Positions 1-58,930 of a stretch of DNA of 58,930 nucleotides are shown here, in pieces. Source of the DNA: an uncultured Reyranella sp. (GTDB lineage: Bacteria > Pseudomonadota > Alphaproteobacteria > Reyranellales > Reyranellaceae); the NCBI GenBank assembly GCA_937919085.1, contig CALFRN010000026.1, positions 1 to 58,930 on the forward strand. The letters are read 5' to 3'. Each line of letters starts with the position of its first letter. Position 1 is the first letter of the stretch. The notes beneath the pieces were generated by a model, which made no database searches, was not told the DNA's origin, and saw only the letters and a program-made list of their open reading frames with translations. The translations under genes and the position numbers were made by a program.

Positions 1-686
1 GCATGCTGCACTCGGCGTTCCTGCTTCTGTTCATGCTGCTGGCCGCCCCCCTGGCCGGGTACATTCCTTTGGCGGCTTTGGCCGGTGTCCTCGCGATCGT
101 GGCCTGGAACATGGCGGAGAAGCATGAGTTTGCGACGCTGCTGCGCAGTTCGCGCGGCGATGCGGTGGTGTTGCTGGCGACTTTTCTGCTGACGGTGTTT
201 CGCGATCTCACCGAAGGCATCGTCGTGGGCTTTGCGCTTGGCGCGGTGCTGTTCATTAGCCGCATGGCCGCGGCAAGCGGCGTCGAGGAACATGCACCCC
301 TGGTGCCGCCGGATCGCGCCGACGCCAACGGCAAGCGCACGCCTTACGATTCCGGCCTCGCCACCGATACCAAGGTAGTGGTTTACCGCCTCGCCGGGGC
401 CTTCTTTTTCGGCACGGCATCGACGGTCGGCGCCGTCCTCGACCGCATCGCCGACCAGCGCAAGGCCTTCGTCATCGATTTCTCCGCCGTGCCTTTTGTG
501 GATTCCACGGCCGCCAATGTCATCGCCGGCATCGGCCGCAAGGCCGAGCGCCATGGCGTGCGCGTCTACATCACCGGCGCGGTGCCCGCCGTCCGCCGCG
601 CCCTGTTGCTGGCCGGGGCGCGCCGTCCGCAAGTCCGCTATCTGCCGCACATCGACGATGCCGTGCGCGAGGCGCACAGACTTTAG
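1..686 (+). CDS. SulP-family anion transporter, C-terminal part (5' end outside window)
   Basis: The frame is open from the left edge, so only the last ~227 residues are present. Two hydrophobic blocks (about residues 5-35 and 52-86 of the visible part) are the last membrane segments of a SulP/SLC26 sulfate or bicarbonate permease. A cytoplasmic STAS domain follows (about 122-225), with the family's core strand and loop VPFVDSTAANVI and the later VRVYITGA strand. STAS domains in this family regulate transport through the inner membrane. The substrate cannot be told from the C-terminal part. The gene ends 36 nt before the next gene on the same strand, with no clear terminator between them. Confidence 0.85.
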   Translation, partial: MLHSAFLLLFMLLAAPLAGYIPLAALAGVLAIVAWNMAEKHEFATLLRSSRGDAVVLLATFLLTVFRDLTEGIVVGFALGAVLFISRMAAASGVEEHAPLVPPDRADANGKRTPYDSGLATDTKVVVYRLAGAFFFGTASTVGAVLDRIADQRKAFVIDFSAVPFVDSTAANVIAGIGRKAERHGVRVYITGAVPAVRRALLLAGARRPQVRYLPHIDDAVREAHRL

Positions 687-722
687 ACTCGGGCAGCCCG
701 TCCGGTTTCCACTTCACGAGGC

Positions 723-1607
723 ATGCGTGTCTGTCCAAGATGCGGCGTGACTGAAGTCGTTTCGATCTCGGATTCTCTACTCAGTGCCCGGATATCGGCG
801 ACGGGTGCGGAGCTTGTGCGGCTGCAGGATCGCGACGGACTGGACCTGCTGTGGGACGGCGACCCGGCCTTCTGGACCGGCCGCGCGCCGCTCCTGTTCC
901 CGATGGTGGGCGAAGCGAAAGACAATCTCATCCGGGTGAATGGCATCGCGTACGGGATCCCGCGCCACGGGTTTGCCCGCACGTCGCGCTTTGACCTCGT
1001 TGCGCGGACGGCCGTGGCATGCACCTGGCGGCTTGAGGCGAGCGATGCCACCCGGCGGCAGTATCCGTTCGAGTTTCGCCTCGACGTCACCTTCGCGATC
1101 GAAGCCGGCGCGCTGCACATGAGCGCCGAGGTAACGAATACCGGTGACGGTGTCATGCCGGTCTCCTTCGGATTCCATCCGGCGCTGCGTTGGCCCCTGC
1201 CCTACGGAAAGCCGCGCGCTGCATATGACATCGTCTTTGAACAAGACGAGCCCGCATCGGTCCGGCGGCCCATCGGCGGCCTGCTGAGTTCGGCACGGTA
1301 TCCGTCGCCGGTACGCGATCGCTGCCTCGCATTGCACGACGGCCTGTTCGAAGACGGCGCCATCGTCTTCGATCGCCTCGAAAGCCGCAGCCTCGTCTAT
1401 GGCGGCACCATGCGCGTGGCCTTCCCGGCCATGCCCCATCTCGGCATCTGGACGAAGCCGGGCGCGGGCTTCGTCTGCATCGAGCCGTGGCAGGGCCATG
1501 CCAGCCCCGAGGGTTTCGACGGCGAACTCGCCGACAAGCCCGGCATGGTCGCGATCATGCCGGGCGCTGCGCGGCGCTTCGGGATGTCGATCGGTTCCGA
1601 CGCCTGA
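723..1607 (+). CDS. Aldose 1-epimerase-like (galactose mutarotase superfamily) protein
   Basis: About 294 residues with the beta-sandwich mutarotase pattern of the LacX/YeaD-like branch: an early GAELVRLQ strand, PLLFPMVGEAKDN, the catalytic-type PRHGFART stretch, SFGFHPALRWPL with the second conserved His, and a C-terminal ..CIEPWQGHASPEGF block carrying the usual catalytic Glu. It should interconvert alpha and beta anomers of a hexose or hexose phosphate in the cytosol. The start is uncertain. ATG 723 has AGG directly in front of it; the in-frame GTG at 747 gives a more family-like N terminus (TEVVSISDSLLSARIS). The 3' end overlaps the convergent senB by 53 nt. Confidence 0.8.
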   Translation: MRVCPRCGVTEVVSISDSLLSARISATGAELVRLQDRDGLDLLWDGDPAFWTGRAPLLFPMVGEAKDNLIRVNGIAYGIPRHGFARTSRFDLVARTAVACTWRLEASDATRRQYPFEFRLDVTFAIEAGALHMSAEVTNTGDGVMPVSFGFHPALRWPLPYGKPRAAYDIVFEQDEPASVRRPIGGLLSSARYPSPVRDRCLALHDGLFEDGAIVFDRLESRSLVYGGTMRVAFPAMPHLGIWTKPGAGFVCIEPWQGHASPEGFDGELADKPGMVAIMPGAARRFGMSIGSDA

Positions 1608-2589
1608 CGGCGTCCGAGGTTTGGCGCAACACCGGCACCGATAGTCCTGCGAGCAGACGGCGCCACGCGGCGATCTCGCGGGCGGGCCGGAACAGCGGCG
1701 CCCGTCGCGCCAGCGCCTGGGCCAGTCGGGCGGCAAAGCGTGGGTCGTGTTCCAGCCGCTGAAGCAGCCGCGCGAGTGCCCTGGTGTCGCCGGCGGGAAA
1801 GTATCCGGGATAGTCGGCGCCGAGCAGCCCGACGTTGCCGTCGACGCGCGAGGCCAGCACCGGCACGCCGGCGACGGCGGCCTCGGAGATGACGTTGGCG
1901 CCGCCTTCGCTCAGCGACGAGATCACCATGGCGTGGCTGCGCGCCAGCAGCCGACGAACGGCAGAGGCCGGCACGTCGCCGCGCCAGAGGTAGCACGGGT
2001 TGGCCTTCATCTCGGCACGGGCCCGCCCGGTCCATTGCGGCGTGTAGGCGCGGCCGACCTGTTCTATGCGTATGCGGCTGTTGGCGGGCAGCAGGCGTGC
2101 CGCCTCGGCGGCGCGCAGCGGATCCTTGACGTCGCGCAGGTGGCCGATCACCGAAACGACCACGTCGCGCGGGTCGGGTCGGCGCGGATAGGGCGAAGCC
2201 ATGGCCGACTGATGGATGACAAAGAGGCGGGATCGCAGCGACCGCGGTACCCTGCGCCATGCGAGATCGTTCAATGCCACCAACCGGTCAGCCAATTCCA
2301 TCGCACGTCGTGTCGGAACCGGATCGCTTTCGAGGTAGTGGTAAATATCGGTGCCGCTGAGCTGCAGGATCACCGGGCTCCCAGGGAATTTCGCCTTGAA
2401 CTTCTCGATCGCGCCGCTGCTTCGCCAGGCATGGACGGCCACCATCAGGTCGGCCGGCCGGCCGTCATAGTCTGCCGCGATCCGCACGCGATGTCCCAGG
2501 TGGCGCAGGATGCGCGCCCATCGGGAGGCGGCGACGCGGTTGCCGGTGCGTGAGGTCGGGCCCTCGGGTGTGATAAGCACGATCCTCAT
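1555..2589 (-). CDS. senB: Selenosugar synthase SenB-like glycosyltransferase
   Basis: A 344-residue GT-B glycosyltransferase of the TIGR04348/SenB type. The N terminus has the family pattern (MRIVLITPEGP, TGNRVAASRWARIL), the middle has VVSVIGHLRDVKDP, and the donor-binding region has SEGGANVISEAAVAGVPVLAS followed by GLLGADYPGYFP. SenB couples selenophosphate to a UDP-sugar to make the selenosugar used for selenoneine. The assignment rests on this motif set and on the adjacent senA-like gene; a generic GT4 enzyme is the alternative. The start is ATG 2589 (in-frame GTG at 2598 is possible). That ATG overlaps the senA start on the other strand, leaving no intergenic promoter space. SenC, the selenophosphate synthetase, is not in the window. 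Confidence 0.8.
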   Translation of the reverse strand: MRIVLITPEGPTSRTGNRVAASRWARILRHLGHRVRIAADYDGRPADLMVAVHAWRSSGAIEKFKAKFPGSPVILQLSGTDIYHYLESDPVPTRRAMELADRLVALNDLAWRRVPRSLRSRLFVIHQSAMASPYPRRPDPRDVVVSVIGHLRDVKDPLRAAEAARLLPANSRIRIEQVGRAYTPQWTGRARAEMKANPCYLWRGDVPASAVRRLLARSHAMVISSLSEGGANVISEAAVAGVPVLASRVDGNVGLLGADYPGYFPAGDTRALARLLQRLEHDPRFAARLAQALARRAPLFRPAREIAAWRRLLAGLSVPVLRQTSDAVRRRNRSTSRSAAQRPA

Positions 2590-3925
2590 GGACCACACCC
2601 ATTCGCACCGGCCGACCAGCGGTGCATCCGCTGCCGAACTTGTGGCGCAACTGCGCGAGGTCCGTCATCGCACCTGGCGTTTGACGGAAGACCTGTCATC
2701 GCAGGAGTTGATGGGCCCGCGACTCGACATCGTCAATCCCGTGCTCTGGGAGATCGGCCATGTCGGCTGGTTCCACGAGTACTGGACGCTGCGCCACAGC
2801 CATGGCCATGCGCCGCTGATCGAGCGCGGCGACCGGCTGTGGGATTCGAGCGCCGTACCGCATGCCACACGCTGGCAACTCGACCTGCTGGATCGTGCCG
2901 GTACCATTGCCTATATGGCCGACGTTCTGGCGCGCCAGGAGGACAAGTTGGGCGGCACGCCCGACGAAGAGGCACGCTATTTCTACGAACTCGCGATCCG
3001 GCATGAGGACATGCATGTCGAGGCGCTCACCTATTCGCGCCAGACATTGTCCTTTGCGTCGCCACCGCGACTGGGTGATGCCAGGCGTCCCGACGCGGGT
3101 GGCCTGGCCGGCGATGTCGCCGTGCCGGGTGGAACGTGGCGGTTGGGGTCGGCCGCCGCCGGTGATTTCGTCTTCGACAACGAAAAATGGGCGCACGAGA
3201 CGGCATTGGCGGCTTTCCGCATCGCCCGCGCGCCCGTCACCAATGCCGAGTTCGCGGCCTTCGTCGAGGCCGGCGGCTACGGCAAGCGGGAATTCTGGAG
3301 CGACGCCGGATGGGCGTGGCGGCAAGGTCGCGACCGGGACCGCGACGCCGAATACCCCGTCTACTGGCTGCCCAAGCGCGACGGCGTCTGGAGAGCCCGG
3401 CGCTATCGCGCGACCGAGGAGCTGGCACCACATGCGCCGGTCGTGTTTGTCACGTGGTTCGAGGCCGAAGCGTGGTGCCGTTGGGCCGGGCGGCGCCTGC
3501 CGAGCGAAGCCGAATGGGAAGCCGCTGCAGTTGGCGCACCGTCGCCGGACGGCACCCGACTCGCAGAGGGGAGCAGGCGGTGGCCATGGGGCGAGGCACC
3601 GCCTACAGCGGCCCATGCCAATCTCGACTATGCCTTCGACGGGCCGATCGATGTTGCGGCCTGTGCCGATGGCGACAGTGCCTTCGGCTGCCGGCAGATG
3701 ATCGGCAATGTCTGGGAATGGACCGCGTCGGATTTCCTGCCCTTCGCGGGTTTCGCCGCCGACCCCTACAAGGACTATTCGCAGCCCTGGTTCGGCACGC
3801 GCAAGGTCCTGCGCGGCGGTTGCTGGGCGACCAGCGCGCGCATTGCCCGCCCGGCCTATCGCAATTTCTTCACGCCGGAGCGCAACGACGTCCTGGCCGG
3901 TTTCCGAACCTGCGCGCTCTTCTGA
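2588..3925 (+). CDS. senA: Selenoneine synthase SenA-like (EgtB-type DinB/FGE-sulfatase) enzyme
   Basis: A 445-residue non-heme iron enzyme of the EgtB superfamily. The N-terminal DinB-like bundle carries the iron-binding histidines (GHVGWFHEYW, and HEDMHVE, an HxxxHxE motif). The C-terminal FGE-sulfatase/C-type lectin domain has GGTWRLGS, VTWFEAEAWCRWAG, RLPSEAEWE, GNVWEWT and RGGCWAT. EgtB joins cysteine to hercynine with O2; SenA does the same with a selenosugar from SenB to make selenoneine. Adjacency to the SenB-like gene is the main reason to call SenA and not EgtB. Hercynine would need an EgtD encoded elsewhere. ATG 2588 is chosen because conserved sequence (SAAELVAQLREVRHRTW) begins soon after it; no strong ribosome binding site is visible. 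Confidence 0.8.
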   Translation: MDHTHSHRPTSGASAAELVAQLREVRHRTWRLTEDLSSQELMGPRLDIVNPVLWEIGHVGWFHEYWTLRHSHGHAPLIERGDRLWDSSAVPHATRWQLDLLDRAGTIAYMADVLARQEDKLGGTPDEEARYFYELAIRHEDMHVEALTYSRQTLSFASPPRLGDARRPDAGGLAGDVAVPGGTWRLGSAAAGDFVFDNEKWAHETALAAFRIARAPVTNAEFAAFVEAGGYGKREFWSDAGWAWRQGRDRDRDAEYPVYWLPKRDGVWRARRYRATEELAPHAPVVFVTWFEAEAWCRWAGRRLPSEAEWEAAAVGAPSPDGTRLAEGSRRWPWGEAPPTAAHANLDYAFDGPIDVAACADGDSAFGCRQMIGNVWEWTASDFLPFAGFAADPYKDYSQPWFGTRKVLRGGCWATSARIARPAYRNFFTPERNDVLAGFRTCALF

Positions 3926-4045
3926 CGCGGCCGGATGACTTTGCATTTCAGCAGGTTTTGACCTGCCCGCGCCTCCTTCCCACCCGGCCCCTCCGGTCGG
4001 TCGTCTGGGAGACGCATTGAACGACGCCGGCCCACCGGCTCCGCT

Positions 4046-4888
4046 TCAGTGCCTGGCGGCGAGACTCTTGAACAGCGCGTCGCTGCGGTCGTCGGCGGGA
4101 AAGAAGCACTCGATGCGAACCTCCTGCAGCGTGACATCCTGCGGCGTGCCCAGCGTGGCGATGGTGGTGAACACCGACAGCGCCTTGCCGCCGACGATGT
4201 AGTCCAAGGTCAGCACCGGCTGCGGACGTTCCTCGAAGCGCAGCTTGCGAAAAGATGCCGGCACGTCTGGGAAAGCCATGACTTCCTCGATGAAAGCCAG
4301 CGCCTTGGGTTCGCCGCCATCGGCCAGGATCTCGGCATAAGTGGTCGACACGAGGTGGCGCGCGACTTCTTCCCAGTTGGCGAGTTTTGACCGCAGCGCC
4401 GTGGGGTCGAGCAGCCAGCGCAGCAGGTTGGCCTGCTTGCCGGCCGGCGGGGGAGGCGGATGGCCTTCGAACAGGAACACCGTGAAGGCCCCTGCCGCCT
4501 CGTTGGCCTGCAGCAGGTTCCACAGCCGGTCGATGACCACCGCCGGATAGGGTTCCTGCTGTTTCAGAATACGGTCGATCGCCTGGCGCACTGGTGCGAG
4601 TTCGGGGGCGGCGAGGTTGCTTTCGCGGTAGACCGGCGCGAAGCCCGCCGCCAGCAGCATGGCGTTGCGTTGCCGCAGGGGTACGTCGAGTGCCGTCGAG
4701 AGCTGTACCACCATCTCGCGGCTGGGCCGGGCGCGGCCCGATTCAAGAAAGCTGACATGGCGCTGCGACACGCCGGACTGCAGCGCCAGCGCGAGCTGGC
4801 TGGCGCCGCGGCGACGGCGCCAAGTGCGCAGCATGGGGCCGAACAGGTCGGGCGGAGGGGCGATGGAAACGGAAGGGTTGCTCATCAT
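4046..4888 (-). CDS. XRE-family transcriptional regulator with MmyB-like C-terminal domain
   Basis: 280 residues. An N-terminal XRE helix-turn-helix (about 15-75: LRTWRRRRGASQLALALQSGVSQRHVSFLESGRARPSREMV, shown here as RRRGASQLALAL and SQRHVSFLESGRARPS) is followed by an MmyB-like ligand-binding domain (about 100-275) with VVIDRLWNLLQANEAA. The family comprises DNA-binding regulators whose ligands are mostly unknown. The gene is transcribed away from the membrane-protein gene at 5000, with a 111-nt gap that contains an inverted repeat (4924-4940). That layout suggests it controls itself and the divergent gene. ATG 4888 and ATG 4885 are equally possible starts. Confidence 0.85.
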   Translation of the reverse strand: MMSNPSVSIAPPPDLFGPMLRTWRRRRGASQLALALQSGVSQRHVSFLESGRARPSREMVVQLSTALDVPLRQRNAMLLAAGFAPVYRESNLAAPELAPVRQAIDRILKQQEPYPAVVIDRLWNLLQANEAAGAFTVFLFEGHPPPPPAGKQANLLRWLLDPTALRSKLANWEEVARHLVSTTYAEILADGGEPKALAFIEEVMAFPDVPASFRKLRFEERPQPVLTLDYIVGGKALSVFTTIATLGTPQDVTLQEVRIECFFPADDRSDALFKSLAARH

Positions 4889-4923
4889 GGGCCAGAACCT
4901 AGCACCGGCCCGCGGCCCCGCCG

Positions 4924-4940
4924 ATTACCTCCAGCGTAAT
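4924..4940. promoter_or_regulatory. Candidate operator in the XRE/membrane-protein divergent region
   Basis: Inverted repeat ATTAC-N7-GTAAT, 36 nt upstream of the XRE gene start and 60 nt upstream of the divergent gene. Position and symmetry fit a dimeric helix-turn-helix operator. The arms are only 5 bp, so chance is not excluded. Confidence 0.35.
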
Positions 4941-4999
4941 TGAGCGAAGGGCGGCCGGATGCGATCTCCGGGGCGTCCACAACACACAAGGAGGACGTC

Positions 5000-5419
5000 A
5001 TGACCGTTTCATCCGACCGCCTGCTCCGCTGCACCCTTTGGGGCAATGCCGCCTTTTCCATAGTTTCCGGCGGTGTCCTGGCGATCTTCGCCGGGCCGTT
5101 CGCCAGGGCTGCCACCGATGCCCCGGTGTCGGTCATGGGCCTCGACCTTGCCATCCTGTTCGAGCTGCTGGGCGTGGGCGTCATCGCCTTCGGCGCACTC
5201 TGCGCCTGGATTGCCTCGCGTCGCGACCTGCCGCAGGTCTGGGCACGGGCAATCTTCGCCGCCGACCTCGCCTGGGTGGCGGGCAGCGTGCTGGCGCTGG
5301 CGTTGCCGGCGTCGTGGACCACAGCCGGTATCGCGGGCATCGTGGTGCTGGCGGTGATCGTGGCCGACCTCGCCATCCTGGAGTATCTCGGCCTGCGCCG
5401 GCTCGGCGCGGCCCATTAA
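5000..5419 (+). CDS. Four-helix membrane protein of unknown function
   Basis: 139 residues with four hydrophobic segments (about 12-32, 45-66, 80-100 and 105-128) and short polar loops, so an inner-membrane protein. I do not recognise a named family. The start is well supported: AAGGAGG lies at 4989-4995, 4 nt before ATG 5000. It lies divergent to the XRE regulator and 12 nt before the thioesterase gene, so 5000-5827 is probably one transcript controlled by that regulator. Confidence 0.75.
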   Translation: MTVSSDRLLRCTLWGNAAFSIVSGGVLAIFAGPFARAATDAPVSVMGLDLAILFELLGVGVIAFGALCAWIASRRDLPQVWARAIFAADLAWVAGSVLALALPASWTTAGIAGIVVLAVIVADLAILEYLGLRRLGAAH

Positions 5420-5431
5420 ACGGAGACGACC

Positions 5432-5827
5432 ATGGACCAGCTTCAGCGCCTGAACGAATATCAATTGCCCTTCGCCAAGGTGCTGGGGCTCCGGTTCACC
5501 GCCGCGAGCGAGGCGAGCGTGAAGGCGGAGATGGTCGTGAAGCCCGAGCTCTGTACCCGTCCCGATATCCTGCACGGTGGCGCGGTGATGGCGTTTGCCG
5601 ACACGCTGGGCGCCGCCGCCACCGTGCTCAACCTGCCCGAAGGCAAGGGCACGACGACGATCGAGAGCAAGACCAACTTCGTCGGGCCGGCGCCGGTCGG
5701 ATCGACAGTCGTGGGTGAGACCACGCCAATCCATCGCGGCCGGCGCACCATGGTGTGGACGACGCGCATCACCACCGCCGAGGGCAAGCTCGTGGCGGTC
5801 GTCACGCAGACCCAGATGGTCCTGTAG
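5432..5827 (+). CDS. PaaI-family hotdog thioesterase
   Basis: 131 residues, the usual length for a single hotdog domain. The central helix motif LHGGAVMAFADTLGAAAT is the PaaI/YdiI-type active-site region (HGG with a following Asp), and the C-terminal strands (TIHRGRRTMVWTTRI-like: PIHRGRRTMVWTTRI, AVVTQTQMVL) complete the fold. It should hydrolyse an acyl- or aryl-CoA thioester in the cytosol; the substrate is not predictable. It follows the membrane-protein gene by 12 nt, with GGAGACG before its ATG. Confidence 0.85.
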   Translation: MDQLQRLNEYQLPFAKVLGLRFTAASEASVKAEMVVKPELCTRPDILHGGAVMAFADTLGAAATVLNLPEGKGTTTIESKTNFVGPAPVGSTVVGETTPIHRGRRTMVWTTRITTAEGKLVAVVTQTQMVL

Positions 5828-5892
5828 AAGGTTTGACGATCCGGCAAGATTGATCGATCCTGCCGGGCGCCGATCGCGCACGGGGGATTGCC

Positions 5893-6180
5893 ATGCCATC
5901 AGTCGACCAACTTGTCGTATGGATTGTCGTCGGCCTGATCGGCGGCGGCATCGCTGGGCGCCTCGTCGCCTGGGATCGCAAGGGCTTCGGCCTCGCCCGT
6001 AATCTCGGCATCGGCCTGGCGGGAGCGGTGATCGGCGGACTGGCTTTCCGCCTGTTCGGCCTGCTTCAGGGGCTCGACAAGTTTTCGATCTCCCTGCGCG
6101 ACGTCGTGGCGGCCTTCGTGGGCTCGCTGGTCGTTCTGGCCGCACTCTGGATTTGGCAACGTTCCAGGCGCGCGCCGTAA
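5893..6180 (+). CDS. GlsB/YeaQ/YmgE-family small membrane protein
   Basis: 95 residues made of three hydrophobic, glycine-rich helices (VWIVVGLIGGGIAGRLV, LGIGLAGAVIGGLAFRLFG, VVAAFVGSLVVLAALWIW). This is the glycine-zipper pattern of transglycosylase-associated or stress-response proteins of the inner membrane. The exact role of the family is unclear. GGGGGATTGCC lies just before the ATG. It ends convergently 30 nt from the gyrB stop, with no obvious terminator between them. Confidence 0.8.
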   Translation: MPSVDQLVVWIVVGLIGGGIAGRLVAWDRKGFGLARNLGIGLAGAVIGGLAFRLFGLLQGLDKFSISLRDVVAAFVGSLVVLAALWIWQRSRRAP

Positions 6181-6210
6181 CGCCTTGCAATCCGGCGCAG
6201 CAGCGCGCCA

Positions 6211-9922
<3,712 letters not shown>

Positions 9923-9926
<4 letters not shown>

Positions 9927-11041
9927 ACCCGCATCGGCATGAGCACGTAGAGCGCGCTTTCGTCGGCACCGTCACGCACCAGTGTGGGCGAGCCGGCATC
10001 GGCCATCAGGAAGCGCGCCTCGGCGCCCACGATCTGTTCGGTGATGTCGAGCAGATAGCGCGAGTTGAAACCAATCTCCAGCGCCGCGGCCTTGTAGTCG
10101 ACCTCGATCTCTTCGGTCGCGCTGCCGGCGTCGGGGCTGGTGGCCGACAGCGTGACCACGCCGTTGGCGACCGCAACCTTGATGGCCCGCGATTTCTCGG
10201 TGGAGATGGTCGAGACGCGGTCGACGGCGTGCGCGAATTCCTTGCACGGTACGTTCAGGACCTTGTCGTTGCCGGTCGGGATGACGCGTTCATAGTCGGG
10301 GAACGTGCCGTCGATCAGCTTGGACACCAAAGTGACATTGCCGCTGGCGAAACGGATCCGGGTGTCGGAAAGCTCGATGTCGACCGAGCCATCGCTTTCG
10401 TCCAGCAGCTTTCGGACCTCGCCCACGGTCTTGCGCGGTACGATCACGCCGGGGATTTCGGCGGCGCCCTTGGGCAGGGGCACCTCCACCCGGGCGAGGC
10501 GGTGGCCGTCCGTGGCGACACCGCGCAGCACCGGGGTGGCCCCCGACGTCGCAGCATGGAAGTAGATGCCGTTCAGGTAGTAGCGCGTTTCTTCGTTCGA
10601 GATGGCAAATCGCGTGCGGTCGATGATGCCTTTGAGATCGGTGGCGGGGAGCTGGAAGCGGTGCGGCAGGTCGCCCTCGCTCATGGCAGGGAAATCGGCG
10701 GGTGGCAGGCACTGCAGCGTGAAGCGCGAGCGGCCAGCCCGGATCGTCAGGCTGCCGCCGTCCGATGCCGCTTCCAGTTCAACCTGTGCTCCGTCCGGCA
10801 GCTTGCGCACAATCTCGTACAGCGTATGGGCGGGAGCTGTCGTGGAACCGGTCTTGCTCGCGTTCGCATCCACCGATTCGGTGATGGCGAGGTCCATGTC
10901 GGTTGCCGCGAGGCTCAGCCGGCCCTTTTGCGCGGTGATCAGCACGTTGGACAGAATCGGGATCGTGTTCCGCCGTTCGACCACACTCTGCACATGGGCC
11001 AGCGCCTTGAGAAGGGCTGCCCGTTCGATCGTCAATTTCAT
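9923..11041 (-). CDS. dnaN: DNA polymerase III beta sliding clamp
   Basis: 372 residues forming three clamp domains. Recognisable stretches are MKLTIERAALLKALAHVQ at the start, VVERRNTIPILSNV, FPAMSE, VATDGHRLARVEV and the C-terminal LYVLMPMRV that lines the protein-binding pocket. It encircles DNA and tethers Pol III. ATG 11041 gives the family start; the codons upstream of it add only a short non-conserved leader. It lies between dnaA (211-nt gap with a hairpin) and recF (4-nt overlap). Confidence 0.97.
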
Positions 11042-11205
11042 GGTTTGGTCGCTATAACGAGGGGCCAAAAATGCGGTTTAGACACCCCGTTTCGCAGGCT
11101 CGAAAACACCCCGGCGGAACGGTCGCAGACTATACCACGGAGGCTGCCGGCGGAAAGCGATTTCGCTCGTGATTTGAGGCCTTTAGGGACCGCCTTCTCA
11201 ACGAG

Positions 11206-11229
11206 AACGGGGCCCCGCGAGGCCCCGTT
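11206..11229 (-). terminator. Hairpin downstream of dnaA
   Basis: A 9-bp perfect stem, AACGGGGCC / GGCCCCGTT with a 6-nt loop, lies 24 nt after the dnaA stop. The following minus-strand sequence is only moderately T-rich (TTCTCGTT), so it may be a weak or partial terminator that separates dnaA from dnaN. Confidence 0.5.
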
Positions 11230-11252
11230 TCACAGTCCCGGCGCGGGATTTG

Positions 11253-12662
11253 CTAGCCCTGCAACTGCCGCTTGAGAAGCTCGACGTCTTCCGCAATCGA
11301 CAGGTCGGAAATCTTGAGTTCCTCGATCTTGCGCACGGCGTGCATGACCGTGGTGTGGTCGCGATTGCCGAAACGCTTGCCGATCTGCGGCAGGCTGAGG
11401 GTCGTGAGCTGCTTGGCTAGGTACATGGCGACCTGGCGCGGTCGGGCAACCGACCGGGCGCGGCGCGGCGAGCTCATCTCGGCGAGCTTGATATTGTAGT
11501 GAGCCGCCACCCGCTGCTGGATCTCATCGACGGTCACCTTGCGGTCGGCCTGGCGCAGCAGATCGTGGAGGACGTCCTGTGCCATTTCGACGGTGATCTC
11601 GCGGCCGATCAGCTGGCCGTGAGCGACGACCCTGTTCAGGGCGCCTTCGAGTTCGCGGATGTTGGTGCTGATCTTGTGCGCCAGGAACTCCAGCACCGCG
11701 ATCGGCACCGGCACGCGCGCGGTCTCGGCCTTGGTCTGCAGGATGCTGAGGCGCAATTCGTAGGTCGACGAATGGATGTCGGCCACAAGACCGCTGCCCA
11801 GCCGCGAGCGCATGCGCTCCTCGATGTCCTGCAGTTCGCTCGGCGGCTTCTCCGACGACAGCACGATCTGCTTGTTCTGCTCCACCAGTGAATTGAAGGT
11901 GAAGAAGAATTCGTCCTGGGTCGCTTCCTTGCCGCAGATGAACTGGACATCGTCGACCATCAGGACGTCGACGTTGCGGAACAGTTCCTTGAACTGGCTG
12001 GTGTTTTTGGTGCGCAACGCCTGGATGAAGCGGTTCACGAAGCTTTCCGCGGTCAGATAGAGCACCCGCGTCTGGGGCGCGCGGTCGCGGATGGCGTGCC
12101 ATATGGCATGCATGAGATGCGTCTTGCCGAGGCCGACGCCGCCAAAGATGTAGAGCGGATTGCGTTCCGGCAGCGGCCGGTCCTGCTCGGCGATGTTGCG
12201 GGCGGCGGCGTAGGCGAACTCGTTGGGCTTGCCGACCACGAAATTGGCGAAAGTGTAGCGTGCTTCCGGACCCTGGGCGGCTTCATCCCCGCCGCGGCCG
12301 ATCGACGGTCCCATGCGGGGCATCGGTGGCTGGTAATTCTGCGATGACGGCAGCGGTGGCACGGCAATGATGTCATTGGCCCGGCGCGGCGCTGGTGGCG
12401 GCACGAGATTGACTTCGACATTATTCACGTCGGGCGCCACGGCCTGCCAGTAGGCGAGCACGCGGTCGCCATAATGGCGTCCGACCCAGTCGCGGACGAA
12501 TCGCGTCGGGGCGTAGAGACGAAGCTTGCCGGCCTTCAGCTCGCCCAGCTCGACCTCGCCGAACCAGGTATTGAAGGCCTTGTCGCCGATTTCCTTGCGA
12601 AGCCGGTCGCAGACACGCACCCAGTGCGTCTCCAACTCCTTGCGGCCGGCAATTTCGTCCAT
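11253..12662 (-). CDS. dnaA: Chromosomal replication initiator DnaA
   Basis: 469 residues. Domain I at the N terminus (HWVRVCDRLRKEIGDKAFNTWF), a proline-rich linker, an AAA+ core with Walker A FGGVGLGKTHL and Walker B LMVDDVQFI, and domain IV with the DnaA-box-binding signature NRDHTTVMHAVRKIEEL. It opens oriC in the ATP form. ATG 12662 is preferred: AGGGA sits 6-10 nt upstream and the conserved domain I begins a few residues later, while longer in-frame starts add a low-complexity leader. It heads the dnaN-recF-gyrB run. Confidence 0.97.
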   Translation of the reverse strand: MDEIAGRKELETHWVRVCDRLRKEIGDKAFNTWFGEVELGELKAGKLRLYAPTRFVRDWVGRHYGDRVLAYWQAVAPDVNNVEVNLVPPPAPRRANDIIAVPPLPSSQNYQPPMPRMGPSIGRGGDEAAQGPEARYTFANFVVGKPNEFAYAAARNIAEQDRPLPERNPLYIFGGVGLGKTHLMHAIWHAIRDRAPQTRVLYLTAESFVNRFIQALRTKNTSQFKELFRNVDVLMVDDVQFICGKEATQDEFFFTFNSLVEQNKQIVLSSEKPPSELQDIEERMRSRLGSGLVADIHSSTYELRLSILQTKAETARVPVPIAVLEFLAHKISTNIRELEGALNRVVAHGQLIGREITVEMAQDVLHDLLRQADRKVTVDEIQQRVAAHYNIKLAEMSSPRRARSVARPRQVAMYLAKQLTTLSLPQIGKRFGNRDHTTVMHAVRKIEELKISDLSIAEDVELLKRQLQG

Positions 12663-12733
12663 TTCGGTCCCTGCCACGCTTTTTTGTTCGTAGGATGCTT
12701 CTTTATTACCTGAGATCGGCGATTGAAATCGAT

Positions 12734-13198
12734 TCACGTTTGTCTCCACGGAAGTCCTGCCGTCTTCCATCCCCCTGCCGAGCCGCGTTTGGCTTCGGCG
12801 TCCAGGGGTCCCTCGAAGCCGTCCGCCACGTTGAGACATCTACTGTAGCCGGCCGCGGTCATGGCTTTCGCCGCCGCGGCCGATCGGGCTCCACTCCTGC
12901 ACAAAAAAAGCAGCGGCGCATCCTTGTCCGCGAGGGCGCCCGCCAGCGCGCTCACGAATTCCGGATTGGGCTGCATGCTCGGGAAGACCTGCCACTCGAC
13001 CAGCGCCGGCTTCTTGGCCAGCGATGCCAGGTCGGGCAGGCCGACGAAGTTCCATTCGGCGCGAGTGCGCACATCCACCAGCATTGCGTTCTTGTGTTCG
13101 CCGAGGATCTTCCAGGCCGTCGCCGGTGTCACGTCACCAGCATAGCCAGTAGCAGGGAACACCTCATACGTGCCGGCGATCTTGTTGTCTTTCGGCAT
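12734..13198 (-). CDS. Rhodanese-like sulfurtransferase domain protein
   Basis: 154 residues with one rhodanese fold (about 20-140). It has the substrate-side LVDVRTRAEW motif and the active-site loop CRSGARS, whose Cys would carry the persulfide. It is cytosolic, with no signal peptide. The exact acceptor is unknown; single-domain rhodaneses handle sulfane sulfur. It lies 71 nt upstream of dnaA on the same strand. Confidence 0.85.
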   Translation of the reverse strand: MPKDNKIAGTYEVFPATGYAGDVTPATAWKILGEHKNAMLVDVRTRAEWNFVGLPDLASLAKKPALVEWQVFPSMQPNPEFVSALAGALADKDAPLLFLCRSGARSAAAAKAMTAAGYSRCLNVADGFEGPLDAEAKRGSAGGWKTAGLPWRQT

Positions 13199-13766
13199 GG
13201 CCCCCGCTTTTCATTTGTCCCGGCAGGGCGTCGAACACCGAGCCAACGATCGATCGGGGAAACACAGCACAGCGGGAGCGACGAAAAATTCTCGATGAGC
13301 GTCTTTGTCGGGACGCCTGATTTTTCGATCGTCGCTATCGCGTTGCGGCTTGCCCCCTCGTTCGTTTTATCGGCGAAGAGGAAGCCCCCCGTCTCCGCCC
13401 TGGCTCGCGTTGCAGCGCCCCACGCCCGTCGCGATGGGCGGACTCTTAGCAGACCCGATGATCGGCGCAAACGATTCAGGATGAGAACACCGCACGCTAT
13501 TCAGACTGTTCCCTGCGAGACTCGATTGACAACTCTGGCGATTCGATTTCTCGACGCGCGATGCACGCGATGCAGCTCAATATCTAGCGGCTGCGTGCCC
13601 GTGCGATGCGATAAACGCGAATCGTATGTTGTTCGACCAATTGGCGACCAAATATTCTTCGTCGAATCGGCGCGAACTTTTTTTATCTCTGCGTCATGCG
13701 ATGTGCCGAAAAAGAAAACGCCGCTCAAACGAGCGGCGTTCACATCCACTGAAGTGATGGAGTGCG
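13199..13766. other. 568-bp gap between the rhodanese gene and rpsT
   Basis: This gap is more AT-rich than its surroundings (especially 13500-13720). It contains the rpsT terminator at its right end and several short TCGA- and GATC-rich stretches, but no open frame I believe. I searched by eye for TTATNCACA DnaA boxes on both strands and saw no clear match, so I do not call oriC. Confidence 0.5.
13708..13740 (-). terminator. Intrinsic terminator of rpsT
   Basis: On the minus strand, a perfect 10-bp stem (AACGCCGCTC / GAGCGGCGTT, 4-nt loop, 13717-13740) is followed by a run read as TTTTCTTTTT. It lies 27 nt after the rpsT stop codon. This is a textbook Rho-independent terminator. Confidence 0.92.
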
Positions 13767-14030
13767 TCAGGCCATCGCCTTGATGCGCGCGGCGAGACGC
13801 GACACGCGACGCGCGGCGGTGTTCTTGGGTACGAGGCGCTTGATGGCGCCACGCTGGATTTCCGGCTGCGCGGCGCGCAGCGCCGCCTGGGCGGCATTCT
13901 TGTCGCCGGAGGTGATCGCCTCCTCGACCTTCTTGATGGAGCCGCGCACGCGGCTGCGACGCGCCGTGTTCACGGCAGTGCGGGTCTCGGTCTGGCGGGC
14001 GCGCTTCTGGGCCGACTTGTGATTAGCCAT
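13767..14030 (-). CDS. rpsT: 30S ribosomal protein S20
   Basis: 87 residues, lysine/arginine/alanine-rich helical protein starting [17 protein letters not shown] and containing [14 protein letters not shown], both typical of bS20, a primary 16S rRNA-binding protein. GAGGAC precedes the ATG. It is a single-gene transcription unit: a consensus-like sigma-70 promoter lies at 14057-14085 and a strong terminator at 13708-13740. Confidence 0.97.
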
Positions 14031-14056
14031 TTAGTCCTCGTTGCTCGAAGGGCGCG

Positions 14057-14085
14057 CTTATACGGGCCGCATGGGGGGCGGTCAA
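14057..14085 (-). promoter_or_regulatory. Sigma-70-type promoter of rpsT
   Basis: Read on the minus strand: -35 TTGACC (14080-14085), 17-nt spacer, -10 TATAAG (14057-14062), 26 nt upstream of the rpsT ATG. Five of six -35 bases match, and the spacing is ideal. Confidence 0.8.
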
Positions 14086-14104
14086 GCAGGCCAAAGTCGC
14101 TCAA

Positions 14105-14887
14105 TCACCGATGTTTCCAGCCTGCTTTGCGCTTCTCCGCGAAGGCCGCCATGCCCTCTGCCCGGTCGTCGAAGGCGAAGGTTGCATGGAAGGTGCGGCG
14201 TTCGAAGCGAACGCCCTCGGCCAAAGTCGTTTCGAAGGCCCGGTTGACGGCTTCTTTGGCCACCATGGTGGCGGGCAACGACAGGCCGGCGATCTTCTCG
14301 GCCGTGGCGATGGCATCGGTCATCAGGTCGCCCAGCGGCACGACCCGGCTGACCAGGCCGCAGCGTTCGGCTTCGGCTGCGTCCATCATGCGACCGGTCA
14401 GTACAAGGTCCATGGCCTTCGACTTGCCGACAAAGCGCGGCAGGCGCTGGGTGCCACCGGCGCCGGGAATGGTGCCGAGCGTGATTTCAGGCTGGCCGAA
14501 TTTGGCGTTGTCGGCGGCGATGATGAAGTCGCACATCATCGCCATCTCGCAGCCACCGCCCAGCGCATAGCCTGCCACCGCGGCGACGATCGGCTTGCGC
14601 ACCTGGCTCACCTTCTCCCAGCCGACTGTGATGAAATCCTGCAGGAAGACGTCCTGGTAGGACTTGTCCTTCATCTCCTTTATGTCGGCTCCGGCCGCGA
14701 AGGCCTTTTCGCTGCCGGTCAACACCATGCAGCCGATGCCGGCATCGGCTTCGAAGATGTCGAGGGCATGACCCAGCTCGCGCACGAGGTCGGCGCACAA
14801 CGCGTTCAGCGCCTTGGGCCGGTTGAGGCGGACGATCCCGACGCGGCCCCTGGTCTCGATCAGAATGTTTTCGTATGCGACAGCCAC
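14105..14887 (-). CDS. Enoyl-CoA hydratase (crotonase family)
   Basis: 260 residues from GTG 14887, which has GGGGAGGA 5 nt upstream; an ATG at 14956 would add 23 non-conserved residues and overlap mutM. Crotonase features: [13 protein letters not shown], oxyanion-hole strand [11 protein letters not shown], and [16 protein letters not shown] with both catalytic-type acidic positions ([10 protein letters not shown] follows). It should hydrate 2-trans-enoyl-CoA to 3-hydroxyacyl-CoA in beta-oxidation. It sits between mutM and rpsT, a common alphaproteobacterial order. Confidence 0.9.
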
Positions 14888-14934
14888 GGGCGTCCTCCCC
14901 ACAAGCGTACTTCCAAGTATGGGGCCGCTCTTAG

Positions 14935-15774
14935 CTAGCGCTGGCAACGTGCGCAATAGAAGGTCGAACGGCCGGCCTGCACCAGCCGGCGCACCGTCCG
15001 GTCGCAGCCGCGGGTCGGGCAGGCGATCCCGGCGCGGTCGTAGACATTGAAGCGGGTCTGAAAATACCCGAGCTCGCCGCCGGGCTGAACATGGTCGCGC
15101 AACGTCGAGCCGCCGTCCTCGATCGAGCGGTGCAACACCTTCTTGATCGCCGCCACCAGCCGGTCGGCGCGCTCACCCTGAACCGTGTGGGCCAGCCGGC
15201 GGGGCGAAATCCCCGCCAGGAAAAGCGCTTCGCAGGCATAGATATTGCCAACGCCGACCAGAGTCTTCTGGTCGAGCAGGGCGGCCTTGATCGGCGTCCG
15301 CCTTCCTTTGAGGCGGCCGGCGAGTGCGGCGCCATCGAACACGTCGTCGAGCGGCTCGGGCCCCAGCGCGCTGAACAGTTTGTGCCCCGCGATCGCCTCG
15401 TCGGGGGCCAGCAGCATCAGCCCGAAGCGGCGGGCATCGTTGAAACGGACCTGCCAGCCCGCGTCGGTCTCGAACACGACATGGTCGTGCCGGTCGAAGG
15501 GGTGCTCGGCGGCACTCGCCGCATCATGCAGGGTCATGCGGCCGGACATGCCGAGATGGGTGATCAGGGTGTTGTCGTCGTCCAGCCGGATCAGCAGGTA
15601 CTTGGCCCGCCGGTCGATGGCGCGAATGGTGCGGCCTTCTACCCGTTGGGCGAAGCGCACGGGCAAGGGAAAGCGCAAGTCGCGCCGGCGCTGCTCGAGG
15701 CGCACGATCCGTCGCCCGACCAGACGCGGGATCAGTCCGCGGCGAACGGTTTCGACTTCGGGCAGCTCCGGCAT
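14935..15774 (-). CDS. mutM: Formamidopyrimidine-DNA glycosylase
   Basis: 279 residues. It begins [14 protein letters not shown], with catalytic Pro2 and Glu3, has the conserved Lys-bearing RRAKYLLI loop, the H2TH region [16 protein letters not shown], and a C-terminal zinc finger with Cys pairs (CPTRGC ... FYCARC). It excises 8-oxoguanine and nicks the strand by beta,delta-elimination. Since Pro2 must be N-terminal, ATG 15774 is certain. The start lies 2 nt from the stop of the upstream yggS-like gene, so they form an operon. Confidence 0.95.
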
Positions 15775-15776
15775 GT

Positions 15777-16451
15777 CTAGGCGCGCGCGCCGAACAGCGC
15801 GCTGCCGACCCGCACATGGGTGGCGCCCAGCCGCACCGCCGTCTCGTAGTCGGCGCTCATGCCCATGCTGACCCTGGACAGGCCGTTGCGCGCGGCGATC
15901 TTGGTCAGCAGGGCGAAATGCAGAGCAGGCTCCTCGTCGACCGGCGGGATGCACATCAATCCGACGATCGGCAGCTTGTGGGTGTCCCGGCAGGTGGCCA
16001 CGAAGGCGTCGATATCGGCGGGCGCCACGCCCGCCTTCTGCGGCTCCTCGCCGGTATTGACCTGGATGTAGCAGGCCGGCCGCCGGCCAAGGTGCACCAT
16101 TTCCTTGGCCAGTGCCGCCGCGATCCTGTCACGGTCGACCGACTGGATGACGTCGAACAGCGCCACCGCGTCGCGCGCCTTGTTGGTCTGCAGCGGACCG
16201 ATCAGATGCAGTTCGAGGTCTGGATAAGCCGACTTGAGGTCGGGGAATTTTTCCTGGGCCTCCTGCACGCGGTTCTCGCCGAACACGCGCTGGCCGGCCT
16301 CGAGCATCTCGCGGACGCGGTCCGCGCCGTGGGTCTTTGAAACGGCCACCAGGGTAATGTCCGCCGGATCGCGGCCGGCGCCTCGTGCGGCGTCCGCTAT
16401 CCGCTGGCGTACTTCGGCCAGTCGGTCAGCCCCCGGGTTCATGGCCCGCAT
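15777..16451 (-). CDS. YggS/PLPBP-family pyridoxal phosphate homeostasis protein
   Basis: 224 residues. PLP-binding Lys in ITLVAVSKTHGADRV, then GENRVQEAQEKFP, HLIGPLQTNKARDAV, and a C-terminal SMGMSADYETAVRLGATHVRVGSALFG phosphate-binding region (SMGMSADYE is the family signature). The family binds PLP without a known catalytic turnover and buffers the cofactor pool. It is co-directional with, and 2 nt from, mutM. ATG 16451 or ATG 16442 could be used. Confidence 0.92.
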   Translation of the reverse strand: MRAMNPGADRLAEVRQRIADAARGAGRDPADITLVAVSKTHGADRVREMLEAGQRVFGENRVQEAQEKFPDLKSAYPDLELHLIGPLQTNKARDAVALFDVIQSVDRDRIAAALAKEMVHLGRRPACYIQVNTGEEPQKAGVAPADIDAFVATCRDTHKLPIVGLMCIPPVDEEPALHFALLTKIAARNGLSRVSMGMSADYETAVRLGATHVRVGSALFGARA

Positions 16452-16466
16452 CCCATGCGTCGTGTC

Positions 16467-17813
16467 TCACGCATCCAGAGCCGCCCGCGATGCCAGCGCC
16501 TCGGCATTGTTGGGATCGGCTGCCAGCGCCGCGTCGAGAGTTTCGCGCGCCTTGTCGCGTTCGCCAAGTGCCGCGAGGCAGGCACCGTAGTGGCCCAGCA
16601 GCCGCGAATCGCCCGGCAGTCCGCGCAGCGCATGTTCGTGCAGTGGCCTGGCTTCGGCCGCACGGCCGAGGTCGACCAGCACGCGGCCGAGGTTGGTCAG
16701 CACCAGCGGATCGTCGCTTGCCAGCCGTGACGCGCGCTTCAGCGCCCGCCGCGCCTCCTCGAAGCGCTTGAGGCCTCTCAGGGCCAGCGCCTGATTGTTA
16801 AGCGCGCGCACGTCGTCGGGCGCGGATTTCAGATGGGCCTCGAGGGTCTCGAGGGCTTCGGCGAACCTTTCCTGCGCAATATGCAAAAGCGAAAGCTGCA
16901 GTACGGCATCGCGATCCCGCGGATCGGCGCGCAGCGCCCGGTGCAACAGGTCGACGGCTTCATCGCTCTTTCCGGTGGCGGCATGGGCCAGCGCAAGGGT
17001 CTTGAGGGCCGCCGTGAAGGCGGGATCGAGCTCGAGCGACCGCCGGATCGGTGCGATCGCGTCCACCGGGCGGCCGGCGTGATAAAGAATGTAACCCTGC
17101 ACATGATTGAGCGAGGCGCTTTCAGGCGCCAGTTCGAGCGCCTGCGCGGCGCCTGCGATGGCCTCGTCGTGGTGGCCCAGACCGCCAAGCGCCAGGGCGC
17201 GGTCGCCCAGGATCTGGCCGCGGCGGGCGGGATCTTCGCCGGCATCGACCATCGCCATGTCCAGCACCTCGATCGCCGGGGAATAGTGGCCCATGCGGTA
17301 GAGCGTATATCCCAGCATATTGCGGGCTCGCGCCTGCAGCGGCTTCAGGCCCTCGCCCTCGGGCCGCTGGATGGCGTTGTCGATATTGGCGATGAATTCG
17401 GCCAGTTCGCGCTCGGCGGCGGCAAAGCGGCCCATGTCCATATGGACGGAGGCTAGGGCCAGCCGGGCCTCGACGTGGGCCGGCGTGCGGCGGATCGTAT
17501 CCCGGAACCGACGGGCGGCCTCGTCGAGACGGCCCTGCCGGCGTGCCACCAGGCCGAGATTGTAGGACAGCATCGGCTCGTTGGGGTCCTTGGCCAGGGC
17601 CTTGCGCCACAACACTTCGGCCTCTTCCAGCGCGCCGCGCTGCGAAAGACAGACCGCGAGATAGTGCAGAATGTCGGGCCGTTCGCCATAACGGCCGAGA
17701 GCGGCGCGAAACAACGGTTCGGCGCGGTCGAACCAGCCGGCGCGCAGATACTGCAGGCCAGTCTGGAGATCGGGATCGGGCTGGGGGACCGATGAATTGG
17801 AGGGCAGGGCCAT
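16467..17813 (-). CDS. Tetratricopeptide repeat protein
   Basis: 448 residues built almost wholly of TPR units. Repeats are visible from about residue 15 (LQTGLQYLRAGWFDRAEPLF), and later ones carry the W/L-G-Y-A-F-A pattern, e.g. MLSYNLGLVARRQGRLDEAARRF and SLNHVQGYILYHAGRPVDAIAP as individual ~34-residue units. No catalytic domain and no signal peptide are seen. It is presumably a protein-interaction scaffold; the partner is unknown. It lies 15 nt upstream of the yggS-like gene on the same strand. Confidence 0.8.
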   Translation of the reverse strand: MALPSNSSVPQPDPDLQTGLQYLRAGWFDRAEPLFRAALGRYGERPDILHYLAVCLSQRGALEEAEVLWRKALAKDPNEPMLSYNLGLVARRQGRLDEAARRFRDTIRRTPAHVEARLALASVHMDMGRFAAAERELAEFIANIDNAIQRPEGEGLKPLQARARNMLGYTLYRMGHYSPAIEVLDMAMVDAGEDPARRGQILGDRALALGGLGHHDEAIAGAAQALELAPESASLNHVQGYILYHAGRPVDAIAPIRRSLELDPAFTAALKTLALAHAATGKSDEAVDLLHRALRADPRDRDAVLQLSLLHIAQERFAEALETLEAHLKSAPDDVRALNNQALALRGLKRFEEARRALKRASRLASDDPLVLTNLGRVLVDLGRAAEARPLHEHALRGLPGDSRLLGHYGACLAALGERDKARETLDAALAADPNNAEALASRAALDA

Positions 17814-17859
17814 GGCGGGCTGTGTAGACCCGCCCTACGGCCAAGGCTACATCAAACCC

Positions 17860-18411
17860 ATGGTCAAGGACGTCGGATTGTTCTCGGCGGCAATGGCCGA
17901 TGTGAAGCCGCTCGACGGCCGGCGCCGGGCCGCGCGCACGTCACCGGCCAAGCCGTTGCCGGCCGCGAATGCGCCTCCGCCGGCCAGGATCTTGCGCGCT
18001 CCGGCGGTCGGTCCGGACCTCGGCATCGACGACCGCAGTTTCGACCGCGATGTCGCCCGCGCGCTGTCGCGTGGCAAACGCACGCCCGAGGCCACCCTCG
18101 ATCTGCATGGCATGACGCTGGCCGCGGCCGAACGCGCCGTCGGCCAATTTCTCGAACGGGCCTTCGAGCGCGATTTCCGGGTCGTGTTGATCGTCACGGG
18201 CAAGGGCCTGCGTGAGGAAAAAGGCCGCCTGGTGGGTGGCCGCATTCGTGCCGAATTCATCGGCTGGCTGAACCGGGCCGATAACCGTACCCGGGTGCGC
18301 AGCGTCCGTGTTGCCCACCCCAACCACGGCGGCAGCGGTGCCTTCTATGTGTTGCTGCGCCGGCGTTCCTCGGCCAGCAGCCGTTCCTTGCGGGGCACGC
18401 CCCAGCGATAG
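17860..18411 (+). CDS. Smr-domain (MutS2 C-terminal-like) protein
   Basis: 183 residues. The N-terminal LFSAAMADVKPLDGR segment is the usual lead of stand-alone alphaproteobacterial Smr proteins. The Smr domain (about 85-180) has the TLDLHGMT motif and VLIVTGKGLREE, the two signatures of this nicking-endonuclease or RNA/DNA-binding fold. ATG 17860 is chosen because the conserved lead begins shortly after; an in-frame ATG at 17797 is not conserved. The 3' end overlaps the convergent ada gene by 67 nt. Confidence 0.8.
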   Translation: MVKDVGLFSAAMADVKPLDGRRRAARTSPAKPLPAANAPPPARILRAPAVGPDLGIDDRSFDRDVARALSRGKRTPEATLDLHGMTLAAAERAVGQFLERAFERDFRVVLIVTGKGLREEKGRLVGGRIRAEFIGWLNRADNRTRVRSVRVAHPNHGGSGAFYVLLRRRSSASSRSLRGTPQR

Positions 18412-19466
18412 CCGGTGAGCGCCCCGCTTACACCGACGGCACGGTGGCAGGGAATGACGATCGCCGCCTGGTTGGTCGCGCAGGCCCGGCCGACGGCGCG
18501 CGCCGCCCTGGGTTCGCCGATGCTCCGGGCAATTTCACCGTAGGTTCGCGTCTGCCCGGCCGGGATCTCGGTCAGGGCCTTCCACACCTTCCACTGGAAG
18601 GCCGTGCCGACGATATCGAACGGCACGTCGGCGGCGTCCAGAGCCGTGGGCTTGCGGCCGTAGAGGCGCGCCAGCACGCTTTTCACGCGGGCGCCGAGGC
18701 TGCCGTCATTGCGTGCGATCCTGGCCGCCGGAAAGTCGTTGCGCAGGGTTTTCTCGAGTGCGCGGTCGTTGTCGCCCAGGAAAACCGCGGCGATGCCCTT
18801 GTGCGTTGCCGCGACCAGCATGCGGCCATAGTCGGAGTCGACCGTCGTATAGTCGATCTCGGCTCCGGCGCCGCCCCTGGCATAAGTCGCCGGCGTCATG
18901 CCGAGCACCTTGTCGCTGCTTTCGTAGACGCGGCTCGGCGAGCCGTATCCGGCGCCATAGAGTGCACCCGCCACGGTCTCGCCGCTGCGCAGCGCCTTGC
19001 GGAAGCGCTGGCGCTTGCGCGCCACCAGCCAGTCGCGTGGATTGACGCCCAGCTCGACCACGAAGCGTTTGCTCAATGCGCCACTCGAAAGGCCCACCTT
19101 GCGCGCCACTTCGGCCAGCGAAGGCGGCGTGTCGGCATCGCCGGAATCGAACAGGGCGCAAGCCCGCGCTACCGGTCGGCTGAGGCCCGCTCGGGCCTGC
19201 CAGTCGCGCGGCTTGCAGCGCTTGCAGGCGCGGAAGCCCGCCGCCTCAGCCGCCTCGGGGGAGGCATGGAAGGCGACGTTTTTGCGCAGCGGCGGCCGGG
19301 CCGCGCACGACGGCAGGCAATAGACCCCGGTCGATCGGACCGAGAACCAGAACCGGCCGTTGTGGGTGCGGTCGCGCTGCTGGACGGCGGTCCAGCAGGT
19401 GTCCGCGTCAGGGAGGGCGGGGGTGGCAAGCGCCAGGGTGGGCAGGGCGAGAGAATGTTGGGTCAT
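18345..19466 (-). CDS. ada: Bifunctional Ada: methyl-DNA-sensing regulator and O6-methylguanine methyltransferase
   Basis: 373 residues. The N-terminal zinc module has the four-Cys set (YCLPSC and ACKRC), including the methylphosphotriester acceptor Cys. An AraC-type helix-turn-helix follows (about 115-195, KVGLSSGALSKRF, GYGSPSRVYE). The C-terminal methyltransferase has the active site IPCHRAVG and the following GYRWG. It repairs O6-methylguanine and, when methylated, activates the adaptive response. It is full length. The start is ATG 19466; GAGAGAATG-like purine-rich sequence is not well placed before it, so the ribosome binding site is weak. Confidence 0.93.
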   Translation of the reverse strand: MTQHSLALPTLALATPALPDADTCWTAVQQRDRTHNGRFWFSVRSTGVYCLPSCAARPPLRKNVAFHASPEAAEAAGFRACKRCKPRDWQARAGLSRPVARACALFDSGDADTPPSLAEVARKVGLSSGALSKRFVVELGVNPRDWLVARKRQRFRKALRSGETVAGALYGAGYGSPSRVYESSDKVLGMTPATYARGGAGAEIDYTTVDSDYGRMLVAATHKGIAAVFLGDNDRALEKTLRNDFPAARIARNDGSLGARVKSVLARLYGRKPTALDAADVPFDIVGTAFQWKVWKALTEIPAGQTRTYGEIARSIGEPRAARAVGRACATNQAAIVIPCHRAVGVSGALTGYRWGVPRKERLLAEERRRSNT

Positions 19467-19526
19467 GAGGCTATCAAAGCACCATGGCCCAGCCTGCTCT
19501 ATCCGGCTTCCGCCGGCAATTGCCGC

Positions 19527-19766
19527 CTACGACCAGAAGCCCTTTTCGATCTCGAACCGGGCGGTTGCCCGGTCGAGCCCGATATCGCGCAGCAACCGGT
19601 CGTCGAGCAGGGCAAGCTGGCGTCGCGAGCGGGCGAGTTCGCTGCGGGTCATGACGGCCTCGATCCCGACGGTTGCCGCACCGGCCAGCCACGCCACGGC
19701 GCGGCCGAAAGAGAAGGACGGGGTTTCCGCGCGGCCGAAAGACCGCACGCTGGACAGGGTCGACAT
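19527..19766 (-). CDS. DUF1127 domain small protein (copy 1)
   Basis: 79 residues. The C-terminal part matches DUF1127 (YjiS-like): RRQLALLDDRLLRDIGLDR followed by a terminal FEIEKGFW. The N-terminal half has a mildly hydrophobic stretch (AVAWLAGAATVGIEAV). DUF1127 proteins are linked to RNA turnover and to phosphate and carbon/nitrogen physiology in alphaproteobacteria; the mechanism here is unknown. It is transcribed divergently from the LysR gene at 19909 (142-nt gap), and the same pair recurs at 28805/29126. Confidence 0.85.
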   Translation of the reverse strand: MSTLSSVRSFGRAETPSFSFGRAVAWLAGAATVGIEAVMTRSELARSRRQLALLDDRLLRDIGLDRATARFEIEKGFWS

Positions 19767-19879
19767 GACTTAGCTCCGCTTGAGGCGAGGGAGGCTCGAC
19801 AGAACCTCATGATCCTCGTTTCGGCAGTGTATTTGCGCTATAAGGGGCCGGGGTTCAAAGGATGAAACCTCGGGGGAGG

Positions 19880-19894
19880 CATAGAATATCTATG
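19880..19894. promoter_or_regulatory. Candidate LysR operator between DUF1127 and LysR copy 1
   Basis: Inverted repeat CATAGA-ATA-TCTATG, perfect in both 6-bp arms, 14 nt before the LysR start codon. It is AT-rich and dyad-symmetric, as LysR autoregulatory sites are. The copy at 29009-29125 does not carry the same sequence. Confidence 0.35.
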
Positions 19895-19908
19895 ATCGGC
19901 TGTCTTAC

Positions 19909-20832
19909 ATGAGCCGCTCGCAATTGCCGCTCAACGCGCTACGTGCCTTCGAAGCCGCCGCCCGTCATTCCAGTTTCACCCACGCCGCCGAAGAACTCCA
20001 CGTCACCCAGGCGGCGGTCAGCCATCAGGTGAAGGCGCTCGAGGAGAGGCTGGGTATTGCCCTGTTCGTCCGCCGTCCGCGAGGGCTGGAAATCACCAGC
20101 GAGGGCGAGGCGCTCTTGCCGGATCTGCGCGACGCGTTCGATCGCATGACCAACGCGCTCGAACGCGTCGGCCGCAAGGCCAATTCCGGCACCCTGAATG
20201 TCAGCCTCGTCACGACCTTTGCGCTGGGCTGGTTGGCGCCGCGCCTGCACCGCTTCCAGACCAAGCATCCCGAGATCGAAGTGCGCATGACGACGACCCA
20301 CAGGCGGGTCGATTTCGCGCGCGAGGATTTCGACTGTGCCATCCGTTTCACCGTGCAGCCCGAACCTGAAGTCCATGCCACGCGTCTGTTCAGTGACGTG
20401 CTGACGCCGCTTTGTGGCAGTCGCTACCGCGACAAGCTGAAGACCCTCGACGATCTGAAGCGCGTGCCCTTCATCGACATGACCTACGATCCCGAATGGG
20501 CGATCTGGCTGCGCGCGGTCGGCATGGGCGATTTCAAGCCCAAGCGCGTCCTCACGTTCGACTCGACGATGATCGCGGTAGAAGCGGCGATGGAAGGCGC
20601 GGGCGTTGCTCTCGGCCCGCCGCAGCTCTTCCGCGAGGAACTGTCGGCAGGTCGACTGTTTCAACCGTTTCCGCAGATCGTCGACAGCGGCAAGGCGTGG
20701 TGGTTCGTGTGTCCGCCGGCATCGGTGAGCCGGCCCAAGACGAAGGCCTTCGAGGAATGGTTGATCGAGGAACTCAGCGCGCCACAGACGCGGTCCAGCC
20801 GAGCCGTACTTGCCGTGACAGGGCGCCGTTGA
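19909..20832 (+). CDS. GcvA-like LysR-family transcriptional regulator (copy 1)
   Basis: 307 residues. N-terminal winged helix-turn-helix of the GcvA type (LPLNALRAFEAAARHSSF, HVTQAAVSHQVKALEERLG), then a periplasmic-binding-like effector domain from about residue 90 (TLNVSLVTTFALGWLAPRL). The effector is not predictable from sequence; the family includes the glycine-cleavage and ampC activators. It is divergent from a DUF1127 gene, the usual LysR arrangement for controlling a neighbour. It is clearly paralogous to the gene at 29126-30028. Confidence 0.9.
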   Translation: MSRSQLPLNALRAFEAAARHSSFTHAAEELHVTQAAVSHQVKALEERLGIALFVRRPRGLEITSEGEALLPDLRDAFDRMTNALERVGRKANSGTLNVSLVTTFALGWLAPRLHRFQTKHPEIEVRMTTTHRRVDFAREDFDCAIRFTVQPEPEVHATRLFSDVLTPLCGSRYRDKLKTLDDLKRVPFIDMTYDPEWAIWLRAVGMGDFKPKRVLTFDSTMIAVEAAMEGAGVALGPPQLFREELSAGRLFQPFPQIVDSGKAWWFVCPPASVSRPKTKAFEEWLIEELSAPQTRSSRAVLAVTGRR

Positions 20833-20976
20833 TCGTGGCACGGCGTTGACCCCGCACGGGCGGGCGGAGCGGCCTGCCTCGCGGCCGGCCTACGAAAAAA
20901 ACTAATCCGGAACCGCGAACGATCGATAAAATGACTGCGGCGCCCTACCGGTCGCCCAGCACCACAAGAGGCTTTC

Positions 20977-21438
20977 ATGGCTTGGTTTCGTCGCTCCCCT
21001 GCTCCGCTCCCCGACTCGCCCGCCGCGGCCACCCAAAAATTCGCTTTGGGGCAGATCGAGATCGGCAACGCCTGGGCGCGCGCGTCCATGGCGGCAGCCC
21101 GAACCGGCGGCGGGTTCTTCACGCTTGCCAACAACGGCGCCGCCCCGGATCGGCTGATCGCCGCCAGCAGCCCCGCCGCGGAACGGGTCGAGATCCATGC
21201 GATCAAGGTCGTGGGCAGCGACCTGCGCATGCGCGAGCTGGCCGATGGGCTGGCTGTTGCGCCGGGTATCACGCTGACATTGAAGCCCCGCGGCTACCAT
21301 CTGATGCTGCTCGACCTCAAGGCGCCGCTGGAGCAGGGCGGGCGGGTGCCCGTCACGCTGACCTTCGAGAAAGCCGGCAACATCGACATCGAACTCGTCG
21401 TTGCGCCCGCCGGTCCGGTCGGGCGGGAAGCCATGTGA
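20977..21438 (+). CDS. PCu(A)C-type copper chaperone-like protein lacking a visible signal peptide
   Basis: 153 residues of the DUF461/PCu(A)C fold. The copper-binding set is present: His in VEIHAI, Met ten residues later (DLRMRE), then HLM about 22 residues further on, close to H-X10-M-X21-H-X-M. The family delivers Cu(I) to the CuA site of cytochrome oxidase in the periplasm. Here the N terminus (MAWFRRSPAPLPDSPAA) is polar and has no hydrophobic core, so export is not obvious. AGAGG precedes ATG 20977. It could be an unusual cytosolic member or have an unrecognised start. Confidence 0.75.
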   Translation: MAWFRRSPAPLPDSPAAATQKFALGQIEIGNAWARASMAAARTGGGFFTLANNGAAPDRLIAASSPAAERVEIHAIKVVGSDLRMRELADGLAVAPGITLTLKPRGYHLMLLDLKAPLEQGGRVPVTLTFEKAGNIDIELVVAPAGPVGREAM

Positions 21439-21461
21439 TCGGGCGGCGCGATCCGGCGACG

Positions 21462-22562
21462 TCAGCCGGGATAGCGATGCCGCTGCCCGAAGGCGTCCTC
21501 GATCGTGAGAGAATCGTCCGTGGTCGCGTCCGGATCGTCGCCGAAATAGCCGGGCCCGACATAGCCCGGGCCGACCGGGACCTTGCCGTGGCCGCCGGGG
21601 ACATCGAGCACGTAGGTCGGCTGGGCGAGCCCCGACAGGCGACCGCGCAGCGCCTTCATCAAGGCCTGGCCGTCGGCGATCGAGACGCGGAAGTGGCCGG
21701 TGCCGCGGACCAGGTCGGGATGATGCAGGTAGTAGGGCTTAACGCGGGCGGTCACCAGCGCGCGCATGAGCTGCTCGAGGGTCTCGACATCGTCGTTGAT
21801 GCCGCGCAGCAGGACGGTCTGGCCCATCAGGGGAATGCCTGAATCGGCCAGGCGCGCCAACGCCGCCCGTGCCGGGGCCGCGAGTTCGCGGGCGTGATTG
21901 CAGTGGATGCCCAGCCAGAGGCTCGCGCGCCGCGGTTTCAGCGCCGTGACCAGCTCGGCCGTCACCCGCCCCGGATCGACGACCGGCACGCGGGAATGGA
22001 CCCGGATGACGGCGACATGCGGGATCGCGTCGAGGGCGGCAATCAGCTCGCCCAACCGTCGTGCTGCCAGCATCAGCGGGTCTCCGCCGGTCAGGATCAC
22101 CTCCCAGATCTCGCGATGATCGCCGATATAGGCCAGCGCCGCCTTCAGTTCGGCGCCCGACAATGCCTCGGCGCCGGGGCCGACCTTTTCGCGCCGGAAG
22201 CAGAAGCGGCAGTACACCGGGCAGACATGAAGCGGCTTCAGCAGCACGCGGTCGGGATAGCGGTGCACCAGCCCCTTGACCGGCGAGCGCGCCTCGTCGC
22301 CGATCGGGTCGGCAAGCTCGATGGCCGACACCTCGGTCTCGGCGGCGCTGGGAACGAACTGGCGGGCAATGGGATCGGCCGCGAGTCGGGTGCGATCGAT
22401 CAACGCCAGCATGTCGGGTGTGATCGCGATGGCCATCGATTGGGCAGCCTCCGCCAGCCGCGGATCGGGGGCCAGAAGCCCTTCGCGGTCCAGTTCCTGC
22501 AAGGTGCGCAACGTCGGCATTGCGGCGTGAAATAGAAGGCTGGCCCAGCTTTGACGAGTCAT
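21462..22562 (-). CDS. Lysine 2,3-aminomutase-like radical SAM protein (EpmB/KamA type)
   Basis: 366 residues. The radical SAM cluster motif is CPVYCRFCFRR, followed by the SAM-binding ILTGGDPLML and the PLP-type GQTVLLRGINDD stretch. The N-terminal LPRDPLLLQ-like region is replaced by RQSWASLLFHAAMPTL. Homologues make beta-lysine, either free (KamA) or for elongation factor P (EpmB); efp and epmA are not in the window, so the choice is open. ATG 22562 fits the family start. The region upstream of it is the M20 deacylase gene on the other strand, 51 nt away. Confidence 0.8.
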   Translation of the reverse strand: MTRQSWASLLFHAAMPTLRTLQELDREGLLAPDPRLAEAAQSMAIAITPDMLALIDRTRLAADPIARQFVPSAAETEVSAIELADPIGDEARSPVKGLVHRYPDRVLLKPLHVCPVYCRFCFRREKVGPGAEALSGAELKAALAYIGDHREIWEVILTGGDPLMLAARRLGELIAALDAIPHVAVIRVHSRVPVVDPGRVTAELVTALKPRRASLWLGIHCNHARELAAPARAALARLADSGIPLMGQTVLLRGINDDVETLEQLMRALVTARVKPYYLHHPDLVRGTGHFRVSIADGQALMKALRGRLSGLAQPTYVLDVPGGHGKVPVGPGYVGPGYFGDDPDATTDDSLTIEDAFGQRHRYPG

Positions 22563-22613
22563 TTCGCGTCGGCCAATGTCGGCTGAACCCGAACACCCAT
22601 AGGAAAGCCATCC

Positions 22614-23894
22614 ATGCTCGATGCCGCCATCAAGACCCAGATCATGAACGAGGTCGACCGCCGGTTCGACGATCAGACCAGTGTGCTGGCCGACCTGGTG
22701 AGGATTCCCTCGACGCGTTTCAAGGAAGCACCGGCGCAGGACATGATGGCTCGCCTGTTCAAGGAGGATGGGCTGGGCGTCGACCGCTGGCAGATCAAGA
22801 TCGACGACCTGAAGCACCTCCCGGGCTACTCGCCGCACAGCCTGGACTATGACGATGCCTGGAACGTGGTCGGCGCGTGGCGGCCGTCATCGCCGAAGGG
22901 CCGTTCGCTGATCCTCAACGGCCATATCGACGTGGTGCCCGAGGGGCCGCACGAGATGTGGGCGCGCAACCCGTACGATGCCTACGTGAAGGACGGCTGG
23001 ATGTATGGGCGCGGTTCGGGCGACATGAAGGCGGGGCTGATCCTGAACGTCTTTGCGCTGCGCGCCTTGCGCGCGCTGGGCTGGATGCCGGCGGCGGACG
23101 TCTACCAGCAGTCGGTGGTCGAGGAGGAGTGCACGGGCAACGGCGCGCTCGCCTGCCTGCAGCGCGGCTATCGCGCCGATGCCGCGCTGATCCCCGAGCC
23201 GTCGGGTTGCACGCTCACCGCCGCGCAGGTCGGCGTCATGTGGTTCCAGGTCAGGGTCACCGGCCATCCGGTTCACGTCTACAAGGCCGATGCCGGCTCG
23301 AATGCCATCGAATCGGCCTATCGCCTGATCCAGCAGCTGCGCGAGCTCGAGAAGAAGTGGAACGAGAAGAAGGCGCACGACAAGCACTATTGCGATCACC
23401 ATCATCCGGTGAACTTCAATGTCGGCAAGATCGCGGGCGGCGACTGGGCGAGCTCGGTGCCGGCCTGGTGCACCTTCGACATGCGGGTCGGCGTGCTGCC
23501 GTCGCAGACCCTCAAGGAGTGCCGGCAGGAGATCGAGGACACGATCCGCCAGGCCGCGGCCAACGATCCCTTCCTCGGCAACAATCTGCCGACCGTGAGC
23601 TGGGAGGGTTTCCAGGCCGAGCCCTACGTGCTCAAGAACCACGAGCACGTGCGGGACGTGCTGGCGGACGCGCACAAGACGGTGTTCGGTGGGGAACTCG
23701 AGGACCGGCGCACGACCGGCACGACGGACGCCCGCTTCTTCGGCCTCTATGCCGGCCTGCCGGCCCTGGTCTACGGGCCGCAGTCGGACGACGTCCACGG
23801 CTTCGACGAGCGGGTGAACATGGAATCGATCCGCAAGATCACCCAGTCGACGGCGCTGTTCATTGCCGAATGGTGCGGCCTGCAGAAGGCCTGA
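22614..23894 (+). CDS. M20-family metallopeptidase/deacylase (ArgE/DapE type)
   Basis: 426 residues. Metal ligands appear in order: LNGHIDVVP (His with catalytic Asp), GRGSGDMKAGL (bridging Asp), SVVEEECTGNG (catalytic Glu and ligand Glu), and near the C terminus YGPQSDDVHGFDERV (ligand His). A lid/dimerisation domain lies at about 205-320. It should hydrolyse an N-acyl amino acid or a peptide-like amide; substrate unknown. It is followed by a good terminator at 23942-23973, so it is probably monocistronic. Confidence 0.88.
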   Translation: MLDAAIKTQIMNEVDRRFDDQTSVLADLVRIPSTRFKEAPAQDMMARLFKEDGLGVDRWQIKIDDLKHLPGYSPHSLDYDDAWNVVGAWRPSSPKGRSLILNGHIDVVPEGPHEMWARNPYDAYVKDGWMYGRGSGDMKAGLILNVFALRALRALGWMPAADVYQQSVVEEECTGNGALACLQRGYRADAALIPEPSGCTLTAAQVGVMWFQVRVTGHPVHVYKADAGSNAIESAYRLIQQLRELEKKWNEKKAHDKHYCDHHHPVNFNVGKIAGGDWASSVPAWCTFDMRVGVLPSQTLKECRQEIEDTIRQAAANDPFLGNNLPTVSWEGFQAEPYVLKNHEHVRDVLADAHKTVFGGELEDRRTTGTTDARFFGLYAGLPALVYGPQSDDVHGFDERVNMESIRKITQSTALFIAEWCGLQKA

Positions 23895-23941
23895 TTTGCC
23901 GTTTCAACAGGTTTCTGCTGGTATTTTTGCCACGATGGGAG

Positions 23942-23973
23942 ACGCCCGGCGGAGAGATCCGGCGGGCGTTTTT
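23942..23973 (+). terminator. Intrinsic terminator after the M20 deacylase
   Basis: The stem ACGCCCG / CGGGCGT is extended inward by CGG/CCG past one mismatch, followed by TTTTT. It begins 47 nt after the deacylase stop codon. Confidence 0.8.
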
Positions 23974-24156
23974 ATGGTCCACGAAATGGTCCACTCCGGC
24001 GCTCACTTTCCAGACACGCATTCTTAAAACGCCCCGGTAGATTCCGCGGCAGGCGTCGCGGCAATTTCATTTTCCGATCAACGGGTTGGGTATGATTTCC
24101 GGACACGGACGCCGAACAAACAAACCCCGTTCAGGCGTGGCAGGGAATGGTCCACT
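23974..24156. repeat. Three direct copies of ATGGTCCAC
   Basis: ATGGTCCAC occurs at 23974-23982, 23986-23994 and 24147-24155. The last two share the longer AATGGTCCACT. The gap between the deacylase terminator and the eamA stop holds no open frame of note. The repeats could be remnants of a mobile element junction or chance; there is no integrase or tRNA nearby to support an attachment site. Confidence 0.3.
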
Positions 24157-24169
24157 TTTCGGGGGCGGC

Positions 24170-25033
24170 TTAGCGTAACCGCCGGCCCGAGGCAAACACG
24201 CCGATCGCCACGCCGCCCAGCACTACGGCGACGCCCAGCAGGCGCAGCCCGCCGACCGGCTCGTCGACCAGAAGTGACGCGAAGAGGAGTGCCGCGCAGG
24301 GCACCAGCAGCGAGATCGGTCCCACCTTGGCGGCGGGGTAGGTGCGCAGCAGCGTGCCCCAGATGAGGTAGCCCAGCCACATCACCGGAACGACCGTGTA
24401 GAAAAGCACGAGCCAGCCGCGCCAGGTCGGCGCGAGGATCGGCGTCAGGATCGGGCCGGGCCCCTCGATCAGGATCGACGCGAGGGCAAGCGGTATGGGC
24501 GGCAGCACGCTAGCCCAAACCGTGACGGCGAACATCGACACGCCGCGGGCGGTGCGGAAGAAGAGATTGCCGGTGGCCCAGGTGAGCGCCGACAGCAGCG
24601 CCAGTCCGATGGCCAGCACGCTCGCCGTGTCGTCGACGGTCTGGGCGATCACCACGACGCCGGCCGTCGCGACGGCGAGGCCGGCCCACTGTCCGCGCGT
24701 GGCGTGCTCGCGCAGGAAGAGGGCGGCCAGCACGACCGTGAGCGGCCCCTGCAGCTGTACCAAAACCGATGTCAGCCCCGGCGGCAGGCCGGCCTGCATG
24801 GCGAAGAACAGGAAGATGAACTGGCCGGTGAACATGAAGCCGCCGATGCCGGCCAGGACGCCCCATGAAACGGCGGGCTTCGGGACAAACAGCACGGGCA
24901 GGGCGCCCAGCAGGAAGCGCCAGGTGGCGAAGGCGAAGGGCGTGAACTCGTCGAGGCCGAAACGGATGGCAGTGAAGTTGAGGCCCCACACCGCCACGAT
25001 GACAAGTGCGGCGGCGGTGTGGAGCGGTGTCAC
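24170..25033 (-). CDS. EamA/DMT-superfamily transporter
   Basis: 287 residues with about ten hydrophobic helices arranged as two EamA repeats (first with VWGLNFTAIRFGL, second with VMWLGYLIWGTLLRTYP). This is an inner-membrane metabolite or amino-acid exporter of the RhaT/YdcZ/EamA type; substrate not predictable. The start is GTG 25033, 4 nt after the leuD stop, so it is probably cotranscribed with leuCD. That placement hints at amino-acid export but does not prove it. Confidence 0.85.
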   Translation of the reverse strand: MTPLHTAAALVIVAVWGLNFTAIRFGLDEFTPFAFATWRFLLGALPVLFVPKPAVSWGVLAGIGGFMFTGQFIFLFFAMQAGLPPGLTSVLVQLQGPLTVVLAALFLREHATRGQWAGLAVATAGVVVIAQTVDDTASVLAIGLALLSALTWATGNLFFRTARGVSMFAVTVWASVLPPIPLALASILIEGPGPILTPILAPTWRGWLVLFYTVVPVMWLGYLIWGTLLRTYPAAKVGPISLLVPCAALLFASLLVDEPVGGLRLLGVAVVLGGVAIGVFASGRRLR

Positions 25034-25037
25034 AAGG

Positions 25038-25655
25038 CTACAGCCAGACCCAGGGTCGGGCGGTCTTGTCCGCCGTCTGCCACGCCTCGATCTTGTCCTT
25101 GGCGCTCATGGTCTGGGCGATGTCGTCGAGGCCGTTCAGCATGGCGTGCTGGCGCCGCGCGTCGACCTGGAAGGGGATCACGCGCCCGGTGGGCGACACG
25201 ACGGTGCAGTTCTCGAGATCGACCGTGACGCGGGCATTGCCGGGCGAGGCCTTCATCTCGTCGGCGATTTGTTCGATCTCCGCGATCGGCAGCGCCACCG
25301 GCAGGATGCCGTTCTGGAAGCAGTTGTTGTTGAAGATGTCGCCGAAGTAGGGGGCGATCACCGTCTTGATGCCCATGCCCTTCAGCGCCCACACGGCGCC
25401 CTCGCGGCTGGAGCCACAGCCGAAATTCTCCCGGCTGAGGATGATCGGGGCATCGCGATAGGGTTCCTGGTTGAAGATGCAGTCGGGGTCCTCGCTGCCG
25501 TCCGGCTTGAAGCGGATCTGCTCGAAGCAATAGGGCCCGAGGCCTTCGCGGGTCACGTTGTCGACCAGCCGCTCGATACGGATGATCAGGTCGGTGTCGA
25601 CGTTCTGGCGCATCAGCGGCGTGGCGACGCCGGTCACTTTGGTGAACTTGTCCAT
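25038..25655 (-). CDS. leuD: 3-isopropylmalate dehydratase small subunit
   Basis: 205 residues. Family stretches: NVDTDLIIRIERL near the N terminus, LSRENFGCGSSREGAVWAL and YFGDIFNNNCFQNGILPV. With LeuC it isomerises 2-isopropylmalate to 3-isopropylmalate in leucine synthesis. ATG 25655 lies 2 nt after the leuC stop, so translation is likely coupled. Confidence 0.96.
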   Translation of the reverse strand: MDKFTKVTGVATPLMRQNVDTDLIIRIERLVDNVTREGLGPYCFEQIRFKPDGSEDPDCIFNQEPYRDAPIILSRENFGCGSSREGAVWALKGMGIKTVIAPYFGDIFNNNCFQNGILPVALPIAEIEQIADEMKASPGNARVTVDLENCTVVSPTGRVIPFQVDARRQHAMLNGLDDIAQTMSAKDKIEAWQTADKTARPWVWL

Positions 25656-25657
25656 GA

Positions 25658-27052
25658 TCAGATTTTCCTGACGTCGGCGATGGCGCCCTTGATCGCCGCC
25701 GCCGCCGCCATGGCGGGGCTGGCGAGATGGGTGCGTGCACCTGGACCCTGGCGGCCTACGAAGTTGCGGTTGGAAGTCGAGACGCTGCGCTTGCCCGGTG
25801 GCACGCGCTCGCCGTTGGAGGCGAGGCACATCGAGCAGCCGGGTTCGCGCCACTCGAAGCCTGCTTCGAGGAACACACGGTCCAGTCCTTCGGCCTCTGC
25901 TTCCTGTTTGATTCGCACCGAGCCGGGCACGACCCAGGCGGTCACGTGGTCGGCCTTGTGCCGCCCCTTCACGATGGTGGCGGCGGCTCGCAGGTCGGAA
26001 ATGCGGGAATTGGTGCAGGAGCCGATGAACACCCAGTCGACCTTGGTGCCCTCGATCGGCTTGCCGGGCTCGAGGCCTTGGTACCTCAGCGCCGCTTCCC
26101 ACGCGCCGCGCTTCTCCTCGGGGCCCGTGCTGGGGTCGGGAATCGCGCGATCGACGGCGATGACATGTTCGGGGCTGGTGCCCCAGGTGATCTGCGGTGC
26201 CACGTTCTTCATGTCGATCGTGTGCTCGCGGTCGAACTCGGCGTCGGGGTCGCTGGGTAGCGTTCGCCAGTGGGCGACGGCGCGATCCCACATCGCGCCT
26301 TTGGGCGCGTAGTCGCGGCCGGCGAGATATTCGTAGGTCGTGTCGTCAGGCGCCACCATGCCGGTGCGGGCGCCCATCTCGATGGTGAGGTTGCAGAGCG
26401 TAAGCCGCGCCTCGACCGGCAGGGAGCGTACCGCCGATCCTGCATATTCGACCGAATAGCCCGTGCCGGCGGCGGTGCCGAGTTCGCCGATCAGGTGAAG
26501 GATCATGTCCTTGGCCGTGACGCCGGACAGCAGCGCGCCCTCGAAGCTGGCGCGCAGGCGCTTGGGCTTGCGCTGCACCATCGTCTGGGTGGCGATCACG
26601 TGCACCAGTTCGGACGAGCCGATGCCGAAGGCCAGCGCCCCCATGCCGCCGTGCGTCGAGGTGTGGCTGTCGCCGCAGACCAGTGTGGTGCCGGGCAACG
26701 TCAGCCCCTGCTCGGGACCCATCACATGCACGATGCCCTGCCCGTCCTGGCCCAAGTCAAACAGCTTGATGCCATAGGCGCTGGTCGTTTCGCGCATCGA
26801 CAGGATCAGCGGCTCACCCGGCGCATAGGTCTTCTCGGTGCGACCCGGCTGAGTCGACATGGTGTGGTCGGGCGTGCCGTAGGTCAGGCGCGGCTGTGCC
26901 GGCGGATAGCCCTTCTCGATGGCTTCCTTCAGCGCCTTGCCGCCCGACATGTCGTGCAGCAACAGCCGATCGATATGCATCAGGACAAAGCCATTGCCGA
27001 GGTCGGCAATCACATGGCCGTCCCAGATCTTGTCAAAAAGTGCCTTGCCCAT
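25658..27052 (-). CDS. leuC: 3-isopropylmalate dehydratase large subunit
   Basis: 464 residues of the aconitase superfamily. LVCGDSHTSTHGGMGALAFGIGSSE, FIGSCTNSRISDLRAAA and the CSMC pair (PGCSMCLASNGE) supply the three [4Fe-4S] cysteines (shown as VCGDSHTSTHG, GSCTNSRISDL). It forms the catalytic pair with LeuD. A strong GGAGGAATG ribosome binding site lies just before ATG 27052. The promoter must lie in the 135-nt gap shared with the small divergent ORF at 27188. Confidence 0.97.
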   Translation of the reverse strand: MGKALFDKIWDGHVIADLGNGFVLMHIDRLLLHDMSGGKALKEAIEKGYPPAQPRLTYGTPDHTMSTQPGRTEKTYAPGEPLILSMRETTSAYGIKLFDLGQDGQGIVHVMGPEQGLTLPGTTLVCGDSHTSTHGGMGALAFGIGSSELVHVIATQTMVQRKPKRLRASFEGALLSGVTAKDMILHLIGELGTAAGTGYSVEYAGSAVRSLPVEARLTLCNLTIEMGARTGMVAPDDTTYEYLAGRDYAPKGAMWDRAVAHWRTLPSDPDAEFDREHTIDMKNVAPQITWGTSPEHVIAVDRAIPDPSTGPEEKRGAWEAALRYQGLEPGKPIEGTKVDWVFIGSCTNSRISDLRAAATIVKGRHKADHVTAWVVPGSVRIKQEAEAEGLDRVFLEAGFEWREPGCSMCLASNGERVPPGKRSVSTSNRNFVGRQGPGARTHLASPAMAAAAAIKGAIADVRKI

Positions 27053-27187
27053 TTGGCATTCCTCCGCGGGTGCGGAATCGGCCCCGCACGACCAGGTTGA
27101 TTTTGTTCAGTTCAAAGCATAGCGCGCCGCTTGCCGGCCTGCCATCGTGGCGGGTAACGACGTCGGCAATCATCGGGGAGAGGCCGT

Positions 27188-27400
27188 ATGGATTGGACAC
27201 TTTTGATCTTCGCCTACATTGGCCTGACGACCAACAATACGCCGTTGGCGCCCGTTCTCGTGCACCAGGTTGATTTTGCAACGGAGCAACTGTGCGGAGA
27301 GGCGCGCACCAAGTTGGGCCAGGATTGGGCAAAAGCCCTCAATGGAAAAGACTCGAACGCACCCTACTACGTAACGACGTCGTGCCTGCGGCGTCGTTAG
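27188..27400 (+). CDS. Small hypothetical protein with an N-terminal hydrophobic segment
   Basis: 70 residues: a short hydrophobic start (WTLLIFAYIGLTT), then a polar part with two Cys (residues 36 and 66) that could form a disulfide if exported. I recognise no family by name. Support comes from a good GGGGAGAGG ribosome binding site before ATG 27188 and plausible protein-like composition. It is divergent from leuC and its last 4 nt overlap the convergent TPR gene. Signal peptide versus membrane anchor is not decidable by eye. Confidence 0.55.
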   Translation: MDWTLLIFAYIGLTTNNTPLAPVLVHQVDFATEQLCGEARTKLGQDWAKALNGKDSNAPYYVTTSCLRRR

Positions 27401-28650
27401 GCGATACTCAACCTTCCCAGCCACGCCGCCAGCTTCTCGGAGTCGTCCTCGCCCGCGACCTCCAGGCTCGGATACCATGGAGACGGTCCGCGACGCGGAC
27501 CCCATAGCCAGTCTGCAGAATTGGGCAGCAACAGGAGCGTGGGAATGCCAAGCAAGGCGGCGACCTGTGTCGTGGAGTCGTCGTTGCCGACCACGAAGCC
27601 GCAACGGGCAACATTGTCGCGATTGCCGTCGGCGACGATGCCCGGAGGCTGTGCCGTCCTGGCAAACCAGCCGATGCGAGACGAAGATTGTCCCTTCAGC
27701 CGCAGCGCGCCGGGCGGCGGCAGCGATTCCAGCGTCCAGTCCAGCCGGTGCGGCAGGCTGCGCAGTGGCACCGCCGCGGTGAAGCCTTGTGTGCGGTCGC
27801 CGCGTCGCGTGGTGGGCAGGTCGATCCAGTCCGCGACCCTGGCGGCACATTGGACAGCGACATCGATTCCGCGTGCGCGCAACGCCTCGGCGCCGCGCAG
27901 CAGCATAAGGACATCGCGCGCCGCGGCGTCGCTCTCGATGTCGGCTTGCTCCGGATAGACCAGCAGGGGGCCGGCCGGATCTTCGCCCTGCCACAGTGGC
28001 AGTTCCGCGGCCCAGCGGTCACCGTCGGCCAATTCGAGCCGGGCTTCATGATCGGCCAATCCACGCCACCAGTCGCCCTGCCCAAGCAGCAGCTCGCCGC
28101 GCCGCAGGCGCAGACGGGCGTCGTCGGGACGGGCGGTCAGCGCCATGTCGAGATCGGCCAGTGCGCCAGCCCAGTCGCCGCGCGCCGCGAGCAGGCCGGC
28201 CCGTGCCGACAGGCAGGGCAGCATCCGATGGTCGATCGCCAGCGCCGTGTCGTAGGCGCGCTCGGCCTCTTCGCGCCTGCCAAGCGCTTCGAGGGTCCGG
28301 CCCCGGTTGTGGGCGATGGCAGTATCGTTGGGTTTCAGCCGGGCCGCCCGCTCGAGCGCAGCCAGCGCGTCATCATGGAGGCCCAGTCGGCCGAGGCAGC
28401 CAGCAAGGTTGACTTGCGCCGAGGGGTCCTTGGGAAGGAACGATGCGGCGCGTTCCAATGGTTCGCGGGCCTCGGCAAAGCGGCCGAGTTGCAGCCGGAT
28501 CTGTCCCAGGAAATGAAGGAGCTGGCCTGAATTGGGGCGGGCCTCGGCGGCCTGCGCGAACAGCGCTTCGGCGCCGGCGAAATCGCCGGCTGCCGCGCGC
28601 TGCAGGGCATCTTTGCCGAGCGATTGAATCTGTTGATCGGAGAGCGCCAC
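27397..28650 (-). CDS. TPR protein with a C-terminal glycosyltransferase-like region
   Basis: 417 residues. TPR units fill about residues 5-185 (e.g. LLHFLGQIRLQLGRFAEA). The C-terminal part resembles the TPR-linked heptosyltransferase/O-GlcNAc-transferase-like domain common in alphaproteobacteria: PLWQGEDPAGPLLVYPEQ, then VVGNDDSTTQVAALLGIPT and ADWLWGPRRGPSPWYPSL, which parallel the usual sugar-nucleotide-binding end. The middle of that domain is short and poorly conserved, so activity is doubtful. The start is GTG 28650. No signal peptide is seen. Confidence 0.7.
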   Translation of the reverse strand: MALSDQQIQSLGKDALQRAAAGDFAGAEALFAQAAEARPNSGQLLHFLGQIRLQLGRFAEAREPLERAASFLPKDPSAQVNLAGCLGRLGLHDDALAALERAARLKPNDTAIAHNRGRTLEALGRREEAERAYDTALAIDHRMLPCLSARAGLLAARGDWAGALADLDMALTARPDDARLRLRRGELLLGQGDWWRGLADHEARLELADGDRWAAELPLWQGEDPAGPLLVYPEQADIESDAAARDVLMLLRGAEALRARGIDVAVQCAARVADWIDLPTTRRGDRTQGFTAAVPLRSLPHRLDWTLESLPPPGALRLKGQSSSRIGWFARTAQPPGIVADGNRDNVARCGFVVGNDDSTTQVAALLGIPTLLLLPNSADWLWGPRRGPSPWYPSLEVAGEDDSEKLAAWLGRLSIA

Positions 28651-28699
28651 GCGCGGGCTCTAGCAGAGCGGCCGGCGGAGGCAAAGATCGGCAGGCAAG

Positions 28700-28743
28700 A
28701 AAAAGCCGGCGGTCGACAGGGAGGCTGAGGGTCGACCGCCGGC
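28700..28743 (-). terminator. Intrinsic terminator of DUF1127 copy 2
   Basis: A perfect 13-bp stem GCCGGCGGTCGAC / GTCGACCGCCGGC (28705-28717 with 28731-28743) around a 13-nt loop, followed on the minus strand by TTTTT. It lies 61 nt after the DUF1127 stop codon. Confidence 0.88.
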
Positions 28744-28804
28744 CAGTATCCGGAGGGGATGGGCCCGCGCAGGGTATGGAACGGGCCTGCTCCGGAGTTG
28801 AAGG

Positions 28805-29008
28805 TCAGCCGCGCCAGAACGGCTTGTTGGCTTCAAACCGGATGTCACCCGGGCTGAGGCCGAGGTCGCGGATCGCGCGGGCATCGAGGTTGGCGAGCTC
28901 GCGCCGCTCCCGGGCGCGGCGGCGCCAGATCGCGAGGAGTTCGCCAACGGCAGAGACCGTGGCCACCAGGGGCGTTTCGGAACGGTAGTGCAGCGAGATG
29001 TTGGCCAT
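28805..29008 (-). CDS. DUF1127 domain small protein (copy 2)
   Basis: 67 residues ending in the DUF1127 motif (RRELANLDARAIRDLGLSP, then FEANKPFW). GGGAGAAG precedes the ATG. It has its own strong terminator at 28700-28743. It is divergent from a GcvA-like LysR gene 117 nt away, as is copy 1 at 19527. The shared DUF1127 core with a different N-terminal half shows these are paralogues and not a recent duplication. Confidence 0.87.
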   Translation of the reverse strand: MANISLHYRSETPLVATVSAVGELLAIWRRRARERRELANLDARAIRDLGLSPGDIRFEANKPFWRG

Positions 29009-29125
29009 GGGACTTCTCCCGACAGGGTTGCGTCTTGTGTGACTTCGATTTGCGCCCTGGCGGCGCCCTTTACAAACGACCCTTTGTCCTGTTTTGATAA
29101 GAATACCTCATGTGAAGGATCGGCC

Positions 29126-30028
29126 ATGAAACGCACCCTGCCGCCGCTCAACGGTTTGCGCGCCTTCGAGGCTGCTGCGCGCCATATGAGCTTTACCGAC
29201 GCCGCCGTGGAATTGAGCGTCACCCAGGCGGCGATCAGCCATCAGGTGCGCGGCCTCGAGCAACGCCTCGGATTAAAATTATTCGTGCGCCGAAACCGCT
29301 CGCTGCTGCTCTCCGAAGCGGGCCAGGCCTATCTTCCGGCGGTGCGCGGTGCGTTCGATCAGCTGAACGAGGCGACCGAGAAACTCCTGCAGAAGGATCG
29401 CGGTGGCCATCTCACGGTCACAACCACGTCGTCCTTCGCCATGAAATGGTTGGTGCCGAGGCTGGGCGGCTTCCAGCGTGCCAATCCCGAGATCGACGTC
29501 CGGCTCAGCACCGGTACCGGCCTGATCGATTTCTCGCGCGAGGACGTCGACATCGGCATCCGCTACGGCCGTGGCCAATGGCCCGGCTTGGTCGCGGAGC
29601 GTCTGGTCGGAGAGGACGTCATGCCGGTCTGCGCGCCGTCATTGTTGAAAGGGCCAGGTCCGCTCAAGAAGCCGGCCGACCTCAAGCGCTTCACCCTGCT
29701 GCATATCGGCAGTTTTCCCGACGACTGGCAGGTCTGGCTGACGGCGGCCGGCGTCAAGGGCATCGACGTTTCGCGCGGTGTCACGTTCGATTTCGCGGTC
29801 GCCGCCTATCAGGCCGCGATTGACGGCCTTGGCGTGGCGCTCGGTCGCCATCCGCTGGTGGCACCCGACCTCAAGGCCGGTCGGCTGGTCGTGCCCTTCG
29901 ACTTCAAGATGTCGAGCGAGTTTGCCTACTACCTCGTCTATCCGCAGGAGGCGATCCGGCGGCGCAAGATCAAGGCGTTCCGCGACTGGCTGATGCCATT
30001 GGCCGAACTCGGCCCACCCGTGGCCTAG
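29126..30028 (+). CDS. GcvA-like LysR-family transcriptional regulator (copy 2)
   Basis: 300 residues. The N-terminal helix-turn-helix starts LPPLNGLRAFEAAARHMSF and contains VTQAAISHQVRGLEQRLG; the effector-binding domain starts at about residue 90 (HLTVTTTSSFAMKWLVPRL). ATG 29126 matches the family start, while upstream in-frame codons add unconserved sequence. The 117-nt divergent gap to DUF1127 copy 2 holds a short inverted repeat (ACAAA-N6-TTTGT, 29072-29087) that could be its site. Ligand unknown. Confidence 0.9.
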   Translation: MKRTLPPLNGLRAFEAAARHMSFTDAAVELSVTQAAISHQVRGLEQRLGLKLFVRRNRSLLLSEAGQAYLPAVRGAFDQLNEATEKLLQKDRGGHLTVTTTSSFAMKWLVPRLGGFQRANPEIDVRLSTGTGLIDFSREDVDIGIRYGRGQWPGLVAERLVGEDVMPVCAPSLLKGPGPLKKPADLKRFTLLHIGSFPDDWQVWLTAAGVKGIDVSRGVTFDFAVAAYQAAIDGLGVALGRHPLVAPDLKAGRLVVPFDFKMSSEFAYYLVYPQEAIRRRKIKAFRDWLMPLAELGPPVA

Positions 30029-30047
30029 AAAGCTCTTGGGAGCCACG

Positions 30048-30079
30048 ACGTATTTATTTGTATTTACAAATAAATACGT
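30048..30079. promoter_or_regulatory. Perfect 32-bp palindromic operator upstream of the LLM-MarR operon
   Basis: Arms ACGTATTTATTTGTA (30048-30062) and TACAAATAAATACGT (30065-30079) are exact reverse complements separated by TT. It is AT-rich in a GC-rich genome, 19 nt after the LysR stop and 31 nt before the LLM gene start. Size and symmetry fit a MarR dimer site, and a MarR gene is second in this operon, so autoregulation is the natural reading. Confidence 0.8.
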
Positions 30080-30110
30080 CCGGGCGACGCTCCGACTCTG
30101 GAGGGCCGCG

Positions 30111-31169
30111 ATGCAGTTCGGATATTTCACACTGAGCGACAATCGCTATCCCGACAATCCGCGCGCACCGGAGCAGTTCATCAAGGACATCTTCGCCGAG
30201 GCGCTGTGGGCCGAGAAAGTCGGGCTGAACTCGGCCTGGATCGGCGAGCATCATTTCAATCTTCTGGGCGTCAACGCGTCGCCGCTCGCCATTCTGGCGC
30301 AACTGGCCGGTGCGACGACGCAACTGCGGCTGGCTCCCGCCGTCACTCTGCTGCCGGTCCATCATCCGCTGCATGTCGCGGAGGAATGGGCAACGCTCGA
30401 CCTGCTGTCCGGCGGCCGTGTCGATTTCGCCGCCGGTCGCGGCTACGACCGCAAGGAATACGAGCCATTCCAGGCCCCGTTCGCCGAGTCGGCCGAGCTG
30501 TTCGCCGAGGGGCTCGAGATCGTGTGGCGCGCCTGGACCGAACCCGGCAAGTGGTCGCACAAGGGAAAGTTCTATGAGTTCAAGGATGTGGAGGTGCGGC
30601 CGCGGCCGGCGCAGAATCCGCTTCGCCCCTACGTCGCGTGTTTCTCGCGGCCCTCGATGGAGCTGGCCGCCCGCAATGACTGGAACGTCATCTATGCGCC
30701 GTTCGCCGCGGCCATGGTCTACGGCTCGCTGACCGATGCCGTCCGTGCCTATCGCGAGACCTGTGAGGTCGAATTCAAGCGGCCTATGCGACGCGCCATG
30801 TGCTCCTACTTCGTGCACATCGCGTCGACGCCTGAGGAAGAACAGTACGGCAAGCAGGCGCTGGTGCGGTATTTCCAGGATGCATTGATTGCCGCCTTTC
30901 CGTCCTCGTCGGGAGAGAACGTGCCGCCGACCTACAAGTACTTCGTCGAAATCGTGAACATCCTGCGCGACATGCGGCCGGAGAAACTGACCGACAAGTC
31001 GATCCTATGCGGCAGCCCGCAACATATCGTCGACACGCTGAAGCAGGTCGAGGCCGCCGGCATCGTCGAGGTGATCCTCTACTTCAACTACGGACAGAAA
31101 CCCCACGCCATGGTGAAGGAGCAGATGGAGCGCTTCATGCGCGAGGTGGCGCCGCATTTCGTGGCCTGA
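30111..31169 (+). CDS. LLM-class flavin-dependent oxidoreductase (bacterial luciferase-like)
   Basis: 352 residues of the luciferase-like monooxygenase TIM barrel: MQFGYFTLSDN start, AWIGEHHFN (the conserved EHH), LAPAVTLLPVHHPLHVAEEWATLD and GRVDFAAGRGYDRKEY. It should use FMNH2 from a partner reductase to oxidise an organic substrate. GGAGGG lies 6 nt before ATG 30111. It is the first gene of a three-gene operon (LLM, MarR, PPOX flavoprotein) behind the 32-bp palindrome. Confidence 0.9.
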   Translation: MQFGYFTLSDNRYPDNPRAPEQFIKDIFAEALWAEKVGLNSAWIGEHHFNLLGVNASPLAILAQLAGATTQLRLAPAVTLLPVHHPLHVAEEWATLDLLSGGRVDFAAGRGYDRKEYEPFQAPFAESAELFAEGLEIVWRAWTEPGKWSHKGKFYEFKDVEVRPRPAQNPLRPYVACFSRPSMELAARNDWNVIYAPFAAAMVYGSLTDAVRAYRETCEVEFKRPMRRAMCSYFVHIASTPEEEQYGKQALVRYFQDALIAAFPSSSGENVPPTYKYFVEIVNILRDMRPEKLTDKSILCGSPQHIVDTLKQVEAAGIVEVILYFNYGQKPHAMVKEQMERFMREVAPHFVA

Positions 31170-31173
31170 CGCC

Positions 31174-31611
31174 ATGGGTCCGCTCGATGGCTACCTGCCC
31201 TATCTGCTGAACCGCGCCGGCGCGCGCATTGCCATGGCTTTCAGCGACGAAGTAAGGCCGCTCGGCTCCACCCTGCAGATCTGGCGCGTGCTGGCAGCCC
31301 TTCGCGAGCGCGACGGCCGACGCATGGGCGACCTGTCGGAAACCATCTCCATCGAGGTCTCGACGCTTACGCGTCTGGTCGACGGCATGGAGAAGAAGGG
31401 ACTGGTCGCCCGCCGCCGCGACGCTGCCGACGCCCGCGCCGTCACCCTCCATGTCACGCCAGCCGGCCGGCGGATGACGCGAATAATCTTGCCGATTGCC
31501 GAGCGCTACGAAAAAGTGGCGATCGAAGGCTTCAGCGAGGCTGAAGTCATGGTGTTGAAGACAGCATTGCGCCGGCTCTTCGACAATATGGATGGCCTAC
31601 GAAAGAGCTAG
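31174..31611 (+). CDS. MarR-family transcriptional regulator
   Basis: 145 residues of winged helix-turn-helix: LQIWRVLAALRERDGRRMGDLSE, recognition helix region VSTLTRLVDGMEKKGLVAR, wing RRRDAADARAVTLHVT. Such proteins repress an adjacent operon until a phenolic or other aromatic ligand binds. It starts 4 nt after the LLM stop, and the palindrome at 30048-30079 is its likely operator. Confidence 0.92.
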   Translation: MGPLDGYLPYLLNRAGARIAMAFSDEVRPLGSTLQIWRVLAALRERDGRRMGDLSETISIEVSTLTRLVDGMEKKGLVARRRDAADARAVTLHVTPAGRRMTRIILPIAERYEKVAIEGFSEAEVMVLKTALRRLFDNMDGLRKS

Positions 31612-31622
31612 GAGGCGTTCCG

Positions 31623-32246
31623 ATGGCCCAACTGAAATCGCTCGACGACCTGCGCCGTGTCATTGTCGAGCCGCGGGCGACGACCAGGTCCAAGATTCTC
31701 GACGCGCTCGACGAGCAGTCGATCGAGTTCCTCAAGCGCTGTCCGTTCGCCCTGGTCGGCACGGTCTCGGACGACGGTAAGATCGAGGTCTCGCCCAAGG
31801 GTGACGAGCCGGGGTTCATTCGCGTCGAGGACCCCAAGACGCTGCTGATCCCCGAACGCATCGGCAACAATCTCGCCTTCGGCCTCACCAACATGATCAC
31901 CAACGGCAAGATCGGCATGATCTGCCTGGTGCCGTCGACCGGCGAGACGCTGCGTATCTCTGGCACGGCGGAGATCTACGACGATGCAGATCTGGTGGCC
32001 TCGCTGAGTTCGCTTGGCAAGCCGGCCCTGCTGGCCACCCGGGTCCGGATCCAGCACTGCTATTTCCACTGCGCCCGCTCGATCGTTCGCGCCAAACTGT
32101 GGGACCCCAAGGCATGGCCCGCGCCTGGTCGTGTGTCGTTCGGCAGGATCATCGCGCCTCGCGTCGGGGCCGGCGCCGACGTTGCAGCCGAGATCGATGC
32201 CAGTGTCGAAGGCGCCTACACCACACGCCTGTGGAAGAATAGCTGA
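31623..32246 (+). CDS. Pyridoxamine-5'-phosphate-oxidase-like FMN flavoprotein (MSMEG_1061/DR2398 type)
   Basis: 207 residues with the split-barrel PPOX fold: FALVGTVSDDGKIEVSPKGDEPGF, LLIPERIGNNLAFGLTNMI, IGMICLVPSTGETLRISGTAEI. The length and the N-terminal helical lead fit the PPOX_FMN_DR2398 subfamily. It may act on the same substrate as the LLM enzyme or supply reduced flavin; neither is shown. GGAGGC precedes the ATG, 11 nt after the marR stop. Confidence 0.85.
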   Translation: MAQLKSLDDLRRVIVEPRATTRSKILDALDEQSIEFLKRCPFALVGTVSDDGKIEVSPKGDEPGFIRVEDPKTLLIPERIGNNLAFGLTNMITNGKIGMICLVPSTGETLRISGTAEIYDDADLVASLSSLGKPALLATRVRIQHCYFHCARSIVRAKLWDPKAWPAPGRVSFGRIIAPRVGAGADVAAEIDASVEGAYTTRLWKNS

Positions 32247-32279
32247 ACGCCGACTGCGAATCCTGGCCGGAGTCTGTCG

Positions 32280-34235
32280 ATGAAACGCAAAGTCGGGCTG
32301 TTTCTCCTCGCGGTGATGGTGGCCGTCAGCCTCGGTGCGACCGTGGTGGTGTCGCTCACGATGTATCGCCTGGTGTCCGAGAAGCAGGCCGAGGAAATCC
32401 GCAACCTGGAATCCAGCCTTACAGACCGTTTCGCGATCTTCGAGGTCTTGCTGCGCAGCCAGCATGGCCGGATCAAAGCGCACATGGAGGAGGTTCTGCC
32501 GCAAATCGCCGATGAGCTCGCCAGTACCGGCCGCAACCCCGCCGACCTGTCAGCCGAAGAACTCGGCGCCATCGCCAGAAAATACGCCGTCGAGCACATC
32601 TACTTCATCGACCGGTCGCACAAGGTATTTCAGACCAATCTGGCGTCGGACATGAATCTCGTGTTTCCCGAGAGCCCTTTCACGCGGTTCCTCGACACCG
32701 TGTTCGAGAACGGCAGGGTCATGAGCGATGGCATCGACATGTCTTCCCAAACCGGCACGTTGCGGACGTACAGCTACTTCGGCCCCCCGGGCAGCAACTA
32801 CATCGTCGAGACCTCGACCGGCATTCGGGAAAGCCTCAGCAAGGGCGACTTCGGCTGGATGGGTAAATACTTCTTCGACGACATCTTCGTCGATGCCGTT
32901 CGTTCGAACGAATATGTGAAGGATGTCGATATCTTTCTGGTTACGCCGGCAGGGGCATGGTCCCTGCTGCATGTCGGCCGGAAACTCGCGCCGGATCTTG
33001 TCGACCATATCGCCCGGACAGGTCGCGAAGAGGTCATGGACGCCGACGGCCGGCACGTCACGATCTACAGTCGCTATACCTCCGCCGGAGCGCTGGCGAA
33101 GGATGATCCAATCTCCCACAAACTCGTCATTCGGCAGATTACCTACGACACGGGCCTGGCGCGCGAAGCGGTCATCAAGGTTTTCGTCAGCTCGATGATC
33201 GTGCTCGCCCTGATGCTGCCAATCGTGTTCTGGATTTCTTCCCGCCTTCTGCAGAGGCAGATACTCGACCCCCTGTTCAACCTGCGCGGAGAGGCCGGCG
33301 CGATCGCCGAGGGCGACCTCGATCATGCCATCGCAAATACCGACCGGCGCGACGAGATCGGGCATCTTGCGCGCAGCTTCGAGGCGATGCGCGGAGCCGT
33401 ACGCAGTACGATCTTCGACCTCAAGGAAACCAATCTATCGATCGAACGCTTCGTGCCGCAGGCCTTCCTGGCCATTATGGGCAAGCCGTCCATCGTGTCG
33501 GTCATGCTGGGCGACAACAAGCGCCAGAATATGACCGTGCTGTTTTCCGACATCCGGAACTTCACCACCCTGTCGGAGAAGATGACGCCCGACGAGAATT
33601 TCGCCTTCATCAATTCCTACCTCGAGCGCATGGGGCCGGTCATCCGCGACCACCACGGCTTCATCGACAAGTACATCGGCGACGCGATCATGGCCCTGTT
33701 CGAGAATGCCGACGATGCGCTGCGCGCCAGCCTCGCAATGATGGATACACTTGCCGAATTCAATGCCGAACGCCGCGCGGGAGGCCTTGAACCGGTCGGC
33801 ATAGGCGTCGGTCTCAACACCGGCTCGCTCATGCTCGGCACGATCGGTGAAAAACACCGCATGGACGGCACCGTCATTTCCGATGCGGTCAACCTCGCCT
33901 CGCGCGTGGAAAGTCTTACCAAAGTCTACAAGGTCGGCATCCTGATATCGCGGCACACCTACGACGAGCTTGCCGACCCCAAGGTCTACGACATCCGTCC
34001 GATCGATGTCGTGGTGGTCAAGGGCAAGACCGAGCCGGTCACGCTGTTCGAGGTATTTGAGCGAGACGATCCGGCCGCGCGGGCCGCCAAGAGGCAAACC
34101 CGCGATTTTCTCCTCGCCGGCGTCGAAGCGCTCGTCCGCAACGATACGCAGATCGCGCGCCGGAATTTCGAGGAGAGCCTGGCGCTCCTGCCCGGCGACC
34201 CTGCGGCGACCAATCTATTGAAAAGCTGCGTCTGA
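32280..34235 (+). CDS. Membrane class III adenylate/guanylate cyclase with HAMP domain
   Basis: 651 residues. One membrane helix at about 5-27, an extracytoplasmic sensor region to about 298, a second helix about 300-322, a HAMP domain about 323-376, and a class III cyclase domain about 410-600. The metal-binding Asp residues sit in LFSDIRNFTTLSEK and DKYIGDAIMALF, and the late VNLASRVE helix supplies transition-state residues, so it looks active. It would turn an external signal into cAMP (or cGMP). GTCGATG context has no strong ribosome binding site. It is co-directional with the PPOX gene 33 nt upstream but probably separate in function. Confidence 0.9.
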   Translation: MKRKVGLFLLAVMVAVSLGATVVVSLTMYRLVSEKQAEEIRNLESSLTDRFAIFEVLLRSQHGRIKAHMEEVLPQIADELASTGRNPADLSAEELGAIARKYAVEHIYFIDRSHKVFQTNLASDMNLVFPESPFTRFLDTVFENGRVMSDGIDMSSQTGTLRTYSYFGPPGSNYIVETSTGIRESLSKGDFGWMGKYFFDDIFVDAVRSNEYVKDVDIFLVTPAGAWSLLHVGRKLAPDLVDHIARTGREEVMDADGRHVTIYSRYTSAGALAKDDPISHKLVIRQITYDTGLAREAVIKVFVSSMIVLALMLPIVFWISSRLLQRQILDPLFNLRGEAGAIAEGDLDHAIANTDRRDEIGHLARSFEAMRGAVRSTIFDLKETNLSIERFVPQAFLAIMGKPSIVSVMLGDNKRQNMTVLFSDIRNFTTLSEKMTPDENFAFINSYLERMGPVIRDHHGFIDKYIGDAIMALFENADDALRASLAMMDTLAEFNAERRAGGLEPVGIGVGLNTGSLMLGTIGEKHRMDGTVISDAVNLASRVESLTKVYKVGILISRHTYDELADPKVYDIRPIDVVVVKGKTEPVTLFEVFERDDPAARAAKRQTRDFLLAGVEALVRNDTQIARRNFEESLALLPGDPAATNLLKSCV

Positions 34236-34251
34236 AAGACGCCGGCAACGC

Positions 34252-35292
34252 TCAGTAGGACGCCCGCGCGTCACGGAACGAGACCAGGCGGCGTTGGGTC
34301 TCGTCCCACAGCACGAGGCGCACGCAGCGGAAGCTCTGGAGCAGGGTCAACCGGCCGACATCGCGGAGTTCCGGATGGTCGCGCAGCACGTGCGGCAGCC
34401 GGTAGTACGGAATGCGGCTGCAGAGATGATGCACATGGTGCACGCCGATGTTGCAGGTGAACCAGCGCAGGAACGCCGGAAGGTCATAGTGCGAGCTGCC
34501 GTGCAGAGCAGCGTCGTGCAGGTTCCATTCGCCGTCGTTTGCCCAGACCGTATGTTCGAACTGGTGCTGAACATAGAACAGCCACACGCCGACCGAAGCC
34601 GCGAACAGCATGATCGGAAGATGGATGAGAAGGAATGCCTTGAATCCCACGAGCCAGATCAGCAGGGCGGCGATCGATGCGATCGCCAGATTGGTTGTCA
34701 TGGTGCTGGCCCACGGCCGCCAACCATTGCGCATCAACCCGACCGGCAGGCGATGTTGCAGTATGAAAAGGTAGGCGGGCGCCACGCCGAACATGAACAA
34801 TGGGTGACGGTACACGCGGTAGCGCAGCCGGCCCCAGAATCCCCGCGAGCGATACTCGTCGACCGTGAGCGTATCGACGTCGCCAAGACCGCGCCGGTCG
34901 AGATTTCCGGTGCTGGCATGGTGGGTGGCATGGGTGCGGCGCCAGACACCATAGGGCGTCATCGTTGCCACGCTGACGACACGGCCGATCCAATCATTTG
35001 CCAGCCGATGCCGGAAGAAGGCGCCATGGCTGCAATCGTGCTGGATCGCGAAAAGGCGGACGAGGAACGCGGCCGCGGCAATGGCGAGCGGCAGGGCCAG
35101 CCAATAGCCGATATCGAGCGTCGCCCAGGCGAGCGCCCACAGCGCGACCAGCGGCAGCACCGTGATCGCAATCTCGACGATGCCGCGTCCATTGCTGGGC
35201 TGTCGGTAACGGGCAAGAATCTGAGTCCAGACCCGCGCATCTGTTACGGCCGCGGCGGGAGAGGAGGCCGCGGGATCCTGACTGTTGCTCAA
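34252..35292 (-). CDS. Membrane fatty acid desaturase
   Basis: 346 residues with the three His boxes of the diiron membrane desaturases: HDCSHG, HATHH and HHVHH. Four hydrophobic helices flank them. It should introduce a double bond into a membrane lipid acyl chain; position not predictable. The start is probably TTG 35292 with AGGAAAG upstream, since no ATG or GTG is in frame nearby. The 3' end meets the cyclase gene convergently with a 16-nt gap. Confidence 0.9.
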   Translation of the reverse strand: MSNSQDPAASSPAAAVTDARVWTQILARYRQPSNGRGIVEIAITVLPLVALWALAWATLDIGYWLALPLAIAAAAFLVRLFAIQHDCSHGAFFRHRLANDWIGRVVSVATMTPYGVWRRTHATHHASTGNLDRRGLGDVDTLTVDEYRSRGFWGRLRYRVYRHPLFMFGVAPAYLFILQHRLPVGLMRNGWRPWASTMTTNLAIASIAALLIWLVGFKAFLLIHLPIMLFAASVGVWLFYVQHQFEHTVWANDGEWNLHDAALHGSSHYDLPAFLRWFTCNIGVHHVHHLCSRIPYYRLPHVLRDHPELRDVGRLTLLQSFRCVRLVLWDETQRRLVSFRDARASY

Positions 35293-35408
35293 TCGAATGA
35301 ACTTTCCTGTCTCGGCGGCGGAGATTGGATCGCGCCGGTTGTTTGGCCTTTAGGCGGAGCGAGCGGCAAAAGCAACGAGGCGAAGCAACCCAATTACCCT
35401 TGTCGCCG

Positions 35409-36197
35409 TCAGGTTTGGCGCGGCCGCCTGGCCGCGCGCGTGTTCGCCGTTTTGACGCGGGGCTGGGAGGGGGCCGCCGGCTTTGCCCGAATCCGAACAG
35501 CCCGGCCGTCCGGCTGATCCATTTCGAACGCGCCGGTTTGCCGCACCAGGTCGCTGAGCTTGCGAAAACCATAGGTGCGCGGATCGAAGTCGGAGGCGAT
35601 GTTGGCGAGGCGTTGGCCCACGGTGCCCAGGCCCACCCAACCGTCCTCGCTCTCCATCTGCGCAATCGCCTTGGTCAGGATGGGCACGGCCGCGGCGGCG
35701 GCGTGGAGTGCTTTGGGGGAGGGACCCTCTTCGGGGGTCGCCACTTCGGCATCGGGCAGCAGGTTTTCGGTATAGACGAACCTTCGACAGGCCTGGCGGA
35801 AGCTTTCCGGCGTTTTCTGCGCGCCGAAGCCATAGACATCGGCGCCCTCTTCGCGAAGACGCGAGGCGAGGCGCGTGAAGTCGCTGTCCGACGAGACGAG
35901 GCAGAATCCGTCGAACCGGCGACTGTGCAACAGATCCATGGCGTCGATAACCAGGGCGATGTCGGATGCGTTCTTGCCCGTGGTGTAGGCAAATTGCTGG
36001 TAGGGGTCGATCGCGAATTTCTGCAGGATGTCCGCCCAGGAACGCAGGCGCGGACTGGAGAAATCGCCATAGATCCGCCGCACGCTGGCCTCGCCGAACT
36101 TGGCGATTTCCTCGAACAGTCCTGCAGCGATGCGGGGCGACGTGTTGTCGGCGTCGATCAGGACGGCGAATCGGCGCAAGCGATTATCTTCGGCCAT
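35409..36197 (-). CDS. NYN-domain ribonuclease-like protein with C-terminal LOTUS/OST-HTH domain
   Basis: 262 residues. An N-terminal PIN-like NYN domain (about 10-150) shows acidic residues at FAVLIDADNTSP, KNASDIALVIDAMDLL and GFCLVSSDSDFTRLA, consistent with a metal-dependent nuclease. The C-terminal OST-HTH/LOTUS domain (about 170-245: DGWVGLGTVGQRL, FDPRTYGFRKLSDLV) binds RNA in other proteins. The pair suggests an RNA-targeting nuclease. ATG 36197 is chosen because MAEDNRLRRFAVLIDAD is the usual start. Confidence 0.85.
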   Translation of the reverse strand: MAEDNRLRRFAVLIDADNTSPRIAAGLFEEIAKFGEASVRRIYGDFSSPRLRSWADILQKFAIDPYQQFAYTTGKNASDIALVIDAMDLLHSRRFDGFCLVSSDSDFTRLASRLREEGADVYGFGAQKTPESFRQACRRFVYTENLLPDAEVATPEEGPSPKALHAAAAAVPILTKAIAQMESEDGWVGLGTVGQRLANIASDFDPRTYGFRKLSDLVRQTGAFEMDQPDGRAVRIRAKPAAPSQPRVKTANTRAARRPRQT

Positions 36198-36339
36198 ATC
36201 TGGTAGCCTGCACCTGATTCTCAGGTTCTGCCAGCGCAAGGTTTGGTGTTCGCGGTACGAGGCCCGGGCCGTGCCGGACAACGGGGTGTGACGAAAAGTG
36301 ACCCTGCAAGGACCGTCGGGCTGACGCTAGAGTTTGGCC

Positions 36340-36867
36340 ATGCAACGGGTAGTCGTGTTCGGAACGACAGGGTCGGGAAAAAGCGTGCTGGCGGAGCGCC
36401 TGGCAGCGCGGACCGGCTTGCGTGTCATCGAACTCGACGCCCTGTTCTGGGGGCGTGACTGGCAGCCGGCGCCGGTCGACCTGTTCCGCCATCGCGTCGA
36501 GCGCGAGACCAGCGAAGTGGGCTGGATCGTCGTCGGGAATTACGGCCAGGTGCGTGACCTCGTGTGGCGGCCGGCCGATACCCTGATCTGGCTCGACCTG
36601 CCGATGCCACTGGTCATGTGGCGCCTGCTGCGACGCACGGTCCGGCGGGTTGCGACGCGCGAGGAATTGTGGGGCACCGGCAACAGCGAATCGGTGCGCC
36701 AGGCCTTCTTCAGCCGCGAATCGATCCTGCTGTGGGCGCTCAGGACGCATCGCCGCAATCGTCAGCGGTTTGCCCTCGAATGCGAATTCCTCGCCAGGGA
36801 GAAACGAGTCGTGCGTCTTGGCAGTGCTCGTGAGGTCGATAGCTTCGTAGCTACTCAGCCGCTTTGA
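36340..36867 (+). CDS. Small P-loop ATPase (adenylate-kinase/topology-modulation-like)
   Basis: 175 residues. Walker A GTTGSGKSVLAERLA at the N terminus, then VIELDALFW, the segment typical of the FlaR/topology-modulation family of P-loop kinases, and an R-rich lid-like region (RLLRRTVRRVATREELW). It probably transfers phosphate to a small molecule; substrate unknown. ATG 36340 is used; an in-frame TTG at 36334 is possible. It overlaps the convergent CaiB gene by 17 nt. Confidence 0.8.
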   Translation: MQRVVVFGTTGSGKSVLAERLAARTGLRVIELDALFWGRDWQPAPVDLFRHRVERETSEVGWIVVGNYGQVRDLVWRPADTLIWLDLPMPLVMWRLLRRTVRRVATREELWGTGNSESVRQAFFSRESILLWALRTHRRNRQRFALECEFLAREKRVVRLGSAREVDSFVATQPL

Positions 36868-38050
36868 CTGCTGGGACAACAGCCTGAACGCCGCCCCGCG
36901 ACAGCATCGCCTCGATTTCGGCGGCGCCGTAGCCCAACTCGCGCAGGATATCCGGCCCGTCTTCGCCGATATGAGGCGCGTGCTGCTGGGGTTCGTGTGT
37001 CGAGGCGGGCGGAAGGCCCGGGATGTTGGCAACCGGCATGCGGCCAAAGCCGTCCTGCTCGATCCAGTCGATCGCTCCCGATTCCTTCACATGCGGATGG
37101 TCGAGATAGTCGGAGTAATTGTTCACCCGCTCGCAGAACACGTCCTTGGGCTGCAGAATGGCGATCCATTCCTCGGTGGTCCTCGTCGGCATCGTTTCGT
37201 TCAGCGCCTTGATGATCTTTGCCGCATTCTTGATGCGGTCGTTGTGGCTTTGCAGCTCCGGATCGTCGGCGATGTCCTGGCGCCCGATCAGCTCGAACAG
37301 CAGGCGAAAATGGTGCGGCCGCATGGCGCTCACCATGATGTAGCCGTTCTTCGATTTGTAGCTGCCGGCCGGCATATAGAGGACCGGGGGCGCGCCCTTG
37401 GAAAACACCCACTCCATCAGCTTGGCGCCCTGGAAGGCGGCGGCCGAGCGCATCAGGCTCGAATCGATGAAGCAGCCTTCGCCGAAGCGGAACTGGCGGA
37501 TGATGGCGGTGCTGAGAGCCTGGAAAGTGTAGAGCCCCGTCGTCACGTCGACGGCGATCATGCCCTGACGCCACGGCGTGCCGTCCGGCATCCTGTTCAT
37601 CACCATCATGCCGCTGAAGGCCTGGATCAGGCCGTCGACCGTCGGCCGCTTGCTGTAGGGACCGGTCTGGCCGAAGCCCGAGACCGAGCAGTAGACGACC
37701 TTGGGATTGAGCTTCTTCATTTCTTCGTAGCCAAAGCCCAATCGCTGGATCACGCCCGGCCGGAAGCTTTCCATCACGACATCGGCCTTGGCGGCGATCT
37801 TCTTCACGATGGCCAGGCCGTCGGGCGACTTGAGGTCGACCGCTATGCTGCGCTTGCCGCGATTGAAGGCGACGGAATGGGCGCAGTGGTCGCCCTTCAG
37901 TTCGCCCAGGGCTCGACCCCAGTCACCTTCCGGCGGCTCGACCTTGATAACGTCGGCGCCATGCAGGGCGAGCAGCATGGAGGCGTGCGGCCCTGCGATG
38001 CCCTGCGTGAAGTCGAGGACGGTGATGCCGTCAAAGGCGCCGTTGATCAT
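36851..38050 (-). CDS. CaiB/BaiF-family CoA transferase (family III)
   Basis: 399 residues. GITVLDFTQGIAGPHASMLLALHGADVIKVEPPEG is the family N terminus (shown as DFTQGIAGPHASMLL, ADVIKVEPPEGD); the catalytic Asp lies in MIAVDVTTGLY. It should move CoA between carboxylic acids, forming an Asp-CoA thioester intermediate. CAGGGAGGAA precedes the ATG at a slightly long distance (16 nt). A perfect 10-bp palindrome (38078-38087) lies in its upstream region. Confidence 0.9.
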   Translation of the reverse strand: MINGAFDGITVLDFTQGIAGPHASMLLALHGADVIKVEPPEGDWGRALGELKGDHCAHSVAFNRGKRSIAVDLKSPDGLAIVKKIAAKADVVMESFRPGVIQRLGFGYEEMKKLNPKVVYCSVSGFGQTGPYSKRPTVDGLIQAFSGMMVMNRMPDGTPWRQGMIAVDVTTGLYTFQALSTAIIRQFRFGEGCFIDSSLMRSAAAFQGAKLMEWVFSKGAPPVLYMPAGSYKSKNGYIMVSAMRPHHFRLLFELIGRQDIADDPELQSHNDRIKNAAKIIKALNETMPTRTTEEWIAILQPKDVFCERVNNYSDYLDHPHVKESGAIDWIEQDGFGRMPVANIPGLPPASTHEPQQHAPHIGEDGPDILRELGYGAAEIEAMLSRGGVQAVVPAVKAAE

Positions 38051-38077
38051 CGGAAATTATTCCTCCCTGGTGGGCTG

Positions 38078-38087
38078 AACGTACGTT
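38078..38087. promoter_or_regulatory. Palindrome AACGTACGTT upstream of the CaiB gene
   Basis: A perfect 10-bp palindrome 28 nt before the CaiB start codon, in the divergent gap. TetR-family operators are often of this ACGTACGT type, but no TetR gene is in the neighbourhood. Confidence 0.35.
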
Positions 38088-38209
38088 TACCACCGCTATC
38101 CGCGCAAGGCCGACCTCGCAGGGAAGCCATGCGTTCGCCCGGTGCATGAAGAAAAGTTACGGAAGGCAGTACGCAAGTTCGTTTGAGCAATCGGACCGAT
38201 GCGATCATT

Positions 38210-38227
38210 TAGGTGCAAATGCACTTA
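38210..38227. promoter_or_regulatory. Near-perfect dyad before the alpha/beta hydrolase gene
   Basis: TAGGTGCAAATGCACTTA: 7 of 9 base pairs are symmetric, with core GTGCA-AA-TGCAC. It ends one base before the hydrolase ribosome binding site, so a bound repressor could block transcription or initiation. Regulator unknown. Confidence 0.35.
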
Positions 38228-38242
38228 TGGAGAAAGCGTGCC

Positions 38243-39082
38243 ATGTCCGCACTTTCGTTGCCGATCGCGGCCCTTGCCGCTGCCAGCCGCGTGGTACCCG
38301 TCCTGGTGGCGCCGGTGTTCCGCCGGATGATGCTGAACCCGCGCCGCCACGTTCAGCCGCCACCGCTGCATGATCTTCCGGCGGCTGACGAGCGTCTCGC
38401 GCTTGATGACGGTCTGATCGCCTGGCGTTGGGGCCAGAGCGGCGCTCCGGTGGTGCTGCTGGTCCACGGTTTCGAGGGCAACCGCGCGCAGTTCGGGACG
38501 ATCATCGGTGCGTTGCTGACGGGCGGCTTCGCTGTCGTGGCGCTCGACGTTCCGGCACATGGCGAGTCGGCGGGAAACGAACTTACCGCGGTGAGTTTCA
38601 TCGATGCGATCGAGCGCACGCTGGCGCACCTGGGTTCCGTACACGCGGTGATTGGTCACTCGATGGGCGGGGCCATGAGCCTGTTCTCGGTCGCCCACCA
38701 TGGCGGTGCGAAGAAGGTCGCAATGGTCGCCGCACCCTCCGGCCTCAAGCGTGAACTACTGCGCTTCGCTCAGGCAGTCGGTCTATCCAAGCGGGGTGCG
38801 ACGGCCTTCATCGCGTCGGTCGAAGGTCGCGTCGGCCGTCCGGCCGACGATTTCGATGTTCGCCACATCGCTGCCAAGCTCGATCTGCCGGTTCTGCTGA
38901 TCCACGATCAGAACGACCGCCGGATTCCGGTACGCGAGGCTGCTCGGTCGGCACATATGCTCTCGACCGCCAAACTCATCATCACTCGGGGCCTCGGTCA
39001 CAATCGTCTGCTCACCGATCCAGCGGTCGTGACCGCCCTGGTGGATTTCGTTTCCGATCAGGAAACGACGGGAAGCGCCTGA
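38243..39082 (+). CDS. Alpha/beta hydrolase
   Basis: 279 residues. Oxyanion strand VVLLVHGFEGNRAQF, nucleophile elbow GHSMGGAMSL (Ser), acid Asp in VLLIHDQNDRRIPV and catalytic His in RGLGHNRLL, so the triad is complete. It is an esterase-like or C-C hydrolase; substrate unknown. ATG 38243 has GGAGAAAG 6 nt upstream and is preferred over ATG 38219 and GTG 38213. The 3' end overlaps the convergent DUF2848 gene by 25 nt. Confidence 0.85.
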   Translation: MSALSLPIAALAAASRVVPVLVAPVFRRMMLNPRRHVQPPPLHDLPAADERLALDDGLIAWRWGQSGAPVVLLVHGFEGNRAQFGTIIGALLTGGFAVVALDVPAHGESAGNELTAVSFIDAIERTLAHLGSVHAVIGHSMGGAMSLFSVAHHGGAKKVAMVAAPSGLKRELLRFAQAVGLSKRGATAFIASVEGRVGRPADDFDVRHIAAKLDLPVLLIHDQNDRRIPVREAARSAHMLSTAKLIITRGLGHNRLLTDPAVVTALVDFVSDQETTGSA

Positions 39083-39744
39083 ACGTCGTAGGCGTGGGAT
39101 ATCTTGCGGCCGAGCACCGGATCGTCGAGTTCCATCTCGAAGCGCGGCGACGGCCGGATCACGCCGATGGCCGGCATGGTCCCGCAGAACATCACGGTCC
39201 CCATGGGCAGGCGCTTGTTGTCCTGCCAGCCGAAGATCAGTTCACGCGGATCGCGAATATGGGCCAGTGGGCCTTCCTGATAGAGGACTCGCTTGCCGCC
39301 CTCGTGGACGAAGCTGCGCACCAGAAGCTTGTCCCAATGCGGTTCGACCTCCTCGAAGCGCCAGGCGACGCGGCCGATCGGCTTGGCGCACATCTGTTTG
39401 GAAACCGCAATGCCGTAGCTCTCGACCTTGCGATCAGTGTGGTCGGCGCCGACCGTGACCCAGAGCCGGTCGGCTGCGCCGATCAGTACCGGCTCGACCT
39501 CGCCCGACGTATCGTCGCCCAGCACCTGGATGCTTTGGGCTTGAGTCAGCATCTGCGCGGCGGCACGGTAGTAAATCGGCACCCGCGAGGGCGGCTGGAC
39601 ACCGATCGCCTTCAACTCCTCGATGTGCTGATTGAGCGCGGTCACGTCGCGACCGGTCCAGCCGGCGATCACCAGATTCTCGATGTCGACGGTGACGCTC
39701 TCCACGGCACCCTTGGCGTGGCCGTCAAATGCAAGACGCGCCAT
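39058..39744 (-). CDS. DUF2848 domain protein
   Basis: 228 residues matching DUF2848: VTVDIENLVIAGWTGRD near the start, VLGDDTSGEVEPVLI, LWVTVGADHTDRKVESYG and VMFCGTMPAIGVIRPSPRFEMEL in order. The C-terminal half resembles fumarylacetoacetate hydrolase-type strands. Its biochemical role is unknown. It starts 2 nt after the DUF1445 stop, third in the operon SDR-DUF1445-DUF2848. Confidence 0.8.
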   Translation of the reverse strand: MARLAFDGHAKGAVESVTVDIENLVIAGWTGRDVTALNQHIEELKAIGVQPPSRVPIYYRAAAQMLTQAQSIQVLGDDTSGEVEPVLIGAADRLWVTVGADHTDRKVESYGIAVSKQMCAKPIGRVAWRFEEVEPHWDKLLVRSFVHEGGKRVLYQEGPLAHIRDPRELIFGWQDNKRLPMGTVMFCGTMPAIGVIRPSPRFEMELDDPVLGRKISHAYDVQALPVVS

Positions 39745-39746
39745 CG

Positions 39747-40553
39747 TCAGAGGACGGCGAGCCGCGAATTCAGGAGATCGGTCACCAGCATGTAGCCGGG
39801 GGCATGGGTGATGCAGAACTCGGGCTTCACTGTTGCCACGACCGATTGCGGGGTGACGCCGCAGGCCCAGAATACCGGGAATTCGTCGTCACGCACCGGC
39901 ACGGCGTCGCCGTAGTCCGGCTTGGCGATATCCTTGATGCCGATCAGCTCGGGCTTGCCCAGATGTACCGGCGCTCCGTGCACCGATGGAAACCGTGTGG
40001 TGACCTGCACGGCGCGGATGGCATCGGCGGGCTTGAACGGGCGCATCGAGACGACCATCGGTCCGTGGAAGGGACCGGACGGCGTGCACTCGATACTCGT
40101 TCGGTACATCGGAACGTTGCTGTTGCAGGTCTGGTGGCGCAGCTCGAGGCCGTTCTCGATCAGTGCTTCCTCGAAGGAGAACGAACAGCCGAGCACGAAC
40201 GACACGAGATCGTCGCGCCACACGTTCTTGAGGTCGTTCACTTCCTCGACCAGCTCACCTTTCCTCCAGATGCGGTAGCGCGGGATGTCGGTGCGGATGT
40301 CGAGATCCTCGCCCAGCGCAGGCAGCCGCGGGTCACCCGGTTCGGAAGACGCAAGCAGCGGGCAGGGCTTCGGGTTGAGCTGGCAGAAGCGGGCGAAATC
40401 GGCGGCGAACTCCTTGGGCAGGATGGCGAGATTGCCCTGCACGTAGCCCGGCGCCATGCCAGAGGTCGGCAGGCGGTGGCCGCCGGCGCGGATGCGACGG
40501 CGGGCGTCGCGACCGGTTTCGCCGCGCAGCGTCGTGATCGTGGTGTCCATCAT
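39747..40553 (-). CDS. DUF1445 (YcsI-type) putative hydro-lyase
   Basis: 268 residues of the YcsI/DUF1445 family: [57 protein letters not shown] and [12 protein letters not shown] with [12 protein letters not shown] at the end, all highly conserved and full length. The domain is also half of the mammalian D-glutamate cyclase, so an amino-acid lyase or cyclase role is possible but not shown. AGGAGG precedes the start. It is second in the SDR-DUF1445-DUF2848 operon. Confidence 0.87.
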
Positions 40554-40559
40554 CGCCTC

Positions 40560-41315
40560 CTATACGTGTTGGCCGCCGTTGATTTGGATCTCGGCGCCGG
40601 AAACGTAGCTTGCACCCTTCTCGCAGAGGAAGTGGATGACGTCAGCCACTTCATCGGGCGTACCGAGGCGGCGCATCGGAATTTGTTCCTCGACGATCTG
40701 CTCCGTGCCTGGTGACAGGATCGCGGTGTCGATCTCACCGGGCGCAATGGCATTCACACGAATGCCGCTCGGACCAAAATCGTGTGCCATCTCTCGGGTC
40801 AGGGCAGCCAACGCCGCCTTCGACGTGGCATAGGCCGATCCGGCGAAAGGGTGGACGCGGCTGCCGGCGATGGACGTTACATTGACCACACAGCCGCGCG
40901 CCTCGGCCAGTTCCGCCATCAGGCCGCGGGCCAGGGCGACGGGTGCAAAGAAATTGACGTTGAACACCCGCTGCCAAAGGTCGAACTGGGTATCGATGGC
41001 ACCCAACCGCCGTCCGGCTTCATTCTTCGGCGATATCGCCGCATTGTTGACCAGGGCATCGAGGCGGCCGCCACCGAGGCGCGCGCGGATGTCGTCGATG
41101 CCGCGGCTGACGTCGTCCGGCTTCGCAAGATCGATCTGGACATGATTTTTGTCGCCGCCCGGCCACGGGCAGAGCACGCTGAAAGGCTGGCGCGAAACCG
41201 TGATCACCCGCCAGCCGCCGGCGCTGAATTTCTTCACGGTCGCATGCCCGATGCCGCGGCTGGCGCCGGTCAGGACCAGGGTCCGGGCGTTGTCGAATTG
41301 GGTCGCGGGCTTCAT
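40560..41315 (-). CDS. Short-chain dehydrogenase/reductase
   Basis: 251 residues. Rossmann motif LTGASRGIGHATV, NNAA-type DALVNNAAIS, catalytic Ser in VVNVTSIAGSRV, YATSK (Tyr and Lys), and C-terminal YVSGAEIQINGGQ. It oxidises a secondary alcohol or reduces a ketone with NAD(P)H. ATG 41315 has GGGGAAAG upstream; ATG 41336 lacks a ribosome binding site. First gene of the operon, 6 nt before the DUF1445 start. Confidence 0.9.
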   Translation of the reverse strand: MKPATQFDNARTLVLTGASRGIGHATVKKFSAGGWRVITVSRQPFSVLCPWPGGDKNHVQIDLAKPDDVSRGIDDIRARLGGGRLDALVNNAAISPKNEAGRRLGAIDTQFDLWQRVFNVNFFAPVALARGLMAELAEARGCVVNVTSIAGSRVHPFAGSAYATSKAALAALTREMAHDFGPSGIRVNAIAPGEIDTAILSPGTEQIVEEQIPMRRLGTPDEVADVIHFLCEKGASYVSGAEIQINGGQHV

Positions 41316-41620
41316 GGCGTGTTCTTTCCCCAGCATGTGAGAGACAATCTTACCCTGCCTCTACGTCAATATCGCGGCCGTTGTTGGTGACGTCTCGTCG
41401 ACTGATGAGGTCGGGCGGCCGTAAACGGTGGTCGCGACGTCATCATGCCGCGACCTGTTATAGGCACTGGCTATAATCGCGAACCGTCGCCTAACCTATT
41501 GTGATTGAAACACTTAATTGAATTTGCCCACTCCTGGGGGTAGCCTTGTCGTCGGACGGGGCCGATTGTTTCGGACTGTCCGCCGGCATTTGACGAAGCA
41601 ACTTGTGGGAATGATTCTCC
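41316..41620. other. Divergent control region between the SDR operon and a small membrane-protein gene
   Basis: The 305-bp gap holds the rightward -10-like element and inverted repeat at 41458-41477, an 8-bp palindrome GTCGCGAC (41431-41438), and an AT-rich stretch around 41495-41525. No further frame is credible. Confidence 0.5.
41458..41477 (+). promoter_or_regulatory. Inverted repeat overlapping a TATAAT-like -10 element
   Basis: TTATAG-N7-CTATAA is an exact 6-bp dyad (41458-41463 and 41471-41476), and its right arm overlaps TATAAT at 41472-41477. No good -35 lies 16-18 nt upstream, as expected for an activator- or repressor-controlled promoter. It could drive the small gene at 41621 and the kinase gene. 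Confidence 0.4.
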
Positions 41621-41794
41621 ATGTCGGACGAACGCCCGGCACGCGAACCGACGCCCTACCTGCGAACCCGGCCCGCCACCATGCTGACCGCCATCGGTCT
41701 TTGCACGGCGATCGTCGCCATGCATCTGGTTCCCGAGGCACGTGACGTCGGCGCCAGCCCGGCACCCGTGACTGTGGTTGCTGGCACCCGCTGA
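41621..41794 (+). CDS. Small single-helix membrane protein (57 residues)
   Basis: Starts MSDERPAREPTPYLRTRPAT, a charged cytoplasmic-type head, then one hydrophobic helix (MLTAIGLCTAIVAMHLV, about 21-37) and a short Ala/Pro/Val tail ending VVAGTR. A weak GGGA lies about 10 nt upstream. The head-helix-tail plan and the lack of other coding in the gap make it plausible. The kinase gene starts 92 nt downstream. No family recognised. Confidence 0.45.
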   Translation: MSDERPAREPTPYLRTRPATMLTAIGLCTAIVAMHLVPEARDVGASPAPVTVVAGTR

Positions 41795-41886
41795 CCCCGA
41801 GCGATTGAAGTTCGAGGCGCGTTGCGTCGGGGTGCTTGTGCGTCTGCCCGGGAACGCGCATCTAGGACATCAGGTTATGCGTGCCC

Positions 41887-43824
<1,938 letters not shown>

Positions 43825-43833
43825 GCAGATGGC

Positions 43834-44466
43834 ATGGAAGTTGCGCCCCACGGTTGCAATCTGATCCCGCTGGCCATTGTGACAAAGTCGCTGTCTGTAT
43901 TGCTGATCGACGACAATCCCGCCCGCGCCGACATCGTCGAGGCAGGCTTGCGGAATGCTGGTTACGTCCTGCTTGCACGGCTCGATGGGACGCATGACCT
44001 TCCCGCGCGGGTCGGCGCTCTGCAGCCGGACGTCATTGTCGTCAGCATCGACAGTCCCAGTCGCGATTCAATCGAAGACATGCGCCGCAGCACCGAGCAA
44101 CAACCGCGGCCGATTGCGCTGTTCGCCGATCGGTCGGACCCCGCAACGATTGCCGCGGCAATGGAAGCAGGCGTCTCGGCCTATGTCGTGAAGGGGTTGG
44201 CCGAAGACCGCGTTCGCTCGGTCGTCGACGTGGCCGTGGCCCATTTCAATCGCTACCACGCGATGCGTGAGGAACTCGATCGTGCCCGCCTGTCCTTGGT
44301 CGAGCGCAAGATGGTCGACCGAGCGAAGGGGCTGCTCATGGAGAAAAACGGGCTGGCCGAAGAAGCCGCCTACCGGCTGTTGCGCAAGCTCGCCATGGAT
44401 CAGAACAAGCGCATTGGTGAAGTTGCCCAGGACATCGTCACCTACATAAAGGTGCTCAAGAAATAG
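43834..44466 (+). CDS. nasT: NasT-type ANTAR-domain transcription antiterminator
   Basis: 210 residues. N-terminal receiver-like domain (SVLLIDDNPARADIVEAGL) and a C-terminal ANTAR RNA-binding domain (about 150-205: LSLVERKMVDRAKGLLMEK, AYRLLRKLAMDQNKRIGEVA). NasT binds paired hairpins in the leader of nitrate-assimilation mRNA and prevents termination, unless NasS holds it in the absence of nitrate. Here the receiver has Ser at the usual phospho-Asp place (PDVIVVSIDSP). The matching RNA target lies 224 nt downstream of its stop. ATG 43834 or GTG 43879 (MTKSLSVLLIDDN, more family-like) may be the start. Confidence 0.9.
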   Translation: MEVAPHGCNLIPLAIVTKSLSVLLIDDNPARADIVEAGLRNAGYVLLARLDGTHDLPARVGALQPDVIVVSIDSPSRDSIEDMRRSTEQQPRPIALFADRSDPATIAAAMEAGVSAYVVKGLAEDRVRSVVDVAVAHFNRYHAMREELDRARLSLVERKMVDRAKGLLMEKNGLAEEAAYRLLRKLAMDQNKRIGEVAQDIVTYIKVLKK

Positions 44467-44623
44467 GCGAGTGTCGATGCTTGCGAAACGATCATGCTGC
44501 GTATGCGAGCGTCATGCGGTCCGGGCGGGAATGCTCCGAGCCAGTGGGGAGTGATCCCACCATGGCGATTAAAATCATTATGGATCAATAGCCTAGACCG
44601 TTGGTCTTCGGACGGCATACCTC

Positions 44624-44639
44624 TGGCATGCTTCCTGCT
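44624..44639 (+). promoter_or_regulatory. Sigma-54-type promoter of the nitrate operon
   Basis: TGGCATGCTTCCTGCT matches the -24/-12 consensus TGGCACG-N4-TTGCW at 10 of 12 defined positions, and the invariant GG and GC are separated by exactly 10 nt. Transcription would start near 44650, 40 nt before the first ANTAR hairpin. Klebsiella nasF uses the same combination of NtrC/sigma-54 and ANTAR attenuation. I found no clear NtrC enhancer upstream. Confidence 0.7.
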
Positions 44640-44689
44640 GCACTTAACTGTAGATATCGCGATGCACCATTGAAGGTCATTCGCGAACT

Positions 44690-44741
44690 GGACCCAATGA
44701 AGGGTCCCTCCTCATTTGAATGGCAGGCCACTGATGGCCTG
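44690..44741 (+). ncRNA. ANTAR-target leader RNA: two tandem hairpins
   Basis: Hairpin 1: GGACCC (44690-44695), loop AATGAA, GGGTCC. Hairpin 2: CAGGCC (44724-44729), loop ACTGAT, GGCCTG (to 44741). Both have perfect 6-bp stems and hexaloops with A at position 1 and G at position 4, which defines the RNA recognised by ANTAR proteins. They sit between a sigma-54-type promoter and an intrinsic terminator, just ahead of nasS. NasT binding should favour this fold and prevent the terminator. The rest of the 44467-44828 gap holds no other open frame; two small dyads (AGACC-GTT-GGTCT at 44595-44607; GTGGG-N7-CCCAC near 44545) are unexplained. Confidence 0.9.
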
Positions 44742-44754
44742 TATGCGGACAACG

Positions 44755-44805
44755 GCGTCCTTCGCAGTCGGCTCAAGCCGGCTGTGCTGGGCGCTTTTTG
44801 TTTTT
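44755..44805 (+). terminator. Attenuator terminator ahead of nasS
   Basis: A long stem: GCGTCC (44755-44760) pairs with GGGCGC (44789-44794), and CGCAGTCGG (44763-44771) pairs with CCGGCTGTG (44778-44786) around loop CTCAAG, then TTTTTGTTTTT. It lies 14 nt after ANTAR hairpin 2 and 24 nt before the nasS ATG, the position expected of an antitermination-controlled attenuator. Confidence 0.85.
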
Positions 44806-44828
44806 CGTGACTTTGGAGACCTGCTGCG

Positions 44829-46106
44829 ATGGCCGACCTCGAACGATCGAAGGTAACTCTGGGGATCATCCCTCTCGTTGATTGCGCGCCGATCGTGCTG
44901 GCGGAGGAACTGGGTGCGTTCGAACGCCACGGGCTCGAGGTCGAGATCTGTCGTGAGGCGTCATGGGCCACGATCCGGGACAAGGTGGCTTTGGGATTGC
45001 TCGACGCCGCGCAGATGCTTGCCCCGATGCCGCTTGCATCCACGCTGGGTATCGACGGCATCAGCGTGCCGATGGTCGCGGCCATGACGCTCGATCTCAA
45101 CGGCAACGCCATTACGCTGTCGCAGTCCCTGTGGCGGGAAATCGAGGAGGCGGCTCCCGAGCTTACCGGCGAAAATCTGGCCATCGGCACGCCTCTGGAT
45201 GCGCGTGCGCTGGCCGCGGTAGTCCGGCGCCGCGCGGCCGCCGGCCGGCCGCCGCTGGCACTTGCCTCGGTCTTCCCCTTCTCCTCGCACAACTACCTGC
45301 TGCGTCTTTGGCTGGCGGCCGGCGGCATGGATCCCGACCGCGATGTGCGTCTTAGCGTCGTCCCGCCACCCCACACCGTCGCCCATCTATCGGGCGGAGT
45401 AATCGATGGCTATTGCGTCGGCGAGCCATGGAACCAGCAGGCTGTGTCGGTTGGCATCGGCCGAATTGCCGTCACGGGACATCAGATCTGGAAAGCGATG
45501 CCCGAGAAGGTCCTGGGGACGACCGAAAGCTGGGCACAGTGTCATCCCAAGACGCTGATCGCCCTGATCAAGGCACTGATCGAGGCTTGTGCATGGCTCG
45601 ACGAGCCCGCGAATCGGCGTGAGGCCGCGCGAGTCCTGGCGTCGCCGCGCTACGTCAATGCACCGGTCGAGGTGATCGAGCGATCGATGTCGGGGGGATA
45701 CCTGTTCGCGCAAGACGGTGTGCCTGTTGCATTGCCCGATTTTCATATTTTTCACCGCCAGGCCGCCAACTTTCCGTGGCGCAGCCACGCCGACTGGTTC
45801 CTCGAGCAGATGGTGCGCTGGGGGCAGGCCGATCCGGCGGTAAACCTGCGCGCCGTCGCAGATCGTGTCTTCCGCTGCGACATTTATCGCGCGGCGGCGA
45901 GTGAACTGGCACTTCCCTGTCCGACGAGCGACCGCAAGCCGGAGGGCGCTCATGCCCACCCATGGATCCTGCAAACCAATGGCCGCCCCATCGCGATGGC
46001 GCCTGATGATTTTCTCGACGGGTCGGTGTTCGACCCGTCCAGCTCGGCGGTCAAGCAAGACGCGCCAGCTCGCGACCCGATGCGCGATCACCCCGGCAAG
46101 TTCTGA
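44829..46106 (+). CDS. nasS: NasS-type cytosolic nitrate sensor (NrtA-like)
   Basis: 425 residues of the NrtA/CmpA binding-protein fold but with no signal peptide (starts [21 protein letters not shown]), the feature that separates cytosolic NasS from periplasmic NrtA. Ligand-pocket stretches shared with the adjacent NrtA include [28 protein letters not shown] and [13 protein letters not shown]. NasS binds NasT when nitrate is absent and lets go when nitrate is bound. GGAGA precedes the ATG. It is the first gene after the attenuator, so its own synthesis should depend on NasT. Confidence 0.85.
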
Positions 46107-46143
46107 ATACCGACTTTCACGATCCTCATACTGGAGACCAGTC

Positions 46144-47550
46144 ATGGCGAAGAAGACAAGACACATCGCGATCGGACGGCGGGCGATCCTGGCCGGTGCA
46201 GGCGCGCTGGCAGCGCAAGGCCTCTCGATATCGGCGTCGCGCGCGCAAACGCCGAAAGTCGAGAAGGACGAACTGAAATTCGGATTCATCAAGCTGACCG
46301 ACATGGTTCCGCTCGCGATCGCCAAGGAGAAGGGCTTCTTCGAGGAGGAGGGTCTGTTTGTGACCCTCGAGCCACAAGCAAACTGGAAGGTACTGCTCGA
46401 CCGCGTCATCACCGGCGAACTCGACGGCGCTCACATGCTGGCGGGTCAACCGATTGCCGCGACCATCGGCTTCGGCACCAAGGCGCACATTGTGACGCCA
46501 TTCTCGATGGATCTGAATGGAAACGGGACGACCGTGTCGAACGAAGTCTGGGCCGAGATGAAGAAGCACATTCCGGTCGGTGCCGACGGCAAGCCGGTCC
46601 ATCCGATCAAGGCCAGCGCACTGAAGCCGGTGATCGAAAAAATGAAAGGCGAAGGCAAGCCGTTCAAGATGGGCATGGTCTTTCCCGTCTCCACCCACAA
46701 CTACGAGCTTCGTTACTGGCTTGCGTCCGGCAACATTCATCCCGGCTTCTATTCCAAGACCGACGTTACCGGGCAGATCAAGGCAGAAGCCCTTCTATCG
46801 GTTACACCGCCGCCGCAGATGCCGTCGACGCTACAGGCCGGGACCATCCACGGATACTGTGTCGGTGAACCGTGGAACCAGCAGGCGGTGTTCAAGGGCA
46901 TCGGCGTTCCGGTGATCACCGACTACGAAATCTGGAAGAACAATCCGGAGAAGGTGTTCGGTGTCACCGCAGAGTTCGCCCAGAAGAACCCGGGCACGCT
47001 GATCGCGCTTACCAAGGCGCTGATCCGGGCGGGCATGTGGCTCGATGCCGAGAACAACGCCAACAGGATGGAGGCGGTCAAGATCATATCGAAGCCGGAG
47101 TATGTCGGCGCCGACGTCGAAGTCATCGCCAATTCGATGACCGGCACGTTCGAATACGAGAAGGGCGACAAGCGGGCGGTGCCCGATTTCAATGTCTTCT
47201 TCCGCTACTACGCTACCTATCCCTACTACTCGGACGCCGTCTGGTATCTGACGCAGATGCGTCGCTGGGGGCAGATCCCCGAATTCAAGCCGGACGCCTG
47301 GTACGAGGAAACCGCCAAGAAGGTCTATCTGCCGGAGATCTATCTCAAAGCAGCGAAGGCGCTGGTCGATGAAGGCAAGGCCAAGAAGGATGACTTTCCC
47401 TGGACGACCGACGGCTATCGCGCGCCGACCGCCGAAAACATCGACGCGATTCCCTACGACGGCCGCAAGCCCAATGCCTACATCGACAGCCTGTCGATCG
47501 GATTGAAGGGCAAGCAGACCGTCGAAGGCACCGACGTGGTTGGCGGCTAG
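46144..47550 (+). CDS. nrtA: Nitrate ABC transporter substrate-binding protein
   Basis: 468 residues. The N terminus has a twin-arginine-type export signal ([17 protein letters not shown], likely cleavage after SRAQ), followed by the NrtA fold: [27 protein letters not shown]-like start ([17 protein letters not shown]), [28 protein letters not shown] and [13 protein letters not shown]. It captures nitrate in the periplasm for NrtB. GGAGA lies 6 nt before ATG 46144; the nasS stop is 37 nt upstream. Confidence 0.92.
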
Positions 47551-47597
47551 TCCGTGTCCGTCGACGATCCTTCTGAACATGATGTCGGGGCCAAGCG

Positions 47598-48683
47598 ATG
47601 ACCACTGTCAGTGAAGACGCCGCAGAATTGCGGTTCCGCAGCGAAGCGCGTCGGGAACGGCTGTTCGCCCGCATCAACAAGGCATCGGGCTATCTCGATG
47701 TCTTCGGTTTGGGCTGGGTTGTGCCACTCCTTCGCATTGCCGCGGGCGACAGTCCGAGGCACCAGCTCGCCGAGCTGCGTCAGGTCCTGCTCGTGCCGCT
47801 GGCGGGCATCGCGGCTTTTCTGCTGCTGTGGGCGGCTCTCGCGCCTCAGGTGAAGACGTCGCTGGGGGTCGTGCCGGGGCCAGCACAAGTGTGGGAGCAG
47901 GCCGTCAATCTCTACGACGATCATACTGCCGAGCGGGTCAAGGAGGCGGCTTTCTACGCGCGGCAGAGGGACCGCAACCAGAAACTCGAGGCGGCGGGCA
48001 AGGGTGATCAGGTCAAATCGCGCAGCTATACCGGCAAGCCGACCTATCTCGACCAGATCGCGACCAGTCTGAAGACCGTGGCAATCGGCTTCCTGGTCGC
48101 GACGCTGATCGCGGTGCCGGTCGGAATCATGTGTGGCCTGTCGCGGACCGTCGAAGGCGGGCTCAATCCGCTGATCCAGATCTTCAAGCCGGTGTCGCCG
48201 CTGGCATGGCTGCCGATCGTCACCATCGTCGTTTCGGCGCTCTATCTCGATCCGCTCGATTGGCTGCCGAAGTCCCTGGTGATTTCGGCCATCACCGTGA
48301 CGCTTTGCTCGCTGTGGCCGACGCTGATCAACACTTCGCTCGGCGTCGCCTCGATCGACAAGGATCTCGTGAACGTCGGCAAGGTACTCCAGCTCTCGAC
48401 CACCACGACGGTCCGCAAGGTGGTCCTGCCGTCGGCGCTGCCGTTGATCTTCACTGGCCTGCGGCTTTCGCTGGGCGTGGGCTGGATGGTCCTGATTGCG
48501 GCTGAAATGCTGGCGCAGAATCCCGGCCTCGGAAAATTCGTATGGGACGAGTTCCAGAACGGGTCGTCGTCCTCCTTGGCCAAGATCATGGTCGCGGTGC
48601 TGACCATCGGGATCATCGGGTTCGTGCTCGATCGTCTGATGTTCGCCCTGCAGGCGGCCTTCACCTACGGCATGAATCGCTAG
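47598..48683 (+). CDS. nrtB: Nitrate ABC transporter permease
   Basis: 361 residues. An N-terminal helix (about 57-76, LLVPLAGIAAFLLLWAALAP) is followed by a charged loop and a BPD-type permease core (about 150-355) with KTVAIGFLVATLIAVPVG and the ATPase-coupling EAA-type segment around DKDLVNVGKVLQLSTTTTVRKVVLPSALP (key part: VRKVVLPSALPLIFTGLRLS). It is the inner-membrane channel of the NrtABCD importer. It lies 47 nt after nrtA and 18 nt before the ATPase gene. Confidence 0.92.
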   Translation: MTTVSEDAAELRFRSEARRERLFARINKASGYLDVFGLGWVVPLLRIAAGDSPRHQLAELRQVLLVPLAGIAAFLLLWAALAPQVKTSLGVVPGPAQVWEQAVNLYDDHTAERVKEAAFYARQRDRNQKLEAAGKGDQVKSRSYTGKPTYLDQIATSLKTVAIGFLVATLIAVPVGIMCGLSRTVEGGLNPLIQIFKPVSPLAWLPIVTIVVSALYLDPLDWLPKSLVISAITVTLCSLWPTLINTSLGVASIDKDLVNVGKVLQLSTTTTVRKVVLPSALPLIFTGLRLSLGVGWMVLIAAEMLAQNPGLGKFVWDEFQNGSSSSLAKIMVAVLTIGIIGFVLDRLMFALQAAFTYGMNR

Positions 48684-48701
48684 CGCACAGGAGCGACAAC
48701 C

Positions 48702-50405
48702 ATGGCTCTCCTCGAACTGAAGAACGTGCGGAAGGGTTACGGCGATATCGGCCGGCGCACGGAGGTTCTGGATGGAATCGACCTCGCCGTCGAGGAGGGA
48801 GAGTTCGTCGCAATCGTCGGCTTCTCCGGCTCGGGCAAGACGACATTGATCTCCCTGATGGCCGGGCTGCTGATGCCCGACGCCGGCGAAGTGACCGTCA
48901 GAGGCGTTCCGGTCACCGGCGCGGGCCCCGACCGCGGCCTCGTGTTCCAGTCCTACTCGTTAATGCCCTGGCTCACGGTCACGGCCAACGTGGCGCTGGC
49001 CGTCGATGCGGTCTTCAAGACCAATACCCGGGCCGAACGCGCAGCCCGTGTGCGGCGCTACATCGACATGGTGGGTCTCAGTCACGCCGCCGACCGCCGA
49101 CCGTCCGAACTCTCGGGCGGCATGCGCCAGCGCGTCGCCGTTGCACGTGCGCTGGCCACCGGCCCCGAAATCCTTCTGCTCGACGAGCCATTGTCGGCGC
49201 TCGATGCCCTGACCCGCGCCAAGCTGCAGGACGAATTCGACGAGATCCGGGCACGGGAAGGCAAGACGATCGTGCTGATCACCAACGACGTCGACGAGGC
49301 CATCCTGCTGGCGGACCGGATCATACCGTTGAAGCCCGGTCCCAGGGCGACCCTCGGCCCGTCGTTCAAGGTGACGATTCCGCGTCCGCGCAACCGTATG
49401 GCGCTGAACGCCGATCCCGCTTTCAAGCGGCTGAGGGCCGAGATTACGAAGTACCTGATGGATCTCGGTATCGAGCGCGGCTTGGAAGGTGAGGAGCGGC
49501 ATCTGCCTGACATCCAGCCCGTGACCCAGCTCGAGTCGCCGCCCGATCTGGTGCGCAAGGCCGGGCGCTCGCCCATCCTTGACCGTTATGTCGAGTTCTT
49601 CGACGTCAAGAAGGTCTACCCGACTCCGAAGGGTCCGCTGACCGTCGTCGAGAAGTTCCAGCTTCTCATGAAGAAGGGCGAGTTCGTATCGCTGATCGGT
49701 CACTCCGGATGTGGCAAGTCGACGGTGTTGTCGATGGTTGCGGGCCTCACCGAGATTTCGGCCGGGGGCATCGTGCTCAACGGCCGCGAGATCGACTCCG
49801 CCGGCCCTGACCGCGCCGTCGTGTTTCAGGCCCCATCGTTGATGCCGTGGCTGACGGCACGCGAGAACGTCGCCCTGGGCGTCGACAAGGTCTATCCTCA
49901 TGCCTCGCCGGCGGAACGACGCGAGATTGTCGAATACTACCTGGCCCGCGTGGGCTTGGCGGATTCCATGCACCGCAAGGCCAGCGAGCTGTCGAACGGC
50001 ATGAAGCAGCGTGTCGGCATTGCGCGCGCCTTCGCCCTGTCACCTCGCCTGCTGTTGCTGGATGAGCCGTTCGGCATGCTCGACAGCCTGACCCGCTGGG
50101 AGTTGCAGGAAGTTCTAATGGACGTGTGGAAGCGTACGCAGGTTACGGCGATCTGCGTCACCCATGACGTCGACGAAGCCATCCTGCTGGCCGACCGCGT
50201 CGTGATGATGACCAACGGGCCCAATGCCACCATCGGCAAAGTGCTCGACGTGCCGCTCCCGCGACCCCGCACTCGAAAGTCCCTGATCGAGCATCCCGAT
50301 TACTATCGGTATCGCGGAGAAGTGCTAACCTTTCTTGAGGAATACGAGCACGGCGCCAAACCCAAACTGCCGGCGGCGGCTGAGGTCGCGAAGGCGGCGG
50401 CATGA
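48702..50405 (+). CDS. nrtCD: Fused double ATPase of the nitrate ABC transporter
   Basis: 567 residues with two complete ABC ATPases. NBD1 (about 3-225): Walker A GFSGSGKT (40-47), LSGGM (137-141), LLLDEP, but Asn195 replaces the switch His (LITNDVDEA). NBD2 (about 297-525): GHSGCGKS (333-340), LSNGM (430-434), LLLDEP and intact switch His488 (VTHDVDEA). It energises NrtB. Both deviations fall in the same predicted composite ATP site, which may therefore be weak. It overlaps nirA by 4 nt (ATGA). Usually these are two genes (nrtC, nrtD). Confidence 0.9.
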
Positions 50406-52183
50406 CCGAATTCGACGACCGGCAGAAGCAATGGCTGCAGGGCTTCGTCAGCGGCATCGAGGCGCGCAAGGCCGCTGACCGATTGTCAGGCCACGCGTCG
50501 GGTACGTCGGCGGCCCAGCAGGTCGGGCCCGATGCCCTGCAACACGCCGCGCAGGACCGCACGACGGCGGCGGGCGGCAAGCTGGTCGCCGAGGAAACCG
50601 CCAAGCGTGCACGTCATCCGCTGGACCGTTGGGACGAAGTCGTGGGGCGCGCCGAGGCCGGGCAGTTTCCCAAGGGCATCGACGTCTTTCTCACCAAGTA
50701 TCAGGGCTTGTTCTATGTAGCGCCTGCGCAGAACTCCTTCATGTGCCGGCTGCGGATTCCCAACGGAATCCTGACCGCCTGGCAGATGCGTGGTCTGGCC
50801 GATGCGGCCGAGTCCTTCGGCGGCGGCTACGCCGACGTGACAACCCGCGCCAACCTGCAGATCCGTGAAATTCCGGCACGCGCCGCCGTCGATCTGCTGC
50901 TGGCTGTCCAGGAACTGGGCCTCACCTCGCGCGGCTCGGGCGCCGACAATATTCGAAACATTACCGGCAGTCCGACCGCGGGAGTCGATCCGCAGGAACT
51001 CATCGACACGAGGCCACTTTGCCGCGCGATGCATCATTACATCCTCAATCACCGTGAGATGTACGGATTGCCGCGGAAATTCAACATTGCCTTTGATGGT
51101 GGCGGACGCGTGCCGGTGCTGGAAGACACAAACGATATCGGCTTCGTGGCGGTCGACGTGACCGGCGGGTCCGGTTTCGATCCTGGCATCTACTTCCGCC
51201 TGCAGCTCGGCGGCATCACGGGCCATCTCGATTTCGCCTTTGACTCTGGCGTGCTTGTGAAGCCCGCGGAATGCGTGACGGTGGCGGGTGCTGTCGTCCG
51301 GGCCTTCGCTGCACACGGTGACCGCACCGACCGCCTGAAAGCGCGCCTGAAATATGTGCTCGACCGGATCGGCCGAGAAGCGTTCCTCGCCGAGGTCGAG
51401 AAGGAATATGGCGCCAAGTTGCGGCGCGCGGCGGGTGCCGAGATGGTGCCGCGGACATTCGCCGACAAGCATGGGCACATCGGCGTGCACCGGCAGCGGC
51501 AAGCCGGGCTCAATTATCTCGGATTGGTGCTGCCGGTAGGCCGCCTGACGGTCGACCAGATGCGCGGCATCGCCGAGATCGCCCAGCGTTTCGGGAGCGG
51601 CACGATCCGCCTGACCGTGTGGCAGAATCTGTTGATCTCGGATGTCGCCGACCGTGATGTCGGCATCTGCATCGCCGCCATCAATTCGCTGGGCCTCGGT
51701 ATCGAAGCGAGCGCCATCCGACGTGGGCTCGTGGCCTGCACCGGCAATGCCGGCTGCAAGTTTGCCGCCTCCAACACCAAGGGTCATGCGTTGAAGCTCG
51801 CCGACCATCTTGAGGCGCGCGTGGCCATCGATACGCCGGTGAACATCCATCTGACCGGCTGCCACCATTCCTGCGCCCAGCACTATGTCGGCGATATCGG
51901 GCTGCTGGCCGCCAAGATCGATCGTGGTGAGGAAAGCGTTGAGGGCTATCACGTCTACATCGGCGGCGGTGCGGCCTCGACCAAGGAGCAGGCGATGGCC
52001 CGCGACTACGCGCAGTCTGTTGCCTTCGACGATCTGCCACCCCTGCTGGAGCGCCTGCTCGCGGCCTATCTCGCCCATCGGCAGGCACCCAGCGAGTCGT
52101 TCTTCGAATTCTGCCGCCGGCACGAGATTGACCAGTTACGCAAGCTCGCCGATGCAGCGCCTGTACGGGCCCTGGCGGGATGA
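50402..52183 (+). CDS. nirA: NirA-type siroheme nitrite reductase
   Basis: 593 residues. Two ferredoxin-like half domains and the siroheme/[4Fe-4S] site, whose Cys pairs lie in [11 protein letters not shown] and [17 protein letters not shown]. Substrate Arg/Lys-rich parts ([29 protein letters not shown]) are present. It reduces nitrite to ammonium with six electrons. The long N-terminal lead (about 1-90) is unlike sulfite reductase beta. Starts and ends in 4-nt overlaps with nrtCD and the flavoprotein gene, so translation is coupled. Confidence 0.92.
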
Positions 52184-53748
52184 ACGCGATCGCGCGCCTG
52201 CCGTCGCTGATTCCCGAGAATGCGCCGTTCTCGAGCGAGCAGCGCGCCTGGCTGAATGGCTTCTTCTCAGCCTATCTCGGTGTTACCGGCGAGACCGTGG
52301 ACGGAGCGAGCGACGAACCCTCCGAGCCCGAGGATTTCCCCTGGCATGACGCATCGCTTGCCATGCCGGAGCGCATGGAGCTTGCCAAGGAGGCGAAGCC
52401 CGAGCGCAAGCTGATGGCGGCGATGGCGCAGCTCGATTGCGGCCAGTGCGGCTATCTCTGCCAGACCTATGCCGAGGCGGTGTGGTCGGGCACCGAGGCC
52501 GACATGGGCCGCTGCGTGCCGGGCGGAAAGGAAACCCAGCGCAAGCTGAAGGAGCTGATTGCGGCCCTCGAGACGGAACGCAGCACGCCGGCCGTTGCCG
52601 CGGTCGCCAAGACGGCCGGCATCCATGGCTTCTCACGGGACCGGCCGGCGCTCGCCACGCTGGTTGATGCTCATCCCCTCAATCGTCCCGGCTCGGAGAA
52701 GGACGTGCGCCACGTCGTGCTCGATCTTTCGACCACCGACGTTACATATGACGCTGGCGACAGCCTGGGGGTGTTCGCGCGCAAGAACCCGCGGCTCGTC
52801 CAGGCCGTTCTCGACCGCGTCGGTGCCACCGGCGAGGAGATCGTGGCCTACGACGGCGAGGCACTGCCGCTGCGCCAGGTCCTGCTGAGCAAGGTCGACA
52901 TCGCTCGCCCAAGCGACGAGTGCATGCTGTTTCTCGCGACCCGCGCCTTCAACGGCGAGGAGGCGCTGAAGCTGCAGGCAATGGCCGAGGGCAAGGGCCT
53001 GCCGGAACTGGCCGATGCCGACCTGCTCGATCTCCTGCATGCCTTTCCCTCGGTGATGCCGTCGCTGCCGGGCCTGCTGAAGTCGCTCGACCGCCTGCAG
53101 CCCCGGCTCTACTCGATCGCCTCCTCGTCCAAGGCCCATCCGCGCGAGGTCCATCTCACGGTTTCGGCGGTGCGCTGGGACAGCAACGACCGCACACGCA
53201 CCGGCATCGGCTCGTGCTATCTCGCCGACTTCGCCAAGCCGGGAGACGTTATCCCGGTGTTCGTCCAGAAGAGTCATGGCTTCGGTCCGCCGGCGGACGA
53301 CAATGCGCCGGCGATCATGATCGGGCCCGGCACCGGCATCGCGCCGTTCCGCGCCTTCCTCGAGGAGCGCGACGCACGCGGCGCCAAGGGCAGGAACTGG
53401 CTGTTCTTCGGCGAGCAGAAGCGCGTCACCGATTTCCTCTACGAGGACCAGATCGTGGACTGGCAGCGCCGCGGCCTGCTGAGCCGCCTCGACCTCGCCT
53501 TCTCGCGCGACCAGGCCGAGAAGATCTACGTCCAGACCCGCATGCGCGAGAATGCCGCCGAACTGTGGACGTGGCTGGAGGAGGGCGCCCACTTCTATGT
53601 CTGCGGCGACGCCAAGCGCATGGCCAAGGACGTCGAGGACGAGTTGCTCCGGATCGCGGTCGAGCGCGGAGGCAAGAGCATGGAACAGGCGAAGGCCTGG
53701 CTCGGCGACCTCGTCAAGGCCGGCCGCTACCAGCGCGACGTCTACTGA
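52180..53748 (+). CDS. Fe-S/FAD/NAD(P) reductase, CysJ-like without the FMN domain
   Basis: 522 residues. It has the CysJ/cytochrome P450 reductase-type FAD domain (RLYSIASS, TGIGSCYLAD) and NAD(P) domain (IGPGTGIAPFRAF, FFGEQKRVTDFLYEDQI, VCGDAKRMAKDVEDEL). There is no flavodoxin/FMN domain. In its place, residues 87-116 hold a CGQCGYLC ... RCVPGG cluster (Cys87, 90, 94, 112) like the PF04060 Fe-S domain. It probably carries electrons from NADPH to NirA and/or NasA. Coupled by ATGA to nirA, 7 nt before nasA. Confidence 0.85.
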   Translation: MNAIARLPSLIPENAPFSSEQRAWLNGFFSAYLGVTGETVDGASDEPSEPEDFPWHDASLAMPERMELAKEAKPERKLMAAMAQLDCGQCGYLCQTYAEAVWSGTEADMGRCVPGGKETQRKLKELIAALETERSTPAVAAVAKTAGIHGFSRDRPALATLVDAHPLNRPGSEKDVRHVVLDLSTTDVTYDAGDSLGVFARKNPRLVQAVLDRVGATGEEIVAYDGEALPLRQVLLSKVDIARPSDECMLFLATRAFNGEEALKLQAMAEGKGLPELADADLLDLLHAFPSVMPSLPGLLKSLDRLQPRLYSIASSSKAHPREVHLTVSAVRWDSNDRTRTGIGSCYLADFAKPGDVIPVFVQKSHGFGPPADDNAPAIMIGPGTGIAPFRAFLEERDARGAKGRNWLFFGEQKRVTDFLYEDQIVDWQRRGLLSRLDLAFSRDQAEKIYVQTRMRENAAELWTWLEEGAHFYVCGDAKRMAKDVEDELLRIAVERGGKSMEQAKAWLGDLVKAGRYQRDVY

Positions 53749-53755
53749 GCGAGCC

Positions 53756-56368
53756 ATGGTCCGTACCACGTGCCCCTATTGCGGTGTCGGTTGCGGGATC
53801 GTGGCGACTCCCGACGGCCGTGGCGGTGCGACGATCGCCGGCGACACCGATCATCCAGCCAACCGTGGCCGGCTCTGCTCCAAGGGTGCCGCGCTGGGCG
53901 AAACGCTGTCGCTCGAGGATCGGTTGCTCCACCCCGAGGTCGACGGGCGGCGCGTTTCCTGGGAGACGGCGCTCGACACGGTGGCCAACGGCTTTCGCGA
54001 AGTCATCGCCCGGCACGGGCCGGACGCCGTTGCGTTCTATGTCTCGGGCCAGCTCCTTACCGAGGACTATTACGCCGCCAACAAGCTGATGAAAGGCTTC
54101 CTTGGCACAGCCAACATCGACACCAATTCACGTCTGTGCATGGCCTCGTCGGTGGCGGGCCACAAGCGCGCCTTCGGCAGCGACACCGTGCCGGGTCTTT
54201 ACGAAGATTTCGAACTGGCCGACCTCGTCGTGCTGGTCGGCAGTAATCTGGCCTGGTGCCACCCTGTCCTGTTCCAGCGTCTCGAGGCGGCCAAGCGCGC
54301 ACGGCCCGGGATGAAGATTGTCGTGGTCGATCCGCGTCGCACCGACACCTGCGACATTGCCGATCTCCACCTGGCAATTCGGCCCGGCAGTGACGTGGCT
54401 CTATTCAATGGACTTCTGGTGGAACTGCATCGCCGCGGCGTTGCGGCAACGTGCTTCGTCGACCGCCATACCGCGGGTATCGAGGAGGCGTTGACTGCGG
54501 CTCGCGCCGGCGATCCGGCACTATGCGGGCTGACAGCAGCCGACATCGCGAGTTTCTTCGACTGGTTCGCCCGGAGCGAGAAGTCCGTCACGCTCTATTC
54601 CCAGGGCGTGAACCAGTCGAGTGCCGGCGCAGACAAGGTGAATGCCATAATCAACTGTCACCTGCTGACGGGACGCATCGGCCGGCCGGGCATGGGGCCA
54701 TTTTCGATCACCGGCCAACCCAACGCCATGGGCGGCAGAGAGGTAGGCGCGCTCAGCAATACGTTGGCCGCCCACATGGATTTCGCTCCCGAGGACGTGG
54801 CCCGCGTCGGGCGCTTTTGGAACAGCTCCCGGGTGGCACGGCGACCGGGCTTAAAGGCAGTCGAGCTGTTTGAGGCGGTGAAGTCCGGCCGGATCAAGGC
54901 GGTTTGGATCATGGCGACCAACCCGGTGGCCAGCCTGCCGGATGCCGCGGCCGTGCGAGCGGCGTTGCAGGGCTGCGAGCTCTCGATCGTTTCCGAGGCG
55001 GTGCGCGCCAGCGATACGGTCGATGCCTGTCGCATCCGCCTGCCGGCACTGGCGTGGGCCGAGAAGAACGGCACTGTCACCAACTCTGAACGCTGTATCT
55101 CCCGCCAGAGGTCGTTCCTTTTGCCACCAGGCGAAGCAAGGCAGGATTGGTGGATCGTGGCCGAAGTCGCGCGCCGCCTGGGTTTCGGGCAGGCTTTTGA
55201 CTGGACAAGTGCCGCCGATATTTTCCGCGAGCATGCCGCCCTCTCCGCCTTTGAGAATGGCGGAACGCGTGATTTCGACATCGGTGCCCACGCCAATCTG
55301 GATGATCGCAGCTATGAGTCGCTGGAGCCCTTCGCATGGCCGGCCCCCGCGGACAGAAGGTGGGTCGGCGCGCGCTTCTTCTCCGATGGCAGCTTTTTTC
55401 ATTCCGATGGTCGGGCACGATTCGTTGCTACGGTACCGCGGGGCCCGGTTCACGCCCCGAGCGCCGCGCGGCCGCTGCGCCTCAACACCGGACGAGTCCG
55501 CGACCAATGGCACACCATGACGCGGACGGGGAAATCCGCTCGGCTCGCCGGCCATCGGCCCGAACCCACGATCGACCTGCATCCTGCCGATGCGGCCGTC
55601 CGAAGGCTTGTGGAAGGCGACATCGCCGAGGTGGAGAGCGACTGGGGACGGGCCGTACTGAAGGTGCATGTGTCGGACGCCGTGCGGGTGGGCGAGGTGT
55701 TTGCCCCCATGCACTGGACGGCGCAGGTCTCACGGGCCGGTGCAATCAACGCCGCCGTCAATCCGGCGGTCGATCCAATCTCCGGTCAGCCTGAGCTTAA
55801 GCACACGCCGGTCGAAATTCGCCGTCGAGATATGCATTGGCATGGCACGATTCTCGCTCGTAGGCCGGTAATGCTACCTGAAGTAACCTATTGGGCACAC
55901 GTGAGAGGCGCTGGCTTTCATGCCTATCTGCTGGCGGGCGAGCAGCCGTTCGCACTTGCACAGCAGGCACTGGCGGCGGCCGTGCGCTCAACCAACCCCG
56001 GACCATGGCTGGGCGACGCGTCCGGCATTGGTGCGGTGATCAGTGATGGCCGACTCGAGGCCGTCTTGGCGGTCGGCGAGATGCGCGACGACTCTGCGCG
56101 TGAGCGACTGGCCCCATTTATGGCAATGGACCGGCTGGGCCTCGAAGAGCGCAACGTACTGTTGAACGGTGGCAGCGCGGTCGATCGCGGCGGCGATATC
56201 TGTGCCTGCTTCGGGGTGTCGTGTGGATCGGTAACGGCGGCAATCGCCGATGGCGCGGTCACGCTCGATTCGATCGGTGTCGCCACTCGTGCGGGTACGA
56301 ACTGTGGGTCTTGCCGTCCTGAACTCCGGGCGATCCTGCGCGCTGCGCGGATCATGAAGGCTGCATGA
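53756..56368 (+). CDS. nasA: Assimilatory nitrate reductase catalytic subunit
   Basis: 870 residues. N-terminal [4Fe-4S] ligands Cys6, 9, 13 and 41 (CPYCGVGCG ... LCSKG), then the molybdopterin domains with the Mo-ligand Cys in NSRLCMASSV and GPFSITGQPNAMGGREVG. The molybdopterin-dinucleotide-binding C-terminal part starts LNTGRVRDQWHTMTRTGK. The extreme C terminus is a BFD-type [2Fe-2S] domain (CACFGVSCGS ... NCGSCRPEL). It reduces nitrate to nitrite in the cytosol. It shares ATGA with cysG. Confidence 0.94.
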   Translation: MVRTTCPYCGVGCGIVATPDGRGGATIAGDTDHPANRGRLCSKGAALGETLSLEDRLLHPEVDGRRVSWETALDTVANGFREVIARHGPDAVAFYVSGQLLTEDYYAANKLMKGFLGTANIDTNSRLCMASSVAGHKRAFGSDTVPGLYEDFELADLVVLVGSNLAWCHPVLFQRLEAAKRARPGMKIVVVDPRRTDTCDIADLHLAIRPGSDVALFNGLLVELHRRGVAATCFVDRHTAGIEEALTAARAGDPALCGLTAADIASFFDWFARSEKSVTLYSQGVNQSSAGADKVNAIINCHLLTGRIGRPGMGPFSITGQPNAMGGREVGALSNTLAAHMDFAPEDVARVGRFWNSSRVARRPGLKAVELFEAVKSGRIKAVWIMATNPVASLPDAAAVRAALQGCELSIVSEAVRASDTVDACRIRLPALAWAEKNGTVTNSERCISRQRSFLLPPGEARQDWWIVAEVARRLGFGQAFDWTSAADIFREHAALSAFENGGTRDFDIGAHANLDDRSYESLEPFAWPAPADRRWVGARFFSDGSFFHSDGRARFVATVPRGPVHAPSAARPLRLNTGRVRDQWHTMTRTGKSARLAGHRPEPTIDLHPADAAVRRLVEGDIAEVESDWGRAVLKVHVSDAVRVGEVFAPMHWTAQVSRAGAINAAVNPAVDPISGQPELKHTPVEIRRRDMHWHGTILARRPVMLPEVTYWAHVRGAGFHAYLLAGEQPFALAQQALAAAVRSTNPGPWLGDASGIGAVISDGRLEAVLAVGEMRDDSARERLAPFMAMDRLGLEERNVLLNGGSAVDRGGDICACFGVSCGSVTAAIADGAVTLDSIGVATRAGTNCGSCRPELRAILRAARIMKAA

Positions 56369-57804
56369 TGCGAACCTTCCCGCTTTTCATGTCGTTGCAG
56401 GAGCGGCGGGTACTGGTCGTCGGGGGCACCGAGGCCGCAGCGCGCAAGGTCGAGCTGCTGTTGTCCGCCGGTGCCCTTATAACGCTGATCGCCGACACGG
56501 TCGTGGGCGAGATCGCCCAGCTTATCGACGAAGGCCGTATCTCCTGGTCGGGGCGGGCTTTCGACGACGAGGATCTGGTGGGCGCGTCACTGGTCATCGT
56601 CGCCAGCGACGACGAGACTCTGCAGGCGCGCGCGTCGCAAGCGGCGCAACGACGCTGTGTTCCGGTGAACGTCGTCGATCGACCCAACCTCTCGAGTTTC
56701 ATCATGCCGGCGATCGTCGATCGTGCGCCGATCACCATCGCCATCTCGACCGGCGGCGCCGCACCGGCGCTGGCGCGGCGGCTGCGGGCGGAGATCGAGC
56801 GGTCCCTGCCGGCAGCGATCGGCCGGCTCGCGCGCTTTGCCGAAGTCTTCCGCAAGCAGGTGCGCCGTACGCTCAACCAGCCACGCACCCGTCGCCGTTT
56901 CTGGGATCGCGTGTTCGAAGGCCGCATCGGCGAACTGGCGCTGGCCGGTGACGAAATTGGTGCACGACGCGAACTGATTCGGCTGCTCGATAGCACGCGG
57001 CATGAGGCCGACCAGGCTGTCGGCCCCGCGCGGGGCATGGTGCATCTTGTTGGTGCCGGCCCTGGCGATCCCGATTTGCTGACGTTGAAAGCCCATCGCC
57101 TGCTGCAGCGTGCCGATACGGTGGTTTACGATCGCCTGGTCTCGGCTGAGGTGCTTGCCATGGCGCGACGCGACGCCGAGCGGATCTACGTGGGCAAACG
57201 TCGGGCGCTTCACTGTGTTCCCCAGGTGGAGATCAACGATCGTCTGGTGGCGTTGGCCTGTGCCGGCAAGAGTGTTGTGCGGTTGAAGGGCGGCGATCCG
57301 TTTATCTTTGGCCGTGGTGGCGAGGAAATCGAAGCCCTGACCCGGGCAGGCGTGGCCGTCGAAGTCGTACCCGGCGTGACTGCTGCCCTGGGCTGCGCGG
57401 CCAGTGCGGGAATCCCGCTTACACATCGCGATCATGCGCAAGCCTGCGTCTTCGTGACGGGCCACCTCAAGGATGGGAGCATCGATCTCGACTGGCAAAT
57501 GCTGGCGCGGACGCGCCAGACTGTCGTCATCTATATGGGCGCCGGGACCCTGCCGGTAATCGCCAGTCGGTTGGTCCAGCATGGACTACCAGCGGCAACG
57601 CCGGTGGCCCTGATCGAAAATGGTACGACCGACCGTGAGCGGCGCGTCGTTGGCACGCTCGCGACCATCGAACGACGGGCAATGCACGCGCGACTGACGG
57701 GGCCGACTTTGTGTCTGGTGGGGGAAGTGGTCGGCCTGGCCGCGGCTCAATCCGCAGAGGCCAAGTCCGGGGAATTTCACTTTGAGTCGCAAGTCGGTCT
57801 CTGA
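56365..57804 (+). CDS. cysG: Siroheme synthase (trifunctional CysG)
   Basis: 479 residues. The N-terminal part (about 1-200) is the NAD-dependent precorrin-2 dehydrogenase/ferrochelatase (VLVVGGTEAAARKVELLL, ISTGGAAPALARRLR). The C-terminal part (about 215-465) is uroporphyrinogen III methyltransferase (VHLVGAGPGDPDLLTLKA, VVRLKGGDPFIFGRGGEE, VVPGVTAALGCAASAGIPL, shown in pieces). It makes the siroheme that NirA needs, which explains its place at the end of this operon. It overlaps nasA by 4 nt. Confidence 0.95.
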   Translation: MMRTFPLFMSLQERRVLVVGGTEAAARKVELLLSAGALITLIADTVVGEIAQLIDEGRISWSGRAFDDEDLVGASLVIVASDDETLQARASQAAQRRCVPVNVVDRPNLSSFIMPAIVDRAPITIAISTGGAAPALARRLRAEIERSLPAAIGRLARFAEVFRKQVRRTLNQPRTRRRFWDRVFEGRIGELALAGDEIGARRELIRLLDSTRHEADQAVGPARGMVHLVGAGPGDPDLLTLKAHRLLQRADTVVYDRLVSAEVLAMARRDAERIYVGKRRALHCVPQVEINDRLVALACAGKSVVRLKGGDPFIFGRGGEEIEALTRAGVAVEVVPGVTAALGCAASAGIPLTHRDHAQACVFVTGHLKDGSIDLDWQMLARTRQTVVIYMGAGTLPVIASRLVQHGLPAATPVALIENGTTDRERRVVGTLATIERRAMHARLTGPTLCLVGEVVGLAAAQSAEAKSGEFHFESQVGL

Positions 57805-57845
57805 TATGTACGTCTGTGATAAAAATGCAACAACCCGGGGCGGGG

Positions 57846-58619
57846 ATGCGCTTTTTCGTGTTGAACTTGGTGGCAATGTTGGCGTTCTCTGCCACCAGTG
57901 CCGCCCAGAGCGGTCCCGCGGGATCAATCAAGCCTGAAGTCCTGCGCGGCACGGCGGCCAATGTGGCGGCGAAGAAAACGCCGGTCCGTGCGAAGTCGGC
58001 GGTCCCTTCCAAGAAAGCCATTACCCGAAAGGCTGCTGCTGCTCCGACGGTGCAGCGTGGTTCGGCGCAGGCAACGACAAATCGGAGAACGACCCCGGAG
58101 TCCCTGCGCGCCGCACGTTATGGCGGGTTCGCCCCGGCGCAGCCGCCCGGGCCGCCGCCATCGCTCGACACGACAAGTCCGCGCAGCCTCAGCCTGATCA
58201 GCTTCAACACCAAGGAGACGCTCACCGTCACCTACTGGTCGAACGGCGCCTATCACCGCAATGCTCTGGACCAGCTGAACCATTTCCTCCGTGACAGCCG
58301 CGACAACGCGCTGACGGAGATGGATCCGCTGCTGTTCGATGTCCTGTGGCATACGATACGGATCGTGGGTTACGGCGGTTCGATCGAGGTGCTGTCGGCT
58401 TACCGCTCGCCCACCACCAATGCCTGGCTGGCCAGCGTCAGCCGCGGCGTGGCGCGCGACAGCCAGCACATGAATGGCAACGCCATGGACATCCGCCTTC
58501 CCGGCGTGTCGGTGTTCAAGATCCGTCAGGCAGCACGATCGCTCCAGATGGGTGGCGTTGGCTACTACCCGCGCTCCGGCTTCGTGCACCTCGACACCGG
58601 GTCGATCCGCTACTGGTAG
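57846..58619 (+). CDS. DUF882/YcbK-family M15-like peptidase, exported
   Basis: 257 residues. A signal peptide ([22 protein letters not shown]) is followed by a Lys/Ala/Pro-rich linker and a DUF882 domain (about 115-255): [25 protein letters not shown] (zinc ligands His and Asp) and [13 protein letters not shown]. The family is an L,D-/D,D-peptidase-like group of peptidoglycan enzymes in the periplasm. ATG 57846 is chosen because the signal peptide starts there with GGGGCGGGG upstream; in-frame starts at 57816 and 57825 exist. It follows cysG by 41 nt and may be separate from the nitrate operon. Confidence 0.85.
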
Positions 58620-58624
58620 GACCG

Positions 58625-58930
58625 ATGGCGGTCATAGAGATCGTCGAAGGCGACATCACTCAGCTCGACGTCGACGCGATCGTGAACGCGGCCAACGAAA
58701 GCCTGTTGGGTGGCGGTGGCGTTGATGGTGCCATCCATCGGGCGGCCGGTCCGGACCTGCTGGAAGAATGTCGCGGTCTCGGCGGCTGCCCCACCGGTGA
58801 AGCCCGTATCACCCGCGGCTATCGCCTCAAGGCCCGTCACGTCATCCACACAGTCGGTCCGATATGGCGTGGCGGCGCATCCGGCGAACCGGAGCTTCTG
58901 GCGAACTGCTACCGCAATTCTCTGGCGCTG
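58625..58930 (+). CDS. Macro-domain protein (O-acetyl-ADP-ribose deacetylase type), 3' end outside window
   Basis: The first 102 codons are visible from ATG 58625, 5 nt after the DUF882 stop. The macro-domain signature is clear: [41 protein letters not shown] and later VIHTVGPIW. These are the ADP-ribose-binding loops with the usual Asn and Asp. It should hydrolyse ADP-ribose derivatives. It is likely cotranscribed with the DUF882 gene. Confidence 0.88.

Follow-up and report, generated by a model that had tools for sequence, protein, structure and literature searches.

The window, a 58,930-base stretch of the genome of an uncultured Reyranella sp., carries the gene of the ANTAR-domain protein NasT, the gene of the nitrate sensor NasS, and a set of nitrate-assimilation genes, which raises the question of how the short region between nasT and nasS could control the genes behind it. 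A preliminary description, made from the sequence alone, had proposed that two ANTAR-target hairpins followed by an intrinsic terminator form the RNA side of a NasT antitermination switch, the whole input and output set of which lies in the window. We report here that the leader RNA of this soil bacterium probably allows NasT, freed on nitrate sensing, to carry transcription on into the nitrate-use genes. Mechanisms of this kind are known; what is distinct at this locus is the presence of three hexaloops, the position of nasS behind the switch, and a sigma-54-like start near the first hairpin. Absent from the preliminary description were the third hairpin, the sigma-54-like promoter and what follows from the position of nasS behind the switch of its own regulator.

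Organization of the nasT–nasS locus

The region between nasT and nasS contains, in this order, an NtrC-like palindrome, a sigma-54-like element, the hairpins P1, P2 and P3, and an intrinsic terminator (Table 1). P1, P2 and the terminator with its T-rich end were found where they had first been placed. The start of nasT may be later than called, as relatives often align only from residue 13–16. The product of nasT is the single match to the ANTAR family in the whole genome (E ≤ 0.001). The nearest solved relative of NasT is EutV (6wsh/6ww6), and a serine of NasT aligns to the conserved aspartate of EutV, a replacement that would suit control by a partner protein rather than by phosphorylation. 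NasS, the ATG of which is separated from the U-run by 23 nt, has no evident signal peptide and is cytoplasmic as judged from its N-terminus only. The locus belongs to the NasS–NasT systems, as it encodes a receiver-like ANTAR protein and an NrtA-like NasS adjoining nitrate-assimilation genes, including nasA, a nitrate reductase with a BFD domain, and cysG, a siroheme synthase. The gene content fits the claim that the window holds the whole input and output set, with one ANTAR protein, one motif site at E ≤ 1, and the transporter, reductases and siroheme synthase downstream.

Table 1 Features of the nasT–nasS locus, in window coordinates
Feature	Position	Strand	Description
nasT	43834–44466	+	Receiver-like domain and C-terminal ANTAR domain; 210 aa as called; Pfam ANTAR 3.3e-19, Response_reg 4.2e-09
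NtrC-like palindrome	44495–44511	+	17 bp, TGC-N11-GC(A/G); about 30 nt past the nasT stop
Sigma-54 -24/-12-like element	44624–44639	+	TGGCATGCTTCCTGCT; predicted RNA start about 44650
P1	44690–44707	+	GGACCC.AATGAA.GGGTCC; loop AAUGAA, A1, G4
P2	44723–44742	+	CAGGCC.ACTGAT.GGCCTG at 44724–44741, plus G.U pair 44723/44742; loop ACUGAU, A1, G4
P3	44747–44760	+	GGAC.AACGGC.GTCC (GUCC in RNA); 4-bp stem; A1/G4 loop; likely antiterminator
Intrinsic terminator	44754–44805	+	Stem 44754–44795; T5-G-T5 TTTTTGTTTTT at 44795–44805
nasS	44829–46106	+	NrtA-like nitrate sensor; first gene past the terminator; Pfam NMT1_2 2.6e-86
nrtA	46123–47550	+	Nitrate-binding protein; Tat-like signal; NMT1_2 7.4e-94; start approximate
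nrtB permease	47598–48683	+	ntrB TIGR01183 1.3e-47 (162 bits, under the cut-off of 209)
nrtC/D double-ATPase	48702–50405	+	ntrCD TIGR01184 6.6e-181
nirA nitrite reductase, CysJ-like flavoprotein, nasA, cysG	50402–57804	+	Genes in the order given; NF007126 2.3e-271, NF004859 7.3e-195, molybdopterin and BFD domains, NF007922 8e-182

The gene at 41881–43824, which ends 9 nt before nasT, encodes a Ser/Thr protein kinase that has MORN repeats at its C-terminus. The kinase adjoins nasT in the loci of the genus that reach that far. However, 14 genus members have no nasT match (E ≤ 1e-20), and 12 of them still contain a match to the C-terminal part of the kinase (E ≤ 1e-40); the two with neither match, G031 and G032, are genomes 74% and 60% complete. 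The kinase was set aside as a component of the switch, since its C-terminal part occurs without nasT and the link is perhaps only positional.

Three hexaloop hairpins in the leader

The leader contains three tandem hexaloop hairpins with A at loop position 1 and G at loop position 4 (A1/G4), the form of ANTAR targets. The two hairpins known from the preliminary description, P1 and P2, indeed carry A1/G4 hexaloops on 6-bp stems, and the terminator hairpin folds as had been described: the predicted folding of the leader (44660–44812) has a z of -5.25, and none of 200 dinucleotide shuffles was as stable. In the minimum free energy (MFE) fold, the loop of P2 is 4 nt long, because an A–U pair can form within ACUGAU. 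A search for arrays of A..G.. hexaloop hairpins with stems of at least 4 bp and gaps of at most 20 nt showed that the three-hairpin array is unique across both strands of the window, in which two-hairpin arrays occur in two other places. Among 10,000 dinucleotide shuffles of the region 44467–44828, none contained three hexaloop hairpins, and six contained two. A possible fourth A1/G4 hairpin, P0 (44661–44681, GAUG-C-ACC.AUUGAA.GGU-CAUU), is located in the longer 5' part of the window's leader. No counterpart of P0 was seen by eye in the longer leaders L037 and L031, and it was treated as chance.

Conservation and covariation in the genus

The comparison set comprised 46 distinct leaders of the genus (that of the window and those of 45 loci), with identical leaders counted once. 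It left out L003/L058 (operon deleted), L005 and L018 (fetched stretch without nasS), L050, L051 and L057 (no nasS hit), the leaders of sister genera (L052–L056), and more distant loci. The closest loci in named genomes are those of Reyranella, or Reyranella-like loci under other titles. The MAG records L062, L079, L092 and L103 are titled Rhizobium, Devosia or Asaia and carry Reyranella-like kinase–nasT/nasT–nasS loci; to judge from these loci, the titles look wrong. In the closest relative found, L058 (92% NasT identity), the first approximately 48 codons of nasS are fused by a deletion to an apparent nasA (9627–10600); the leader is gone and nasT is retained.

The preliminary description had expected stems and A and G loop positions to be conserved in relatives, and they are conserved across the genus leaders. 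All three hexaloop hairpins are present in 42 of the 46. A1 and G4 are invariant in the loops of P1 and P3 (42/42 leaders); in the loop of P2, G4 is kept in 42/42 and A1 in 41/42, the single exception being an A-to-G change at position 1 in L019, so that P2 has A1/G4 in 45 of all 46 leaders. The leaders of four species (L007, L010, L014, L016) are without a counterpart of P1, and their predicted start lies about 5 nt before P2. Because these species keep P2 and P3, P1 is apparently dispensable in evolution, and P2 and P3 are the retained elements.

Double-sided changes were found at four of the six pairs of P1 and at four of the eight tested pairs of P2, in which 97.3% of cells are paired. The stem of P3 is identical in all 46 leaders, and therefore covariation cannot test P3. 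Compared with shuffles, which ignore relatedness among the leaders, the structure of P1, P2 and P3 (alignment A1, 46 rows including the four without P1) has 94.9% rather than 86.5% of cells paired and 69 rather than 23.9 double-change cells, and neither figure was matched in any of 500 shuffles. The pairs with a double-sided change number eight compared with 5.5 in the same shuffles, 12 of 500 of which did as well. When the partner was slid by 1–3 columns, the pairing of P1–P3 fell to 35.9–59.6%. The terminator stem is 86.7% paired compared with 82.6% in shuffles and contains 51 double-change cells compared with 17.3 (0/500 shuffles on both), and its count of double-change pairs was reached by 58 of 500 shuffles, again with relatedness ignored. 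Of the ten pairs of the upper terminator stem, one is unpaired in 30 relatives and another in 36, and in three leaders the lower stem is not formed as drawn.

P3 and the terminator exclude each other in predicted folds

According to the published ANTAR model, the second hairpin must overlap the terminator (PMC3369931). Neither P1 nor P2 overlaps the terminator of the window, whereas P3 both overlaps and excludes it. The 3' arm of P3, GTCC (44757–44760), doubles as the terminator base, where it pairs with the terminator 3' arm, and the outermost predicted terminator pairs draw on the U-run. P3 and the terminator are exclusive in 46 of 46 predicted folds, with at least four of the eight P3 stem bases pairing into the terminator. 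The MFE of the region 44743–44806 is -34.9 kcal/mol, and -22.5 kcal/mol when P3 is enforced, a cost of 12.4 kcal/mol; the enforced P3 removes the lower stem of the terminator next to the U-run. In the folding of successively longer prefixes, P3 persists up to 44790 and the terminator appears at 44795, so that a bound protein would have a short time to decide the outcome.

The gap between P2 and P3 in the window is 4 nt with the extended P2, or 5 nt when counted from the 6-bp P2. Over the 46 leaders, its mode is 4 nt (28/46), and it is shorter than 5 nt in 34 and 5–10 nt in 12 (range 2–10), the gap of 10 being that of L044, whose P2 carries a mismatch. The gap between P1 and P2 is 11–19 nt over the leaders and 15–16 nt in the window. 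In eut leaders, a hairpin spacing of 5–12 nt was reported to be critical, with 3 and 14 nt failing (PMC3369931), and the addition of 20 nt was reported to abolish antitermination in vitro (PMC8934654). The P2–P3 gap is at or just below the eut range and the P1–P2 gap is mostly above it, and these limits are those of EutV, not of NasT.

P2 and P3 are the likely operative pair, with P3 as the antiterminator; we favour them over P1 and P2 because neither of the latter overlaps the terminator. The preliminary description had taken P1 and P2 for a classical dual-hexaloop antiterminator, which would make P3 merely a part of the terminator stem. This agrees with the longer, covarying stems of P1 and P2, compared with the 4-bp invariant stem of P3, and with the fact that the P2–P3 gap, too, is in its mode outside the 5–12 nt of eut. 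We nevertheless consider it unlikely, given the overlap required by the published model, a P1–P2 spacing in the window that exceeds the 14 nt that failed in eut (PMC3369931), the four species that dispense with P1 and keep P2 and P3, and the preservation of A1 and G4 in the P3 loop in 42/42 leaders. The reading of the leader as an ANTAR target of NasT finds good support in the covariance model and co-occurrence with nasT described below, the compensatory changes and the loop conservation, but the pair P1–P2 is unlikely to be its antiterminator.

A run of at least four T follows the stem in 44 of the 46 leaders. The other two, L010 and L014, which both lack P1, have just TTT after the terminator stem, and their terminators look weak. 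In the sister genera (L052–L056), the last 160 nt before nasS contain two A1/G4 hexaloops, no run of four T, and a ribosome site close by, and the output there may be at the level of translation or a stop of another kind. It is conceivable that the Reyranella leader, too, acts mainly on the translation of nasS, by exposing the ribosome site, rather than on termination. ANTAR control at the level of translation has been stated (PMC8164766), and both the sister genera and the TTT leaders L010 and L014 would agree with it. However, the T-runs behind the hairpins in 44/46 genus leaders and the exclusion of the terminator stem by P3 in every predicted fold point to termination, and we regard control of translation as highly unlikely.

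Putative promoter elements upstream of the hairpins

The sigma-54-like element (GG-N10-GC with TGGCAY and TGC) was found as a consensus match, TGGCAYN6TGC, in 45 of the 46 leaders, and the remaining leader reads N there. The predicted start lies at most 12 nt before P1 in 37 of the 41 leaders in which both could be placed and about 40 nt before it in the window. All these distances are uncertain by 1 nt or more, since the predicted +1 was placed one base earlier than is usual. The pattern TGC-N11-GC(A/G) of the NtrC-like palindrome is matched in 40 of the 46 leaders, but it is loose, and some of the matches are within the leader itself. The exact form TGCTGCAYATGCGAGCA occurs in 17/46 leaders, with the window not among them. 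These matches suggest that NtrC may control the leader, which would agree with the NtrC site reported for nasT in Paracoccus denitrificans (PMC5424462). A scan of 44400–44900 for sigma-70 promoters found none.

Co-occurrence of the motif with nasT

No Rfam family matched above its gathering threshold across the whole window; the best local match (E 0.17) was to an unrelated family. Three weak local matches, leuA-Halobacteria and mir-BART10 on the terminator hairpin and one on the other strand, were all below threshold and were rejected. We built a covariance model, R1, from 42 leaders and from P1–P3 only, and ran it on 75 genomes of the family with strict filters, which lose some weak matches. 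A match to nasT (E ≤ 1e-20) is present in 56 of the 75 genomes, and in 52 of these R1 identified a single strong site. The matches comprise 47 of the 51 nasT-bearing genus members (E ≤ 8.2e-7), 41 of which supplied training rows and six of which were out of sample (G010, G016, G017, G023, G024, G035), and all five nasT-bearing genomes of sister genera (E 2.7e-5 to 3.1e-4). In contrast, the 19 nasT-less genomes contained no R1 hit, the best E being 0.0151. One of the four genomes missed, G060, has a large deletion that fuses nasS to nasA and has removed the leader; in the other three (G063, G014, G027), the nasT match is partial and nasS was not found in the fetched stretch. The window's own genome contains one R1 hit (E 3.3e-14) and, under the strict filters, no second target at E ≤ 1. 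The covariance match anticipated for an ANTAR target was thus obtained with the purpose-built model and not with an Rfam family. Weak second matches (E 0.004–0.005) at G068:C17:6863-6927 and G065:C19:7198-7273 may represent additional NasT targets in larger genomes.

The co-occurrence bears on another interpretation, in which the terminator serves chiefly to end the kinase–nasT transcript, the nitrate operon is transcribed from another promoter, and the hairpins are incidental. Such a role would be compatible with the end of nasT approximately 330 nt upstream and with the terminator being the sole one found by scan in 44400–44900, and it would end readthrough from upstream for free. It leaves unexplained the sigma-54-like element that precedes the first hairpin in 45/46 leaders, the conservation of A1 and G4 across three hairpins, the lack of a strong motif match in nasT-less genomes, and the distance of just 23 nt from the U-run to nasS. 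We attach very little probability to it.

Comparison with known systems

In Paracoccus, the NasS–NasT complex was reported to dissociate on nitrate and NasT to bind the nasA leader, and a mutant in the HI hairpin lost growth on nitrate (PMC3795266, PMC5424462). The locus of the window resembles that of P. denitrificans in its nitrate-responsive NasS, ANTAR protein NasT, hairpin leader before structural genes, and NtrC input. However, the Paracoccus leader is preceded by the cotranscribed nasT and nasS and followed by nasA, whereas here the leader splits nasT from nasS, which places the sensor gene within the controlled operon. Two hairpins, HI and HII, are named in the Paracoccus leader (PMC3795266, PMC5424462), compared with three hexaloops here. 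The Klebsiella nasF leader controlled by NasR also serves nitrate assimilation and has A1/G4 loops, the last hexaloop overlapping the terminator, but it combines a one-component NasR with two hexaloops instead of NasS–NasT with three (PMC3369936). The locus L109 of Enterobacter pulveris, which served as a check on the assumption that it is a nasR locus, contains a hexaloop pair with a 9-nt gap and a T-run. The eutP leader of Enterococcus faecalis, the target of EutV, is similar in that its second hairpin is inside the terminator and a recruitment hairpin is followed by an antitermination hairpin, and it differs in having two hexaloops with a longer gap (PMC3369931, PMC8934654). EutV is phosphorylated on a receiver with a conserved Asp, which in the NasT studied here is replaced by Ser. 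The AmiC–AmiR system and amiE leader of Pseudomonas aeruginosa are alike in that a sensor of the ligand-binding-protein type holds the ANTAR protein. In both systems the sensor gene lies inside the controlled operon; AmiR, too, is encoded inside the amiE operon, whereas NasT is encoded outside the operon here.

The arrangement of the genes was compared in an even sample of 386 genomes of Alphaproteobacteria, 66 of which contain a NasT-like match at E ≤ 1e-15. From 55 genomes, 57 loci were fetched; not included were the genome of the window, two members of the genus compared above, the eight genomes whose matches were weakest and, in G399, a second, weak match. In the following counts, signals were identified with a simple pattern and the starts of genes were placed approximately. 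The first NasS/NrtA-like gene begins less than 200 nt after nasT in 41 of the 57 loci, as in Paracoccus; one of these (L138) has a two-hexaloop cluster in a 191-nt gap. Five loci (L111, L112, L116, L163, L165) contain a gap with a hexaloop array and then a signal-less NasS, the first NasS/NrtA-like gene has a Tat-like signal in nine, and no such gene was found in two. In three of these nine, L117, L119 and L126, nasT is followed by a signal-bearing NrtA-like gene, nrtB, and then a NasS-like gene before nrtC, which likely places the sensor in the middle of the transporter genes. The order nasT–leader–nasS with three or more hexaloops is also present in two further loci, L106 (Azospirillum) and L107. 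The two variations, a sensor behind the switch and three hexaloops, are thus both found outside Reyranella too, but they are a minority in the sample. No description of three hexaloops, of the order nasT–leader–nasS or of a sigma-54-like start near the first hairpin was found among the matches listed in a mostly open-access literature.

Proposed mechanism of the switch

The best explanation of the region, and in our judgement a highly likely one, is that it encodes the leader RNA of a nitrate-assimilation operon under the control of NasT, with P2 and P3 as the operative hairpins and feedback arising from the position of nasS behind the switch. It is based on the sequences and their conservation, covariation in P1 and P2, exclusion in folding, gene order and co-occurrence; we infer the binding of NasT, the response to nitrate, the use of sigma-54 and NtrC, and the feedback. 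RNA polymerase with sigma-54 would start near 44650, probably with NtrC under nitrogen shortage. When no free NasT is available, P3 would yield to the terminator once the 3' arm of the latter emerges, and transcription would stop before nasS. Nitrate or nitrite would load NasS, and NasT would be released. By analogy with NasS–NasT of Paracoccus, the freed NasT would bind the A1/G4 hexaloops and hold P3, so that the terminator loses its lower stem and transcription reads through into nasS-nrtABC-nirA-cysJ-nasA-cysG. P1 would serve as an extra, dispensable landing site. A model of recruitment followed by antitermination (PMC8934654) would fit this arrangement, with P1 and P2 recruiting and P3 antiterminating. 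Since the switch separates the two genes, with nasT upstream and nasS downstream, NasS would be made only via readthrough, plus leak, and free NasT would raise the level of its own inhibitor, forming a negative feedback loop.

We tentatively consider a further possibility, which we think more doubtful than probable, that the three hexaloops act as a titration switch. P1 and P2 would preload NasT before P3 is made, resulting in a steeper readthrough, and NasS, having its gene solely downstream of the switch, would set the ratio of NasT to NasS near one. NasT might load onto P1–P3 as three dimers or as an oligomer of about six subunits, as reported in Paracoccus. If this is the case, the ratio near one would make the switch measure nitrate rather than protein level, and the species without P1 would have natural forms of it with two hairpins and a less steep response.

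In the wiring of NasS–NasT proposed here, the inhibitor is apparently produced only through the switch that it inhibits. With one ANTAR protein and one RNA target found in the genome, the locus offers a self-contained system, present across the genus, in which to test ANTAR antitermination. The natural variants with two and three hexaloops make the use of successive hexaloops by a dimer, for recruitment or for antitermination, directly testable.
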